This document shows, in pieces, positions 1 to 64,000 of a DNA stretch of 64,000 nt (positions are counted from its first letter, which is position 1; each line of letters starts with the position of its first letter). The stretch is from Mucilaginibacter sp. GTDB lineage: Bacteria > Bacteroidota > Bacteroidia > Sphingobacteriales > Sphingobacteriaceae. Both the position numbers and the translations under genes were made by a program. The notes under the pieces were generated by a model. It did no database searches, had not been told where the DNA came from, and saw nothing but the letters and a program-made list of their open reading frames with translations. The DNA is taken from NCBI GenBank assembly GCA_025352225.1, contig JANXTT010000024.1, forward strand, positions 1-64,000. The letters are read 5' to 3'.

Positions 1-4
1 AACC

Positions 5-108
5 ATACCCATAAATACCCACGTCCGTTTTTGTACTTGGTACCTGATACCAACGACCTGATACAAACTAACAATACCCATAAATACCCACGTCCGTTTT
101 TGTACTTG
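5..108. repeat. Two-copy direct repeat, 35 bp identical (ATACCCATAAATACCCACGTCCGTTTTTGTACTTG), 69-bp period, followed by TACTTGATACT microrepeats
   Basis: Identical 35-mers at 5-39 and 74-108; TACTTGATACT-like units continue to about 160. Confidence 0.9.
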
Positions 109-187
109 ATACTTGATACTAGCTACTTGATACTAATTATCAGCTACTTGATACTAACTAAAACCTATCACACAAATACATATATAA

Positions 188-1519
188 ATGCCTACTATCC
201 TTATTAAGCAAGCAACCATAGTAAATGAGGGCCTGGAATATCTGGCCGACATATTAATAAAAGACGGTTTAATTGAACGTATAGCCCCAGAAATTAATCA
301 ACCCGCAGACAGGGAGATCAATGCTGAGGGTTTACACCTTTTGCCCGGCTGTATTGACGACCAGGTGCACTTTCGCGAACCGGGGTTAACCTATAAAGCT
401 GATATCTATACAGAATCGCGGGCAGCCGTAGCCGGGGGGATTACCTCGTTTATGGAGATGCCTAATACAGTGCCCAATACACTTACACAGCAACTACTGG
501 AAGATAAATACCAGATCGGGGCAAAAAAATCGCTGGCAAACTACTCCTTTTTTATGGGGGCATCAAACGATAACCTCGACGAAGTATTGCGTACCGATGC
601 CAAAAAAGTATGCGGTATAAAAGTGTTTATGGGCTCATCAACAGGGAATATGCTGGTTGATAACCGCGATACCTTAGAGCGGATATTTACAGAATCGCCC
701 ATGCTTATAGCCACGCATTGCGAGGATGAGGCCACCATAAAACATAACCTTAACCATTATAAGCAATTGCTTGGGGATAACATCCCGGTTAGGATGCACC
801 CCAAAATACGTACTACCGAAGCTTGTTACCTTTCCTCATCAATGGCGGTTGATCTGGCAAAAAAGCACGGCACCCGGTTGCATGTGCTGCATATCTCCAC
901 CGAAATTGAAACTCACCTGTTTGACAATACCATCCCCCTAAAAGATAAACGCATTACCGCCGAGGCCTGTATACATCACCTCTGGTTTAGCGATGAAGAT
1001 TATACGGATAAAGGGAACTTTATAAAGTGGAACCCGGCGGTTAAAACCGTGGCCGACCGCGCAGGTATATTAAAAGCTGTTTTAGACGGGCGCATTGATA
1101 TTATTGCTACCGACCATGCCCCGCATACCCTGGACGAAAAATTAAAACCATACCTGGAAGCACCTTCGGGCGGTCCACTGGTGCAGCATGCCCTGCCCGC
1201 CATGCTCGACTTATGCTACTACGGTAAACTAACGTTGGTACAAGTGGTAGAAAAAATGGCGCATAACCCGGCCATCTGCTTTAAAATTGAAAAACGTGGC
1301 TTTATACGCGAGGGGTATTGGGCCGACCTTGTACTGGTTAATTTAGAAAAGCCAACAACCGTAACCAAACAAAACCTTTTATACAAATGCGGCTGGAGCC
1401 CCTTTGAAGGCAAAACATTCCAATCGGCTATAACACATACCATAGTGTCGGGCAATTTGGTTTGGGCGAATGGTGCTTTTGTAAGCGATGAAAGTGGGAT
1501 GAGGTTAAGTTTTGAGTAG
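188..1519 (+). CDS. pyrC: Dihydroorotase (amidohydrolase family)
   Basis: GCIDDQVHFREPG metal-binding motif, GGITSFMEMPNT, ATDHAPHT; full length 443 aa. Confidence 0.93.
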   Translation: MPTILIKQATIVNEGLEYLADILIKDGLIERIAPEINQPADREINAEGLHLLPGCIDDQVHFREPGLTYKADIYTESRAAVAGGITSFMEMPNTVPNTLTQQLLEDKYQIGAKKSLANYSFFMGASNDNLDEVLRTDAKKVCGIKVFMGSSTGNMLVDNRDTLERIFTESPMLIATHCEDEATIKHNLNHYKQLLGDNIPVRMHPKIRTTEACYLSSSMAVDLAKKHGTRLHVLHISTEIETHLFDNTIPLKDKRITAEACIHHLWFSDEDYTDKGNFIKWNPAVKTVADRAGILKAVLDGRIDIIATDHAPHTLDEKLKPYLEAPSGGPLVQHALPAMLDLCYYGKLTLVQVVEKMAHNPAICFKIEKRGFIREGYWADLVLVNLEKPTTVTKQNLLYKCGWSPFEGKTFQSAITHTIVSGNLVWANGAFVSDESGMRLSFE

Positions 1520-1571
1520 GGGTGGAAGTATTTCATTTGGCAATTACCTTAAATAAAAATGGAAAAAATTT

Positions 1572-2027
1572 ATGAGTACCCAAACAACGAAAATTTTTAT
1601 TTATAACTTTATTTTTATAGTTATTAATATATTGTTAATTGTGTTATTCAATTTAAAAAGTAGAGATCATTGGATGTTTCAATTTCTACTTTTTATTTGG
1701 TCTTTAGGCTTAATTCTTATTTCTTTCCTTGTCAGTTATACAGTGAAAGCGTATTCCTTAACAAGAAAACTTTATTTAAATTTAATAATAACATACGCAC
1801 TAACTATTTTTCCGGTAACAGCTTTTATAGCTTTAATAAATCCTGAACATATTAGTTTTTTCAAAAAGATATTAAATTTCTACTGGGATTTAGAAAATTT
1901 TAAGTTTTTTGCAGTTCCTTATATCATAAGTGCGGTGACAACTTTAATTATTTTTTTTCGTTTTAATAAAAAACATAATTTAATAGTTAAATCACTGAAA
2001 AAATCGTCCGTTTGTAATGACGATTAA
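1572..2027 (+). CDS. Hypothetical multi-pass membrane protein
   Basis: 151-aa ORF with about 4 hydrophobic segments; locally very AT-rich. Confidence 0.6.
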   Translation: MSTQTTKIFIYNFIFIVINILLIVLFNLKSRDHWMFQFLLFIWSLGLILISFLVSYTVKAYSLTRKLYLNLIITYALTIFPVTAFIALINPEHISFFKKILNFYWDLENFKFFAVPYIISAVTTLIIFFRFNKKHNLIVKSLKKSSVCNDD

Positions 2028-2091
2028 GTTTGCATTTTTTATTCCTTTTTTATGTACTTTTGAATATTACTCCTATTAAAAACCAATTAAC

Positions 2092-2448
2092 ATGAAAAAG
2101 TATTTATTATTATCATTAGTAATGGTGCTATCATTAGCAAGCACCCAGGCGCTTACAAAACTTAAAGACGGACAATTAACCGGGTACATTGGCGATGCCA
2201 TGTGTGCCGGTAAAGGGAAAGCAAATACGGCTAAACATGCGGCTTGCGCGGCAAAATGCATTAAAGGCGGTGCAGCAGCTGTTTTGGTAGTAGGCGATAA
2301 AGTTTATAAAATAGCCAACCAGGCTAAAGCAGTAAAATTCGCAGGTAAAAAGGTAACTGTTGACGGTAAAATAACCGACGATAGTATTGAAATTGCCACT
2401 ATTACAGTAGTTAAAGAAGATAAAGAAATAAAAGAAGAAAAAGACTAA
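2092..2448 (+). CDS. Small secreted protein, Cys-containing (GYIGDAMC...HAACAAKCIKGGA)
   Basis: Signal peptide; C-x(n)-HAACxxKC motif. Confidence 0.75.
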   Translation: MKKYLLLSLVMVLSLASTQALTKLKDGQLTGYIGDAMCAGKGKANTAKHAACAAKCIKGGAAAVLVVGDKVYKIANQAKAVKFAGKKVTVDGKITDDSIEIATITVVKEDKEIKEEKD

Positions 2449-2469
2449 CGCCCAGGATTTGTTTCTGTT

Positions 2470-2500
2470 AAAACCCGGTTTATTGCAAAGGCCGGGTTTT
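2470..2500. terminator. Bidirectional hairpin between convergent genes
   Basis: AAAACCCGG...CCGGGTTTT stem at 2470-2478/2492-2500. Confidence 0.8.
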
Positions 2501-2518
2501 AAATGGTTTGCAAATAAT

Positions 2519-3124
2519 CTATTTCCACCTGATGGAGCAACCTATAGCCTTGGTGCTTGTTGTTAAAATGGCTTTACCACTTAGCAACGCATTAACCGCT
2601 GCCTGTACATAATTGGTACGATTAGGGTTTGTGCCTTCGGTATCATTATCAATAGCGCCTATGTATTTAACAACGTTACCCTTGTCTGTTTTTTGGAGTA
2701 CATAAACATTAGGAGTGGCTCTGGCACCGTAAGCCCGGGTAACGTTCTGGGCTTCGTCTATGGCATATGGAAAAGTATACTTCATATCAGTGGCCCGTTT
2801 CTTCATATTGTCAAATGAATCTTCGGGGATACTTACCGGGTCGTTAGGGCTGATAGCTATAACAGGATAGCCTTTGGTGGCGTACATTTTATCCAGGCCC
2901 ATAATACGGGTTTCGTAAGCTTTGGCATAGGGGCAATGGTTACAGGTAAACACCACAATATATCCCTTTGCCAATTTGTAGTTGGATAATGATACCGTTT
3001 TACCATCCACATTTTTAAGTTTAAAATCAATGGCGATATCACCAACTTTATATCCCGGAGCGCCGCCTTTAAACGCAAACAATCCGGTAACGGTTAATAT
3101 TAAAACTGCGAATACGTTTTTCAT
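2519..3124 (-). CDS. Thioredoxin-like/AhpC-TSA (redoxin) family protein, exported
   Basis: Signal peptide, VVFTCNHCPYAKAYE, thioredoxin fold pattern. Confidence 0.85.
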   Translation of the reverse strand: MKNVFAVLILTVTGLFAFKGGAPGYKVGDIAIDFKLKNVDGKTVSLSNYKLAKGYIVVFTCNHCPYAKAYETRIMGLDKMYATKGYPVIAISPNDPVSIPEDSFDNMKKRATDMKYTFPYAIDEAQNVTRAYGARATPNVYVLQKTDKGNVVKYIGAIDNDTEGTNPNRTNYVQAAVNALLSGKAILTTSTKAIGCSIRWK

Positions 3125-3132
3125 GGTAGTTA

Positions 3133-3621
3133 TTATTTATTGGTTTGGTAAATTTGGTTAAGCTCGGCGTAAGTAAGTTCATGCTCATAAAACTTGCGAA
3201 TATGCTTTTTAGCGTTAATTACCAGCGTAGCAGGTAAGGCACCGCTCCAGCTTTTATCAACCTGATCAATAAACTCCTGTTCGTTAGTTTTATCGGCCAA
3301 AAACACATCTACAGCCATTTTATGTTTAATTACAAAGGGGATAACCGCGCTTTTTAGCTTTGATTTAAAATCCATGCTCACTAACAGCACTTTAAGCGGC
3401 TGGTCGTTATAAGCGGCCTGTAACTTATCAAAATTAGGCAGTTCTTTTACACATGGCCCGCACCAGGTGGCCCAAAAGTTAACCACATATACGGTATCCT
3501 GGTTCTCAATGCGTTTGTTGAGTTGGGCCATAGTAATCAGGTTAACGGTTTTTGTTTGGGCATGCAAACTATAACATACCGTTAACAATAAAATGGCAAA
3601 CATTGATTTCATAATATTCAA
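3133..3621 (-). CDS. TlpA-like thiol-disulfide oxidoreductase
   Basis: Signal peptide, NFWATWCGPCVKELP motif. Confidence 0.9.
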   Translation of the reverse strand: MNIMKSMFAILLLTVCYSLHAQTKTVNLITMAQLNKRIENQDTVYVVNFWATWCGPCVKELPNFDKLQAAYNDQPLKVLLVSMDFKSKLKSAVIPFVIKHKMAVDVFLADKTNEQEFIDQVDKSWSGALPATLVINAKKHIRKFYEHELTYAELNQIYQTNK

Positions 3622-3671
3622 TTTAGTATAAAACGTATTAAAGGTTTATTTATGATAAGCCATTAAAATAC

Positions 3672-4415
3672 CTACCTGCCACCCATTAGCTCATCAACCA
3701 GTTTAGGCACGCCAACCGTTGCTGTAGCTTCTATTTTGGTGAGGTTACCCACATTGTTTATTGCCGGTATTTTAGGGTCGATAACGTATTTAGTAACCTG
3801 TTTTGGTACAAAATTAATCAGGCCCGATGCCGGGTACACCGCCAGCGAGGTACCAATCAGGATAAACAAATCGGCCATGCTGCAAATGCCGGCGGCAGGC
3901 TCTATCATGGGCACGGGTTCGCCAAACCATACCACATGGGGCCTTAACGGCGATCCTAGTTTGCATACCTTATCCATACCCAGTTCCCAACCGATAATGG
4001 GGTAAGTAAGCTTGGCCCGTTTACTTGATTGCGAACGGGTAATAATACCATGCAGATGCACTACGTCTGTAGATCCTGCCCGCTCATGCAGATCGTCAAT
4101 ATTTTGGGTAATAATAATTACCTTATACCGTTCCTCCAGCTTTGCCAGGGCCAAATGGGCGGCGTTTGGCTGAGCCGCTAACACAGCTTTGCGCCGTTGG
4201 TTATAAAAATCCTGCACCAGTTTAGGGTTGCGCTCCCAGGCTTCGGGGGTGGCTACGTCTTCGATGTTATAGCCTTCCCAAAGGCCATCACTATCCCGAA
4301 AGGTTTGCAAGCCACTTTCCGCGCTGATGCCTGCCCCGGTTAACACTACAACAGTTAGCTTCCCATCAGGCTGAAGGGGCACGTTTTGATCTGCATACTT
4401 GTTTTCTTCTTCCAT
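3672..4415 (-). CDS. cobB: NAD-dependent protein deacylase, Sir2 family
   Basis: GAGISAESGLQTFRD, TQNIDDLHERAG, VHLHG, GTSLAVYPA motifs. Confidence 0.92.
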   Translation of the reverse strand: MEEENKYADQNVPLQPDGKLTVVVLTGAGISAESGLQTFRDSDGLWEGYNIEDVATPEAWERNPKLVQDFYNQRRKAVLAAQPNAAHLALAKLEERYKVIIITQNIDDLHERAGSTDVVHLHGIITRSQSSKRAKLTYPIIGWELGMDKVCKLGSPLRPHVVWFGEPVPMIEPAAGICSMADLFILIGTSLAVYPASGLINFVPKQVTKYVIDPKIPAINNVGNLTKIEATATVGVPKLVDELMGGR

Positions 4416-4450
4416 AGATCGGTTGTTGGTTCAACTTATATTCACTTTAA

Positions 4451-4981
4451 CTATTTCTCCGCTCTTAGCGGGTTGGCGGGCAATTCCAAAGGTAAGCCCG
4501 AAACCATAAAAATAGCTTTATCTGCCCGTTGTGCAATATACTGATTGATCCAGCCTTGCAGGTCGGCAAACTTTCTGCCAATTTCAGTATCGGCGTGCAT
4601 ACCCATCCCAATCTCGTTAGATATGATAATCCAGGTGGCATCAATAGCGGCCAGTTTATCAAACTCCACTTTAATACGGGCCAGGGTATCGTCCACCTCC
4701 GTATATTTTGTATCGGCAAAAAAGTTGGTGAGCCATAGGGTAACGCAATCAAGCACCACAACCCTGCCTTGTACTGCCATTGCCGATGGGTAGCGTTCTT
4801 CCTCCATGTTTTCCCAACGCTCATCTCTGTCTTGCTGATGGCGTTTTATGCGCTGCTCAAAGTCGGCGTCCCATTTACGGGCCGTAGCCAGGTAAACCGG
4901 GTTATCACTTAAACCCAGCGCCAGCTTTTGTGCATAACTGCTCTTGCCCGATCGGGTGCCGCCCGTAATGTAGTAAATCAT
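4451..4981 (-). CDS. cobU: Bifunctional adenosylcobinamide kinase/adenosylcobinamide-phosphate guanylyltransferase
   Basis: GGTRSGKSSYAQ P-loop, VYLATA, RHQQDR, LDCVTLWL, SNEIGMG motifs. Confidence 0.92.
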   Translation of the reverse strand: MIYYITGGTRSGKSSYAQKLALGLSDNPVYLATARKWDADFEQRIKRHQQDRDERWENMEEERYPSAMAVQGRVVVLDCVTLWLTNFFADTKYTEVDDTLARIKVEFDKLAAIDATWIIISNEIGMGMHADTEIGRKFADLQGWINQYIAQRADKAIFMVSGLPLELPANPLRAEK

Positions 4982-5038
4982 AATGCCTTTATCCCCTTAT
5001 GGGGAAATTAATGTGCTTTATAAAATCAAATATGTCAC

Positions 5039-5066
5039 AAAAAAAGCGATGAGATCATCATCGCTT
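5039..5066 (-). terminator. Rho-independent-type terminator downstream of the DUF6580-like gene
   Basis: Stem GCGATGA/TCATCGC (5046-5052/5058-5064) followed on the minus strand by T7 (5045-5039). Confidence 0.8.
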
Positions 5067-5086
5067 TTAGTTTTAATACCTTGTTA

Positions 5087-5665
5087 TTAAACCGCTAGTT
5101 CTTTATTGGTTCGCAGTATAGTGTATTTACTTTTAGCCAGTTCAAACCCTCCAAATAGCATTGCGCTAAATACCAGGTTACCTAATAACATGTTCTTTTC
5201 AAATGGGATAGCAGCAATCAATGATTGACCGTAGCCTATCAAACTTTTAGAATACATGGTACCATGCAACCATGGGTCAATATCGGTTATTAACCAATGC
5301 ACCGCTACGGATGCGAACGATGCAACTACAACACTGCCTACATTTACCTTTTTTAGTAACGAGCCAATTAATACCATAATTGCAAAAGCGGCGTATACCC
5401 ATAATGCACCGCTGTAAAACAGCATGAGTTTGTTAAAGTAAATATAGTCTACCACTACATCGCTAATAAAAAGCGTCATTAAAGGCACTAAGTAGGCTTT
5501 CCATTTATCAGAAAAATAGGCACCTCCAAACATGGCTATGGCACCAATTGGTGTAAAGTTACCCCAGCCCGTTAGGTGGTCAATATTAATTAAACGTGTT
5601 GCGGCAGCACCAACGATCATTAAAATGAGTATGCTGTTGCGGATATTTATTTTTTGTAATGACAT
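5087..5665 (-). CDS. Multi-pass membrane protein, DUF6580/ECF-S-like putative transporter
   Basis: About 5-6 TM segments, RLINI...GNFTPIGAIAMFGGAYF; lies next to a riboswitch-led TonB receptor. Confidence 0.75.
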   Translation of the reverse strand: MSLQKINIRNSILILMIVGAAATRLINIDHLTGWGNFTPIGAIAMFGGAYFSDKWKAYLVPLMTLFISDVVVDYIYFNKLMLFYSGALWVYAAFAIMVLIGSLLKKVNVGSVVVASFASVAVHWLITDIDPWLHGTMYSKSLIGYGQSLIAAIPFEKNMLLGNLVFSAMLFGGFELAKSKYTILRTNKELAV

Positions 5666-5735
5666 AACTTTTATTGTTGATGTAAAATTACCTAAATGTT
5701 AGTTAATATTAAAACTTATCTATAGCGTTTTGCTT

Positions 5736-7685
5736 TTAGTTAAATATATATTTAATGCCTCCAAATACATTAAAACCGCGTGTGTTGTAGCCTATCCAGT
5801 CAACATATTTTTCGTTAAACAGATTTTTAATGTCAAAATAAATATTGAACTTTTTTGTTGCCTGCAGTTGTAAGTGGGCATCCACCAAATTATACTGCGG
5901 TAAACCTTCAACTCTCACATACGGTGCAACGCCCAAAAAATGTATGTCGCTTCTATCGCCGGTGTATTTATAATTCAATCCTATTGATAACGCTTTTACC
6001 GGCTGACAAGATACGCTTGCCCCGTAGGTATTTTTAGGGCGGCGAAGTAATACATTCGTTTCTGCACCATTGGCATTTGTTTGCTTACCCACTACATATG
6101 CTGCAAAGGCAGAGAAAGATACATCTGCAAGCTTTAAATTAAGTTCGCTTTCAAATCCTTTATCGTCTTCAAAGCTTCCGTTTTGGTAATGAGATGCAAA
6201 AGTGGTTGGGTCGGTATAGAAATAAATTACATCGCTGGTTTTTCTCTTATAAAATTCGGTATTGATAGATAGTATGTTTTGAATTATCTGGAGGTCAAAG
6301 CCAACTTCGTACGATGTTGTAGTTTCGGGCTTTAAATCTATCGTTCCATATTGCGAAAACAACTGGTAGAGGGATGGTGCTTTAAAAGCCGAGGCCATAC
6401 TTGCAAAAATCTTGTACCTACCGTCAAACAGAATTGATGGGTTTATAGTGTAGGTAAAGTTGTCGCCATATTTGGTATGGTGGTTATAGCGGCCACCTAG
6501 TTCCATGTGAAATAAATCCGACTTGAAAAACAGCGAACTGTACGCGCTTGTAATGCTATTAGAGCTTTTAATGGCGGGCGCGTTTGGTGAATAGGTATCC
6601 ACATATAATTGATCTGCATAGCTATATTTAAAGTCGCCACCACTGGTAATGTCAAAATAATCACCAAAATTATAGTTAACAACGCTCTCAATATTAGTTA
6701 TTCGGCCAAGGTTTTTACTTGTAAAATAGTACTTACTGTCAGAACCTGTCTTTGTAAAATTATTCGAAACATTGTTTTGTGATGCGTTTAAAACAAATGT
6801 CCCTTTTGGTAATACAACTTTAGCACCTAAGCCACCAAATAAAAAGGTACGGTCAAACGTGTAGTCGTGCGCATCATTAAATGAGCCATTGTCAGAATCT
6901 CCTGCATTATTGGTGGCCTGAACATTGGCATTGAACACCAGCTTTTGCGATACCGGCGTATTAAAGTTTGCACTGATTGATTTTTGCCTGAAGCCGTTCG
7001 GCGAGAATGTATTATTGCCAGAAGGATCGGCGGCGGTTGAAAACCCGCGCGAATTTGTGCCCGAAAGGGTGATTGCCACCCCGGTGTTATTAATTTGCCC
7101 GTTTAACCCTAACGCACCCTGGTACGTTTCATAACTTCCGGCACCTAGTTGCAGGGTGCCTGCTAATGCTTGTTTTAATGCTTTTTTAGTGATGATATTG
7201 ATTACACCGGCAACCGCGTCAGACCCATACAAGGTTGAATTACTTCCGCGCAATATCTCAATCCGTTCTATCTGATCCGTAGGAAATGCGTTAAGATCAT
7301 AAGCCCCTCCAATTGAAGATGCATCGTTCACCGGAAACCCATCTATTAAAATCAATGTGTTACCCGAGTTGGCCCCTCTGATATATACATCAGAACTTAC
7401 ACCCCGGTTATTTTCAGCTCCGGAAAACGTTATCCCGGGCACTGTATTCAACAGTGCCGGCACTGTTTTTCCTTGCGATTGATTAATTTGCTCACTTGTA
7501 ATAACGGTTACTACCCGGCCTATGTCCGATAGTTTTTTTTGCGATCGGGTAGCAGTAACTACAACTTCGTTCAAGTTTTTAACTGTGTCTTGTTTTTTTG
7601 CGCTTTGCGCTCGGCCCGCATTTACCTGCAGTGCCAGTTGTGCAAACCCCAGGCTTGCCGCAACTACTAAATGTTTTTTTTTCAT
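5736..7685 (-). CDS. TonB-dependent receptor, BtuB-like (vitamin B12)
   Basis: Signal peptide, plug domain (NEVVVTATRSQKK, IERIEILRGSNSTLYGSDAVAGVINIITKK), C-terminal barrel ending in F; ATG at 7685 preferred over 7712. Confidence 0.9.
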   Translation of the reverse strand: MKKKHLVVAASLGFAQLALQVNAGRAQSAKKQDTVKNLNEVVVTATRSQKKLSDIGRVVTVITSEQINQSQGKTVPALLNTVPGITFSGAENNRGVSSDVYIRGANSGNTLILIDGFPVNDASSIGGAYDLNAFPTDQIERIEILRGSNSTLYGSDAVAGVINIITKKALKQALAGTLQLGAGSYETYQGALGLNGQINNTGVAITLSGTNSRGFSTAADPSGNNTFSPNGFRQKSISANFNTPVSQKLVFNANVQATNNAGDSDNGSFNDAHDYTFDRTFLFGGLGAKVVLPKGTFVLNASQNNVSNNFTKTGSDSKYYFTSKNLGRITNIESVVNYNFGDYFDITSGGDFKYSYADQLYVDTYSPNAPAIKSSNSITSAYSSLFFKSDLFHMELGGRYNHHTKYGDNFTYTINPSILFDGRYKIFASMASAFKAPSLYQLFSQYGTIDLKPETTTSYEVGFDLQIIQNILSINTEFYKRKTSDVIYFYTDPTTFASHYQNGSFEDDKGFESELNLKLADVSFSAFAAYVVGKQTNANGAETNVLLRRPKNTYGASVSCQPVKALSIGLNYKYTGDRSDIHFLGVAPYVRVEGLPQYNLVDAHLQLQATKKFNIYFDIKNLFNEKYVDWIGYNTRGFNVFGGIKYIFN

Positions 7686-7804
7686 GTTGTTGTGAGTTTT
7701 AGCCCACAGCATACAGAAATGAAGAGTTTGGAATGGAACAACCCCGACGGTAAGGCATTCACACTCATGCTTCTATCCCCGAAAGCTATGAATAATATAA
7801 TGCT

Positions 7805-7997
7805 TATGGCAGGTCTTCTGGCTCGTCCTGGCGTTGAAGTCTTCCCATCTGTTACCAAATAGTGACTTTGTTATTCAACTAGGCTTTTTACTTTTTAAAG
7901 TTACAAACCCGGACTTACAGCTGCGGGACAGCTCCGGATTTACACCGGATTCCCTTTTAATCTCTTCGCTAAAGCGAAAAAAACCGAAAGCGGTGCA
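7805..7997 (-). ncRNA. Cobalamin (B12/adenosylcobalamin) riboswitch
   Basis: Minus strand contains GGGAATCCGGTGTAAATCCGGAGCTGTCCCGCAGCTGTAA (B12-box region) and terminal GCCAGAAGACCTGCC (7822-7808), upstream of the TonB receptor. Confidence 0.95.
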
Positions 7998-8168
7998 AAA
8001 GTAGCATAAGTTATAACAATACGAAAGTTGCCCTGGTGTTTAATTATTACTAAGCATATTTACGAGGCTAAGCCATTAGCTCAGGTGATAAATATTTTCA
8101 TTGAAAGAAAACCAATTGGCCTGTTTTAGGTTGTTATTGATACATTACCATTAGAAAAAAACATTGTT

Positions 8169-8918
8169 ATGGCAACAACAAAATTGCATAAACCTCAGTT
8201 TCCTGATCTTACAGATAACAGGCAACCCATTAATATAGAACTACCCGAACGCCTTGCTTCAGTTGCGTTGGGTACTAAAATGGCATTCTCCGGGCTTTTT
8301 AGGTTATTTAAGAGCCCTTTGCTTAGTGTAATAAAGGTGTTTGCCGGTGGGTACCTGGTACAACGCGGCGTTACGGGCCATTGCGAAGTTTATGCCAAGA
8401 TTGGCAAAACAACCATCGATCCGGTTAACGTGAATATCAGATATACTTTTACTGTTAATCGCCAGCGTCAGGATGTGTACGATTTTTGGCGCAAGCTGGA
8501 AAACCTGCCATTATTTATGAGCCACTTGGAAAACATAGAGGCTATTGATAATATCCGCTCGCACTGGGAGGCTAAAATACCCGGCAACATTGGTAACATA
8601 AGCTGGGATGCCGAAATTGTGAAAGATGAGCCCGGTTATTTTATTGGCTGGCAATCGTTACCGGGATCAACTATTGATAATGCCGGTAAAGTTGAATTTG
8701 AGGATGCTCCCGGCTATCAGGGTACTATAGTTAAGGTAGTTATCAGCTACCTGCCACCTGCGGGCGGTTTTGGCGCAGGCATTGCCAAACTACTTAATCC
8801 ATTATTTGAAAAAGTAGTGCGCGAAGATGTACTGAACTTCAAAAACTATATCGAAGCCATTCCAGATCAAAATACCGAAGCAGAAATAACGATCATCACT
8901 ATAGATACAGATATGTAG
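8169..8918 (+). CDS. DUF2892-like N-terminus plus SRPBCC/cyclase-dehydrase-like protein
   Basis: ERLASVALGTKMAFSGLFRLFKSPLLSVIKVFAGGYLVQRGVTGHC, then SRPBCC-like VYDFWRKLENLPLFMSHLENIE. Confidence 0.75.
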   Translation: MATTKLHKPQFPDLTDNRQPINIELPERLASVALGTKMAFSGLFRLFKSPLLSVIKVFAGGYLVQRGVTGHCEVYAKIGKTTIDPVNVNIRYTFTVNRQRQDVYDFWRKLENLPLFMSHLENIEAIDNIRSHWEAKIPGNIGNISWDAEIVKDEPGYFIGWQSLPGSTIDNAGKVEFEDAPGYQGTIVKVVISYLPPAGGFGAGIAKLLNPLFEKVVREDVLNFKNYIEAIPDQNTEAEITIITIDTDM

Positions 8919-9041
8919 GCATAGCCGGCGATTATAAATAATGGTCATTAAATATCGCATTGCTATGTTTAATTGACCATTTCCTTTTTTTTATACTGAC
9001 AACCAATCAACTTGTAAAAGCTACCAAATAAAAACCATCCT

Positions 9042-9359
9042 ATGTCTTTTGATCAATACCACGAACCTGTAAATGAATTATCCGACGAAACCAGAACGTT
9101 TGCCCGAATGATCGTCTCGCTTACCGAAGAAGCTGAAGCTATTAACTGGTACGAGCAACGCATATCGGTAGAAAAAGACCCTGATGCTAAAGCCATTATG
9201 CAAAATGCGCAAAACGAAGAGTTTAAACATTTTGGTATGGACCTGGAGTTTCTGCTCCGCAAAAAACCAATATGGCAAAAAACATTAAAAGCAATCCTGT
9301 TCACCTCAGGTGATATTGTTAAGCTGGGCGAAAAAGGCGAACACGAGGCTGAGGGTTAA
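9042..9359 (+). CDS. Encapsulated-ferritin-like (EncFtn) family protein
   Basis: SLTEEAEAINWYEQRI...DPDAKAIMQNAQNEEFKHFGMDLEFLLRK...ILFTSGDI matches the EncFtn pattern (ELEAVDWYxQR...DEEKEHAAMxLEWLRR...LFTEGPI), with E and ExxH ligands kept. Confidence 0.8.
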   Translation: MSFDQYHEPVNELSDETRTFARMIVSLTEEAEAINWYEQRISVEKDPDAKAIMQNAQNEEFKHFGMDLEFLLRKKPIWQKTLKAILFTSGDIVKLGEKGEHEAEG

Positions 9360-9497
9360 TTAATATCAAGGCGCTAGTATCAGGAAAAAGCCTGGTAATT
9401 TCTGTTTTGATGCTTAAATTAAGCATTCGCTATGCAATATTAAAACAGATAAACGCCTTAAACTTTGCCTGCTACTCTTTTCTAAATTAGTAAACGC

Positions 9498-9505
9498 TAT
9501 CTTTG
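9498..9505 (+). promoter_or_regulatory. Bacteroidota-type -7 box TATCTTTG directly before the DEAD-box helicase
   Basis: Matches TAnnTTTG; ATG at 9510. Confidence 0.6.
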
Positions 9506-9509
9506 CGGC

Positions 9510-10871
9510 ATGTCCGTAACTTTCGAAGATTTTGACTTTAACCGGCAGGTTTTAAATGCCATTGCCGATGCCGGTTATACCGAAGCTACGCCTATCCAGC
9601 AAAAAGCTATTCCACCTATCATGAACGGGCAGGACGTTATGGGTATCGCACAAACAGGTACCGGTAAAACCGCTGCCTATATGCTGCCCATCATCATGAA
9701 GCTAAAGTACGCGCAAGGTAACGATGCCCGGGCCATAGTAATAGCCCCCACGCGCGAACTGGCATTGCAGATAGAAGAGAACGCCCGCACGTTTGCCAAA
9801 TACACCGACTTGCGTATTGTGTCGTTATACGGCGGCCTGGGGCCCAAAACCCAAAAAGAGCTGATGGATAAAGGGGTTGATATTATTGTAGCCACCCCCG
9901 GCCGTTTTATGGACGTGTACCTTACCGGCCATATGGTAACCAAGCACCTGCAAATATTAGTGCTTGACGAAGCTGATAAGATGATGGATATGGGCTTTAT
10001 GCCGCAGATCAACCGGATACTGGAAGTTGTTCCGCGTAAGCGGCAGAATATGCTTTTCTCGGCAACCATGTCTGATAAAATTCAGAACCTATCGTTCAAT
10101 TTCCTGGAGTTTCCAACCGTTATTGAGGTTACCCCACAAGCAACCCCGGCTCAAACGGTAAATCAAACGTTGTATCATGTGCCCAACATGAAAACAAAGA
10201 TTAACCTGTTGAAGAAACTGCTGGATGCTCCGGATGATATTAAAAAACTGATCATATTTTGCAAAACACGTGTTGCCGCCGAGGATGTGTACAAGTTTTT
10301 GCTGCGCAAGTTTGGCGAAACAGAAGTACGGGTTTTACACGCTAATAAAGGGCAAAACACCCGTATTAACTCCATGAACGCGTTTAAAAACGATGAGGTT
10401 AAAATTTTGGTGGCTACTGATGTGGCATCGCGCGGCATTGATGTGAGCGACGTGAGCCATGTAATTAATTTTGACGTGCCCGTTGTTTACGAAGATTATG
10501 TGCACCGCATAGGCCGTACCGGCAGGGCATTCCAATCGGGCGAGGCTATTACTTTTTGTAACCCCGCCGAAGAATATTACATTCGGAAGATAGAAAAACT
10601 TATCCGCCAACCAATTCCTGTTGTACTTTTGCCTGCCGATGTATTTGTTGATGAAACGCCATACAATGAGCGCCAGGATCAGGATAAAGAAATAGATTTG
10701 CAAAAACGTAAAGAAGACCCCACCTTTAAGGGAGCCTTCCACGAAAAAAAGACCATGAACCAGCGCAAAAAATTTGATGCTGCAAAGGGGAAAACAACAA
10801 AAACAGCAACGCGCAACAACAGGCCTGGTAAAAAAGCGGCAGCGCAAAAAGAGAATAGAAAACGACGTTAA
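9510..10871 (+). CDS. DEAD-box ATP-dependent RNA helicase (RhlE-like)
   Basis: Q motif, AQTGTGKTAA, PTRELALQI, VLDEADKMMDMGF, SAT, HRIGRTGRA; basic C-terminal tail. Confidence 0.95.
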   Translation: MSVTFEDFDFNRQVLNAIADAGYTEATPIQQKAIPPIMNGQDVMGIAQTGTGKTAAYMLPIIMKLKYAQGNDARAIVIAPTRELALQIEENARTFAKYTDLRIVSLYGGLGPKTQKELMDKGVDIIVATPGRFMDVYLTGHMVTKHLQILVLDEADKMMDMGFMPQINRILEVVPRKRQNMLFSATMSDKIQNLSFNFLEFPTVIEVTPQATPAQTVNQTLYHVPNMKTKINLLKKLLDAPDDIKKLIIFCKTRVAAEDVYKFLLRKFGETEVRVLHANKGQNTRINSMNAFKNDEVKILVATDVASRGIDVSDVSHVINFDVPVVYEDYVHRIGRTGRAFQSGEAITFCNPAEEYYIRKIEKLIRQPIPVVLLPADVFVDETPYNERQDQDKEIDLQKRKEDPTFKGAFHEKKTMNQRKKFDAAKGKTTKTATRNNRPGKKAAAQKENRKRR

Positions 10872-10878
10872 CCGGATA

Positions 10879-11145
10879 ATGAAATTTAGAATTACCCCAC
10901 TTAATATAGCTACGGCATTTTTTTTATTTCTGGCTGCATACATTTATATATATGGTGCAAAAATTACCGGTAGCCAATATCAACACTGGAGCGGCACCAT
11001 CACCCTGATCTTTTTATTCTTCGCGTTTGTGGTATTCTTTCTGGATATGACTTTGCGGAACTTTTTTCCCGAAACTAAAAATTTATGGATCGTTCAGTTA
11101 AGCTTTATTGTTTTAACTGCAGTAATCTATTTCCTTGTTAAATAA
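10879..11145 (+). CDS. Small membrane protein (hypothetical)
   Basis: In-frame ATG at 10879 (ORF-track start overlaps the helicase); 3 TM segments. Confidence 0.65.
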   Translation: MKFRITPLNIATAFFLFLAAYIYIYGAKITGSQYQHWSGTITLIFLFFAFVVFFLDMTLRNFFPETKNLWIVQLSFIVLTAVIYFLVK

Positions 11146-11158
11146 CACTATTATACTA

Positions 11159-11488
11159 ATGAAAAAAGCTGAAATTAAATTCACCATCGAGCTTGACGAA
11201 AATAACGTTCCCGAAAATATCTTATGGGAATCAACCGATTCGAAAACTAAAGAGGCGTTGCCCGTAAAATCAATCATGCTGGCCCTTTGGGATCATAATT
11301 ATAAAAACACTTTACGTATTGACCTCTGGACCAAAGATATGCCTGTTGACGAAATGAAACGCTTTTTTTATGAAACCCTGCAAACCATGGGCGATAGCTT
11401 TTTACGTGCCACCGGCGAAACCAATATTGTAGAAGACCTGCGCGATTACTGCGCCCACTTTGCCGATAAAATGGAAATTAAACAATAA
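11159..11488 (+). CDS. gldC: Gliding motility protein GldC
   Basis: MKKAEIKFTIELDENNVPENILWESTD...IDLWTKDMPVDEMKRFFYETLQTMGDSFLRATGE pattern. Confidence 0.88.
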   Translation: MKKAEIKFTIELDENNVPENILWESTDSKTKEALPVKSIMLALWDHNYKNTLRIDLWTKDMPVDEMKRFFYETLQTMGDSFLRATGETNIVEDLRDYCAHFADKMEIKQ

Positions 11489-11497
11489 AATATTATT

Positions 11498-11914
11498 ATG
11501 CGCCTCAGTTCGTTTGTTTCATTATTGGGCTTTATACTGGTAATTGCCGGTACTTATTGCCCGCTTTTACGCCCCTTTGGTTTATTTAATTGGGATGTAT
11601 ATGCCTTAAATAAGCCCTATGGCATTGTTATTTTAGCATTGGCCATTGCCGGTATTGCCGGTTTAATATTGCAACAGGCAACTTTAGCCAGGGTAGCATC
11701 GTATATAGTGCTGCTTTTAGTTGTATTGCTTTTTGTTGCCGCCATTTTTAAGGTGAATACTACCTTTAGCTTTATCCCATTTAAGGGGATGGCAAATGGT
11801 TTGGTACGACTTATAAAGTTTAAATGGGGTTGGTATTTGTTGTTTACAGGGGCAATTTTAGCCGTTATTGGCGCGGTAAGCAATAAACGTATCTTAATAC
11901 CGGCTCAGCAATAG
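11498..11914 (+). CDS. Hypothetical multi-pass membrane protein
   Basis: 138-aa ORF with 4 hydrophobic segments, downstream of gldC. Confidence 0.65.
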   Translation: MRLSSFVSLLGFILVIAGTYCPLLRPFGLFNWDVYALNKPYGIVILALAIAGIAGLILQQATLARVASYIVLLLVVLLFVAAIFKVNTTFSFIPFKGMANGLVRLIKFKWGWYLLFTGAILAVIGAVSNKRILIPAQQ

Positions 11915-12036
11915 TATTAAAAACTATTATTGGGTTCGCATTTAATGTGCGTTAAAAGTTAGCTTAATATTCAAACCTGTTTGGCTGTGTTATCAGCTAT
12001 TTTCGTAATATTTGTATTAAGCATAATATCTATCTC

Positions 12037-15000
12037 ATGTTAAAGTTTTCCTTTCGCGATCAGGTACTTTTAGGTTTTATTATATCTATCATATTGGTGT
12101 TTGCAGTTGGGATATTATCCTACCGAAGTATTAACCAGTTAGAGGATGATAACAAATGGGTTGATCATACCCAAAAGGTTATCAAAACATCGAATAATTT
12201 ATTACAGTTATTAATTGATGGCGAAACCGGTATGCGTGGTTATGGTGCCACTAACAAAAAAGTTTTCCTCGACCCTTATTACGCGGCACTTCCAAAAATT
12301 GCTCAGGATTTAAACCAGCTTAAAATTTTAATTCAGGATAACCCCGTTCAGGTTAAACGGGTCGACTCCTTAAAATACCTGGTTGCCCAGGAGCTCGGTA
12401 TTTTAAAATTAAATATCAGCACCCGCGAAACTAAGGGGTTAGATTTCATGGTTGCCCACCTGATGTTTTTAAACGGCAAGCATATTATGGATCAGATCCG
12501 CGATTTGAACGAACATATCACCAACGAAGAAAACCGTTTGCTAGTGCTCCGGCAAGAGAAATCGCATTCGGCCTCAACCCAAACAATCACCATTATTATA
12601 GTGGGCTCGCTTATATTCCTTGTGATAATTATTTTACTCTTTATATACATACAAGGCACCTTTGCGGAGCAAAAGAGAACGGAGGCTCAAATTTTAAGCA
12701 CCAACCAGGAGCTCGAAAAAGTTTTGGAAGAGAACGAGGCCAAAAACTGGCTATTAACCGGAACCGGAAAACTGAATGAGATGGTTCAGGGCGAGCAAAC
12801 AGAAAAAGAACTTTCCGAAAAAATAATTAACGAAGCCTGCGTCTACACAAACGCGCAAGCAGGCACCTTATACCTGTTTAATGAATCTGAAAGCTGCCTC
12901 GACTTTATGGCGGGTTACGCTTTTCATAACCTGGACACTATTAAAAAACAGATCAAACTAACCGAAGGATGGGTAGGGCAGGCGGCTGCAGATAAAAAAG
13001 CTAAAATTGTTAAAGGTAAGTTAAATGAAAACATAGGACTGGAGTCGTCCATATTAAAACAAGACATACACGAAACTTTTATTGTTCCCTTCTTTTTTAA
13101 TAAGAAATTAAGAGGTGTTTTTGAAATTGCTTATCTAAATGGCTTAAATACCCGTAATACGCATTATCTTAAGCTTATTGCCGATATTGTAGGTGTTGCG
13201 GTAAACACCTCCCAATCGCGCTCAAAAATGCACGATCTGTTTGAAGAAACCCAGCAACAAGCCGAAGAGCTGGCATCACAGCAGGAGGAAATGCGTGTTA
13301 CCAACGAGGAACTGGTGCTTAAAACCGAAATGCTGCAATCATCAGAAGAAGAGTTGCGTGTACAGCAGGAGGAGTTGCGTAATACCAATGCCGAGCTTGA
13401 AGAAAAAGCCAGTTTGCTTGAAGAAAAAAACCAAGCCATTGAAGAGGCTCGTAGAGTGGTTAGCGAAAAAATGGAAGAGCTGGAAAATACAGGCAAATAC
13501 AAGTCGGAGTTTTTAGCTAATATGAGTCATGAATTGCGCACCCCGCTTAACAGCATACTTGTACTGGCCCGTATATTAAAAGATAATAAACCCAATACCC
13601 TTACCGAGGATCAGATTAAGTACTCAAGTGTAATATTTAACGCTGGTAACGATTTACTCACACTAATTAATGATATTCTCGACCTCTCAAAAATGGAATC
13701 GGGTAAACTGGAACTGCATTACGAAAAAGTAAGGGTTACCGAAATTGCATATGACATGGAAACGCTTTTCGGCGAGGTTGCAAAGGGCAAAAATATCACC
13801 TTTACCACATTGCGGGCACCAAACTTGCCCGAGTACATATTTACAGACCAGCAGCGTGCCGAACAGGTTATTAAAAATTTATTATCAAACGCGTTTAAAT
13901 TTACTACAGAAAGCGGTTCGGTAACCATTAATATTAATTTAGAACCCAATGGTGTTGATATCGCTTTTGGCATCAAAGATTCGGGCATTGGTATAGCGTA
14001 CGATAAACAGAAACTAATATTCGAAGCTTTTCAACAAGCAGATGGCTCTACAAGCCGTAAATATGGTGGTACGGGCTTGGGCTTATCCATAAGCAGAGAG
14101 CTAACCAGTTTATTGGGGGGCTCCATCCGCTTAACAAGCACACCCGGCCAGGGCAGCGAGTTTACCTTGGTTTTACCTATAGAAGGCAAACAGCCCGCCA
14201 TTGCTGACAGCAATATAGCATCCGTTGATACCTGGATAGACGACATTAAATCTGACACGCTACCGTTACAAACAATGTTGCCTATAAACAGTGCAGCAAG
14301 CGGCCGGGCAGAACCACTTGTTGTAATTGTTGAGGACGATAAAAATTTCGCCAATATTTTGCAGGAGTACGCCACAGACCACGGCTATAAAGCAATTTTA
14401 GTCCATAATGGAGATGATGCCTACCAAACAATAAAAGAAAACCAACCCGATGCTGTTATTTTAGATATTATGCTGCCCGGTAAAGATGGATGGACAATAT
14501 TGAAGGAGCTTAAAAAAGATCAGCTAACGGTTAACATTCCGGTACATTTAATGTCGGCCAGCGATGCCGCAGCTACCAAAATTAAAAAAGCAGGGGCTAT
14601 CAGTTTCCTCAAAAAGCCTATTAATACCGATGTGCTTGCTAATTTATTTAACGATATGACTGCCAAAAGTGGCAATGCCTTTAAGCAGATATTATTAGTT
14701 GAAGACCATCAGATGCAGAGCCATGCGCTAAAGGAGCTGATGGAAAAACAGGGCATCACGGTGGACCAGGCTTTTGATGGGGCATCCGCCTTTAAAATGG
14801 TTAATGAGCATGCGTACCAATGCGTTATTCTCGACTTAAATTTACCCGACATTTCTGGTTTGGACCTGCTGGATAAAATAAAAGAAATAGATCATTTTGC
14901 CGATCTGCCGGTAATTATCAATACAGCTATGGAGCTCGATAAAACCTCGGTAACCAGGCTAATGCATTATGCAAACGCCATGGTGGTAAAAAACAACAAA

Positions 15001-15498
15001 TCGTCGGAAAGATTAATTGATGAGGTGAATTTGTTTTTGAATAAAATTAATAGCATTGCCGATAAACCAGGCAACACGGATGCTAAAGGCGTAAAAAAAG
15101 CATTCTCAAGCGATAAGAATATATTAAAAAACAAAAAGATACTGATTGTTGACGATGATATGCGTAATATTTTCGCGTTAAGCAGTGCCCTCGAAAACTA
15201 CGAAATGCAGGTTGTAATTGCCAGCGATGGCGAAGAATCACTAACCAAGTTAGCGCAGGTGGCTGATATTGATATGGTGCTAATGGATATTATGATGCCT
15301 AAAATGGATGGATACGAAGCAATGAAACAGATACGTAAAGAAACTAAATGGGCCCATTTGCCAATTATCGCATTAACTGCCAAGGCTATGAAGGACGACA
15401 GGGAAAAGTGTATTGCAGCTGGCGCAAATGATTATATAACCAAACCGGTTGATATAGACAGGTTATTATCGTTAATGCAAATTTGGCTGGAGAAATAG
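12037..15498 (+). CDS. Hybrid sensor histidine kinase: CHASE3-TM-GAF-coiled coil-HisKA-HATPase-REC-REC-REC
   Basis: SHELRTPLNSILVLARIL, GTGLGLSISREL, three receiver domains (VEDDKNFA, LVEDHQMQ, IVDDDMRN). Confidence 0.93.
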   Translation: MLKFSFRDQVLLGFIISIILVFAVGILSYRSINQLEDDNKWVDHTQKVIKTSNNLLQLLIDGETGMRGYGATNKKVFLDPYYAALPKIAQDLNQLKILIQDNPVQVKRVDSLKYLVAQELGILKLNISTRETKGLDFMVAHLMFLNGKHIMDQIRDLNEHITNEENRLLVLRQEKSHSASTQTITIIIVGSLIFLVIIILLFIYIQGTFAEQKRTEAQILSTNQELEKVLEENEAKNWLLTGTGKLNEMVQGEQTEKELSEKIINEACVYTNAQAGTLYLFNESESCLDFMAGYAFHNLDTIKKQIKLTEGWVGQAAADKKAKIVKGKLNENIGLESSILKQDIHETFIVPFFFNKKLRGVFEIAYLNGLNTRNTHYLKLIADIVGVAVNTSQSRSKMHDLFEETQQQAEELASQQEEMRVTNEELVLKTEMLQSSEEELRVQQEELRNTNAELEEKASLLEEKNQAIEEARRVVSEKMEELENTGKYKSEFLANMSHELRTPLNSILVLARILKDNKPNTLTEDQIKYSSVIFNAGNDLLTLINDILDLSKMESGKLELHYEKVRVTEIAYDMETLFGEVAKGKNITFTTLRAPNLPEYIFTDQQRAEQVIKNLLSNAFKFTTESGSVTININLEPNGVDIAFGIKDSGIGIAYDKQKLIFEAFQQADGSTSRKYGGTGLGLSISRELTSLLGGSIRLTSTPGQGSEFTLVLPIEGKQPAIADSNIASVDTWIDDIKSDTLPLQTMLPINSAASGRAEPLVVIVEDDKNFANILQEYATDHGYKAILVHNGDDAYQTIKENQPDAVILDIMLPGKDGWTILKELKKDQLTVNIPVHLMSASDAAATKIKKAGAISFLKKPINTDVLANLFNDMTAKSGNAFKQILLVEDHQMQSHALKELMEKQGITVDQAFDGASAFKMVNEHAYQCVILDLNLPDISGLDLLDKIKEIDHFADLPVIINTAMELDKTSVTRLMHYANAMVVKNNKSSERLIDEVNLFLNKINSIADKPGNTDAKGVKKAFSSDKNILKNKKILIVDDDMRNIFALSSALENYEMQVVIASDGEESLTKLAQVADIDMVLMDIMMPKMDGYEAMKQIRKETKWAHLPIIALTAKAMKDDREKCIAAGANDYITKPVDIDRLLSLMQIWLEK

Positions 15499-15499
15499 G

Positions 15500-16327
15500 A
15501 TGAGTAATTTGGTTGATGATATTACACCCGCTCAATTAGATGAGCTTATTGATTTGGTAAAAAAAATTCATGGGTTTGATTTTACCCACTATACTAAAGC
15601 ATCCTTAAAACGGCGTTTGCAGCGATTAATGCAGGTAAAAAAGGTTAATTTTTGGGGACTTAAACACATCCTGATTAATAATGTCGATTTTTTTCAGGAG
15701 TTTATAGACGAGGTTACAGTTAACGTAACCGAGATGTTTCGCGACCCTTCGTTTTATAAAGCACTTAATACAGAAGTACTGCCTTACCTTTCAACCTACC
15801 AGCATATTAATTTATGGAGCGCGGGTTGTTCGTCGGGCGAGGAAGCATATTCTATGGCTATACTATTACAACACGCGGGCTTAAAAGATAAATCGTTTAT
15901 ATACGGTACAGATATTAATTCGGTAATGCTTGATCAGGCCCGAAAAGGCATATATAGCTTGCGTAATATTAAAAGTTATTGCGAAAACTATAAACAAGTA
16001 GGTATCCCTGGTACGCTTACCGATCATTTTACGGTAATGTACGATGCCGCCACTATTCATAACGAATTAAAGAAAGACATTTTGTTTTCGGCACATAACC
16101 TCATAGCCGATCGTGTATTTAACGAATTCCAGATCATATGCTGCCGTAATGTGTTCATCTATTTCGATTCTATATTACAGGACGAAATTTTAGAAGTTTT
16201 TTATAATAGTTTATGTAACCTGGGCTTTTTATGCCTGGGCTCAAAAGAAACTATCCGGTCGCCTTATTATAAAAGTAAACTACGAATTATCAATTCAAAA
16301 GAAAACATATACCAAAAAATTGGATAG
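15500..16327 (+). CDS. CheR-type protein-glutamate O-methyltransferase
   Basis: FRDPSFYKAL, WSAGCSSGEEAYSMAILL, IICCRNVFIYFD. Confidence 0.92.
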   Translation: MSNLVDDITPAQLDELIDLVKKIHGFDFTHYTKASLKRRLQRLMQVKKVNFWGLKHILINNVDFFQEFIDEVTVNVTEMFRDPSFYKALNTEVLPYLSTYQHINLWSAGCSSGEEAYSMAILLQHAGLKDKSFIYGTDINSVMLDQARKGIYSLRNIKSYCENYKQVGIPGTLTDHFTVMYDAATIHNELKKDILFSAHNLIADRVFNEFQIICCRNVFIYFDSILQDEILEVFYNSLCNLGFLCLGSKETIRSPYYKSKLRIINSKENIYQKIG

Positions 16328-16916
16328 TATAGATAATGATATATGGCAACGTCTGCGATTGGCAGAATTAATTCTTTTAGGAGGGTCAGCAGGATCTTTT
16401 GGCCCAATTTTCAGGATTGTTAAAGCATTGCCCGCAAGCTACTCACGTTCAATACTGATAATACTACATAGGGGCAAAAATAACTTTAGCGAGATTGAAA
16501 ACCTATTTGGCTCAAATTGCCGTATATCAGTAAGTGAGGTTGCCGATAAAGAGAAGGTGCTGGCGGCCAATGTATATATAGCACCCGCTAACTACCATAC
16601 TTTATTTGAAACTGATAAAACTTTCGCGCTAGATGTATCCGAACAGGTATGGTATTCAAAACCCTCAATTGATGTAACATTTCAGAGTGCTTCTGACGTA
16701 TACGGAGATAAATGTGTTGCAGTATTGTTTTCGGGTGCAAACAAAGACGGAGCCGATGGGTTGTTAAAGTTACGGTCCAAAGGCGCGCTAACCATCGCGC
16801 AAGAACTTACCGATGCGGAAATGCCGGTAATGCCTAAAGCGGCGATAGATATTAATGCGGCAGAGTTTATTTTAACAAGCGATCAAATATTAAAACTGCT
16901 ATGTAATAGTGGTTAA
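16320..16916 (+). CDS. CheB-type methylesterase domain protein, no receiver domain
   Basis: LLGGSAGS, VYIAPANYH, PSIDVTFQSA, FSGANKDGADGL; TTG start overlapping cheR by 8 bp. Confidence 0.88.
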   Translation: MDSIDNDIWQRLRLAELILLGGSAGSFGPIFRIVKALPASYSRSILIILHRGKNNFSEIENLFGSNCRISVSEVADKEKVLAANVYIAPANYHTLFETDKTFALDVSEQVWYSKPSIDVTFQSASDVYGDKCVAVLFSGANKDGADGLLKLRSKGALTIAQELTDAEMPVMPKAAIDINAAEFILTSDQILKLLCNSG

Positions 16917-16936
16917 CACTTAACCTCAATTTAAAT

Positions 16937-18874
16937 ATGAGTCCAGTCAATATCCTAGTGGTTGACGATAAGGAAGAAAACATTATTGCTCTTGAAGCTT
17001 TAATTAAACGAGACGATATCCGTATTTTTTCAACTACATCGCCTAACGAAGCTTTAAAAATTGCCTGGGATAATTCCATTTCAATAGCCCTTATTGATGT
17101 CCAGATGCCCGAAATGGATGGATTTGAATTGGCAAGCATGCTCAAATCAAACCCGCGTACAAAAGATATCCTGATCATATTTGTTACCGCCATCTCTAAA
17201 GAAACTAAATATGCTGTAAAAGGCTTTGACGCAGGCGCTGTTGACTATCTTTATAAACCACTTGATCCATATATCACTTCTGCAAAGGTCGACGCCTTTA
17301 TCAGGTTATCACGCAGCCAAATAGAAATCAGGGAGAAAAATCAGGAACTTGAAAATTACGCCCTTATTGTAAAAAACGCTGCCGATATCATTTGTACCCT
17401 AGATGCTAAAACATTAAGGATATTAAGTATAAACCAAGCGGTTGAAAAAATATTGCATTACAACCATGATGACTTACATAGAAAAAGTATAATTAATTTG
17501 GCTGTAGCCGAAGATCAATTAGCCTTTAAAGCAAAGTTAGAAGAGCTGATTGCGGATAATTTAAGCTTTATTGTTTTTGAATTCAGGTTGGAAGCTTTTG
17601 ATAAACAACAAATCTGGGTTGAGTGCAGGGCATCGTCGCGTAATGGGGTTGTGTTTTTAAACATCAGGGATATTTCGGCTAATAAAAGCTACCTGGCCGA
17701 GTTAATTAAATCTAAAGAGTTAGCCGAGTACGGTAAAAGAGTTAAAGAAACTTTTTTGGCCAATATGAGCCACGAACTTCGTACCCCTATTAATGGGATA
17801 ATAGGGCTAACAGGTTTGCTTAAAGATACCGAACTGGATAATCAACAGCAGTATATGATTAATTTACTCAATACGTCTTCGCAGTCGTTATTAGGTGTGG
17901 TTAACGATATATTGGATATCTCTAAAATTGAAGCCGGTAAGTTCAGTATTCTTCGTACTAATATCAATTTATACGATGTTGTAAATGCGGTACATGGTTT
18001 ATTGAAATTTAAAGCCGACGAAAAAAACTTAGAACTGATACTCAAAATTGGTGATAATGTACCCAAAGGCATCCTGGCAGATTCCTTAAGAATTAATCAG
18101 ATATTGATGAACCTTTTAACCAACGCTATTAAATTTACCGAAAGGGGTTATGTAAAACTATCTGTTACTGTGGAAAAAGAGCTTGAGGATAAGGTCATGC
18201 TTAAATTCAGCGTTGAAGATACAGGCATAGGTATACCGGCTCATAGGTTAAATAAAATTTTCGATTCGTTTGAACAAGCCGAAGCTGATACAACCAGTAA
18301 ATACGGAGGTACCGGTTTGGGGCTCACCATAGTTAAAAACCTGATAGAATTAAAAGGCGGCAAATTAACTGTTAGCAGCCAGATAGGTACAGGCAGTATA
18401 TTTAGTTTTACCAATTGGTTTACTTTAACAGATGTACCGCAAAAAAACATTAATAAAACACAAGTAAAATTTTTACCCCATTTTAACAACGTAAAAGTTT
18501 TAGTTGCCGAAGATAACATAGTGAACCAATTTTTAATAGCAAAAGTTTTAAAAGAATGGAATGTAGCAACTGTAGTGGTTGATAGTGGTAAGAAAGTTAT
18601 TGAAATGCTTAAACTGCACGATTTTGATTTGATATTAATGGATACCCATATGCCCGAAATGGACGGGTACCATGCAACAAAAATAATCAGGTTGGAGTTT
18701 GATGAGCCTAAGCGCAGCATTCCCATCATATCATTATCAGCATCATCTACCGCGTATGAGCAACAACAGGCTATTGCCATTGGTATGAACGATGTTTTAT
18801 CTAAACCGTTTCAACCACAAGTATTGCATCAAAAAATAGAGGCACTATTAAAAACCGAAGTATTAAAAAACTAG
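16937..18874 (+). CDS. Hybrid response regulator/histidine kinase: REC-PAS-HisKA-HATPase-REC
   Basis: ILVVDDKEENIIALEALI, SHELRTPINGIIGLTGLL, GGTGLGLTIVKNLIELKGG, VLVAEDNIVNQFLI. Confidence 0.93.
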   Translation: MSPVNILVVDDKEENIIALEALIKRDDIRIFSTTSPNEALKIAWDNSISIALIDVQMPEMDGFELASMLKSNPRTKDILIIFVTAISKETKYAVKGFDAGAVDYLYKPLDPYITSAKVDAFIRLSRSQIEIREKNQELENYALIVKNAADIICTLDAKTLRILSINQAVEKILHYNHDDLHRKSIINLAVAEDQLAFKAKLEELIADNLSFIVFEFRLEAFDKQQIWVECRASSRNGVVFLNIRDISANKSYLAELIKSKELAEYGKRVKETFLANMSHELRTPINGIIGLTGLLKDTELDNQQQYMINLLNTSSQSLLGVVNDILDISKIEAGKFSILRTNINLYDVVNAVHGLLKFKADEKNLELILKIGDNVPKGILADSLRINQILMNLLTNAIKFTERGYVKLSVTVEKELEDKVMLKFSVEDTGIGIPAHRLNKIFDSFEQAEADTTSKYGGTGLGLTIVKNLIELKGGKLTVSSQIGTGSIFSFTNWFTLTDVPQKNINKTQVKFLPHFNNVKVLVAEDNIVNQFLIAKVLKEWNVATVVVDSGKKVIEMLKLHDFDLILMDTHMPEMDGYHATKIIRLEFDEPKRSIPIISLSASSTAYEQQQAIAIGMNDVLSKPFQPQVLHQKIEALLKTEVLKN

Positions 18875-19351
18875 CTTAGTTTGGCCAACGCCTAAAACTT
18901 TCGCTTCATGCTCTAGCAACCATTGCTTGCGCCACAGGCCACCTGCATACCCGGTAAGCTCACCGTTTGAGCCTATTACCCTGTGGCAAGGCACTATTAT
19001 CCATAAATTATTTTTACCGTTTGCGGCGGCAATAGCCCTGATAGCTAATGGGCTTCCCATCCTTTCGGATAAGGTGGCGTAACTGATTGTTTTTCCGTAA
19101 TCAATATTTGTCAACTCTTTCCAAACCGACTGCTGAAAATCAGTTCCGGCCTGTTTTAACGGCAAATCAAAAACTGTCCTTAGTCCGGCAAAGTATTGAT
19201 CTAACTGCTGTACAGCTTGCTGCAAAATGGGTGATGTTGGCATATCAGATTGAGGTACTACAACATCTGTAATGGATATTCTGCTTATATAATCATCTAC
19301 TGCTGTAATAGATGCAGTACCTATTGGAGTATTATATAATATGGTAGACAT
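18863..19351 (-). CDS. ogt: Methylated-DNA--[protein]-cysteine S-methyltransferase
   Basis: IVPCHRVIG active site; converges on and overlaps the previous gene by 12 bp. Confidence 0.93.
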   Translation of the reverse strand: MSTILYNTPIGTASITAVDDYISRISITDVVVPQSDMPTSPILQQAVQQLDQYFAGLRTVFDLPLKQAGTDFQQSVWKELTNIDYGKTISYATLSERMGSPLAIRAIAAANGKNNLWIIVPCHRVIGSNGELTGYAGGLWRKQWLLEHEAKVLGVGQTKLVF

Positions 19352-19459
19352 GCGGCTAAGTTAAAAATTATAATATAACAGTTTTTGTATTTGCCTTTAA
19401 AATATGAGTAATCTTACGGGGTTTATAGTCCTTTGTTATCTCGCTGTTAACTATTAAGT

Positions 19460-19738
19460 TTGGATAGTTTCGGAAATAAAGAACAAAATCCTATCACCCA
19501 TAATGAATATATTAATATGGTAAAAGTTATAATGAAAGGTTATAGAGCGGGTATGGAAAAGATTTATCTTTGTAAACTGCAAATCGGCTTGTTAAAGATG
19601 TCATTAAGAGCAGCCAAAGACAATGCCGATATGCTTTTGGAAGGAAAAACAATTATAATTAATGTTGAAAATATAGATACAGCAAAAGTATTTATAGATG
19701 AAGCGAATAAAATAGGTGTGCATTGCTTATTGGAGTAA
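19460..19738 (+). CDS. Hypothetical protein (start uncertain)
   Basis: 92-aa ORF with TTG start; no recognised motif. Confidence 0.4.
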   Translation: MDSFGNKEQNPITHNEYINMVKVIMKGYRAGMEKIYLCKLQIGLLKMSLRAAKDNADMLLEGKTIIINVENIDTAKVFIDEANKIGVHCLLE

Positions 19739-19799
19739 TGAATAATATTAGCAGCCCAAGCTAACCCAACTTTAACGAACAATAAATAAATAAAAAATT

Positions 19800-20420
19800 A
19801 TGAGCAAAATTATTTTTGACAGCGGAATATCACTTGATGGCTTTTTCGCAGGCGATAACAGAAGCCCCAGCAACCCAATGGGCGGCGTTTCTGGGAAAAT
19901 TCACCAGTGGATGTTTAAACAAAAAGCATTTTGGAAACACCTCAATATGGAAGGTGGTGAAGAACACGGTGCAGACAGCCAATTATTTGAGGATGTGTTT
20001 GCAAGAACAGGTTCGTACATCATGGGAAAGCGAATGTTTGAAGAAGGCGAAGTACATTGGCCAGAAGATTTATACAAAGAAGATGTTTATGTTCTGACAC
20101 ACGAAAAACGGGAGCCCTGGGTTCAAAAGGGAACAACTACTTTTTATTTCATCAATGACGGAATACAAAGTGCTTTAGAAAAAGCAAGACAATCAGCCAA
20201 AGGAAAAGACATAAGAATACAAGGTGGTGCTAATACTATTCAACAATTTCTCAATGCAGGGCTTGTGGACGAATTTTTCATTCACATTGCACCTGTTTTT
20301 TTAGGAAGTGGTATCCGACTGTTTGATGGCATTGACAATGACAAATATGATATTCAAATTGTAGAAGTAATACCTTCAAACTTAACAACACATTTGAGAT
20401 ACAAACTGACGAAGAAATGA
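19800..20420 (+). CDS. Dihydrofolate reductase family protein (RibD C-terminal-like)
   Basis: SGISLDGFFAG, YIMGKRMFEEGE, IRIQGGANTIQQFLNAGLVDEFFIHIAPVFLGSGIRLF. Confidence 0.88.
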   Translation: MSKIIFDSGISLDGFFAGDNRSPSNPMGGVSGKIHQWMFKQKAFWKHLNMEGGEEHGADSQLFEDVFARTGSYIMGKRMFEEGEVHWPEDLYKEDVYVLTHEKREPWVQKGTTTFYFINDGIQSALEKARQSAKGKDIRIQGGANTIQQFLNAGLVDEFFIHIAPVFLGSGIRLFDGIDNDKYDIQIVEVIPSNLTTHLRYKLTKK

Positions 20421-20527
20421 AAACGACTACCCATACCAGAACTTAACCGCGTTAATTAGTTCATAACACAGTTAGTGAGCACTCTGCGTGTCAAATTTCT
20501 CTTAATAACCTTTAATAAAATGGGTAA

Positions 20528-20575
20528 GCCCGGTAATATTAACCCCGCCGGGTAATTTATAACCCGGTAATATTA
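20528..20575. repeat. Small structured repeat between convergent genes (CCCGGTAATATTA x2, CCGGGT...ACCCGG hairpin)
   Basis: Direct repeat at 20529-20541 and 20563-20575 with an internal inverted repeat. Confidence 0.65.
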
Positions 20576-20791
20576 TTGTATCGCGCTGGGTAATAATTCA
20601 CGAATTTGTTCTTCAATATCGAGGTCTATTTTTGATTTTAACAATGATCCGCATTTAGAACATTGAGCATCGTTTAGTAACGCTTTTTCGAGCGTTAAAT
20701 AATTTATCGCTGTTGATTTATATTTATATATTGAGTTTGAACACTTGGTGTTAAAACAATAACAGGCTATATAGTCGCTAGTTGTTCTCAT
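20573..20791 (-). CDS. Small zinc-ribbon-like hypothetical protein
   Basis: CYCFNTKC...CSKCG pattern; 72 aa. Confidence 0.45.
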   Translation of the reverse strand: MRTTSDYIACYCFNTKCSNSIYKYKSTAINYLTLEKALLNDAQCSKCGSLLKSKIDLDIEEQIRELLPSAIQ

Positions 20792-20912
20792 TGCTGTCTC
20801 CGATTTTCAATAACAAATCAACAACTATACCACTATTCCATTTACAGGCAATTAATTTCAATAAATATTTTATCGGCTCAATATAATGTAACATCTACAC
20901 TAAGGTATATTG

Positions 20913-20920
20913 TATATTTG
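20913..20920 (+). promoter_or_regulatory. TATATTTG -7 box upstream of ccmB
   Basis: Matches TAnnTTTG, 8 bp before the ATG at 20928. Confidence 0.55.
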
Positions 20921-20927
20921 CAGCTAA

Positions 20928-21611
20928 ATGGATTTGATTAACCAAACAAAACACCTCTTAAAGAAGGAAATTTTATTAGAGTGGCGGTCAAAATATGCAT
21001 TTAACGGTGTGCTGTTATATGTTGTATCAACGGTATTTGTTTGTTACATGGCCTTTAACCTTAATTTGGGCTTTAGTAGCGTTAAAAGTTACGCCATTGT
21101 TTGGAACACCCTTTTTTGGATCATTATTTTATTTGCTGCGGTAAATGCCATAGCCAAAAGTTTTTTGCAGGAAAATAAAAACAGGCAATTATATTATTAC
21201 TCCATTGCTGGCCCGCATGCTATTATACTGTCCAAAATAATTTACAATGTGTTACTCATGTCGTTGTTAAGCGTACTGGCTTTAATAATATACAGCCTGT
21301 TCTTTACAAATCCAACAAACGATACATGGTATTACTTTTTAACGGTTGTATTGGGCGGAGTGAGTTTTTCAACCGTATTTACCATGATCTCTGCCATCGC
21401 CTCAAAGGCAAGCAATAATGGTACGTTAATGGCCATATTAAGTTTCCCCGTAATTATACCCGTTATTTTATTACTCATCCGCATGAGCAAAAGAGCCATG
21501 GATGGGTTGGAGCATAGTTTATCCTATCAGGATATAGGTGTGCTGATGGGTATAAACGTAATTGTGATTGCTACATCATTATTATTGTTTCCTTTTTTAT
21601 GGCGAGATTAA
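20928..21611 (+). CDS. ccmB: Heme exporter protein CcmB
   Basis: KKEILLEWRSKYAFNGVLLYVVST, 6 TM segments; ccm neighbours downstream. Confidence 0.88.
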   Translation: MDLINQTKHLLKKEILLEWRSKYAFNGVLLYVVSTVFVCYMAFNLNLGFSSVKSYAIVWNTLFWIIILFAAVNAIAKSFLQENKNRQLYYYSIAGPHAIILSKIIYNVLLMSLLSVLALIIYSLFFTNPTNDTWYYFLTVVLGGVSFSTVFTMISAIASKASNNGTLMAILSFPVIIPVILLLIRMSKRAMDGLEHSLSYQDIGVLMGINVIVIATSLLLFPFLWRD

Positions 21612-21672
21612 ATACTGCACAATAATAAACAGCTTAGCTTGTTATTTAATAACTTTTACTGTTAATTTATAC

Positions 21673-22869
21673 ATGCGTTTTTTTCTGTTTGGTTTTCTAT
21701 TTATCGCGTTCCCGGTTATTTTATGGGCTCAAAACGGAACTATAACAGGTAAAGTTATCAGTACTGATGTGCAAGCCCCGTTAGCCAGAGCCAATGTGTT
21801 TTTAAGTAATGCCACTGTAGGTACCGCCACCTTAAACGATGGTACTTTTACCATGCATGGTGTTAAACCGGGCCAGTACGAATTGGTTGTTACCTACGTA
21901 GGGTACGATACTTATTACAAAACCATTATGGTTGGTGCAGCGCCAATACAGCTTAATATAGAAATGCACCTCAAAACCACCGCGATGGATGAAGTATCCA
22001 TTGTAGCGCATAAGTTTTCTAAAGAAAACTTTGATATGTTTTTGAAAGATTTTGTGGGCACTTCTAACAATGCAAAAAAGTGCAGAGTAGTAAACCCTAA
22101 GGCGGTAGATCTGGTATACCATAAATTAAATAAGGTTTTAGAAGGTAGCTCCGATGAGTTCTTAATCATCGACAATAAGGCATTAGGTTACCGTATTAAA
22201 TTTTTAATCAATGATTTTAAGAGCGATTATATCAGCAACATCATATCCTACTCGGGCAAGGTGCTTTACGAAGAGCTAAAAGGCAGTAAAGCACAGGTAG
22301 TTAAATGGCACCAAAAACGCGAAGAAGCTTATTATGGGTCTAGTATGCATTTTTTTCGATCCCTGCTTCACGGTAAGTTAGCAGAGGAGGGGTTTGTACT
22401 TCATAGGCTCATCCGCAAACCAAACCCTAAACGCCCGGCGCCAATAATAATCCAGCAAAAGCGCGATAAGTTTTATGAAGAGCAAAACAGAGACTCGCTC
22501 AACTATTGGAACGCTATTTACGATTTACCTAAATACAATGAAACCCTTATACGCCAACCCATTAATGAGCTGGAAGTTGTTAGGCGTACCGAACAGGACG
22601 GCGTATTTGCCATCACTTTTCCTGATTATTTGTATGTGATGTATACCAAAAAACGGGACGAAGATAATTTTAGCGGGGTGTACCGTACCCTGGATATGGC
22701 AAACTATTTAACAAGCATCATAACACTTTACAAACCTTACGCGTTATTTGATTTAAATGGCGTTGTTATATCGCAACAAAGTACACTTTATGAAGGCGCA
22801 TGGTCCAAAGATAAAATAGCCGAATTATTGCCGATAGATTACGCGCCCGATATAGCCGTTAAAAAGTGA
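21673..22869 (+). CDS. Carboxypeptidase-regulatory-like (CarboxypepD_reg) domain protein, exported
   Basis: Signal peptide at in-frame ATG 21673; GTITGKVISTDVQAPLARANVFLSNATVGTATLNDGTF. Confidence 0.82.
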   Translation: MRFFLFGFLFIAFPVILWAQNGTITGKVISTDVQAPLARANVFLSNATVGTATLNDGTFTMHGVKPGQYELVVTYVGYDTYYKTIMVGAAPIQLNIEMHLKTTAMDEVSIVAHKFSKENFDMFLKDFVGTSNNAKKCRVVNPKAVDLVYHKLNKVLEGSSDEFLIIDNKALGYRIKFLINDFKSDYISNIISYSGKVLYEELKGSKAQVVKWHQKREEAYYGSSMHFFRSLLHGKLAEEGFVLHRLIRKPNPKRPAPIIIQQKRDKFYEEQNRDSLNYWNAIYDLPKYNETLIRQPINELEVVRRTEQDGVFAITFPDYLYVMYTKKRDEDNFSGVYRTLDMANYLTSIITLYKPYALFDLNGVVISQQSTLYEGAWSKDKIAELLPIDYAPDIAVKK

Positions 22870-22967
22870 TCACCATTACTAATTCTATAATTAATATATG
22901 GTGTAATAAATGCTGTAAGTACTACCTTTGGAAATTATTTAAAAATGTTTTGCCGAACTAATAAAAT

Positions 22968-23642
22968 ATGAAGTTCATTTATCAAACCTGGTGGAAGCTA
23001 TTGGCTGTTATTTTAGTTTTTTATACCATGATAGCCGGCTTTTTACTCCATGTGCCAACCCTGCCCATCTTGCACGAAACCATAAGGAACCTGTATTTCC
23101 ATGTGCCTATGTGGATGGCCATGCTTACTGTGTTTGTAATTTCGGTATGGTATAGTGTTCTTTATTTAATTACCGGCAAAGAAGAGCACGACCTTGCCTC
23201 TATCGAATGTGTAAATACCGGATTGGTGTTTTATCTATTGGGTTTAATTACCGGGATGATGTGGGCCAAATATACCTGGGGCGAATTTTGGAGCGGCGAC
23301 CCAAAGCAAAATAGTGCTGCCATAGCCTTTTTATTATATTGTGCCTATTTGATACTGCGTAACTCCATTGACGAAGAACAAAAACGAGCCAAAATATCGG
23401 CTATATATAACATTTTTGCCTTCCCTATTATGATTGTGCTGTTGTTTGTGTTGCCACGGATGACAGTTTCCCTGCATCCCGGAAACGGCGGTAACCCCGC
23501 TTTTGGCAAATATGATTTGGATAGCAACATGCGGGTTGTGCTTTATCCGGCTTTTATAGGCTGGAGTTTAATAGCTTTGTGGATTGCTACCATCCGCTAC
23601 CGTATCCGTTTAATTGAATATAAAAGAAACGAAATTAACTGA
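22968..23642 (+). CDS. ccmC: Cytochrome c biogenesis protein CcmC/CcsA-type heme handling protein
   Basis: WGEFWSGDPKQNSA WWD-type motif, 6 TM segments. Confidence 0.9.
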   Translation: MKFIYQTWWKLLAVILVFYTMIAGFLLHVPTLPILHETIRNLYFHVPMWMAMLTVFVISVWYSVLYLITGKEEHDLASIECVNTGLVFYLLGLITGMMWAKYTWGEFWSGDPKQNSAAIAFLLYCAYLILRNSIDEEQKRAKISAIYNIFAFPIMIVLLFVLPRMTVSLHPGNGGNPAFGKYDLDSNMRVVLYPAFIGWSLIALWIATIRYRIRLIEYKRNEIN

Positions 23643-23851
23643 TGAAGAAGCTAATATTTTTAATATTACTAATGGGTTTAAACGCCGCAACTGTTTTTGC
23701 GCAGCAAGCTCCGGTTGAAATGGCCGATACCATGCGCAGTTCGGGTAAAATTTATGTGGTGATAGCCACTATTGCCATCATATTTGCGGGCCTGGCTATA
23801 TTTCTTTTTACGATTGACAGAAGGTTAAGAAAGATAGAAAAGGAAGTATAA
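23642..23851 (+). CDS. CcmD-like small membrane protein
   Basis: Short single-TM protein overlapping ccmC; positional. Confidence 0.65.
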   Translation: MKKLIFLILLMGLNAATVFAQQAPVEMADTMRSSGKIYVVIATIAIIFAGLAIFLFTIDRRLRKIEKEV

Positions 23852-23951
23852 ACCCGAAATTTATGTAATTATTAAACTTTGCGTGCATAGCTACGTTTAA
23901 ATAAATACAACAGTTATACTGTGTAATTATATTTATTCAAATTCTTATTGT

Positions 23952-25388
23952 ATGCCTAATAATAAGCTAGTTGCAAATCAGGAGCTGCATTTTTTTGGTG
24001 ATGTATGTAAAAACTTTGATTATGCCGCCCAATTTACCCAACATGATTCCGGCCTGCTCGATCAGATTAAATCATGTAATAGCGTTTACCGCTTTCGCTT
24101 CCCTATCCGCAAGGGAAATCATTTTGAAGTAATTGATGCCTGGCGGGTTGAACATTCGCACCATCAATCGCCAACAAAGGGCGGTATCCGTTATAGCGAA
24201 ATGGTTAACGAAGATGAGGTAATGGCCCTTGCCGCCCTCATGACGTATAAATGCGCCATTGTTAATGTACCCTTTGGGGGAGCAAAAGGGGGCATCAAAA
24301 TTAATCCCCAAAATTACACCCTATCCGAGCTTGAAAATATAACCCGCCGTTACACGGTAGAGCTAATAAAAAAAAATTTTATAGGCCCCAGCATTGATGT
24401 ACCCGCGCCTGATTATGGCTCGGGCGAGCGCGAAATGGGCTGGATAGCGGACACCTACGCCACAATGAATCCCGGGCAATTAGATGCCATGGGAGCGGTA
24501 ACAGGTAAGCCTATAGCCTTGCATGGCATAGCGGGCCGCCGCGAAGCTACCGGCCGGGGTGTTGCCCTTGCCATACGCGAATGTGTAACTATAGCCGAAG
24601 ACATGCAAAAGCTGGGCCTTACCGCCGGGATAGCGGGTAAAAAGGTAATTGTACAAGGCATGGGTAATGTGGGTTACCATTCTGCCAAATTTTTATCAGA
24701 ATTTGGGGCACTTATTGTTGGCTTATGTGAGTTTGAAGGTGCCCTTTATAATGCCGATGGTTTGGATGTGGAAGCCGTTTTTCAGCATCGTAAGGCAACT
24801 GGTTCAATTTTAGGATACGCGGGTGCTAAAAAGGAATATAAAAACCCAATGCTTGGCCTGGAGCAACCTTGCGATATTTTAGTACCTGCCGCGCTTGAAA
24901 ACCAGATAACTATCAACAACATTAAAAACATTCAGGCTAAAATTATATGCGAAGGTGCTAATGGCCCCACCACGCCCGAGGCTGAAGCTGTATTTTATAA
25001 GAATGGCGGCATCATCATCCCCGATATGTACGCTAACGCTGGCGGGGTTACGGTATCCTATTTCGAATGGTTGAAAAACCTCTCGCATGTTGCCTTTGGC
25101 CGTATGAGCCGGCGTTTTGAAGAAAACTCTAATCTTAACCTCGTGAACATGGTCGAAGGTATCACCGGGCTATCATTAACCTCCATGCAACGTTCAAGTA
25201 TAATTAAGGGCGCGTCGGAGTTGGAGCTGGTAAACTCCGGCCTCGAAGATACCATGATCCGGTCTTACCATGAGATCCGTGAAACATTACATCACAACCC
25301 TAAAATTGATACCTTAAGAACAGCCGCCTTTGTTGGTGCCATCAATAAGATAGCGGTATCCTATCAAAATTTGGGTGTTTGGCCTTAA
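23952..25388 (+). CDS. Glu/Leu/Phe/Val dehydrogenase
   Basis: HHQSPTKGGIRYS, KCAIVNVPFGGAKGGI, VQGMGNVGYH. Confidence 0.94.
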   Translation: MPNNKLVANQELHFFGDVCKNFDYAAQFTQHDSGLLDQIKSCNSVYRFRFPIRKGNHFEVIDAWRVEHSHHQSPTKGGIRYSEMVNEDEVMALAALMTYKCAIVNVPFGGAKGGIKINPQNYTLSELENITRRYTVELIKKNFIGPSIDVPAPDYGSGEREMGWIADTYATMNPGQLDAMGAVTGKPIALHGIAGRREATGRGVALAIRECVTIAEDMQKLGLTAGIAGKKVIVQGMGNVGYHSAKFLSEFGALIVGLCEFEGALYNADGLDVEAVFQHRKATGSILGYAGAKKEYKNPMLGLEQPCDILVPAALENQITINNIKNIQAKIICEGANGPTTPEAEAVFYKNGGIIIPDMYANAGGVTVSYFEWLKNLSHVAFGRMSRRFEENSNLNLVNMVEGITGLSLTSMQRSSIIKGASELELVNSGLEDTMIRSYHEIRETLHHNPKIDTLRTAAFVGAINKIAVSYQNLGVWP

Positions 25389-25527
25389 AAAGTTTAAAGG
25401 CGAAAGTTTAAAGTTTAAAAAGTGCGTATGACGTTAGTGAAAACTGGTGAAAATGCAACTTTCTTATCAATAACAATTCTAAATAGAATATAAGTGTAGT
25501 AATAAACGTTATTACCTTAAGGTTTTG

Positions 25528-25535
25528 TATTTTTG
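25528..25535 (+). promoter_or_regulatory. TATTTTTG -7 box upstream of ccmE
   Basis: Matches TAnnTTTG, about 30 bp before the ATG at 25566. Confidence 0.55.
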
Positions 25536-25565
25536 TATCCGTAACCTGAAATTAGAAATTACATC

Positions 25566-25976
25566 ATGAAAAAAGGTTCTGTTTTTGGATTAATTGTTAT
25601 AGCGATTGCAATTGCTATAATTATCAGTTCGTATTCCAATACAAGTACTTATGCTACTTTTAAAGAAGCAAAAGATAGCCAGGCTGAGCTGCACGTAGTT
25701 GGCCACCTGGACAAGAAAAAACAACTGTTTTACGATCCGGCTAAAGATGCAAATTACTTTTCATTTTTTATGACGGATAGTAAAGGTCAAGAATGTAAGG
25801 TGGTATTTACTGGCACTAAACCACAAGATTTTGAACGTTCAGAACAGATCGTATTAACCGGGCAGATGACAGGTAGTGAGTTTCATGCTTCAAAAATTTT
25901 AATGAAATGCCCATCCAAGTATACACAAGATAAACTGGACGAAAAAGAATACAAGGCTAAACCAGCCACTATATAA
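25566..25976 (+). CDS. ccmE: Cytochrome c maturation protein CcmE (OB-fold heme chaperone)
   Basis: N-terminal TM, ELHVVGHLDKKK...VVFTGTKPQDFE...ASKILMKCPSKY. Confidence 0.82.
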   Translation: MKKGSVFGLIVIAIAIAIIISSYSNTSTYATFKEAKDSQAELHVVGHLDKKKQLFYDPAKDANYFSFFMTDSKGQECKVVFTGTKPQDFERSEQIVLTGQMTGSEFHASKILMKCPSKYTQDKLDEKEYKAKPATI

Positions 25977-25981
25977 TATTA

Positions 25982-28435
25982 ATGGATACAGTTTTTAAAG
26001 GCGAACACCTTTTTCCGGGCCATTTGGGTCAGTTTTTTATCATACTCGCATTTGGCTCGGCACTTTTTTCAACAATAAGCTATTTTTTCGCAACCACCAA
26101 TAAAAACCCGCTTGATCGTTCGTGGCATTTGATGGGGCGTATCGGTTTTATGGCCAACTCCGTTTCGGTAGTAGGTATTGGGGTTTGTTTATTCTACATT
26201 ATTTACAATAATCTTTTTGAATACCATTATGCCTGGGCGCATTCCTCAAAAACGTTGCCGGTATACTACATTATTTCCAGCTATTGGGAGGGCCAGGAAG
26301 GGAGTTTTTGGCTGTGGGCATTTTGGCAGGCGGTACTGGGTAATGTGTTGTTGTGGAAAGCCAGATCGTGGGAAAACCCAGTAATGACCGTTGTGGGTTT
26401 ATCTCAAACATTATTAACGTCGATGCTAATTGGCGTAGAACTGTTGGGTAATCGGGTGGGGAGTTCGCCATTTATATTGTTGCGCCAGGCTATAGAGGCA
26501 CCCATATTTAAATCTTCAGAATATCTTCAATTTATAAAAGATGGCAACGGGCTAAATCCTTTATTGCAAAATTATTGGATGGTTATACACCCGCCAACGC
26601 TGTTTTTGGGTTTCGCGTCAATGATCATCCCTTTTGCCTACGCCATAGCCGGTTTATGGACAAAGAATTATAAGGGATGGGTTCAGCCTGCTATTTCTTA
26701 TTCCCTGTTTTCGGTAATGGTATTGGGTACAGGTATTATCATGGGCTCGTTTTGGGCGTACGAGTCGCTTAACTTTAACGGTTTTTGGGCTTGGGATCCG
26801 GTGGAGAATGCTTCGGTTATTCCCTGGTTAACATTAATAGCAGCCGTACACGTACTTATAGTTTATAAAAACACGGGTCACGCTTATTTTACGGCTACGT
26901 TTTTAGTGCTCATCAGTTTTATATTGGTACTATATGCGTCATTTTTAACCCGCAGCGGAATATTAGGCGAAACATCAGTTCATGCTTTTACCGATTTGGG
27001 CATGTTTTGGCACTTGGTAGTTGATGTAATTATATTTTTAGGAATCGCGGTTACACTGGTTGTTTTACGATGGAAAGATTTGCCCATTAGTAAAAAAGAC
27101 GAAGAAACGTACTCGCGCGAATTTTGGATGTTTGTTGGCGCGGTTTTCCTGGGTTTATCATGTTTTCACCTGGTTATTGTAACCTCTATACCCGTTTGGA
27201 ATGCTATGTTTGGTACCAAACTGGCACCGCCTACCGAGCCTATACGTTTTTATAATGTATTCCAGTCGGGTTTTGCATTTGTAATTACGTTGCTCGCTGG
27301 CTTTACCCAATTTTTAAAATATAAAAAAACAGATACAACCCGTTTTTTCATCACCAGTATTATATATTTTGTATTTGCAGCATTGGTTACCGCGCTTATA
27401 GTGTATGTAACAGGTATTTACCATAACCACTGGATATTTATTTTGGTTGTACTAGGTGCGGTGTATTCCGTATTGGCCAATGCTAAAATATTAGCCGATG
27501 TATTGAAAGGGAAAGTTAAACTGGCAGGCTCGGCGGTAGCGCATATAGGTTTTGGTTTGTTATTGATAGGGGCCGTAATTGCGGCGGGTACCAGTAAAGT
27601 GGTGTCTGTAAATAACAGTGGCATGGTAGAGGTAGCAGGCTTTGATAAAGTGGCCAACGTGCGCGAAAACATTATGTTATACAAAAATGAGCCTGTTAGT
27701 ATGGGCGGGTATAAAGTGACATATATTGGCGATTCGCTGGCTATGCCTAATCATTATTTTAAAGTTGACTATAAACGGTTAGATGCCCAGGGTAAAATTA
27801 CAGAAGAGTTTGTACTAAAGCCAAATGCCCAGGCCAATGCAAAAATGGGTTTGGTTGCCACGCCAGATACCAAACATTACCTCTTTCATGATCTGTATAC
27901 CCATGTAACCGCCGCGCCAATAAAGGGCGAAGAAAGTATGCAAGGTGGTGCCGCGCACGAAGAAACTAACGACGATAAAAACTACGACCCACCTGTTGTT
28001 CACGAGGTTGCTATTGGTGATACCATCCGTTACCGGGATGGCCTGATTGTTTTAAAAGCACTTGATAAGGATGCCAAAGTGCAAAATATACCTTTGGCAC
28101 AAAATGATATATCAGTAGGGGCAAAGCTCGAAATTATAACACATGGTATAACCTACAAAAGCGAGCCTGTTTTTATGATAAAGGGAGGCAGCGGTTTTGA
28201 CTTTGCCCGCAAGGTTGATGATGCAGGTTTAAAACTCCGGTTCAGTAAAATAATCCCTCAAAATAATAAGGTCGAAATTACGGTATACCAACAGCCCGAA
28301 AGTAAAAAAGCCTATATTGTAATGAAAGCTATTGATTTCCCTTATATTAATTTCTTTTGGAGCGGCACAATCATTATGGTTATCGGTTTTTTATTATCCA
28401 TCTTCCGTAGAAATAAAGAGCTTAAAGCGATTTAA
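25982..28435 (+). CDS. ccmF: Cytochrome c assembly protein CcmF/CcsA type
   Basis: GSFWAYESLNFNGFWAWDPVENASVIPWL WWD motif; many TM segments. Confidence 0.92.
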   Translation: MDTVFKGEHLFPGHLGQFFIILAFGSALFSTISYFFATTNKNPLDRSWHLMGRIGFMANSVSVVGIGVCLFYIIYNNLFEYHYAWAHSSKTLPVYYIISSYWEGQEGSFWLWAFWQAVLGNVLLWKARSWENPVMTVVGLSQTLLTSMLIGVELLGNRVGSSPFILLRQAIEAPIFKSSEYLQFIKDGNGLNPLLQNYWMVIHPPTLFLGFASMIIPFAYAIAGLWTKNYKGWVQPAISYSLFSVMVLGTGIIMGSFWAYESLNFNGFWAWDPVENASVIPWLTLIAAVHVLIVYKNTGHAYFTATFLVLISFILVLYASFLTRSGILGETSVHAFTDLGMFWHLVVDVIIFLGIAVTLVVLRWKDLPISKKDEETYSREFWMFVGAVFLGLSCFHLVIVTSIPVWNAMFGTKLAPPTEPIRFYNVFQSGFAFVITLLAGFTQFLKYKKTDTTRFFITSIIYFVFAALVTALIVYVTGIYHNHWIFILVVLGAVYSVLANAKILADVLKGKVKLAGSAVAHIGFGLLLIGAVIAAGTSKVVSVNNSGMVEVAGFDKVANVRENIMLYKNEPVSMGGYKVTYIGDSLAMPNHYFKVDYKRLDAQGKITEEFVLKPNAQANAKMGLVATPDTKHYLFHDLYTHVTAAPIKGEESMQGGAAHEETNDDKNYDPPVVHEVAIGDTIRYRDGLIVLKALDKDAKVQNIPLAQNDISVGAKLEIITHGITYKSEPVFMIKGGSGFDFARKVDDAGLKLRFSKIIPQNNKVEITVYQQPESKKAYIVMKAIDFPYINFFWSGTIIMVIGFLLSIFRRNKELKAI

Positions 28436-28644
28436 AAATATCCTTTAATAAAATAACTTAAAGTACCATTGCAAGCAGCCTATCCTGCTGATCTATTAGA
28501 AGCCTATTGCCATTTTGGCATAAAACACCAATTTTTAGATGTGGAATAATTTTTGAATAGCCTATCATGTGTATTTAAATTTACTATACATTTGATGTAA
28601 CAAACTTAAATTTCAGTAATCTAACCTAATAGAATATAACGATC

Positions 28645-29427
28645 ATGAAAAAATTATGGATCTCCGTTGCCTTTGCAGTTACGCTTGCAGCATGCTCGCA
28701 AAACCATCCGCAACAAAACAATGTTACTATACAGAGTAATACCACGGCAGGTTTTGATGTAAACAAACTAGGCGAATTAGTTAAAACAAGTACCGATCCG
28801 CAGGTACTCGAAAAAGCAATTAATGACCCTAATAACCACATCAACAACCTTGATTTAAATAAAGACGGTACCATTGATTACCTTAAAGTTACCGAGCCGG
28901 GTAAAAATCAATTAACCGTTGTTGACGATATCAGCAGCGACCAATCGGTAACGGTAGCCAGCATTAATGTAAATCCATCTAATAACAACACCGCCGATTT
29001 AAATATACAGGGTAACCCAAGTTACGTTGGCGATAACAATATGTATCATTCGCATTTCTCGTTTACAGATTTTCTGTTGCTGAGTTATTTAATGCGCCCG
29101 CATAGTTATTATATGCCAATGTATCATTACGGTTACTACCCGTCGTACTATCATTCTACACGTGTAGTCAATAATTACAGAACAACTACTAGTCCGGCGG
29201 TATCACATTCATCGTCATATAACCGCAGCAGCTTAAGCCAGCCATCAAGTTCACAACGCTCCTTCAGTCGCCGTGATAATTCGCAGCCTGTTCGCAGTGG
29301 CGGTTTTGGCAACCATTCATCTGGCTCATCCTCAGGTTTTGGCAGCAGCAACCGTTCATCAGGTTTTGGTTCATCGTCGCACAGAAGCTTTGGCGGTGGC
29401 CGTTCAAGCTTTGGCAGGAGAAGATAA
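28645..29427 (+). CDS. Lipoprotein with EF-hand-like loop and Ser/Gly-rich tail
   Basis: Lipobox AACS; DLNKDGTIDYLKV; SSSGFGSSNRSSGFGSSSHRSFGGGRSSFGRRR tail. Confidence 0.75.
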   Translation: MKKLWISVAFAVTLAACSQNHPQQNNVTIQSNTTAGFDVNKLGELVKTSTDPQVLEKAINDPNNHINNLDLNKDGTIDYLKVTEPGKNQLTVVDDISSDQSVTVASINVNPSNNNTADLNIQGNPSYVGDNNMYHSHFSFTDFLLLSYLMRPHSYYMPMYHYGYYPSYYHSTRVVNNYRTTTSPAVSHSSSYNRSSLSQPSSSQRSFSRRDNSQPVRSGGFGNHSSGSSSGFGSSNRSSGFGSSSHRSFGGGRSSFGRRR

Positions 29428-29489
29428 ACTTTAATTATTGAATAACTAATAAACCCATACCGATAACCGATAACCCAATAACAAATACC

Positions 29490-30191
29490 ATGAGCATATT
29501 CGACAGATTATTCCGTATAGGCAAGGCAGAGGCCAACGCCGCAGTAGATAAATTAGAAGATCCATCAAAAATGGCGGATCAAATCCTTCGCGAACTGCGG
29601 GAAAACTATCAGCAGGCCATACAAGGCGAAGCTGAAATAAAAGCTCAGGCCTTGCAGCACCGCGCAAGTGAATTGCAGGCCCGCAACAAAGCAAACGATT
29701 GGGAAAAGAAAACAAACGATTTGTTAGATAGAGTAGATGCCAAACAACTGGATGAGGCTCAGGGTAACGATTTAGCAGCCAAAGCGGCGCAAGCACATGA
29801 GGACGCCTTAAAAGAGGCCGACCAGTACAGAGCCATGGCCGAAAAAGAGGAAAGCGCGGTTAACGTGATGGACCTTAAAATTAAACAGATCAAAGATCAA
29901 ATTGCCGAAACCGAAAACCGTGCAAAAATGATCCAATCTCGTGCTAAAACTGCCGAAGTATCTGAGAAGATAAACAAAACATTATCAAACGTGGATACCG
30001 ATGGTTTAATGCAAACCCTAAACCGTATGGACGAGCGGGCTTCGGCACAAGAGTTCCGTGCGGCAGCTTATGCGCAGATAGAAGATTCCACCCTATCAAC
30101 AGAGCAGGAAATAAACAAGGCATTGGCCCAAAGCAACTCAACATCGGCGCTGGATGCCATTAAAGCCAAGAGGACTAAATTGCTTAATTAA
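29490..30191 (+). CDS. PspA/IM30 family protein
   Basis: MSIFDRLFRIGKAEANAAVDKLEDPSKMADQILRELRENYQQA; long coiled coil. Confidence 0.9.
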   Translation: MSIFDRLFRIGKAEANAAVDKLEDPSKMADQILRELRENYQQAIQGEAEIKAQALQHRASELQARNKANDWEKKTNDLLDRVDAKQLDEAQGNDLAAKAAQAHEDALKEADQYRAMAEKEESAVNVMDLKIKQIKDQIAETENRAKMIQSRAKTAEVSEKINKTLSNVDTDGLMQTLNRMDERASAQEFRAAAYAQIEDSTLSTEQEINKALAQSNSTSALDAIKAKRTKLLN

Positions 30192-30205
30192 AAAGTTGTG
30201 AATTT

Positions 30206-30256
30206 CGGGTTGCGTGTTTAAGTTAAATCGTTTTCGGCTTGCTAAATCGCAACCCG
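30206..30256. repeat. 9-bp inverted repeat with 33-nt loop between PspA and the next gene
   Basis: CGGGTTGCG (30206-30214) / CGCAACCCG (30248-30256). Confidence 0.75.
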
Positions 30257-30283
30257 CACCAATAATACCAAAACCTGTGAACA

Positions 30284-31045
30284 ATGTATATAACACCAGA
30301 TAATAAAAAAACATATAAAGCTATTATCCTCATTAATGAGTTGATTAATGGCACTCATCAGTTTCAAACCGTTGCCAATGGCGACGATAAAATACTGGAG
30401 CCTTTGTTTATTGAGCTCATGTCAAAAGGATATGTGCAAGTATCGGGCATAAATTATGCGGTCACCGATAAGGGCCACGAGGTATATAATACCTTTATGC
30501 AGCGTTACTCAGAATACCTCAAAGTTTATGACATATTCTCGTATGTTGACCTTGAAAAAGGTGATTTTGCTTTTGCGAGGTATTTTGATTTTGAAACGGA
30601 TGCCGCCTGGGATGCTTATAAAAACGACCAGCGTTTTGACGACTTGCGTATAGCCGTGGCCATGTTTAAAAAAGTTGACCCGGCCGAAATCGTGTTTATG
30701 TCGTTTATTAACGAGAATCGATTTGATGCTACATCAGCAGGATGGCAGATGGATCTGGTATCAGACAATAGCTGGAACGAGATAGAAGAGATTTGTGACA
30801 CAGCCATTAAGCCCAAAGAAGTTGGCGAAGATGCCATGTTGGATATGATAGGTCAAGGGGCAGAGATAATGATGAAACTTTTACAAAAGGAAACTGAAGA
30901 GAAAGCATTATCAGCACAACAAGACAATAATAACAGCAGCGGTGGAACAGTTATAGAGGAATACGAAACCGTATCCTATTATGAGCCTTATTACGACCCT
31001 TATTATGTATCGCCCATATGGTTAGTGCCTTTGTTTTTGTGGTAG
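30284..31045 (+). CDS. Hypothetical protein with Tyr-rich C-terminus (YYEPYYDPYYVSPIWLVPLFLW)
   Basis: 253-aa ORF following PspA. Confidence 0.7.
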   Translation: MYITPDNKKTYKAIILINELINGTHQFQTVANGDDKILEPLFIELMSKGYVQVSGINYAVTDKGHEVYNTFMQRYSEYLKVYDIFSYVDLEKGDFAFARYFDFETDAAWDAYKNDQRFDDLRIAVAMFKKVDPAEIVFMSFINENRFDATSAGWQMDLVSDNSWNEIEEICDTAIKPKEVGEDAMLDMIGQGAEIMMKLLQKETEEKALSAQQDNNNSSGGTVIEEYETVSYYEPYYDPYYVSPIWLVPLFLW

Positions 31046-31099
31046 ACAAGTTTATATCTAATAATAAATTAGTTATTACTCATTTATTATATTAGCCAT

Positions 31100-31867
31100 A
31101 TGTTTAAACACGAGAAAAGGGTTGCGTTAATTGTTTTATTATATTTAATGGTTTGGTTAACAGGCTGTTCGCCATTAATTCTTCCAACAACATACCAAGT
31201 GCCAAATATTAAGGAAAAAGGCGACGCGCAAGTGGATATTGCGGTATCGGTATCACAAATGGATAATTTGCATGTGGCTTATTCACCCATCAAACACCTT
31301 GTTCTTGCCACATCTGTAAATTATGGTATTGACCGAGCCCAAAACTCTCATAATACAAAATTATCAATGTTTGGGGGAGGATATTATCATATGATAAATA
31401 ATAACTTTATGTTTAGCGTATATGGACGTTATGGTTTCGGCGCAAGTACCGCTAAGACCTACGCTGATCCAGACCACTCTCCTGACCTTATGCACGTTAC
31501 CACTATAAAGTATACTGATCTTCAAATCCAACCACAAGTTCTCTGGTCCGATAAACGTACAGAAGTTTACTCTGGTTTGCGCTTCTCATTAATAAACACA
31601 AAAAAATTTGATACTAATGATCATAACCGCAATTCTCCAGGAACCATGTATATATTAGAGCCATTTTTGGGATGTAGAGGAGGGTTTAGTAACCTAAAAG
31701 CGGACTTTCAAATGGGTATATATGGACACAAGTCGACCCATATTTACTCCCATCCTTATGAATTATTAGTTTATGGAAGAGAGTCTAACGATAGTATGCT
31801 TAATATGAGTATCGGAATTGCTTATATGTTTAATTTAAAGAAAAAGCATTTTGGCATAGAGGATTAA
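31100..31867 (+). CDS. Lipoprotein / outer-membrane beta-barrel-like hypothetical protein
   Basis: Lipobox LTGC; alternating amphipathic strands. Confidence 0.7.
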   Translation: MFKHEKRVALIVLLYLMVWLTGCSPLILPTTYQVPNIKEKGDAQVDIAVSVSQMDNLHVAYSPIKHLVLATSVNYGIDRAQNSHNTKLSMFGGGYYHMINNNFMFSVYGRYGFGASTAKTYADPDHSPDLMHVTTIKYTDLQIQPQVLWSDKRTEVYSGLRFSLINTKKFDTNDHNRNSPGTMYILEPFLGCRGGFSNLKADFQMGIYGHKSTHIYSHPYELLVYGRESNDSMLNMSIGIAYMFNLKKKHFGIED

Positions 31868-32069
31868 GTTACTAAACAAGATATTATTACTGCTAAAAGA
31901 TGTTAACTTTAATTTTATGTACAATTACACTATCATGTTAACTTTAAACAAATGTTACCAACTTGTTAATGTTGGCTTAAAATTTGAAGTCTATAATTGA
32001 AAAATACTCGTAAATTAGATTATAATTTACCAGAATGCTAAAAGCCATATATTAACTTAATGTCAAATG

Positions 32070-32088
32070 TTGGTTAAAAGTTGGTTAA
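32070..32088. promoter_or_regulatory. Candidate operator: TTGGTTAA direct repeat phased by 11 bp upstream of the sugar cluster
   Basis: TTGGTTAA at 32070-32077 and 32081-32088; 13-bp direct repeat ATGTTAACTTTAA at 31900-31912 and 31935-31947 further upstream. Confidence 0.4.
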
Positions 32089-32154
32089 GTAGGCGGATAA
32101 CCGCCAGGGATTTTATAAGTTTGAGGTTAAAACAGGATAAAACCAAGTGTAGAA

Positions 32155-33216
32155 ATGGGAAGGAAAATATTGTTTACTACTGGTTCTATGAATCAAACGA
32201 TTCAAATGCATCAGATAGCCAGTGAGTTACCTGAATACGATTGTTGGTTTAGCCATCTTTTTACAGATTCAACCATTATCAATTCTGTCATTAAAAATAC
32301 TTCTATTATTGATGGCACCATTTTAGGAACTCATTTTAAAGAAAATTCCGAAAAATATTTACGGAGCCACAATTTGCAGATAGATTACCGTGCCGAGGCT
32401 AATGATTATGATCTGATTGTTTACTGTTCGGACCTGATGATACCCAAACGTATGCAAACTACCAAAACCATCTGGGTTCAGGAGGGCATGGTAGATAAGT
32501 TTACCGTAAAGAGTAAAGTAGTACAAGCATTAGGCTTACCACCCTGGTTCTGCGGCGACACATCGCTAAACGGTTCGTCAAACATATGTGATGTATATTG
32601 CACGGCATCGCAAGGATATAAAACCTATTTTGGTGGTACAGGTACCGATATCAACAAGATAGTTGTAACCGGTATGCCTAATTATGATAACCTTAAACAG
32701 TTTGCCAATAATAATTTTCCTTATCATGGCTACGTAATGGTTGCCAGTACTGATATGCGCGAAACTTACCGTTACGAAAACCGCCCCGCTTTTATTAAAA
32801 AAGCAGTGCAAATAGCTAACGGCCGCCAGTTATTATTTAAACTGCACCCTAACGAAAAGTTTGCACGTGCCCAGCGCGAAATTAAAAAATACGCGCCCAT
32901 TGGTACATTAATATTTCAGCAGGGTAACACCAACGAAATGATCGCTAATTGCGAGGAACTCATTACCCAATACTCTACTGTAGTTTATACGGGCATTGCT
33001 TTGGGTAAAAAGGTGCATTCGTATTTTGATATTGACCAACTCCATAAGCTGGCACCCATTCAAAATGGCGGTACTTCATCGCGCAACATCGCCAATGTTT
33101 GCCGTAACTTTTTAGAGTATCAAGGCCCTAAAGAAGATTTTGTTAAGAACTTTAAATTCAAGCCAGCGCTATTCAAATCTTCAGAAAAGCGTGTACTAAG
33201 TGCAGTATCCGCGTAA
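32155..33216 (+). CDS. GT-B-like glycosyltransferase / CDP-glycerol glycerophosphotransferase-like protein
   Basis: LLFKLHPNEKF, CEELITQYSTVVYTGIALGKKV. Confidence 0.65.
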   Translation: MGRKILFTTGSMNQTIQMHQIASELPEYDCWFSHLFTDSTIINSVIKNTSIIDGTILGTHFKENSEKYLRSHNLQIDYRAEANDYDLIVYCSDLMIPKRMQTTKTIWVQEGMVDKFTVKSKVVQALGLPPWFCGDTSLNGSSNICDVYCTASQGYKTYFGGTGTDINKIVVTGMPNYDNLKQFANNNFPYHGYVMVASTDMRETYRYENRPAFIKKAVQIANGRQLLFKLHPNEKFARAQREIKKYAPIGTLIFQQGNTNEMIANCEELITQYSTVVYTGIALGKKVHSYFDIDQLHKLAPIQNGGTSSRNIANVCRNFLEYQGPKEDFVKNFKFKPALFKSSEKRVLSAVSA

Positions 33217-33223
33217 GCCATAT

Positions 33224-34039
33224 ATGGGTCAGGGTTTAACCAAAATAGTAATTGTTGTTCAGGCGCGTATGTCGTCAAGTCGCCTTCCTGGCAAGGTAAT
33301 GTTGCCAATTTTAGGTAAAAGTTTGTTGTACCGCATGATAGAACGCGTACAGATGATTAAGCATCAGGCAGAGATCGTGGTAGCAACCTCAACTGATACA
33401 AGGGATGATGTAATAGAAACCGAAGCTGCTACTATAGGTGTGCCTTGTTACCGCGGCAGCTTAGATAATTGCCTGGACAGGCATTACCAGGCGGGCAAAA
33501 AACATGAAGCTGATATTGTTATCAAAATACCTTCCGACTGTCCGCTTATTGATCCACGTATAATCGACGATGTATTAACCTTTTATTTTGACCACCCAGG
33601 CCAGTACGATTTTGTAAGCAACCTGCATCCCGCAACTTTTCCTGATGGTAACGATGTGGAGATCATGACGATGGACTGTTTGGAGAAAACGCAAAAGGAA
33701 GCTAACCGCCCGCTTGAACTGGAACATACCACGCCCTATATATGGGAGAATCCGGGTAAATTTAAAATAGCTAATATAGGCTGGTCAACCGGTTTAGACT
33801 ATTCAATGTCGCATCGGTTTACCATTGATTACCCCGAAGATTATCAATTTATTAAACGGGTTTATGAAGAGCTATATCCGGCTAAAGCCGATTTTTCTTG
33901 CGATGATATACTAGCTTTATTAAAGGTTAAACCCGAGATATATAACATTAACGCGGCTTATGCTGGGGTTAACTGGTATCGTAACCATCTCAATGAATTG
34001 AAAACAGTAGGAGCTGATCAGACAAAATCATTAACCTAA
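33224..34039 (+). CDS. SpsF-like cytidylyltransferase / NTP transferase family protein
   Basis: IVIVVQARMSSSRLPGKVMLPILGKSLL, SDCPLIDP; ATG at 33224 preferred over GTG 33200. Confidence 0.88.
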   Translation: MGQGLTKIVIVVQARMSSSRLPGKVMLPILGKSLLYRMIERVQMIKHQAEIVVATSTDTRDDVIETEAATIGVPCYRGSLDNCLDRHYQAGKKHEADIVIKIPSDCPLIDPRIIDDVLTFYFDHPGQYDFVSNLHPATFPDGNDVEIMTMDCLEKTQKEANRPLELEHTTPYIWENPGKFKIANIGWSTGLDYSMSHRFTIDYPEDYQFIKRVYEELYPAKADFSCDDILALLKVKPEIYNINAAYAGVNWYRNHLNELKTVGADQTKSLT

Positions 34040-34140
34040 TGCCTAACATTGTTACTATATTTGTACTGAATTTGAATAATAAAAACGCGTAGTTGCCTGG
34101 CACATCGCGATAACACCAAATACAAAATAATTATCTAAAT

Positions 34141-34983
34141 ATGAATGATTTAAAGGATATAGCATTTAAGGTTCGCCAGCATATCATCCGCATGTCTACC
34201 GATGGCGGCTGTTTTGTAGGAGCTTCTTTATCCGCCGCCGACCTGATTGTTTACCTCTATACCAAGTTTTTAAACATCAATAAAGATAATCTGGACGACC
34301 CCAACCGTGATTATCTGTTTCTATCCAAAGGGCATGATGTACCCGCGTTATATGGCACCTTTGCCGAGATATGTTTATTAGAGCCCGAAAGGTTAAAAAA
34401 TCACCTGTCTGTTAATGATCATATTTACTGGCATCCTAATACTAAAATTCCGGGGATAGAGTTTCATTCAGGTTCGTTGGGTCACCTGCCATCTGTTGCG
34501 CTGGGTGTTGCATTGGATATAAAAATGCGTGGCGGTAATAACCGGGTAATCTGCATTATTGGCGATGGTGAGTTAAACGAAGGTTCGTGCTGGGAAGCGG
34601 TACTGGTAGCTAACGCGCACAAGCTTGATAACCTCATCTTTGTGATAGATCGTAACCAGTTTCAGGCCAATATGGCAACTGAAGACCTGATACCCCTGGA
34701 GCCATTGCACGATAAATTTACCGCTTTTGGAGCAGCTGTTAAACGTATTGATGGGCATAGCTTTGAGGCGCTGGACGAAGCGTTTTCTGCCTATCCTTTT
34801 CAGCAAGGTAAGCTTAACGTGGTAATTGCCGATACCGTTCGTGGTAAAGGTTTGCCAAGCATTCAGGCACGTGCCGACCGTTGGTTCTGCAACTTTACCC
34901 ATGATGAGGTAGAGTCGCTTTTAAAAGAATTAGGCGGCGAAGAAACAACAGAATTAACATCAGAAACATTAGTAGTAAGATAA
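34141..34983 (+). CDS. Transketolase, N-terminal (ThDP-binding) subunit
   Basis: SKGHDVPALY, IIGDGELNEGSCWEAVLVANAHKLDNLIFVIDRNQFQ. Confidence 0.93.
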   Translation: MNDLKDIAFKVRQHIIRMSTDGGCFVGASLSAADLIVYLYTKFLNINKDNLDDPNRDYLFLSKGHDVPALYGTFAEICLLEPERLKNHLSVNDHIYWHPNTKIPGIEFHSGSLGHLPSVALGVALDIKMRGGNNRVICIIGDGELNEGSCWEAVLVANAHKLDNLIFVIDRNQFQANMATEDLIPLEPLHDKFTAFGAAVKRIDGHSFEALDEAFSAYPFQQGKLNVVIADTVRGKGLPSIQARADRWFCNFTHDEVESLLKELGGEETTELTSETLVVR

Positions 34984-34984
34984 T

Positions 34985-35920
34985 ATGTCGTACGAAGAAC
35001 TATTAACCAAAACCGCTCTTGCCGACGAACGTTTTGTAGTAATGACTGCCGAGAACCGTGCTTTGGTACGTAACTTGCCCGGTATTTTAGGCAAACGCTT
35101 TATAGATACCGGTATTACAGAACAAACCATGGTTGGTGCCGCCGCAGGCTTAGCTTTACGCGGACGGATACCTGTTTTGCATGCGCTGGCTTCCTTTTTA
35201 ACCATGCGCGCCTTTGAGTTTGTACGTACCGACGCCGGTATTCCAAATTTGCCGATTAAACTAAGTTCGTTCATCCCTGGTTTTTTATCGGATGGTAATG
35301 GCCCAACGCACCAGGCTATTGAGGATGTTTCCATTATGCGCGGTATACCTAACGTTACTGTTTTTGCTGCCGCCGATGAGCAGGACCTGGTAGGCATGTT
35401 GCCAGCCATCTGGGCATCGCCAAACCCGGCATATGTACGGATCAATACACGCAAAACAGAATACAACCATACCCCGTTTGAAATAGGCAAAGCAGAAGTA
35501 ATTGCCGAAGGAACTGATGTTACGATATTAACGTACGGTTTATTGTTTGAGCAGGCACTTATAGCGATGCAAATATTGAAAGACCAGGGTTTATCTGTTG
35601 GCCTGGTTAATATGCGCAGCTTAAAACCTGTTGATGAGCAGGCTATTTTGAAAGTGGCCAAAGCATCAAAACTGGTTGTCACCCTGGAAGACCACTTTAA
35701 TACAGGCGGCTTATATACTATTGTTGCCGAAACATTGTTGAAACACCAAACAATGGCTAAAGTAATGCCTTACGGTTTGGATAAATGGTTTAAGCCCGCC
35801 CTGCTGCCCGAAGTGCTGGCTTACGAAGGTTTTACTGGCAAGCAAATAGCCGAAAAAATATTAGGCTACACTACAAATGCCATTCAACCGGAAATTGCAA
35901 CGCCGGAATTTGCCGAATAA
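34985..35920 (+). CDS. Transketolase, C-terminal subunit
   Basis: RFIDTGITEQTMVGAAAGLALRG, SDGNGPTHQAIEDVSIMRGIPN, LEDHFNTGGL. Confidence 0.93.
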   Translation: MSYEELLTKTALADERFVVMTAENRALVRNLPGILGKRFIDTGITEQTMVGAAAGLALRGRIPVLHALASFLTMRAFEFVRTDAGIPNLPIKLSSFIPGFLSDGNGPTHQAIEDVSIMRGIPNVTVFAAADEQDLVGMLPAIWASPNPAYVRINTRKTEYNHTPFEIGKAEVIAEGTDVTILTYGLLFEQALIAMQILKDQGLSVGLVNMRSLKPVDEQAILKVAKASKLVVTLEDHFNTGGLYTIVAETLLKHQTMAKVMPYGLDKWFKPALLPEVLAYEGFTGKQIAEKILGYTTNAIQPEIATPEFAE

Positions 35921-35962
35921 TGTTTTTTTAACTTTTTTAATTTTGACTTTTAACTTAAAAAA

Positions 35963-37306
35963 ATGCCCAATACAATAAAATTCAATGCCGATTATCCGGT
36001 AATTAAAAAATCTGACGAACTGTATGAGCGTGCTTTAAAAGTGCAGGCCCCCGTTACACAAACTTTAGCTAAGGGCCCCGGCCAGTGGACAAAAGGTGTA
36101 GCTCCAAAATATATCCAAAAAGGAAAAGGTTCGCACGTTTGGGATGTTGACGGGAATGAATATATCGACTTTAATGCTGCTATCGGCCCAATCTCGCTAG
36201 GTTATGCCTATCCATGTGTTGACGAAGCCATTAAAAAGCAATTGGAAGAAGGTATCACCTTCTCGCTAATGCATCCATTAGAGGTTGAGTTTTCTGAACT
36301 GATACAAGAAATTATCCCGAATGCCGAGGCCGTAAAAATATCGAAAACTGGTGCTGATGTTTGTTCGGCAGCCATACGTGTAGCCCGTGCATTTACTGGT
36401 CGCGAAACTGTGTTTTGCTGCGGTTACCACGGTTGGCACGATTGGTACATTGGTGTTACCAGCCGTAACGCGGGTATTCCAGAGGCTATCCAGAACATGA
36501 CGTATACCTTCGATTATAACAATATCGAATCAATTAAAGAGGCATTGGATGATACAGTTGCCGCTTTAATTTTAGAGCCATTTATTTTTGAGGCTCCTAA
36601 ACCAGGCTTTTTAAAAGAACTGGCTGAGGTATGTAAAGCCAATGGCACCCTGCTTATTTTTGACGAAATGTGGACAGGCTTCCGCATTGCCATCGGTGGC
36701 GCGCAGGAGTACTTTGATGTAAAGCCCGACCTGGCCGTATACTCAAAAGCTTGCGCCAATGGCATGCCTATCGCCATATTAACCGGCCGTAAAGATGTAA
36801 TGGATCTTTTTAATTCAGAAGTTTTCAGCTATACCACTTTTGGTGGCGAAACGCTTTCTTTGGCTGCCTCGATAGCAACCATTAAGGAGCTCCGCGAAAA
36901 AAATGTCCCTCAATATTTAGACGAAAAAGGGGCCATCATGAAAGATGGTTACAACCAGATAGCTATTGAAAGCGGTATGGATAAATACACCAAGTGTGTA
37001 GGTTACAACTGCCGCTCAATGGTAACTTTTACGCCAGATGCCGGAAACGGTTTGGAAGTAAAAGCCCTTATGCAGCAGGAAATGATCAAACGCGGTGTGC
37101 TATGGGCAGGTTTCCATAACATGTGCTTTAGCCATAACGACGAAGACCTGGCCTACACCTTATCTGCTTATAGGGATGTGATGCCGATAATGAAAGCGGC
37201 GATTGAAAGTGGCAATGTAAAATCTTATCTGAAGGGTGAGGTTTTAGAAGCCGTGTTCCGTAAAGTGAGCGATTATAATATAAAACCTAAAAAAGCAACG
37301 GTTTAA
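35963..37306 (+). CDS. Class III PLP aminotransferase (glutamate-1-semialdehyde aminomutase-like)
   Basis: HVWDVDGNEYIDFNAAIGPISLGYA, LLIFDEMWTGFR, YSKACANGMP (PLP Lys). Confidence 0.92.
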   Translation: MPNTIKFNADYPVIKKSDELYERALKVQAPVTQTLAKGPGQWTKGVAPKYIQKGKGSHVWDVDGNEYIDFNAAIGPISLGYAYPCVDEAIKKQLEEGITFSLMHPLEVEFSELIQEIIPNAEAVKISKTGADVCSAAIRVARAFTGRETVFCCGYHGWHDWYIGVTSRNAGIPEAIQNMTYTFDYNNIESIKEALDDTVAALILEPFIFEAPKPGFLKELAEVCKANGTLLIFDEMWTGFRIAIGGAQEYFDVKPDLAVYSKACANGMPIAILTGRKDVMDLFNSEVFSYTTFGGETLSLAASIATIKELREKNVPQYLDEKGAIMKDGYNQIAIESGMDKYTKCVGYNCRSMVTFTPDAGNGLEVKALMQQEMIKRGVLWAGFHNMCFSHNDEDLAYTLSAYRDVMPIMKAAIESGNVKSYLKGEVLEAVFRKVSDYNIKPKKATV

Positions 37307-37310
37307 GCGG

Positions 37311-38114
37311 ATGGATTTGTTCTCATTAAAAGATAAAACCGCTGTAGTAACCGGTGCTTTGGGCCTGATAGGCAAAAAGCATTGCGAAGCCTTAGCGCAT
37401 GCTGGCGCGCACGTAGTTGTAGCCGATGTAAATGAAGAGCACTCTAAAATGTTCGCCGCCGAATTGGGTGCGCAGCATTTGGGTTTAGGCGTTAATGTTA
37501 CCAGCCCGGAGTCATTAAAAGCCGCGCGCGATAAAATATTGGCCTGTTATGGCTCAATTGATATATTGGTAAACAATGCAGCTATTAATGATATGTTCGA
37601 AAACCCGGCTATGGCTAAGGATCTTTCGGCGTTTGAAAATTATCCCTTGGATGCTTTTCAAAAATCATTGGATGTAAATGTTACCGGCGTGTTTTTATGT
37701 TCACAGATATTGGGTACCGTAATGGCGGAGCAGGGTAGTGGCAGCATTATTAATGTGGCTTCAACCTACGGTATGGTTGGCCCCGATCAAAGCATTTATC
37801 GTAACTCATGCGGCGAACAAACGTTTTTTAAATCGGCAGCCTATCCGGTTACAAAAGGCGCGGTAATTAACTTTACACGCTTTTTAGCGGCATACTGGGG
37901 TTGTAAAGGTGTGCGGGTAAATACCTTATCACCGGGAGGGGTTGAAAACAGTCAGGATGAGTTTTTTGTAGGGAATTATTCTGCGAAAACTTTATTGGGC
38001 CGAATGGCTAAGGCCGATGATTACCAGGGCGCGCTAGTGTTTTTGGCAAGCGATGCTTCGGCGTACATGACGGGTGCTAACTTAGTGGTTGACGGGGGCT
38101 GGACAGCGATTTAA
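37311..38114 (+). CDS. Short-chain dehydrogenase/reductase
   Basis: AVVTGALGLIGK, VNNAAIND, SAAYPVTKGAVINFTRFLAAYW. Confidence 0.92.
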   Translation: MDLFSLKDKTAVVTGALGLIGKKHCEALAHAGAHVVVADVNEEHSKMFAAELGAQHLGLGVNVTSPESLKAARDKILACYGSIDILVNNAAINDMFENPAMAKDLSAFENYPLDAFQKSLDVNVTGVFLCSQILGTVMAEQGSGSIINVASTYGMVGPDQSIYRNSCGEQTFFKSAAYPVTKGAVINFTRFLAAYWGCKGVRVNTLSPGGVENSQDEFFVGNYSAKTLLGRMAKADDYQGALVFLASDASAYMTGANLVVDGGWTAI

Positions 38115-38118
38115 CGTG

Positions 38119-38640
38119 ATGAACCAACTAACAGATCAACTAAAAGAAAAAGCATTGCAGATAAAAATGCTCATTACCGATTGTGATGGCGTTTTAACGG
38201 ATGCTGGTGTATATTATGGCGAAGCGGGTGAAGTGCTTAAAAAGTTTAACATCCGCGATGGCATGGGCGTGGAGCGTTTGCGTAACCTTGCAGGTATTGA
38301 AACTGGTATTATCACCGGTGAATTATCGCCATCAGTTGCCAAACGTGCCGAAAAATTAAAAATAACCCAGCTATATTTGGGTATTAAAGATAAACCATCA
38401 GTACTGCGTCACATTTTAAGTAGCCTTGAGCTGCAGGCGTCACAGATAGCGTATATTGGTGATGATGCTAACGATCTGGAAATTATGGCTATGGTTGGCT
38501 TTACTGCCAGTCCGGCTGATGGATTGTATTTCGTGCGTGATAAAGTAGATTATATTTGCCAGGCCAAAGGTGGCGAGGGCTGTTTCAGAGAATTTGCCGA
38601 ATTAATAATATCGGTTCAATCAAATAGTAATAAAAACTAA
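38119..38640 (+). CDS. KdsC-like HAD phosphatase
   Basis: IKMLITDCDGVLTDAGVYY, IITGELS, IAYIGDDANDLEIM; ATG at 38119 preferred. Confidence 0.9.
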   Translation: MNQLTDQLKEKALQIKMLITDCDGVLTDAGVYYGEAGEVLKKFNIRDGMGVERLRNLAGIETGIITGELSPSVAKRAEKLKITQLYLGIKDKPSVLRHILSSLELQASQIAYIGDDANDLEIMAMVGFTASPADGLYFVRDKVDYICQAKGGEGCFREFAELIISVQSNSNKN

Positions 38641-38641
38641 A

Positions 38642-39553
38642 ATGAGTAAAACAATCAGTTTAAACACCGGGCGTAAAATAGGCGCAGGTGAACCATGTTA
38701 CATTATTGCCGAGATCGGTATTAACCACAATGGTTCAATTGACATTGCAAAAAAGTTAATTGACGAAGCAGTTATCGCTAAAGCGGATGCTGTTAAATTT
38801 CAAAAACGTACGCCCGAAATTTGCGTTCCTAAAGATCAATGGGAAATTATGCGCGATACGCCATGGGGCCGTATGTCATACATCAACTACAAACGCAAAA
38901 CAGAGTTTGGCGCCATCGAGTATGCCGCTATTGATCAATATTGCAAAGAAATGGGTATCGACTGGTTTGTGTCAACCTGGGACGTGGAAGCTGTGGACTT
39001 TATGGAGCAGTTTGATACACCGATGTACAAACTCGCGTCAGCATCATTAACAGATTTTCCGTTGATCGAAAAAATATTGCAAACTGGCCGCCCGCTGATG
39101 TTATCAACAGGGATGTCAACCACGCAAGAGATTGAGGATGCTATGGCTCTGGTTCATAATTTTAATCCAGATTATCCTTTAATGGTTGCTCATTCAACAT
39201 CGGCTTATCCATGTAAACCCGAAGAGCTTAACCTTAAAATGATACCCGTATTGGCCGCAAAATACCCAACAGCGCCAATAGGATACTCTGGTCACGAAAC
39301 CGGCTTGGCAACTACTGTAGCTGCATCAGCCATAGGTGCAACGTTTGTGGAACGCCACTTTACCTTAGATCGCGCCATGTGGGGGTCTGATCATGCTGCT
39401 TCTGTTGAGCCACAAGGCCTGCAACGCTTGGTACGCGATATCCGCGATGTGGAAACTGCCATGGGCGACGGTATTAAAAGGGTATACGAATCAGAAATTG
39501 GGCCAATGAAACGTTTACGCGTAAATATTAACGCGCCGAGTGTAGAAAAATAG
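38642..39553 (+). CDS. NeuB-family (N-acetylneuraminate synthase-like) synthase without SAF domain
   Basis: CYIIAEIGINHNGSIDIAKKLID, KADAVKFQKR, GYSGHETG, ERHFTLDRAMWGSDHAASVEP; 303 aa, ends at the barrel. Confidence 0.9.
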   Translation: MSKTISLNTGRKIGAGEPCYIIAEIGINHNGSIDIAKKLIDEAVIAKADAVKFQKRTPEICVPKDQWEIMRDTPWGRMSYINYKRKTEFGAIEYAAIDQYCKEMGIDWFVSTWDVEAVDFMEQFDTPMYKLASASLTDFPLIEKILQTGRPLMLSTGMSTTQEIEDAMALVHNFNPDYPLMVAHSTSAYPCKPEELNLKMIPVLAAKYPTAPIGYSGHETGLATTVAASAIGATFVERHFTLDRAMWGSDHAASVEPQGLQRLVRDIRDVETAMGDGIKRVYESEIGPMKRLRVNINAPSVEK

Positions 39554-39592
39554 TTTTTTGAGGAAACGTGTAAATTGAATTTGATAAGATAG

Positions 39593-40558
39593 ATGAGCGG
39601 TGCAAGCGAAAATTTACAGCAGGTAACATTAGTTACCACCATTATTTTAGTATGCTGGATAGCTATTATGATAGCCTGGGAGCGAATATCCCCTTATCGT
39701 AAGGGCTTGCCGTTTTTTCGTGATGGCTTTTGGGTGGACCTAGTTTGGTACACCCTTATACAAAGCTTCTTCTTAAAAATCCTCATTTTCGACTATATAA
39801 TTGCCCCTATGCAGCAACATGTGCATTGGGATGGTATACATGCTTTTCAGGCATGGCCGTTGTGGTTGCAGGTAACGTTCTTTGTTGTTACCCACGATCT
39901 CTATATTTATTTGTTCCATCGTTTTCAGCATTATAGCCCGTTTTTCTGGCGCACGCACGAGGCTCATCACTCCGGTAAGCATGTCGATTTTATGGCAGGA
40001 TCACGCTCTCATGCCGTAGAGATCATTATTAACCAGACTATTGAATTTGCACCCATTATTATATTGCTGGGTCCAACATCTCCCGTGGTGCCTATAAAGG
40101 CTATGATTGATGCTACAATGGGGATGTTTATCCATGCTAATATTGATGTTAAATTGGGTAAGCTTAAATACTTTTTAAACTCGCCCGAACTGCATTTATG
40201 GCACCATGCCAATTACAAAGAAGTATTCCACGCTAATTTTTCTACCAAGTTTTCAATTTGGGATTATATATTTGGTACGGCTTATTTCCCGGGCCATAAA
40301 CCTGGGAACGAGCCGGAAAACTGGGGTCTGCATTATGATTTCCCGCGGGATTATTTTTTGCAACATGCCTTCTCGGTAAAACGATTTGACGAGCAAAGCC
40401 TGTTAAAGTATAAATGGTTTAGCTGGTACTATAATCTGCGGCCCAATTTTATCAGGCTTTTTAAAAAAACATCGATACAAACTCCTGCAATTCAGCAGGA
40501 TGCAACAATTACCCAATCTTCAATAATAGTTAACGCAGCTGAATTGCAGGATGTATAA
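39593..40558 (+). CDS. Sterol desaturase / fatty acid hydroxylase family protein
   Basis: HDLYIYLFHRFQH, HEAHHS, LHLWHHANYKE histidine boxes. Confidence 0.9.
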   Translation: MSGASENLQQVTLVTTIILVCWIAIMIAWERISPYRKGLPFFRDGFWVDLVWYTLIQSFFLKILIFDYIIAPMQQHVHWDGIHAFQAWPLWLQVTFFVVTHDLYIYLFHRFQHYSPFFWRTHEAHHSGKHVDFMAGSRSHAVEIIINQTIEFAPIIILLGPTSPVVPIKAMIDATMGMFIHANIDVKLGKLKYFLNSPELHLWHHANYKEVFHANFSTKFSIWDYIFGTAYFPGHKPGNEPENWGLHYDFPRDYFLQHAFSVKRFDEQSLLKYKWFSWYYNLRPNFIRLFKKTSIQTPAIQQDATITQSSIIVNAAELQDV

Positions 40559-40614
40559 AACTAATTATTAACTTGCGTGTTAATTGTACTAAGTTTTACT
40601 AATACCTGTATATT

Positions 40615-40995
40615 TTGCGCTGGCTATTTTTATTCATCGCTTCGTTATTTGAAGCCCTTTGGACTTATGCTGTTAAGTATTTGAATTTCAGCAACCTTAA
40701 AACATTAAGGTTCGATAATTTTTATAAAATGGATGGCGGCCTGCCTATATTTTTGCCTTTGGCAGGTTATATTCTTTTTGGTATCGGTAACATCTATTTC
40801 TTTTCGCTATCACTCAAATCGCTTACCAATGCCACCGCTTACTCTGTTTGGACGGCCATGACCATTGTAGTTTTAAAGCTGATTGAGTTGCTCTACTTCA
40901 AACAAAAAATATCTGTAATTGAATTTATGTTCATCCTGATGATACTAGTTGGTATTATGGGCCTCAAATTTTACGCTACTCCGGAGAAAGTGTAG
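40615..40995 (+). CDS. SMR/EmrE-like small membrane transporter
   Basis: LFLFIASLFEALWTYAVKY, 4 TM segments, SLTNATAYSVWTAM; apparent TTG start. Confidence 0.78.
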   Translation: MRWLFLFIASLFEALWTYAVKYLNFSNLKTLRFDNFYKMDGGLPIFLPLAGYILFGIGNIYFFSLSLKSLTNATAYSVWTAMTIVVLKLIELLYFKQKISVIEFMFILMILVGIMGLKFYATPEKV

Positions 40996-41063
40996 CACAA
41001 AATACATTTGTTACAATCTAAAAGCGGCACACAAGGCTCAATTACGATATTAACTCATTATTT

Positions 41064-41597
41064 TTATTGAAAAGCAACTACCATTCTGCCTTCATTTTTG
41101 ACTGTGTTGAATGTAAAAGAAGCTATTTTTCTATCCTTAACAGTTAAAAAATATTTAATTACATCGTTAGATTGGTTATTAGATACATCTGGAATGATGA
41201 CAATGTCCTTATTATTCGAAACTGTTTTTATACCACCTATAAACGTGGTAAGTGCTATTCCAGGTGTTTTATCTTCTTTATCCGTTCCTTTAAATGTAGA
41301 AACAAACATGGATACGCCATTTTTCCGTACGATCACATACTGGGACGAAGCACCCATATCCAGTTCTTTTACTGTATAGTATGAATTTTCGCTGGCATCT
41401 TTTTGTAAAAAGTCACCTTTGTATTTTACAAAATCATCTCCAAGCCCTAGGGTAGCTTTCATCATCGTATTTGCAATATCCAGGCCTTTAGCAGCGTCCG
41501 CGTCTGTATTTGTTTTAACGGGTACTGACTGTGCATTGCTAAATACCGGAAAAAGCATCGCAGTTAATGTAATGATTAAAATAAATGTTCGTTTCAT
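41064..41597 (-). CDS. Hypothetical secreted protein
   Basis: Signal peptide; 177 aa. Confidence 0.7.
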   Translation of the reverse strand: MKRTFILIITLTAMLFPVFSNAQSVPVKTNTDADAAKGLDIANTMMKATLGLGDDFVKYKGDFLQKDASENSYYTVKELDMGASSQYVIVRKNGVSMFVSTFKGTDKEDKTPGIALTTFIGGIKTVSNNKDIVIIPDVSNNQSNDVIKYFLTVKDRKIASFTFNTVKNEGRMVVAFQ

Positions 41598-41742
41598 AAT
41601 TTAAATTTAGAATGGAAAGTTAAATTTAAAAATAGACTTTAAATAATTTTTTAAAAAATAGGATGTGTTTAGGATACGATGTTGAAGCATCCATATAGCA
41701 GTGATGTAGGTATTTATATTCCATTAAGTTAAACTCTGCAAC

Positions 41743-43302
41743 TTATCCATAGCATGCTCTACGGCTTGCTTTAAGCAATAACCGGGGTTGATGCTCAATA
41801 TAAGTAGGGTAAACAATTGACTTACCCGCTACTACTATAGTTAGGTTTAACTCAATTGCAAGCCGTTTAATTTCATAAGCACCTTTTCTGCCTACCGCCG
41901 ATGCCGGGAAGAGTATTTTATTATTTGTTGACTTTTTGATTAGATTGGCTTTTGGTAAAACCCATTCCAGTTTAATGGATTTATTGTTAAAGATATCAGC
42001 AATATCCTGATGCGGTGTTATAATCTGGCTTGATTTGGTAAGTGCTGAACTTTCTAGATCTAGCAATTGTTGAGGTGCCCGAAAATCGTTCAACGTTTCA
42101 CTTTCAGGAAATATTTTGCAAGCCAGATCTAATCTGTCATGCAATTTCTGTATGGGTAAACGAGTCATAAAAACATCAAATGTTCTGCCTCCAAAAACAC
42201 CTTCATCCCAAAGAAAAGGTAAAAGATTTTGCGATATTACCAGGTGCGTAGTTTCGACAGGTATTTTTTTAGCCGCCGCTTGAGCCATTAATTTATCAAA
42301 GCGCAGTAATAAGGAAAATACATTTTTTTTCGATTTGGATAAAATCCGGATATAAAGTATTCTTTGTAATGCAGCAAAGGACAGGTGTATGGTATTTGAA
42401 GCGTTTTTCGTTTTCCAGTTGTAGCGTGCAAGCCTATTGAACCTGTTTTGCCGAAATGGGATAATAAAGAAATCATTTACTGATGCAACAGTAGTTATAT
42501 AAGCGTCTAATTCTGGCCATTTTTCGTCTACTATAAATGTAGTAATCGCTTTTTTCTTATTAATAGGGGTAATTGCAGTGTTTTTAAAACACGTTAAATT
42601 TCCACAGGAATAACAATCATTAAGTTTTGAAGGTTGAAAAACGGGTTTGGGATTGTTAATATTGGGGTCTTTGTTTTTGTTAACACTTTTAAATTTTACG
42701 ATAAGTTTATCGGGAGTAATGTCAATTTCAATTCTGAATGAATAAGCCGACCTAAAACGAAGATCAATATAGTTCCATTTTACAGTAGCGTCCCTGTTTT
42801 TTTCGGCTAGCGAGCCTTTAATAATTTGGGTATGTTTATGCCTTTCAATAATTTCGAAGTGGGCATTCAACGCGGCATCATATAAAGCATTTGAAAGCTG
42901 ACACAAACCTCCGGCTACGGTCGGAATTATACAACCCTCCCTAATTTCCCTCCCTATTACAAACTGCTTACCTATATTGGGATTGCCAATGTACTTCCAA
43001 AAACTAAATATGTTGTTTGCCGGTATTTCAATACCATTCAGCATTTTGGCAGCCGATCGCAGATTTTGAACCTTGCCGGCTGTAAGTATCCAGTTGCTTT
43101 CATTATCATCAATGTTCCAAAGGTCGCTTTCTGATACTGCAATAATGGTTTCGTTTATAAGTTCATCAGTATCTGAAAACTTGCGTACTTCAGAAAATAA
43201 ATTTTGAGATCCACGTTTTATAATAAAAACAAATGATTTTAGCCTGAATATGACGCCTTGCAATAAACTATGGTTTTCAGCTAAGATTTTCGTGGAACTC
43301 AT
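41743..43302 (-). CDS. VanW-domain/glycosyltransferase-like protein with apparently shortened, frameshifted C-terminus
   Basis: GGLCQLSNALYDAAL, VKWNYIDLRFRSAYSFRIE (VanW); LFPASAVGRKGAYE...YIEHQPRLLLKA then abrupt stop; alternative frame reads QAVEHAMDKLQSLT*. Confidence 0.75.
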   Translation of the reverse strand: MSSTKILAENHSLLQGVIFRLKSFVFIIKRGSQNLFSEVRKFSDTDELINETIIAVSESDLWNIDDNESNWILTAGKVQNLRSAAKMLNGIEIPANNIFSFWKYIGNPNIGKQFVIGREIREGCIIPTVAGGLCQLSNALYDAALNAHFEIIERHKHTQIIKGSLAEKNRDATVKWNYIDLRFRSAYSFRIEIDITPDKLIVKFKSVNKNKDPNINNPKPVFQPSKLNDCYSCGNLTCFKNTAITPINKKKAITTFIVDEKWPELDAYITTVASVNDFFIIPFRQNRFNRLARYNWKTKNASNTIHLSFAALQRILYIRILSKSKKNVFSLLLRFDKLMAQAAAKKIPVETTHLVISQNLLPFLWDEGVFGGRTFDVFMTRLPIQKLHDRLDLACKIFPESETLNDFRAPQQLLDLESSALTKSSQIITPHQDIADIFNNKSIKLEWVLPKANLIKKSTNNKILFPASAVGRKGAYEIKRLAIELNLTIVVAGKSIVYPTYIEHQPRLLLKASRRACYG

Positions 43303-43568
43303 ATTACGCCGTTATAGGGGTTGACGTTGCATGTAAATTTATTCAAAATGCCTAATAAAACAAAAACAATATATTACATAGTGCGAAAATAATATTTGTT
43401 GGTAAAAGGTATTAACGGAATATGATGAGTTTTGAATTAACACCAACCTGAACAAATTAGCCCTTTATTGGTTTTTTCTTGTTTTAATATATAGGATTAT
43501 ATTTTATACCCATTATAGTTTAGAAGTCATGCTGATAAAATTGTAATGTCTATGTATTGCATTAATTA

Positions 43569-44117
43569 TTACTTCCCCAATACCTCTAATACGAAAAAAA
43601 AGATGGCTACGCTGGCAAAGCCCAGGCTAATTAACCAGTATATTCGTTTTTTAACAAGGATAGAAATTGCGCCGATGGCTATGGCTATTTGAAACAGCGT
43701 TACCGACCGGGCGAGGGTATTATGGCTTTGTACATGCGCATGCGATTCCGCTTCGGCCTCTTTGGCTTTGTCCATTATTTCTTTTTGTTGAGCCTTATTT
43801 TCTTTAAGCTTCTGCTCGTCGGCGGGGATGGGCTGTTTGCCAAGTGCCTTGAGTATTTTACCGTTTGATGCCAATATTTCAGCTTTGATACCTTTGGCTT
43901 GGTAATAAGCCCATTGGTCGCTGGCATGTATCTGACTCAACATTGACTCGTCGGCATGGTGAGCCGCAATTAAGCTGGTAATGGCGGAGAATACCGCGAT
44001 GATGGCCGTTGTTAAGGCAACATATACTACCCATTTGTTTCCTTCGGCCTCGGCATGGTGAGCCCCTTCATGTATATGTTCGTGTAACGATTCGGTGGGA
44101 TCTTCTAATTCTTCCAT
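43569..44117 (-). CDS. DUF4337-like membrane protein
   Basis: HADESMLSQIHASDQWAYYQAKGIKAEI; start moved to ATG 44117. Confidence 0.82.
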   Translation of the reverse strand: MEELEDPTESLHEHIHEGAHHAEAEGNKWVVYVALTTAIIAVFSAITSLIAAHHADESMLSQIHASDQWAYYQAKGIKAEILASNGKILKALGKQPIPADEQKLKENKAQQKEIMDKAKEAEAESHAHVQSHNTLARSVTLFQIAIAIGAISILVKKRIYWLISLGFASVAIFFFVLEVLGK

Positions 44118-44267
44118 GGGTATTGGTTTATAAATTCTAAACGTAAATGTAAAACTAAAAAGTATATTGCAGTATTGGCATCGCGTAAAACAGAGCAACA
44201 CTAGTTAACGTTTTAGAGCGGTTTTGTTTATTTAAAATTAGGTGTGCACTTAGCGGTTTTACAAAGG

Positions 44268-44972
44268 TTAACCCTGAGTTTTTTTAACCCCGGCAATAAA
44301 ATCCTTGAGGTAATAAGGTTCAAAATAGGCCACGTCAACAAAGTTGTTATTGTTAAAGTTTTGCAAAGCGGGGCTTAACAGATCCCTTGCCGAATTAACA
44401 AAGTCCACCATGTTAATAAACAAGGCATTAGGGTTATGACCCAGGGTTGCTTTACATTTCTCGGCACCATCGCCAAAAAATATCATTTGTTGGGTAGATA
44501 ATAGATCATCAAAACTATTCTCATTGATAACCTCGGCACTGGTAGGTTTTATTTGCTTGCCATGTGCATCAAAAATGGCAGTATAAACTTCCATGCGGCG
44601 GGCGTCAATCATGGGGCAAAGCAAGGTGTTGGGCTCAATATTTATCTCCTTACGGGATATAAGCCCATGCGCCATTGCTGCTAAGGTTTCAACAGATATA
44701 AGTGGTTTATCAAGCGAAAAGCATAAACCTTTTGCCGTTGATACCCCTATGCGCAAACCCGTGTATGAGCCGGGCCCGCAACTAACTGCAACAGCATCCA
44801 GCAGGGCATAAGCTAATCCTGCTTCTTTAAAAACTTCGGCTATATACAGGGTTATAACTTCGGCATGTATGTTACGCTGGTTAATTTCGCGCAGGGCAAG
44901 TATGTTATTATCCGCCGCTAAGGCAACAGAGCACGATGTGGTGGCGGTTTCTATAAGCAGTAATAAACTCAT
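44268..44972 (-). CDS. tsaB: tRNA threonylcarbamoyladenosine biosynthesis protein TsaB
   Basis: LLIETATTSCSVAL, GPGSYTGLRIGVSTAKGL; start at 44972. Confidence 0.93.
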   Translation of the reverse strand: MSLLLLIETATTSCSVALAADNNILALREINQRNIHAEVITLYIAEVFKEAGLAYALLDAVAVSCGPGSYTGLRIGVSTAKGLCFSLDKPLISVETLAAMAHGLISRKEINIEPNTLLCPMIDARRMEVYTAIFDAHGKQIKPTSAEVINENSFDDLLSTQQMIFFGDGAEKCKATLGHNPNALFINMVDFVNSARDLLSPALQNFNNNNFVDVAYFEPYYLKDFIAGVKKTQG

Positions 44973-44976
44973 ATTT

Positions 44977-45219
44977 TTAGGGTACAGGGTCGTGCCCGTG
45001 GCCACCCCAGGGGTTGCAGCGGGCAATGCGTTTCAAAGTTAACCATCCGCCCTTAAAGGCGCCATGTTTTTTTATGGCCTCCATGCCAAATTGCGAACAA
45101 GTTGGGGTGTAGCGACATTGCTGGCCCAGCAAGGGTGATAGTAAATATTGGTACCCCCTGATGAGCACTATAAAAATACCGCCAATAAACCATTGCACTA
45201 TACGTATAATTGCGCCCAT
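44977..45219 (-). CDS. yidD: Membrane protein insertion efficiency factor YidD
   Basis: [58 protein letters not shown]. Confidence 0.97.
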
Positions 45220-45599
45220 TATTTAAGTTGCGCGCAAATTTGCATCAGTGCCTTTTGCATTTTCTTCTCAAAAAAATCATACTGGGGTATCTCTTTACCT
45301 ATAAAACCGATAGATAATACCAGCGTTTTATCCACGGCAAGCAAATGATTGTAAAGGTATTGTTGTTTAAGCATGCGATAGGCTTCACGCATACGGCGTT
45401 TGATCAGATTACGATCTACAGCATGTTTATAACGCTTTTTTGATACTGCAAATACTACTTGCGCGGCAAACGGCTCACTTACCGGCGAGACAAGCATAGC
45501 AACCTTATATGGGTAGCATAAAAAAGAAGAACCGTTATGAAAAAGCCCTTCAATAAGCTTTTTATTACATAACCGTTCTTCTTTTTTAAATGTATACAT
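45219..45599 (-). CDS. rnpA: Ribonuclease P protein component
   Basis: [13 protein letters not shown] signature, next to rpmH and yidD. Confidence 0.93.
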
Positions 45600-45672
45600 A
45601 CAATTGCAACTGAACCGAAAAATAAATATTACCCGGCGGCACCAGCCCGATTAACGGGAAGCAATCGGCGTA

Positions 45673-45831
45673 CTATGCTTTATGGCGACGTTCGTCAGAT
45701 ACTGACAATCTTTTTCTTCCTTTTGCTCTACGTGAAGCTAAAATTCTTCTGCCATTAGCAGTTGACATACGCTCACGGAATCCGTGTTTATTTCTTCTTT
45801 TACGCTGAGAAGGCTGAAACGTTCTTTTCAT
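45673..45831 (-). CDS. rpmH: 50S ribosomal protein L34 (52 aa, absent from the ORF track)
   Basis: Minus-strand translation [52 protein letters not shown]. Confidence 0.98.
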
Positions 45832-46036
45832 GACTATTTACTTATATACGCTGTTTTAAAAACAAGAGCGCAAATATAGTGTAGTTTTTTCACAATTCAA
45901 ACGGCGTTTGTGTTTTTATTGTAGATAGTTTTTTTGAATATGACTCGGTGTTTGATGATGTATCTTGTAAAGTATTAAGCAGTCTCGCATGTCGTTCTTA
46001 ATAACATTCAGATAAGAATGCTCAAATTAGACTAAA

Positions 46037-46627
46037 TCATATACAAAACTCGTCCTTTTCTTTATCTTCCTGCCAGGTATATTCTATCTCCCGCGCAATT
46101 TTGCGGGCGAATTCTGCCCCGTGAATATCCTTTAAAAATCCAAGTGTCATATCCATACCCGCGCTAACACCCGATGACGTGTAATACTTGCCCGCAACTA
46201 TCCACCGAGCCTGGTTTATCCATTGAACAAGCGGCCCCTGTGTTTTTACCCAGTCCAATGCACGCTTGTTTGAAGTTGCTCGTTTATAATCTAACAAACC
46301 TGTTTTTGCTAGTAAAGCGCTGCCAGTGCATACCGTTAAAACGTATTGACTATTTATGGCTGTTTGTTTTATCAATTGAATTAATGGTACATTGCCAACT
46401 TCTATGCGGGCGCCAAATCCACCTGGAATTATAAATATATCGGTACCATTACTAATACTTTCTAAACTATCGCTGCAGATTTTTACGCCATGTGTATTAT
46501 GAACTAAGCCACCCATTTGCGAATAAAAATATACCTGATAATAATCCTTTAATCGCCCCAGAATTTCTACAGGGCCAAATACATCCAGTGTTTCAAAGTC
46601 GTTGAACAATAGCACGGATACTTTCAT
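46037..46627 (-). CDS. DJ-1/PfpI (GATase1-like) family protein
   Basis: LLFNDFETLDVFGPVEIL, VLTVCTGSALLAKTGLLD, RATSNKRALDWV. Confidence 0.9.
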   Translation of the reverse strand: MKVSVLLFNDFETLDVFGPVEILGRLKDYYQVYFYSQMGGLVHNTHGVKICSDSLESISNGTDIFIIPGGFGARIEVGNVPLIQLIKQTAINSQYVLTVCTGSALLAKTGLLDYKRATSNKRALDWVKTQGPLVQWINQARWIVAGKYYTSSGVSAGMDMTLGFLKDIHGAEFARKIAREIEYTWQEDKEKDEFCI

Positions 46628-46632
46628 TATAC

Positions 46633-47037
46633 TTAAACTTTATTAGCCAGCAGATCCCTGATCTCGGTTAACAACAGCTCTTCTTTAGTAGGAGGTATGG
46701 GTACGGTTGGTACTTCGGCTTCCTTGCGTTTCATCCTGTTTATGCCTTTAATAACTAGGAATATGATGAATGCAATAATTATAAAGTCGATCACGTTGTT
46801 AATAAACAAGCCGTAATTAATAGCCACTTCAGGGGTTTTACCGATAGCCGGTTTTAAAACGTATTTAACATTCTTAAAGTCGATGCCATTTAATACTAGC
46901 CCGATTGGAGGCATAATAACATCAGTAACTAAGGATGTTACAATTTTACCAAAAGCGGCACCAATAATAACACCTACAGCCAAATCGACAACATTGCCCC
47001 TAACTGCAAATTCTTTAAATTCTTTAACCAGTCCCAT
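46633..47037 (-). CDS. mscL: Large-conductance mechanosensitive channel MscL
   Basis: [42 protein letters not shown]. Confidence 0.97.
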
Positions 47038-47165
47038 ATTTATTGGTTTATGAGTATATAATGCAAGTTATTAAATGATTTTTAAAAAAAGCGAACATTT
47101 TTTTGTTTATGCGGTTAATAGTTTCAAAAAAATTAAGGTGATGATGCCGATGCTATTGCGCATAA

Positions 47166-47202
47166 CGAACAAAAAGCCTGCAATATCATGCTTTTTTGTT
47201 CG
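47166..47202. repeat. Hairpin in the divergent mscL/rpoN intergenic region
   Basis: CGAACAAAAAG...CTTTTTTGTTCG inverted repeat. Confidence 0.7.
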
Positions 47203-47212
47203 GCCTAATTAA

Positions 47213-47220
47213 TGTATTTT
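47213..47220 (+). promoter_or_regulatory. TATTTTTG -7 box upstream of rpoN
   Basis: Matches TAnnTTTG, 15 bp before the ATG at 47235. Confidence 0.55.
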
Positions 47221-47234
47221 TGCCACAGTCCATT

Positions 47235-48713
47235 ATGTTAAAACAAAATTTACAACAAAAGCTTCTACAAAAACTATCGCCGCAGCAAATACAATTTATC
47301 AAGCTGTTGCAAGTCCCTACTGTGTCTTTAGATACCCGTATAAAGGAAGAGCTCGAAGAAAATCCTGCACTGGAAGACTTTAGCCTTTCCAATATGAGTG
47401 AACCCGACGAGCAGTATCCCGATAAGGACCCTGATGATGATAACTTTAGCAAGGACGATAATGAGCAGAGTGATTTTGATGAGTTTAATATAGACGACTA
47501 CCTGCAGGACGATAACGTAAACGACTACGGTTCGCGCTATGACCAAAATGGCGATGACGATGAGGAACGTAAGGAAATGCCGATAGCTATACAATCATCG
47601 TTTTTTGAAAGTTTGCAGAACCAACTTGACTTGTTGCCACTGTCTGACAAAGATTTTAGCATAGGCGAGCAGATTATTGGTAGTTTGGATGATGATGGTT
47701 ACCTGCGCAGGCCAATAATGTCGATAACTGACGACCTGGCGTTTTCGCGGAATATTATGGCCGAAGATGAAGAGGTAGAGGATATGTTAAAGGTGATACA
47801 AAGCTTTGACCCTGCCGGTGTTGGCGCTCGTGATTTACAGGAGTGCCTGCTTATCCAGTTACGGAAAAAGGACGCTAATGACCCCATTGTAAAAAAAGCC
47901 ATCAAAGTTGTGGAGGATTACCTGGACGAGTTTACCCGCAAACACTATGATAAGTTGGAGCGATCGTTAGGTATGAATTCTATGGAGCTAAAAGGGGTGG
48001 TGAACGAGATACTAAAGCTTAACCCTAAGCCCGGCGACTCAAACGAGGTAAATACAAAGCAAATGCAGGTTATTCCGGATTTTCATATCAGTAATAATGA
48101 TGGTGTGCTGATATTGACCTTAAATTCAAAAAATGCTCCCGAACTGCGTGTAAGCCGCTCATATCAGGATATGTTTGAGCACTATGATAAATCGGCGCAA
48201 AAGGATAAAAAAATGCGGGAGGCTGTGCAATTTGTTAAGCAAAAGCTCGATTCGGCAAAGTGGTTTATTGATGCAATAAAGCAACGGCAGCAAACGCTGC
48301 TTAAAACCATGAATGCCATAATGCATTATCAATACGAGTTTTTTCTGACTGGCGATGAGCGTAACCTGCGCCCCATGATATTAAAGGATATTGCCGACAG
48401 GATAGCGATGGATATTTCAACCGTGTCGCGCGTGGCCAACTCCAAATATGTACAAACCGAGTTTGGCACTTTTCTGCTTAAATCGTTCTTCTCCGAAGCG
48501 ATACAGATGGAGAGTGGCGAAGAGGTATCAAACAAAGAGGTTAAAAAGATACTTGAGGACTTTATAGGAGCCGAAGATAAACTGCACCCTTTAGCCGATG
48601 AAAAGCTTACAGAGATACTAAAAGAACGCGGCTACAACATAGCCCGTCGTACTGTAGCCAAATACCGCGAGCAAATGAATATCCCGGTAGCCCGGTTAAG
48701 GAAAGAGTTGTAA
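47235..48713 (+). CDS. rpoN: RNA polymerase sigma-54 factor
   Basis: LQQKLLQKLSPQQIQFIKLLQ, ARRTVAKYREQMNIP RpoN box; ATG 47235 preferred. Confidence 0.95.
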   Translation: MLKQNLQQKLLQKLSPQQIQFIKLLQVPTVSLDTRIKEELEENPALEDFSLSNMSEPDEQYPDKDPDDDNFSKDDNEQSDFDEFNIDDYLQDDNVNDYGSRYDQNGDDDEERKEMPIAIQSSFFESLQNQLDLLPLSDKDFSIGEQIIGSLDDDGYLRRPIMSITDDLAFSRNIMAEDEEVEDMLKVIQSFDPAGVGARDLQECLLIQLRKKDANDPIVKKAIKVVEDYLDEFTRKHYDKLERSLGMNSMELKGVVNEILKLNPKPGDSNEVNTKQMQVIPDFHISNNDGVLILTLNSKNAPELRVSRSYQDMFEHYDKSAQKDKKMREAVQFVKQKLDSAKWFIDAIKQRQQTLLKTMNAIMHYQYEFFLTGDERNLRPMILKDIADRIAMDISTVSRVANSKYVQTEFGTFLLKSFFSEAIQMESGEEVSNKEVKKILEDFIGAEDKLHPLADEKLTEILKERGYNIARRTVAKYREQMNIPVARLRKEL

Positions 48714-48820
48714 TAGGGGGAGAATATATAGCAAACCATGTACTTTTTTAAACATAATTTTTATTTTTAAATTTATTACAATATATTTGCGCCTCTTTTG
48801 AAAAGGAATATATTAATAAG

Positions 48821-49066
48821 ATGAAAAAAGATTTGCATCCATCCAGCTATAGATTTGTTGTTTTTAAAGATTTGTCTAACGACTATGCTTTTTTAACAAA
48901 ATCATGTATCGATACCAAAGAATCCATAAAATGGGAAGACGGTAACGAATACCCACTTGTAAAATTAGAAATTTCGCATACATCGCACCCATTCTTTACA
49001 GGTAAGATGAAGCTTATTGATACAGCAGGCCGTATTGATAAATTCAAGACCCGTTACAAGCGATAA
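48821..49066 (+). CDS. rpmE2: 50S ribosomal protein L31 type B
   Basis: [17 protein letters not shown]...[27 protein letters not shown]. Confidence 0.95.
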
Positions 49067-49091
49067 TCATTAATAAAAAATAAAATAATTG

Positions 49092-49126
49092 AAAGTCCGG
49101 GCTTTGCAGTCCGGACTTTTTTTATT
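49092..49126 (+). terminator. Rho-independent terminator after rpmE2
   Basis: AAAGTCCGG...CCGGACTTTTTTT. Confidence 0.9.
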
Positions 49127-49129
49127 TTT
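49122..49129 (+). promoter_or_regulatory. TATTTTTG -7 box overlapping the terminator T-tract, 5 bp before the next ATG
   Basis: Matches TAnnTTTG; ATG at 49135. Confidence 0.5.
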
Positions 49130-49134
49130 GCCCC

Positions 49135-50322
49135 ATGGCAATTATCCTGTTCGACGATAGCGCACACCAATCGCTGCTGCCCTTAACTTTTACGCGCCCT
49201 GTTGCCGATATGCGCATCGGTATACTAACCATTGCAGAAAAGTGGGCCAAATGTTTAAATCTGCCATTTTCTTTTCACACGCAATCTTATCTGGAGAGTA
49301 AATTTCCGATGCGATTAGAGCCGCGTAACTTGTTTCTTAATGGTTCGGTTTGCCCAGACGAGAACTTGCTGGAAGCTATTTACAAACTACACGCAGGTTC
49401 TGCTTTGATGAAAGATGGACTTTTTATAGCGGTAAAGTTAAATGAATGGGATGCAGCAGATTTTGATGCATCCAATCCGGCAGCGTATGAATCCGTAAAT
49501 TATGCTGGCGAATTTGTTAAGATTAAGCACCCCGAAGATGTTTTTAAGCATAATGCTACGGAGTTGGGTAAAGATTTTAAACTACTTACCCAAGGTCGGT
49601 CCAGCGCGAGTTTAAGCACTACAAATGTTTTTATTGGTGATAATTTTTTTGCCGAAGAAGGAGCCGAAGCGGAGTGTTCAACATTTAACAGCAAAGGCGG
49701 CCCTGTTTACTTAGGTAAAAACTCATCGGTTTGGGAAGGTAGCCATATTCGCGGGGCGTTTTCGTTAGGTGATAATTCGCAGGTAAAAATGGGGGCCAAA
49801 ATTTATGGGGGCACCACCATTGGCCCATTTTGCAGGGTAGGCGGCGAAGTTAGCAATGCAGTAATATGGGGTTATTCATCTAAGGGACACGAGGGATTTT
49901 TGGGCAACTCGGTGCTGGGAGAGTGGTGCAATATAGGTGCCGACTCTAATAATTCCAACCTGAAAAACAACTACGACGAAGTAAAACTATGGGATTACAC
50001 AACCCAGAGTTTCCGTAAAACCGGACTTCAATTTTGTGGGCTCATCATGGGCGACCATGCTAAATGTGGTATCAATACCATGTTTAACACAGGTACGGTA
50101 GTGGGTGTTAGCGCCAATGTTTTTGGTGCGGGTTATCCGCGTAATTTTATTCCAGATTTTGCCTGGGGTGGTGCGCATGGATTTGATGTATATAGCCTCA
50201 ACAAAATGTTTGATACGGCTAAAAAAGTTTATGAACGCCGCGATGGGCGTGCTTTTGATGAAACTGAGCAAAATATACTGGAAAAGGTATTTGAACTAAC
50301 AGAAACATATAGAAAATTTTAA
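49135..50322 (+). CDS. GlmU-like putative sugar nucleotidyltransferase with left-handed beta-helix
   Basis: FDDSAHQSLLPLTFTRPVADMRIGILTIAEKW; hexapeptide repeats. Confidence 0.88.
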   Translation: MAIILFDDSAHQSLLPLTFTRPVADMRIGILTIAEKWAKCLNLPFSFHTQSYLESKFPMRLEPRNLFLNGSVCPDENLLEAIYKLHAGSALMKDGLFIAVKLNEWDAADFDASNPAAYESVNYAGEFVKIKHPEDVFKHNATELGKDFKLLTQGRSSASLSTTNVFIGDNFFAEEGAEAECSTFNSKGGPVYLGKNSSVWEGSHIRGAFSLGDNSQVKMGAKIYGGTTIGPFCRVGGEVSNAVIWGYSSKGHEGFLGNSVLGEWCNIGADSNNSNLKNNYDEVKLWDYTTQSFRKTGLQFCGLIMGDHAKCGINTMFNTGTVVGVSANVFGAGYPRNFIPDFAWGGAHGFDVYSLNKMFDTAKKVYERRDGRAFDETEQNILEKVFELTETYRKF

Positions 50323-50343
50323 CTATCACAATAAATAAGTAAA

Positions 50344-51108
50344 ATGAGAAAAAAAATAGTTGCCGGCAACTGGAAAATGAATTTGGACTATACTGATGGG
50401 CTGAGCCTGTTTTCGGAAGTTATCAATATGGTGAAGGACGAAGTAACCGGAGATCAGCAGGCTGTAGTATGTAGCCCGTTTATACATCTGCACAGCCTTG
50501 CACAAATGGCTAAAGGGTACCATAAAGTGGCTGTAGGAGCCCAGAATGCACACCAGGCCGAGTCTGGTGCGTACACAGGTGAAATATCCACCAAGATGAT
50601 TGCTTCGGTAGGTGCACAATATGTAATACTGGGCCACTCGGAACGCCGCCAGTACTTTGGCGAAACCAATGAGCTATTAGCTAAAAAAACTGATATGGCT
50701 TTAAAAAATCAGTTAAAACCAATCTTCTGCATTGGCGAAACATTAGAAGAACGCCAGGCCGAAAAACATTTCGACGTGATTAAACAACAATTGGTTGAAG
50801 GTGTTTTCCATCTGGAAGCTGTGGATTTTGATAAGCTGGTATTAGCTTACGAACCTGTTTGGGCGATTGGTACAGGCGTAACTGCAAGTGCGGAGCAAGC
50901 GCAGGAGATTCATGCCTTTATTCGTAAAGAAATTGCTGAAAAATACGATCAAACTGTTGCCGATGGCATTACCATTTTATATGGTGGGAGTTGCAATCCT
51001 AAAAATGCTGCCGAACTTTTTGCCAAAGAAGATATTGACGGTGGACTGATAGGTGGAGCATCCCTAAAATCTCGTGATTTTGTAGATATATTGAAGACTT
51101 TTAATTGA
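50344..51108 (+). CDS. tpiA: Triosephosphate isomerase
   Basis: VAGNWKMN, LGHSERR, AYEPVWAIGTG, YGGSCNPKNA. Confidence 0.98.
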   Translation: MRKKIVAGNWKMNLDYTDGLSLFSEVINMVKDEVTGDQQAVVCSPFIHLHSLAQMAKGYHKVAVGAQNAHQAESGAYTGEISTKMIASVGAQYVILGHSERRQYFGETNELLAKKTDMALKNQLKPIFCIGETLEERQAEKHFDVIKQQLVEGVFHLEAVDFDKLVLAYEPVWAIGTGVTASAEQAQEIHAFIRKEIAEKYDQTVADGITILYGGSCNPKNAAELFAKEDIDGGLIGGASLKSRDFVDILKTFN

Positions 51109-51236
51109 TTTTAATATCAGATACTTAGTATCAAGATATGGTCTGTGATGTTTTATAGCTGACTTTGTTGTTGCGGCCTGGTTGTATATTTTTATATGTT
51201 ACTGATCATGCTTAATGTAAATCTCAATACTAAAAA

Positions 51237-52073
51237 ATGAATTATTACGAACTTCTTTTCACCACAGTTACTACCGAAGATTACCAGCAGGATTTGCTGA
51301 TAAATGCCCTGGCAGAATTTGGTTTTGACACTTTTGAAGAAATAGATTTGGGGTTTAAGGCGTATATCCCGACAGATAATTTTAAACGAGTGGATTTGGA
51401 CGAGGCTTTAAAATCTTACCACGAGATGTTTACGTTTTCGTATGATATTACGCTTATTCCACAAAAGAACTGGAACGAGGTATGGGAGAGTAATTTTGAG
51501 CCTATACAGATAGGCGATCAAATCAACGTAAGGGCTACCTTCCATCCCGCTAAACCCGAATTTGCTTACGAGATAGTGATTGACCCTAAAATGGCCTTCG
51601 GAACCGGGCATCACGAAACAACCTCCATGATGATGGCCCATATGTTGGAAGCCGATTTTAAAGGCAAAAAGGTATTGGATATGGGTTGTGGTACTGGTAT
51701 TTTAGCTATACTGGCATCAAAAATGGGCGCGTCAGAACTTGTGGCTATTGATTATGACGAGGTATGTTACGATAGCACTATCGAAAACGCTGCCTTAAAC
51801 ACCGTAAATAACATTAAAGCCATCTGCGGATCAAAAGAGGCAATACCAGATGAGCAATATGACATTATACTGGCTAATATTAACCGTAATATATTAATAG
51901 ATCAGATGGGGCATTACTCACAAGTCTTAAAATCCGCCGGTGAAATATACTTCAGCGGCTTTTATGAATCTCCAGATCTGGAAATTATTATACACGAGGC
52001 CGGTAAGCACGGTCTAAAATATATCGCCCATAAAAAAACTAAAGATTGGGTTGCCGCTAAGTTTGTAAATTAG
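51237..52073 (+). CDS. prmA: Ribosomal protein L11 methyltransferase
   Basis: MAFGTGHHETTSMM, VLDMGCGTGILAILASKMGA, NINRNIL. Confidence 0.95.
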   Translation: MNYYELLFTTVTTEDYQQDLLINALAEFGFDTFEEIDLGFKAYIPTDNFKRVDLDEALKSYHEMFTFSYDITLIPQKNWNEVWESNFEPIQIGDQINVRATFHPAKPEFAYEIVIDPKMAFGTGHHETTSMMMAHMLEADFKGKKVLDMGCGTGILAILASKMGASELVAIDYDEVCYDSTIENAALNTVNNIKAICGSKEAIPDEQYDIILANINRNILIDQMGHYSQVLKSAGEIYFSGFYESPDLEIIIHEAGKHGLKYIAHKKTKDWVAAKFVN

Positions 52074-52316
52074 TTCTGAGCCGGCAATCCCATCCTTGTT
52101 TTATTGCGAAGAAGCAATACCCATTTAGTTTCACTTGCAAAACCACGTAAAACTAAATGGGGTATTGATTAGTATTTCACAAAACGTGATATTCTTTACT
52201 TTCAATACATGTTTACACACATAATCTTTTTTAAATTAATAGTCACACTATTGTTATATTGTTACAACTTTTTTGTTTATTTGTAGTGATTATTTCCTAA
52301 CAAGTAATTAATTTAA

Positions 52317-53702
52317 ATGAGGGTACATTTTATAGCTATTGGGGGCAGTGCTATGCATAATTTGGCTATCGCTTTACATAAAAAGGGATGCACTGTTAGT
52401 GGGTCAGACGATGTTTTGTTTGAGCCTTCGGTTTCCCGGTTAGCTAAACATGGCATTTTACCTGCCGAAAATGGCTGGTACCCAGAAAAAATCACCACAG
52501 ATATTGATGCTATTATATTAGGGATGCATGCCCGTATTGATAACCCTGAACTAATAAAGGCGCAGCAAATGGGTCTTAAAATATATTCGTATCCCGAATA
52601 TATTTACGAACAATCAAAAGATAAAATACGTGTTGTAATAGGGGGAAGTCACGGTAAAACTACCATTACCTCTATGATATTACACGTGCTCCAAGCTGCA
52701 GGAATGGATTTTGATTACCTGGTTGGCGCGCAGTTGGCTGGTTTTGATACGATGGTTAAACTCACACAGAAGGCTCCGATAATTGTTATAGAGGGCGACG
52801 AGTACCTGGCATCACCGATTGACAGGCGGCCAAAGTTTCATTTATATAAAGCCAATATTGCTGTATTGAGCGGTATTGCGTGGGATCATATTAACGTTTT
52901 CCCAACATTTGAGGGTTATACCGAGCAATTTAGTATTTTTTTGAGAACTATAGAGTCCGGCGGTTCACTTGCATATTGTGGTACAGATGATGTGCTAAAC
53001 ACAGTAGTAGCAAAAGATATTTCAAATATTGAAAAAACGCCCTACTATTTACCAGAACACCAAATTAGCGATGGCATAACCAGTTTGGTATATAATTCAA
53101 AAAAATACCCTTTACAGGTATTTGGAGATCATAACTTGCTTAATATAGAAGCGGCCCGTTTAACATGCACGAAATTGGGAGTTGATAACGAAAAAATTTA
53201 TCATTATATTCAAACATTTAAAGGTGCGGCGCGCCGTTTAGAAATATTGCTTGAAACAGCGATGGGTAACATTTATAAAGATTTTGCACATTCGCCATCC
53301 AAGCTAATAGCAACAGTACATGCGGTAAAAACACAATTTCCTGAAAGAAAGCTTGTTGCATTAATAGAATTGCATACCTTTAGCAGTCTGAATGAAAATT
53401 TTTTAAGTGAATATGCCGGTAGTATGGACGAAGCCGATGAGGCCATTGTTTTTATTGATGAGAAAACATTTCAACAAAAACAAATAGCACCGTACGAAGA
53501 AGAAACTGTTAAAAAGGCCTTTTTAAAGAATGATTTAATCTTTTTTAATCAGCCGGAGTCAATGGTCAGCTACATAGAAAATATAACGTTGGATAATATA
53601 AATATACTTTTGATGAGCTCCGGTAATTTTGGCGGCGTCGACTTAAGTAAGTTAACAGAAAAATTATTATTAAAAATTAATAAAATTGATATTGTAAATT
53701 AA
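52317..53702 (+). CDS. Mur ligase family protein (Mpl/MurC-like)
   Basis: FIAIGGSAMHNLAIALHKKGCTVSGSDD, GGSHGKTTITSMI, EGDEYLAS, DFAHSPSKLIAT. Confidence 0.92.
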   Translation: MRVHFIAIGGSAMHNLAIALHKKGCTVSGSDDVLFEPSVSRLAKHGILPAENGWYPEKITTDIDAIILGMHARIDNPELIKAQQMGLKIYSYPEYIYEQSKDKIRVVIGGSHGKTTITSMILHVLQAAGMDFDYLVGAQLAGFDTMVKLTQKAPIIVIEGDEYLASPIDRRPKFHLYKANIAVLSGIAWDHINVFPTFEGYTEQFSIFLRTIESGGSLAYCGTDDVLNTVVAKDISNIEKTPYYLPEHQISDGITSLVYNSKKYPLQVFGDHNLLNIEAARLTCTKLGVDNEKIYHYIQTFKGAARRLEILLETAMGNIYKDFAHSPSKLIATVHAVKTQFPERKLVALIELHTFSSLNENFLSEYAGSMDEADEAIVFIDEKTFQQKQIAPYEEETVKKAFLKNDLIFFNQPESMVSYIENITLDNINILLMSSGNFGGVDLSKLTEKLLLKINKIDIVN

Positions 53703-53759
53703 AAAATTATCGTAACTTTATAATATTAAAATCAAAACCTAATCCTTAATTAATATTAC

Positions 53760-54101
53760 ATGAAAACTCTGGGAAAAAAAATCAGATTATTACGCCACCA
53801 AAGAGGCTGGAGCCAGGAAGACGTTGCCAAACGTTTAGATATTTCTATTCCTGCATTTTCTAAAATTGAAACCGGTATTACTGATATTAACTTGTCTAGA
53901 TTGGAGCAAATTTCGATTTTATTTGACATGACAGTTGTACAGTTGTTAACGTTTAATGATTCTGAACAAGAACAAAAATACAACTCAGAACTTGACAATG
54001 TGAGCAAAAAATTAAACGATCGCGAAAGCGAAGTGATTGATCTTCAAAAGAAAGTAATAGAACTTTACGAAGAGCTACGTGTTAACAAAGCCATAGCATA
54101 A
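53760..54101 (+). CDS. XRE-family helix-turn-helix regulator with C-terminal coiled coil
   Basis: GKKIRLLRHQRGWSQEDVAKRLDISIPAFSKIETG. Confidence 0.9.
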   Translation: MKTLGKKIRLLRHQRGWSQEDVAKRLDISIPAFSKIETGITDINLSRLEQISILFDMTVVQLLTFNDSEQEQKYNSELDNVSKKLNDRESEVIDLQKKVIELYEELRVNKAIA

Positions 54102-54104
54102 TTT

Positions 54105-54126
54105 AAACCCGGTTCATTCCGGGTTT
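54105..54126 (+). terminator. Hairpin directly downstream of the XRE gene
   Basis: AAACCCGG/CCGGGTTT. Confidence 0.6.
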
Positions 54127-54144
54127 AATACTACCTTCATTTGT

Positions 54145-54168
54145 ACCGAAACTCTTCGGTCTTTTTTT
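54145..54168 (+). terminator. Second hairpin with T-tract downstream of the XRE gene
   Basis: ACCGAA-ACTC-TTCGGT followed by CTTTTTTT. Confidence 0.8.
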
Positions 54169-54597
54169 CTGTACAATTAATTTCTTCCTATAAATTTAAG
54201 AATACACTTAGGATAACTATTCCAGGTTATTTCATGGCCGATGCCTCAGCTATACTTATAGCTCATTTCTCTATAAAAACTCCTTTGGTAAATCGTAAAT
54301 AAAAACAATTTATAATATACAATTGTACATCATCGGGTAATTGGTAACATAAATATTACATTTCAGGATAGTTCAGGATAGTTATAATAAAATCAATATA
54401 TAAGTTTACACAGCCAATTATAAGTAAAATACTTATCAAAATAGCCGTTGATTTTGCTTTGATACGTTTTTAATATTTATACCGTGTTGTTTTAATTCCA
54501 ATTATTTAAACATCATTATTTAAATGTTTTTTAATAGCTGTATATGCTAAAGCTACATTAATGCCTATTTAATATTCTAAAAACAAGTAAACCTATT

Positions 54598-56133
54598 ATG
54601 AAAATCACAAATCTGTTAAAACTGATGCTTACGGGTATCCTTATGCTACAATTATCATTGATAGCATCAGCTAGTTCATTGCCAAAAGAAATTAATATCA
54701 ATCAGGCTACCAAAAGTTTGATAGCACCCAAAGCCAGCCATTATCAATGGTATCTGGATGGGAAGCTTTTAGTTGCAGAAAATACGCAACAGCTTCATAT
54801 AAATAAGGCCGGCATTTATGCTGTTGCCTTAACAAGTAAAACCGGGGTAACAACATTTAAAAAGGTTGATGTGGCAATTAATGCAGCGGGTGTTATTTAT
54901 AAAATTTATTTGATAGGCGATAGTACCGTATCAACTTATACAGCAGGCTATTATCCACGAAGAGGATGGGGACAGGAATTACCTTTCTTTTTTGATAGCA
55001 GCGTACAAATTATTGATGATGCCGCGGCGGGTACCAGCTCAAAAAGCTTTTACAATTTTCAGTGGGCACCCATTCGTAATGTTTTAAAGCCGGGAGATTA
55101 TGTTTTTATACAATTTGGTATCAATGATGGTGCTAAGGATACAGCCCGCCATACTGTTGACACAGGTAGTTTTAAAACTTATCTTACCAAATTTGTAAAC
55201 GAAACAAAAGCAAAAGGTGCCCATCCTGTTATTGTGGCTACTTTAGTGAGAAACTCCTGGACCTCAACCGGCACTGTTTACCCAGCCTATCATGGGTATC
55301 CGGTAGCTGCCCGTGAACTAGCTGCTGCCATACATGTACCATTAATTGATCTGGATAAAAAATCAACTGCGCTTTTAGAAAGTGTTGGGCAAACCTATAG
55401 TACTAATTTCTTTTATAATAATTACGTTGCAGGCGATTGGCCAAATTACCCCAATGGCAACAAAGATGATGTGCATTTGCAGGAAATGGGTGCGATAGCT
55501 ATGGCTAGTTTAGTTGCACAAGGTATTTCTGAATTAAGTGGTGATGCTAATGTATCCAAACTGATTCCGTTTTTACAACATGATCATAGAATTACCGTTA
55601 CCAATAACCCAGCAAATGGGGGGTTAACTACTATAACCAATCTTTATCCCCCGGGTGCAACCATAACGCTTAAAACAATCCCTAACAGTGGTTTTGCGTT
55701 AACTAAATGGGCCCGTGCTGATGGAACCACTGCCAGTACCAGCCATCATTTTTCTTTTACTATGGGCAATGTGAGTGAATCTTTTACTGCTGATTTTAAA
55801 TCGGGAGCTGCTGTAGCTTTGTCGGCTTATAATGCGGCCGATTCTGTTAATGTTTTAAAAACTATTGCATTAGGCAATAATAGCGATTCTGCCTTAGGAG
55901 CTGTATCGGGTTGTTATCCTAACCCTTTTGTTAATAATTTCACAATTAAAACAAGTGGTGCTTTTAGTTATACGATTAGAAACCTTGACGGGCAAATAGA
56001 GGAAAAAGGAACAGCTACAGATTACATCACTGTAGGTAATAACTTAAAACTCCCTGGCCTTTATATTGTATCTATTACCAAATCCAACTCATCAATCCCT
56101 CAGAACTTTAAAGTATTGAAACAATTACAGTAG
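54598..56133 (+). CDS. Secreted SGNH/GDSL hydrolase (rhamnogalacturonan acetylesterase-like) with InlB-like repeat and T9SS type-A C-terminal domain
   Basis: Signal peptide; YLIGDSTVSTY; FIQFGINDGAKD; DDVHLQEMGA; ITVTNNPANGGLTTI...; CYPNPFVNNFTIKT...GLYIVSITKSNSSIPQNFKVLKQ. Confidence 0.9.
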   Translation: MKITNLLKLMLTGILMLQLSLIASASSLPKEININQATKSLIAPKASHYQWYLDGKLLVAENTQQLHINKAGIYAVALTSKTGVTTFKKVDVAINAAGVIYKIYLIGDSTVSTYTAGYYPRRGWGQELPFFFDSSVQIIDDAAAGTSSKSFYNFQWAPIRNVLKPGDYVFIQFGINDGAKDTARHTVDTGSFKTYLTKFVNETKAKGAHPVIVATLVRNSWTSTGTVYPAYHGYPVAARELAAAIHVPLIDLDKKSTALLESVGQTYSTNFFYNNYVAGDWPNYPNGNKDDVHLQEMGAIAMASLVAQGISELSGDANVSKLIPFLQHDHRITVTNNPANGGLTTITNLYPPGATITLKTIPNSGFALTKWARADGTTASTSHHFSFTMGNVSESFTADFKSGAAVALSAYNAADSVNVLKTIALGNNSDSALGAVSGCYPNPFVNNFTIKTSGAFSYTIRNLDGQIEEKGTATDYITVGNNLKLPGLYIVSITKSNSSIPQNFKVLKQLQ

Positions 56134-56140
56134 TTATGTA

Positions 56141-56177
56141 AAAAGCTTATGCACCCGATGAGGGTGCATAAGCTTTT
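56141..56177 (+). terminator. Perfect 16-bp stem hairpin downstream of the SGNH hydrolase
   Basis: AAAAGCTTATGCACCC-GATGA-GGGTGCATAAGCTTTT. Confidence 0.85.
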
Positions 56178-56249
56178 ACTTATTCCCCTTATAGCAAAAA
56201 AATAAATATTTTTTGCTACCTGTAACTCAATTGTATGTATATTGTCTAA

Positions 56250-57509
56250 TTGAGTAATATGATATTTTTAAAGCTCTTCCGCGAAAGTTTTATATTTGCT
56301 TTTGATGCGCTCAGGCAAAATAAGTTACGTACCGTACTCTCTTTATTGGGCATAACAATAGGTATTTTTACCATAATAGCTGTTTTTTCTCTGGTTGACA
56401 CCTTCCGGGACAACTTGCAAAAAAGCGTTAATAAATTAGGCAACAATACTATTTTTATACAAAAATGGCCATGGGCATTTGATAATGATTATCCCTGGTG
56501 GAAATATGTGCAAAGGCCAAATCCAAACCTGCATGATTATGAGGAACTAAAAAAACGTGTGCAAACAGCTCAAGGAATAAACTATGAAATATGGCTCAGC
56601 AGGCGCACCATAAAATATAAAAGCAGCGTGGTAGAAAATGTGCAGGTAAGCGCGGTTTCTGACGGGTACGATAAAATCTGGACGCTCAATTTTCAGGATG
56701 GGCGCTATTTTACAGATCTGGAATCAAGAACAGGGTCTGCTATAGCTATGGTTGGATATGATGTAGCCGAGGGCTTGTTTAACGATGTAGGTATAGCCAA
56801 TGGTAAAAAGATAAAAGTTTTAGGACACGATGTAACCATTGTTGGCGTTTTTACCAAAGATGGGGATGACTTGCTGGGGATATCTAAAGATAAATCTATT
56901 GTAATTCCGCTTAATTTTGCGCGCAATATAGTTGATGTGCAAAGTCAGAACTATGGCCCACAAGTGGTTGTGAAAGGCAAAAATGGGATTACAGAAGCCG
57001 AGGTAGAAAGCGAATTGGAAGGCGTAATGCGTTCTATAAGGAGGCAATCGCCTGCTGCGGATGATAATTTCTCCTTAAATAAAACTACCCTGATATCAAA
57101 TCAGCTGGATAGTGTTTTTGAAAAAATAAATGTTGTTGGGTGGGTAATTGGTATTTTTTCAATTTTGGTAGGAGGGTTTGGAATAGCCAATATTATGTTT
57201 GTTTCTGTAAAAGAGCGAACTAATATCATAGGCATCCAAAAATCGTTAGGCGCAAAAGGTTACTTCATCATGTTACAGTTTTTGATTGAAGCGATTTTAT
57301 TATGCATAATTGGCGGAGCCATTGGGATACTATTAGTATACCTGTTCACATTTGCAATAAAGGGTGTTTTTGATGTGCAAGTAGTAATTTATTTAAAAAA
57401 CATATTTCTCGCTTTAAATATATCTGTTTCTATCGGTGTAATCTCGGGCATAGTACCCGCATACTTTGCATCAATCCTTGATCCGGTTGAAGCGATAAGG
57501 ACTAATTAA
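56250..57509 (+). CDS. ABC transporter permease (MacB/FtsX-like)
   Basis: ALRQNKLRTVLSLLGITIGIFTIIAVFS, SVKERTNIIGIQKSLGAKG, GIVPAYFASILDPVEAIR. Confidence 0.93.
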   Translation: MSNMIFLKLFRESFIFAFDALRQNKLRTVLSLLGITIGIFTIIAVFSLVDTFRDNLQKSVNKLGNNTIFIQKWPWAFDNDYPWWKYVQRPNPNLHDYEELKKRVQTAQGINYEIWLSRRTIKYKSSVVENVQVSAVSDGYDKIWTLNFQDGRYFTDLESRTGSAIAMVGYDVAEGLFNDVGIANGKKIKVLGHDVTIVGVFTKDGDDLLGISKDKSIVIPLNFARNIVDVQSQNYGPQVVVKGKNGITEAEVESELEGVMRSIRRQSPAADDNFSLNKTTLISNQLDSVFEKINVVGWVIGIFSILVGGFGIANIMFVSVKERTNIIGIQKSLGAKGYFIMLQFLIEAILLCIIGGAIGILLVYLFTFAIKGVFDVQVVIYLKNIFLALNISVSIGVISGIVPAYFASILDPVEAIRTN

Positions 57510-57547
57510 TTACTCAGTTATTGGTTATTAATAACTGAGTAATTAAA
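57507..57547. terminator. Perfect 17-bp inverted repeat starting at the permease stop codon
   Basis: TTAATTACTCAGTTATT-GGTTATT-AATAACTGAGTAATTAA between convergent genes. Confidence 0.75.
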
Positions 57548-57579
57548 TTGAATGATGACAATTATAACTACATTAATAA

Positions 57580-59736
57580 TTACAGCACCTTTATCCTAAT
57601 CCCGGCATTAATTACTACACCATCAAGTGGGGCGTAAATATCCCTGAAATGTGGGTTAGTAATTGTGCCTGTATATATGCTATCCCAACGGGTTTGGCGT
57701 CTGTCGGTTAAATCCTCGGCATTAATATAAATGTCAACTCGTTTCCACATTTTTTGTACAAGTAATCCAAACGTAATGTATCCCTTGCCCGTAGCTCCAT
57801 CACTTAGCAATTGCCTACCCGTATAAAAGCTCTCTGCACCAAACCTAAAGCTGTTCTCTATCTCATAAGTAGCATCAAAGCTTAACCTGTTTTTAGGTGT
57901 AAGTGGCTGAGTACCTATTTGGCCGTTATAGTGTTGTTTAGTATCAGTGTAGGTGTAACCCAGGTAAAAAGCTAATTCGTCAATCGTTAATTTAATATTG
58001 GTTTCGGCTCCCTGAGTGGTAATATGCCCAGGAGCGTTAATAAAGCTATTGTTTTGGAGTATAAGCGGCTGGTTTACGTAAGTATAAAAAAACAACTGAT
58101 TCATATTAATAAAGGCATCTCCGATAGGGCTACGATAATTGATATCACCATTGCCACCATAAGACTGTTCAGCCTTGGTGCTATTAATATTTAAGGGTTG
58201 TATGTTTTGATATCCATCCTGCTCGGCTTCATCGTTAAATAAGGTTGGCATTTTATAACCTAATCCGCCACCTATTCGGCTGGTAAAATTTTTGCTCAGT
58301 TTAAATAAAGCATTTATACGTGGCAATATAAAAACGCCAGTATTACTAGCAGTAGGTGTGTTATAATCTACACGGATACCACTTTCTAACGAAAACCAAT
58401 TGGTAGCCTTATAGTTATTTTGTGCAAATAGGCCCATTGTAGTTAAATTATAGTTTAAACGGTGCTGTTCGTCGTTAAAGTTATCTGTCCAAAGGTTAGC
58501 TCCTGCAACCCAACTCGCACGTTCACCGTTATGGACATAATTCATTTCGCTGAAAGATGATAGTTGCTTTCCTGAAAAGTTAAAGCCCGGTTGCGATAAC
58601 TCGCGATCAAAATATCCAATTGTATTTTTAAAGTTAACACGGCTTTCTTCGTCAATTTTATGGGTGTAAGCTAATTGTGTTGATGCCCTGAAGGTTTTAT
58701 TACGTTCAAAATATTGATGTACATTGTTGGCACGGCCGCCCAGTACTTGAAGATCGCCACCGTAACGGTTCTCATAAGTAGTATTCACACCAAACCAGCC
58801 CGAATTTTTATCATCTATATAAACAAACACTTTCGGGTTCAAACTGAAACGATTAGTTTGTGGTATGGCTGTTAAGCCCGTGGTTGACGGATCGTAAGCG
58901 CCGTTATAATTGTATGCGCCATAAAACGTTGTGCCAATATGCTTCCACTTTTGCGAATAAAAAACACTTGCATCCGCCCCATTTGCAGTAGTTCCATTTA
59001 GTAATACCGTAAGTTCTGGTTTTTTATTAGGGGTTTTGCTGATGAGGTTAACCAGGCCAGCAATGGCCCCACCGCCATATAGTGTTGATGCTGACCCCTT
59101 AATATATTCTACCTGTTTCAGATCGAGTGGGCTGATCTGCATAATACTTAATCCGCCCGAAAAACCTTGATATAATGGCATGCCATCTTTTAGCAGTTGG
59201 GTATAGCGGCTATCTAACCCTTGGATGCGTACATTAGCAGTACCGCTAACAGCCGAAGTTTGCTGTGTGCTAATACCAGTACTTTCAGCTAATAACATCT
59301 TAATATCACCGGGGCGCATTGTGCTTTTTTCGTCCAGTTCTTCGAGCGGAAGGGCCTCAATGCGGGTAGGTATATCGCGCAGATCTTGGTTAGTGCGGGT
59401 GGTTTGTATAGTAACTTCGGCCAAAGTACCCTCCTGGGGATCTAGTTTAAACTCCAAGATCTGATGAATATCCTTTAATGGGAAATTAAATACCTTTTCC
59501 AAGCGGATAAAACCGATATAAGTAACCTCTAATTCAAATTTCCCGTTAGGAATGTTACTGATGGTTACCATACCTAAAGTATCTGACGAAGTTGTCAACT
59601 TTAGATCTGGTATGGTGACAGTTGCGCCTTTAAGTAGCTCATTGGTTTTGTTATTACGGATAATTGCTTTAAAAGTATTTTGAGCTATTACTGTTTGCGA
59701 CAGCAGTATAATTGCAATAATAATTAGTTTTTTCAT
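57580..59736 (-). CDS. TonB-dependent receptor with N-terminal carboxypeptidase-regulatory-like domain
   Basis: FKAIIRNNKTNELLKGATVTIPDLKLTTSSDTLGMVTI; VEYIKGSASTLYGGGAIAGLVNLISKTP; ATG 59736 preferred. Confidence 0.93.
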   Translation of the reverse strand: MKKLIIIAIILLSQTVIAQNTFKAIIRNNKTNELLKGATVTIPDLKLTTSSDTLGMVTISNIPNGKFELEVTYIGFIRLEKVFNFPLKDIHQILEFKLDPQEGTLAEVTIQTTRTNQDLRDIPTRIEALPLEELDEKSTMRPGDIKMLLAESTGISTQQTSAVSGTANVRIQGLDSRYTQLLKDGMPLYQGFSGGLSIMQISPLDLKQVEYIKGSASTLYGGGAIAGLVNLISKTPNKKPELTVLLNGTTANGADASVFYSQKWKHIGTTFYGAYNYNGAYDPSTTGLTAIPQTNRFSLNPKVFVYIDDKNSGWFGVNTTYENRYGGDLQVLGGRANNVHQYFERNKTFRASTQLAYTHKIDEESRVNFKNTIGYFDRELSQPGFNFSGKQLSSFSEMNYVHNGERASWVAGANLWTDNFNDEQHRLNYNLTTMGLFAQNNYKATNWFSLESGIRVDYNTPTASNTGVFILPRINALFKLSKNFTSRIGGGLGYKMPTLFNDEAEQDGYQNIQPLNINSTKAEQSYGGNGDINYRSPIGDAFINMNQLFFYTYVNQPLILQNNSFINAPGHITTQGAETNIKLTIDELAFYLGYTYTDTKQHYNGQIGTQPLTPKNRLSFDATYEIENSFRFGAESFYTGRQLLSDGATGKGYITFGLLVQKMWKRVDIYINAEDLTDRRQTRWDSIYTGTITNPHFRDIYAPLDGVVINAGIRIKVL

Positions 59737-59837
59737 GTCTATAATAGGATGCACCATTGTTTTGTGTGGATTGAACCATATCAAAATGATGGGTTGTGTT
59801 TAACCTGTAAGAATTATTTAATAAAGTAAGTAAGAGC

Positions 59838-60230
59838 CTACGTTAGAGGTGGCCTGAAAAGCTCGTTTTTATAATCGGTGGTACAGAACATTGCCTTGCG
59901 CATAGTTTGCTTTTTGCTTATTACACTAACCCTTAAAACTGGTAACTGAATATTCAGCAATACAATGTTTAATGAATTTGCCCGGTGTTGAAACTGCATA
60001 GCCGATGTCGGTGTATGCGCATCGTGCTTATTATGGCCTAGCAATTCTTTACCGTTCAACAGGTAATCGCCAATAAAATCAACAATATCAGGTTCTTCAT
60101 TAACTACCTGGGTGTAGGAATGATACATAGTAGGCAGATCGGTCATTAGCGAAAGATCGCCCAATGGCAGCAACGTACTTCCCACAAGGAAAAACAAAGC
60201 TAAAAATATGGCGGCCGCTGATCTGAACAT
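59838..60230 (-). CDS. Small hypothetical protein with N-terminal signal/TM segment, upstream of a TonB receptor
   Basis: 130 aa, hydrophobic N-terminus, HNKHDAHTPTSAMQFQHRAN. Confidence 0.65.
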   Translation of the reverse strand: MFRSAAAIFLALFFLVGSTLLPLGDLSLMTDLPTMYHSYTQVVNEEPDIVDFIGDYLLNGKELLGHNKHDAHTPTSAMQFQHRANSLNIVLLNIQLPVLRVSVISKKQTMRKAMFCTTDYKNELFRPPLT

Positions 60231-60338
60231 CTGAGAGCAAAGATAACGATTGGTAAATGATTTGGGATTAATTTATTTTTATAGCAGGCAACCATTTGTA
60301 AGTAATCTGCGTTTTACTTATATTAAATTAAATTAATC

Positions 60339-61109
60339 ATGAAAAGAATAATTTTACAATCAGGAATCGCTATCGTTATTGCAGGCGCTTTTTTAGCTTC
60401 ATGCAAAAAAGCAAGTAGCCCTGTTATTTCGTTAAATCCACAGGTGTCGTTCAGTATGAAAGCCGATAACTTTGTAACACCTGTAGCTGCTGCTAATCCA
60501 GGCAATGGGGTTATAACAATGTCGTCAAACACCGCATCGGCAAATGTAACCTGGACATCTGGAGTTGCTAATATAAGCCACTTTCAATTAGAAGCTAAAA
60601 AACATGGGGTTGAAACAGAAATCACCTCTAACACCCTTACCCATGTTGACCTATTTGCGTTAACACCGGCTTTTATTAGTGCTAATATTGATACCGGAAC
60701 CTATTCAGAAATTGAGGTGAGAGTTGTATTAAGCAAAACAACAACTGCCGATTTGCCTTTAACTTTAAAGGGTAATTTTACAACAGCTTCGGGTTTAGTA
60801 CTGCCAGTTGAATTGGATTTTAATGATGACGCCGTTATTAAAGCAGGATCAGATAATGTAGTGGTAGACGGCGGCAAAGACTTGGTTAATAAATTAAGTA
60901 TGCATTTGAATAAATTGCTATGGAACGTATCATCGCAAGAACTGGATGCTACTACACGTGGTAGTGCTAATGGAATTCTTATAAGTAGTACTGTAAATGT
61001 TAGTATCTATAATAAAATTAAAGCTAACCTAACATCTTGCAGCGAGTCAAAAGGTTTTGAAAAGCATGAAAAGTCTGAACGGGAACACGAGGGGAGAGAT
61101 CATAAATAG
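60339..61109 (+). CDS. Lipoprotein with charged His-containing tail
   Basis: Lipobox LASC; C-terminal EKHEKSEREHEGRDHK. Confidence 0.75.
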   Translation: MKRIILQSGIAIVIAGAFLASCKKASSPVISLNPQVSFSMKADNFVTPVAAANPGNGVITMSSNTASANVTWTSGVANISHFQLEAKKHGVETEITSNTLTHVDLFALTPAFISANIDTGTYSEIEVRVVLSKTTTADLPLTLKGNFTTASGLVLPVELDFNDDAVIKAGSDNVVVDGGKDLVNKLSMHLNKLLWNVSSQELDATTRGSANGILISSTVNVSIYNKIKANLTSCSESKGFEKHEKSEREHEGRDHK

Positions 61110-61137
61110 TTAATTCTTGCTTTAACAAATCCAATAT

Positions 61138-61165
61138 AAGGCCCCTAATCAGGGTCTTTTTTTGT
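61138..61165 (+). terminator. Weak hairpin plus T7 downstream of the lipoprotein gene
   Basis: CCCCT-AATC-AGGGTC followed by TTTTTTTG. Confidence 0.55.
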
Positions 61166-61273
61166 TTTATAGGAAATGGAAATTTTAGAATTAAAGAGCC
61201 TTATATTATTGTATTTGCCGCAATAAATGGGTTTATTAGCATAAATTTTTACAACAATAACCCTATTTAAAAC

Positions 61274-61813
61274 ATGGCCCCGATCATTACCAAACGAGTA
61301 AGTTTTTTTTTATTTACTATGGTGACTTCTTTTTTATTATTGGTATGCTCAATGGAAAAAATCTATGGACAGCAACCGCAACTCTATCCCCGGGTAACAG
61401 GTTATTTTAGCATAACCAACCCCATAGCTACTTTAAATAAGGATGGTATTACCAGTAATTTCGGTGATGTTTATACGGTGTCGTTCCCATTTGGGATTAA
61501 CCTATTAAAAAGTGATCATTTTGGCGTTAGTTTTGAGCTTTCGCCAGCCATTAGAACTGAGAATAATATTTCGAAAGTAAGTTCAGTAACGTTTCATCCG
61601 GGTGCTATGTTTCGTTTTAAGCATGGCTTTACATTTATTGGCCGCATGGCGTTTGAAACGAATGGCCGTTTTGGAATAACTCCAGTATTTAATAAAGTGA
61701 TAAAAAAAGGTAAAGATTGCAGTTTTTTTGCGTCAGTACCGTTTCCGGTAAGGTTGGGGAATAATCTGCCTGCTTCCATCGGTACGGGGTTGCAGTTAGG
61801 CGTAAGCTTTTAA
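61274..61813 (+). CDS. Outer-membrane beta-barrel-like protein
   Basis: Signal peptide; amphipathic strands ending in ...GVSF. Confidence 0.65.
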   Translation: MAPIITKRVSFFLFTMVTSFLLLVCSMEKIYGQQPQLYPRVTGYFSITNPIATLNKDGITSNFGDVYTVSFPFGINLLKSDHFGVSFELSPAIRTENNISKVSSVTFHPGAMFRFKHGFTFIGRMAFETNGRFGITPVFNKVIKKGKDCSFFASVPFPVRLGNNLPASIGTGLQLGVSF

Positions 61814-61932
61814 TAGCAAATGATATTATCGCTTTTATTGCCTTAAAATCAAGCTAGTAGTGCTTGCGAATTATTGTTACTAAAAACTCTGATTAACAGA
61901 ATGTGGTTTTTTTAAATTTTAAGACCGTTTAC

Positions 61933-63039
61933 CTAAAATAGTTTTAGTTGCCCGGTATCAAATTTTTCTTTCTCTTTTACTATTACTTCCCCAAAATTAG
62001 AGATCGAAATACCCAGCAGTCTTACCCGCTGTTGGTCGGTAAATGATGTGGTTAGGAGTTGTTTGGCTGTTGCGGATATGGTTTGCAAGTCGCCAACCGG
62101 GGCAGCGAATGATTGGTTGCGTGTTATTTGTTTAAAGTTGTGGTATTTTACTTTGAGTGTTATGGTACGTCCCTTCATAGCATATTTAAGCAGCCGATCA
62201 GTTACCAGCTGCGCTATTTTATCAAGCTCGGCGTTCATTTCATCCAGGGTGGTAAGGTCGTATGCAAAGGTATCTTCGGCACCCATTGATTTTGTTTCGC
62301 GATGGGGTTGTACCTCACGGTCGTCAATGCCCCGTACTATTTTATAATAAAAGCCACCGGCTTTGCCGAAATGTGTGGTCAGTTCCTTTTCGGATAGGTT
62401 TTTTAAATCGGCTCCGGTATGCAGGCCCATGCGTTTCATTTTGTCGGCAGTAACTTTACCTACGCCAAAAAATTTTTCGACAGGCAGGACCTCCATAAAA
62501 GTTTCAATGCCTGATGGCCCAATAAACTTTAACCCGTCGGGCTTATTAATGTCTGATGCTATTTTAGCCACGAATTTATTAATTGACACCCCCGCCGAAG
62601 CCGTAAGCTTTAGCTCATCTTTTATGGCTTGTTTAATTTGCCGGGCTATTTCCATTGCCGAACCTATGTTTAGCTTGTCGTTGGTAACGTCAAGGTAAGC
62701 CTCGTCCAGCGAAAGCGGTTCAATAAGATCCGTATAACGGCTAAATATTTGGCGGATATGAATAGATACTTCTTTATAAGCCGCAAACCGCGGACGTACA
62801 AATATGGCATGCGGGCAAAGCTGTAATGCTTTTTTTGATGGCATAGCCGATCGGATACCAAACTTACGGGCTTCATAACTGGCGGTAGCTACAACACCGC
62901 CCCGGCCTTCGGGCAGGCCGCCAACTACAATAGGTTTGCCACGATATTCGGGTTTGTCGCGCTGCTCTACCGACGCGTAAAAGGCATCCATATCAATATG
63001 GATAATCTTACGGAAGGTTTTATTTTGCTCGGGTTCCAT
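61933..63039 (-). CDS. dinB: DNA polymerase IV (Y-family)
   Basis: IIHIDMDAFYASVEQRDKPEYRGKPIVVGG, SLDEAYLDVT, KIASDINKP. Confidence 0.95.
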   Translation of the reverse strand: MEPEQNKTFRKIIHIDMDAFYASVEQRDKPEYRGKPIVVGGLPEGRGGVVATASYEARKFGIRSAMPSKKALQLCPHAIFVRPRFAAYKEVSIHIRQIFSRYTDLIEPLSLDEAYLDVTNDKLNIGSAMEIARQIKQAIKDELKLTASAGVSINKFVAKIASDINKPDGLKFIGPSGIETFMEVLPVEKFFGVGKVTADKMKRMGLHTGADLKNLSEKELTTHFGKAGGFYYKIVRGIDDREVQPHRETKSMGAEDTFAYDLTTLDEMNAELDKIAQLVTDRLLKYAMKGRTITLKVKYHNFKQITRNQSFAAPVGDLQTISATAKQLLTTSFTDQQRVRLLGISISNFGEVIVKEKEKFDTGQLKLF

Positions 63040-63084
63040 TTGCACTTATACAAATATAAGGCATGCGAGGGAATTGTTATCTTA

Positions 63085-64000
63085 TTAAAAACCGCTAACA
63101 AGCCAGTTGTAAAAGGCTGGAAAATCGTTTTGCCATTGTTTCTCGTTGTGCCTGGCACCTTTTACAATTGTAACAGGGGTAGCCCTATTTTTAAAGCCAT
63201 GAGCCTTTAATACAGAAACCATTTTTGTCATTTCACTAACTTCTTTTTCGCTCTCGGCATCGCCACACACAAAATAAAAGCGCGACGTTTTTACAGCGCG
63301 GGTTTTGGCATAATCATAAATTGGGGGCGCTATCCAAAATGAAGGGGAAAATATACCGGCATTACCAAATACATGCGGATATTTTAAAGCAATGTACATA
63401 CTGATTAGCCCGCCCATCGAACTGCCTGCCACAGTAGTATAATGTGCGTTTTTTAGTGTGCGGTATTGTTTATCAATATAAGGTTTTAAAGTTTCGACTA
63501 AAAAACGGGCATAAGCATCGCCAGAGCCTTGGCCGTAAGTGGAGTTGTATGGGTCGTATTCGGTGGTGCGGTACGCGTCACCGTGATCAATTCCAACTAT
63601 GATAGCCTGCTGTTTGGTGGGGAGAAGCTGATCCAAAAACTCGTCAATACCCCATTCGCCGTAGCCTGATGTATATTCGTCAAAAAGGTTCTGCCCATCG
63701 TGCATGTAGATAACCGGGTATTTTTTTGTGGATGATTCATACCCCTTCGGAAGGTATATCCAAACCCGGCGTTGCCTGTTTAACTGTGGTATGTTAAACG
63801 TTGCACTAATAATATGTACTTGTTTGCTGGCTGTATGTTTTTTTTCAACCTTAGGATAATTATCTATCCAATCTGCAATTTTAATCTGTATAATAGTATC
63901 GTGCACAATATGCAGCATATGGTTCTCTATTGGGATGCCTAGTTTACCGCATTCTACCGTTGTCCAGTTTCCACGGGTTACTTTGTATTCGTAATTGCCG
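63085..64000 (-). CDS. Alpha/beta-hydrolase-fold esterase (Fes/esterase D-like), 5' end outside the window
   Basis: YPVIYMHDGQNLFD, VAGSSMGGLISMYIALKYP; frame stays open upstream of Met 63918 to the window edge (GNYEYKVTRGNWTTVECGKLGIPIENHM). Confidence 0.88.
   Translation of the reverse strand, partial: GNYEYKVTRGNWTTVECGKLGIPIENHMLHIVHDTIIQIKIADWIDNYPKVEKKHTASKQVHIISATFNIPQLNRQRRVWIYLPKGYESSTKKYPVIYMHDGQNLFDEYTSGYGEWGIDEFLDQLLPTKQQAIIVGIDHGDAYRTTEYDPYNSTYGQGSGDAYARFLVETLKPYIDKQYRTLKNAHYTTVAGSSMGGLISMYIALKYPHVFGNAGIFSPSFWIAPPIYDYAKTRAVKTSRFYFVCGDAESEKEVSEMTKMVSVLKAHGFKNRATPVTIVKGARHNEKQWQNDFPAFYNWLVSGF

What the first reader, a model, noticed from the sequence alone, without database searches (positions are those of the whole stretch)
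9042..9359. Orphan encapsulated-ferritin (EncFtn) gene with no encapsulin shell in sight
The protein keeps the EncFtn pattern (EEAEAINWYEQR; NEEFKH; ILFTSGDI), including the metal-ligand Glu and ExxH positions. EncFtn family members are typically encoded beside, or fused to, an encapsulin shell and carry a C-terminal cargo-loading peptide. Here the neighbours are an SRPBCC protein and a DEAD-box helicase, and the tail (LGEKGEHEAEG) does not resemble a loading peptide. It may be a shell-free ferroxidase or use another partner.
Basis: partly seen in the sequence, partly recalled or inferred. Interest (0 to 1): 0.62.

Follow-up and report, generated by a model that had tools for sequence, protein, structure and literature searches.

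The report
Shell-free relative of encapsulated ferritin
This small gene makes a ferritin-like iron-oxidising protein of a type usually packed inside a protein shell, but here and in over a hundred related genomes it stands alone without shell or packing tag, and it belongs to a well-separated branch of that family whose iron exit site has been rewired.

Summary
Window 9042-9359 (+) encodes a 105-aa EncFtn-like protein (Pfam PF22277, 6.5e-26; AlphaFold2 model matches EncFtn crystal chains at 1.1-1.3 A). All ferroxidase and entry-site ligands are kept. No family 1, 2A or 2B encapsulin was found in its genome. The tail lacks a cargo-loading peptide (0 of 115 homologues have the consensus).

The context reading is partly right. 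Being shell-free is normal for this protein: only 2 of 119 genome entries with a close homologue have a family 1 encapsulin, and in the one of those two inspected the shell's neighbour is a DyP peroxidase with its own tag. The SRPBCC pairing is unique to this window. Shell-free relatives (NE0167; "Non-EncFtn"/"s-FLP") were already recognised.

New here: the gene belongs to a strongly supported clade (100/100) across about ten phyla and on conjugative plasmids. The outer-rim site His57/Glu61/Glu64 of EncFtn, proposed as the iron exit/mineralisation site, is replaced by Asn/Glu/Lys almost without exception. Other shell-free groups keep His/Glu/Glu.

Best reading: a free cytosolic di-iron ferroxidase/redox protein, probably decameric, that does not store iron. 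Activity is untested.

The parts
9042..9359 (+). EncFtn-like protein, 105 aa, clade D in this report; FOC ligands E30, Y37, E60, H63; entry site E29, E32; outer site N55/E59/K62
9324..9356 (+). codons 95-105, C-terminal tail LGEKGEHEAEG: part of a predicted helix (92-104), no [LF]x[VI]xx[LI] loading consensus
8919..9041 (+). upstream intergenic region (123 bp); lacks the AAACAAA element and the start-codon hairpin seen upstream of many Mucilaginibacter homologues
9378..9397 (+). terminator-like stem-loop after the gene; consistent with a single-gene unit but weak (3 such sites found in the region against 2.0 expected)
8169..8918 (+). SRPBCC/polyketide-cyclase-like protein with YgaP-like TM domain; neighbour only, pairing not conserved
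9510..10871 (+). DEAD-box RNA helicase; neighbour only

Best explanation
The gene encodes a free (not encapsulated) member of the EncFtn-like two-helix ferritin family. Two chains pair to form a four-helix bundle with a symmetric di-iron ferroxidase centre (E30, E60, H63, with Y37 nearby), and such dimers probably form the D5 decameric ring seen in EncFtn and NE0167. Ferrous iron enters through E29/E32 and is oxidised, consuming O2 or H2O2. The product is not mineralised in the protein, because an open ring has no cavity, and in this clade the outer His/Glu/Glu rim that would receive Fe(III) is converted to Asn/Glu/Lys. It therefore works most likely as a small cytosolic iron/peroxide detoxifier or di-metal redox enzyme rather than an iron store. 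It stands as its own one-gene unit and spreads horizontally. Shown: fold, ligand conservation, lack of loading peptide, lack of shell, clade membership, rim substitution. Inferred: dimer/decamer, metal identity, activity, physiological role.
For: Family and fold: pLDDT 93.6; Foldseek prob 1.00, rmsd 1.1-1.3 A to 3k6c, 5n5f, 5da5. Ligands near-invariant in 119 homologues. Outer site N55 in 114/119, E59 in all that have a residue there, K62 in 117/118, against H/E/E in encapsulated (A) and other shell-free (B, C) groups; the one exception carrying H and E in that set is L117, an encapsulin-linked protein. Clade D monophyletic at 100/100, 98 rows. Encapsulin absent in 34/34, 50/50 and 33/35 genome entries. 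Tail lacks the loading consensus in 115/115. No conserved neighbour. Recombinant EncFtn without shell oxidises iron but does not store it (PMC5012862).
Against: No activity or oligomer data are known to me for any clade D protein. NE0167, also shell-free, keeps the outer rim, so rim loss is not simply a consequence of lacking a shell. The K62 substitution and the very long stem branch could mean a changed function rather than ferroxidase. Only a monomer could be modelled.
Confidence: 0.68

Rival explanations
1. It is still a cargo, loaded into a shell not recognised by the searches (a family 2-4 or unknown HK97-fold shell) through its conserved acidic tail.
For: The tail is conserved (E100 in 117 of 119 rows, the other two gapped). 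6 of 34 Sphingobacteriaceae genomes with the gene have a family 2B encapsulin elsewhere. PMC11202242 argues short FLPs could in principle be encapsulated.
Against: The own genome has no family 1, 2A or 2B shell. Most clade D genomes lack family 1. No conserved neighbour that could be a shell. The tail is modelled as a helix, unlike the extended loading peptide.
Confidence: 0.08
2. It is a repurposed di-metal protein of the EncFtn fold (for example a Mn/Fe oxidase, peroxide reductase or metal sensor/chaperone) and not a ferroxidase in the ferritin sense.
For: The outer exit site is converted with charge reversal in the whole clade; long stem branch. On alphaproteobacterial plasmids it sits among CusA/CzcA, P-type ATPase, CDF, MbfA and cytochrome b genes. 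Classical ferritin co-occurs in most genomes that have it.
Against: Every FOC and entry-site ligand is retained, and the fold is superposable on active EncFtns.
Confidence: 0.2
3. It acts with the upstream SRPBCC protein as a two-gene unit.
For: Same strand, 123-bp gap.
Against: No relative of the SRPBCC protein occurs beside any other homologue; only the window's own locus hits.
Confidence: 0.02

Closest known systems
NE0167 of Nitrosomonas europaea (PDB 3k6c), 's-FLP' / 'Non-EncFtn'
   Same: Short (95 aa), EncFtn fold, same FOC and entry ligands, no loading peptide; 47% identity in the structural alignment; 9 Pseudomonadota genomes with this type also lack family 1 encapsulin
   Different: NE0167 type mostly ends in YLFTxKPIAHx and keeps His/Glu/Glu at the outer rim; it forms a separate clade
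R. rubrum EncFtn Rru_A0973 (5da5) and H. ochraceum EncFtn (7oe2/5n5f), encapsulated FLP-TP
   Same: Fold and ferroxidase/entry ligands
   Different: These are cargo of a family 1 encapsulin and carry a long C-terminal extension with a loading peptide; the window protein lacks shell, extension and peptide
EncB/EncC of Myxococcus (NF058679 family; 7s5c, 7s5k, 7s8t)
   Same: Same superfamily of encapsulated ferritin-like proteins
   Different: Much weaker similarity (NF058679 45.5 bits against a cut-off of 90; 7s8t E=1.2e-4)
Classical ferritin / Dps (PF00210)
   Same: Four-helix di-iron ferroxidase chemistry (by analogy, PMC5012862)
   Different: Two-helix half-ferritin, no cage; own genome has no detected PF00210 member

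Membership tests
EncFtn-like (Pfam PF22277) | Profile score above the curated cut-off | tested here: met
   90.4 bits against 27
EncFtn-like (Pfam PF22277) | Two-long-helix EncFtn monomer fold | tested here: met
EncFtn-like (Pfam PF22277) | Glu32, Glu62, His65 and Tyr39 (Rru numbering), ExxH, and entry Glu31/Glu34 | tested here: met
   E30, E60, H63, Y37, E29, E32; near-invariant in 119 homologues
EncFtn-like (Pfam PF22277) | Outer-rim metal site His57/Glu61/Glu64 (seen in R. rubrum EncFtn; not used by Pfam to define the family) | tested here: not met
   N55/E59/K62 in the window and in the whole clade
EncFtn-like (Pfam PF22277) | Annular decamer | not testable with these tools
   single-chain prediction only
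Encapsulated ferritin cargo (FLP-TP; TIGR04535) | TIGR04535 curated cut-off | tested here: not met
   99.3 bits against 125
Encapsulated ferritin cargo (FLP-TP; TIGR04535) | C-terminal loading peptide [LF]x[VI]xx[LI] | tested here: not met
   0 of 115 clade members; 2 of 3 encapsulin-linked controls match, the third (L117) has a looser LNIGKM
Encapsulated ferritin cargo (FLP-TP; TIGR04535) | Encapsulin shell encoded nearby or in the genome | tested here: not met
s-FLP / Non-EncFtn (NE0167 type) | Short EncFtn without loading peptide and without shell | tested here: met
   but in a separate clade from NE0167

The most novel reading that the evidence does not exclude
Clade D is a functionally new branch of the EncFtn-like family: a widely transferred, never-encapsulated di-metal redox protein in which the iron exit/mineralisation rim has been replaced by Asn/Lys, so that it oxidises iron or reduces peroxide without ever depositing mineral; in part of Mucilaginibacter its start codon is locked in a covarying hairpin that regulates it.
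Probability: 0.3. Interest if true: 0.6.

Novelty: new variant of a known kind. Interest (0 to 1): 0.42.

Why it matters
EncFtn is described as needing a shell because it oxidises iron but cannot store it. A large, strongly supported and horizontally mobile clade that has kept the ferroxidase centre but has neither shell nor exit rim makes the question 'what does an EncFtn do without a compartment?' directly testable. It also warns that annotation as 'encapsulin-associated' by family name would be wrong for these genes. In the window's genome it is the only detected member of the ferritin/EncFtn set (no PF00210 hit).

Tried and rejected
SRPBCC pairing: rejected. Conserved metal-handling neighbourhood in Bacteroidota: rejected; immediate neighbours are unrelated (biotin synthase-like, riboflavin synthase-like, MFS transporter-like and others, named from sequence by eye), and metal-resistance context appears only on some alphaproteobacterial plasmids. 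Replacement of classical ferritin by this protein: strong ferritin hits are missing in 9/25 Mucilaginibacter genomes with the gene against 7/44 without, Fisher p=0.077 (my cut between ferritin-strength and Dps-strength hits at about E=1e-28 was chosen after seeing the data). Suggestive only, and most genomes have both. Phage origin: no match in phages. Upstream hairpin as a known Rfam family: no credible hit.

Full report
WHAT IS THERE. The window carries an ATG-to-stop ORF of 105 codons at 9042-9359 on the + strand. It is a clear member of Pfam EncFtn-like PF22277 (6.5e-26). Its closest solved relatives are all EncFtns: N. europaea NE0167 3k6c, R. rubrum 5da5, H. ochraceum 7oe2/5n5f. An AlphaFold2 model from an alignment of the window protein with homologues (A3; mean pLDDT 93.6) superposes on these chains at 1.1-1.3 A. 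Single copy in the genome.

LIGANDS. Using the alignment to R. rubrum EncFtn (Rru number = window number + 2), the ferroxidase ligands Glu32, Glu62, His65 and Tyr39 are E30, E60, H63 and Y37, and the entry-site Glu31/Glu34 are E29/E32. Across 119 homologues these are invariant or nearly so. Assignments of site roles come from PMC5012862.

A CHANGED OUTER SITE. In R. rubrum EncFtn, His57, Glu61 and Glu64 bind metal on the outer rim and were proposed as exit portal and mineralisation site (PMC5012862). In the window protein they are N55, E59 and K62. Asn is found at 55 in 114 of 119 homologues and Lys at 62 in 117 of 118; the exception that has His and Glu is L117, which is encapsulin-linked. 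NE0167-type and a third short type (L138-L142) keep His/Glu/Glu although they have no family 1 shell in their genomes either. So the change marks this clade, and is not just what happens when a shell is absent.

PHYLOGENY. A maximum-likelihood tree of 112 proteins puts the 98 window-type rows in one group at 100/100, separated by a long branch from encapsulated (A), NE0167-type (B) and third short-type (C) proteins. Few columns are available, so inner forks are unsure. The clade spans Bacteroidota, Pseudomonadota, Gemmatimonadota, Verrucomicrobiota, Acidobacteriota, Chloroflexota, Actinomycetota and others; some of these are MAGs that could be mis-binned, but isolates (Pontibacter, Flavisolibacter, Mesorhizobium) and plasmids confirm several phyla. 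Of the seven plasmid records with a match, four are typed conjugative; three of those were opened. Horizontal transfer is likely.

SHELL. No family 1 encapsulin above the cut-off in the window's genome; family 2A none; family 2B only the cyclic-nucleotide-binding part. In 301 family genomes, 34 have the gene and 1 has family 1 encapsulin, with no overlap. In 50 further genomes reached through homologous loci 0 have encapsulin, and in a third set 2 of 35 (G690, G710). Some species may be counted in more than one set. In G690 the encapsulin sits beside a DyP-peroxidase-like ORF (named from its sequence by eye, not by a profile search) ending in LGIGSLKK, a canonical loading peptide; G710 was not inspected. 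Positive controls: both Pseudomonadota genomes with tagged EncFtn have the shell next door. Six of 34 Sphingobacteriaceae genomes with the gene carry a family 2B shell, but not the window's. Families 3 and 4 were not tested.

TAIL. None of 115 clade members has [LF]x[VI]xx[LI] after residue 90. The tail is acidic and modelled as a helix.

CONTEXT. No neighbour is conserved. The SRPBCC gene of the window has no relative beside any other homologue. Immediate neighbours in Mucilaginibacter are varied and unrelated to metal or redox. On Rhodopseudomonas and Bradyrhizobium plasmids the gene lies among CusA/CzcA, P-type ATPase, CDF, MbfA and cytochrome b genes, which hints at metal handling. The window's genome has no PF00210 ferritin/Dps hit while all 14 controls do, and 279 of 301 family genomes do. 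Lack of strong ferritin is more common among Mucilaginibacter with the gene (9/25 against 7/44) but not significantly (p=0.077).

MECHANISM. Best-supported: a free EncFtn-fold ferroxidase or di-metal redox protein that oxidises Fe(II) (O2 or H2O2 as oxidant) and does not store iron. Shown: fold, ligands, shell and tag absence, rim change, clade. Inferred: oligomer, metal, activity, role. Support by analogy: EncFtn without its shell is an active ferroxidase that does not accrue mineral (PMC5012862).

KNOWN BEFORE. 'Non-EncFtn' (PMC5012862) and 's-FLP' (PMC11202242) already describe EncFtn-like proteins without encapsulin or tag. I found no paper naming the present clade in the searchable library; subscription papers are not covered. 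The plasmid copies that carry an annotation are called 'hypothetical protein'.

SIDE FINDING. Upstream of many Mucilaginibacter homologues there is AAACAAA about 45 nt before the ATG, then an inverted repeat whose 3' arm often includes the ATG itself. Own arms pair better than swapped arms (mean -6.9 against -3.9 kcal/mol; 0 of 20000 permutations; 0 of 20000 in a 35-sequence thinned set); homologues without the motif show no such effect. 14 of 30 EncFtn-like genes against 7 of 222 other genes in the same loci show such a stem. Relatedness is not fully controlled. The window's own copy lacks it.

Noticed in passing
L054:5946-6003, L071:5946-6003, L057:5946-6003, L065:5946-6003 and similar loci (not in the window): Inverted repeat ending in the start codon of the EncFtn-like gene in about half of Mucilaginibacter homologues, with compensating arm changes and an invariant AAACAAA about 45 nt upstream; not in Rfam; could be an RNA switch hiding the start codon or a DNA-level element.
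   Followed up: partly
whole genome G000: No PF00210 ferritin/Dps hit at E<=0.01 in a 97.3% complete genome, whereas 279 of 301 family genomes have one.
   Followed up: partly
L114, L115, L116 (Rhodopseudomonas/Bradyrhizobium conjugative plasmids): Copies of the gene annotated as hypothetical protein inside metal-resistance islands (CusA/CzcA, P-type ATPase, CDF, MbfA, cytochrome b).
   Followed up: partly
L138-L142 (Pseudomonadota genomes G954, G895, G709, G655, G898): A further short EncFtn-like group (95-105 aa) with no loading peptide and no family 1 encapsulin in the genome, distinct from NE0167 and from the window's clade.
   Followed up: partly
L113 (G292): The only family 1 encapsulin among 301 family genomes, next to a transposase-like ORF; no EncFtn or other obvious cargo gene in the stretch held.
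   Followed up: no
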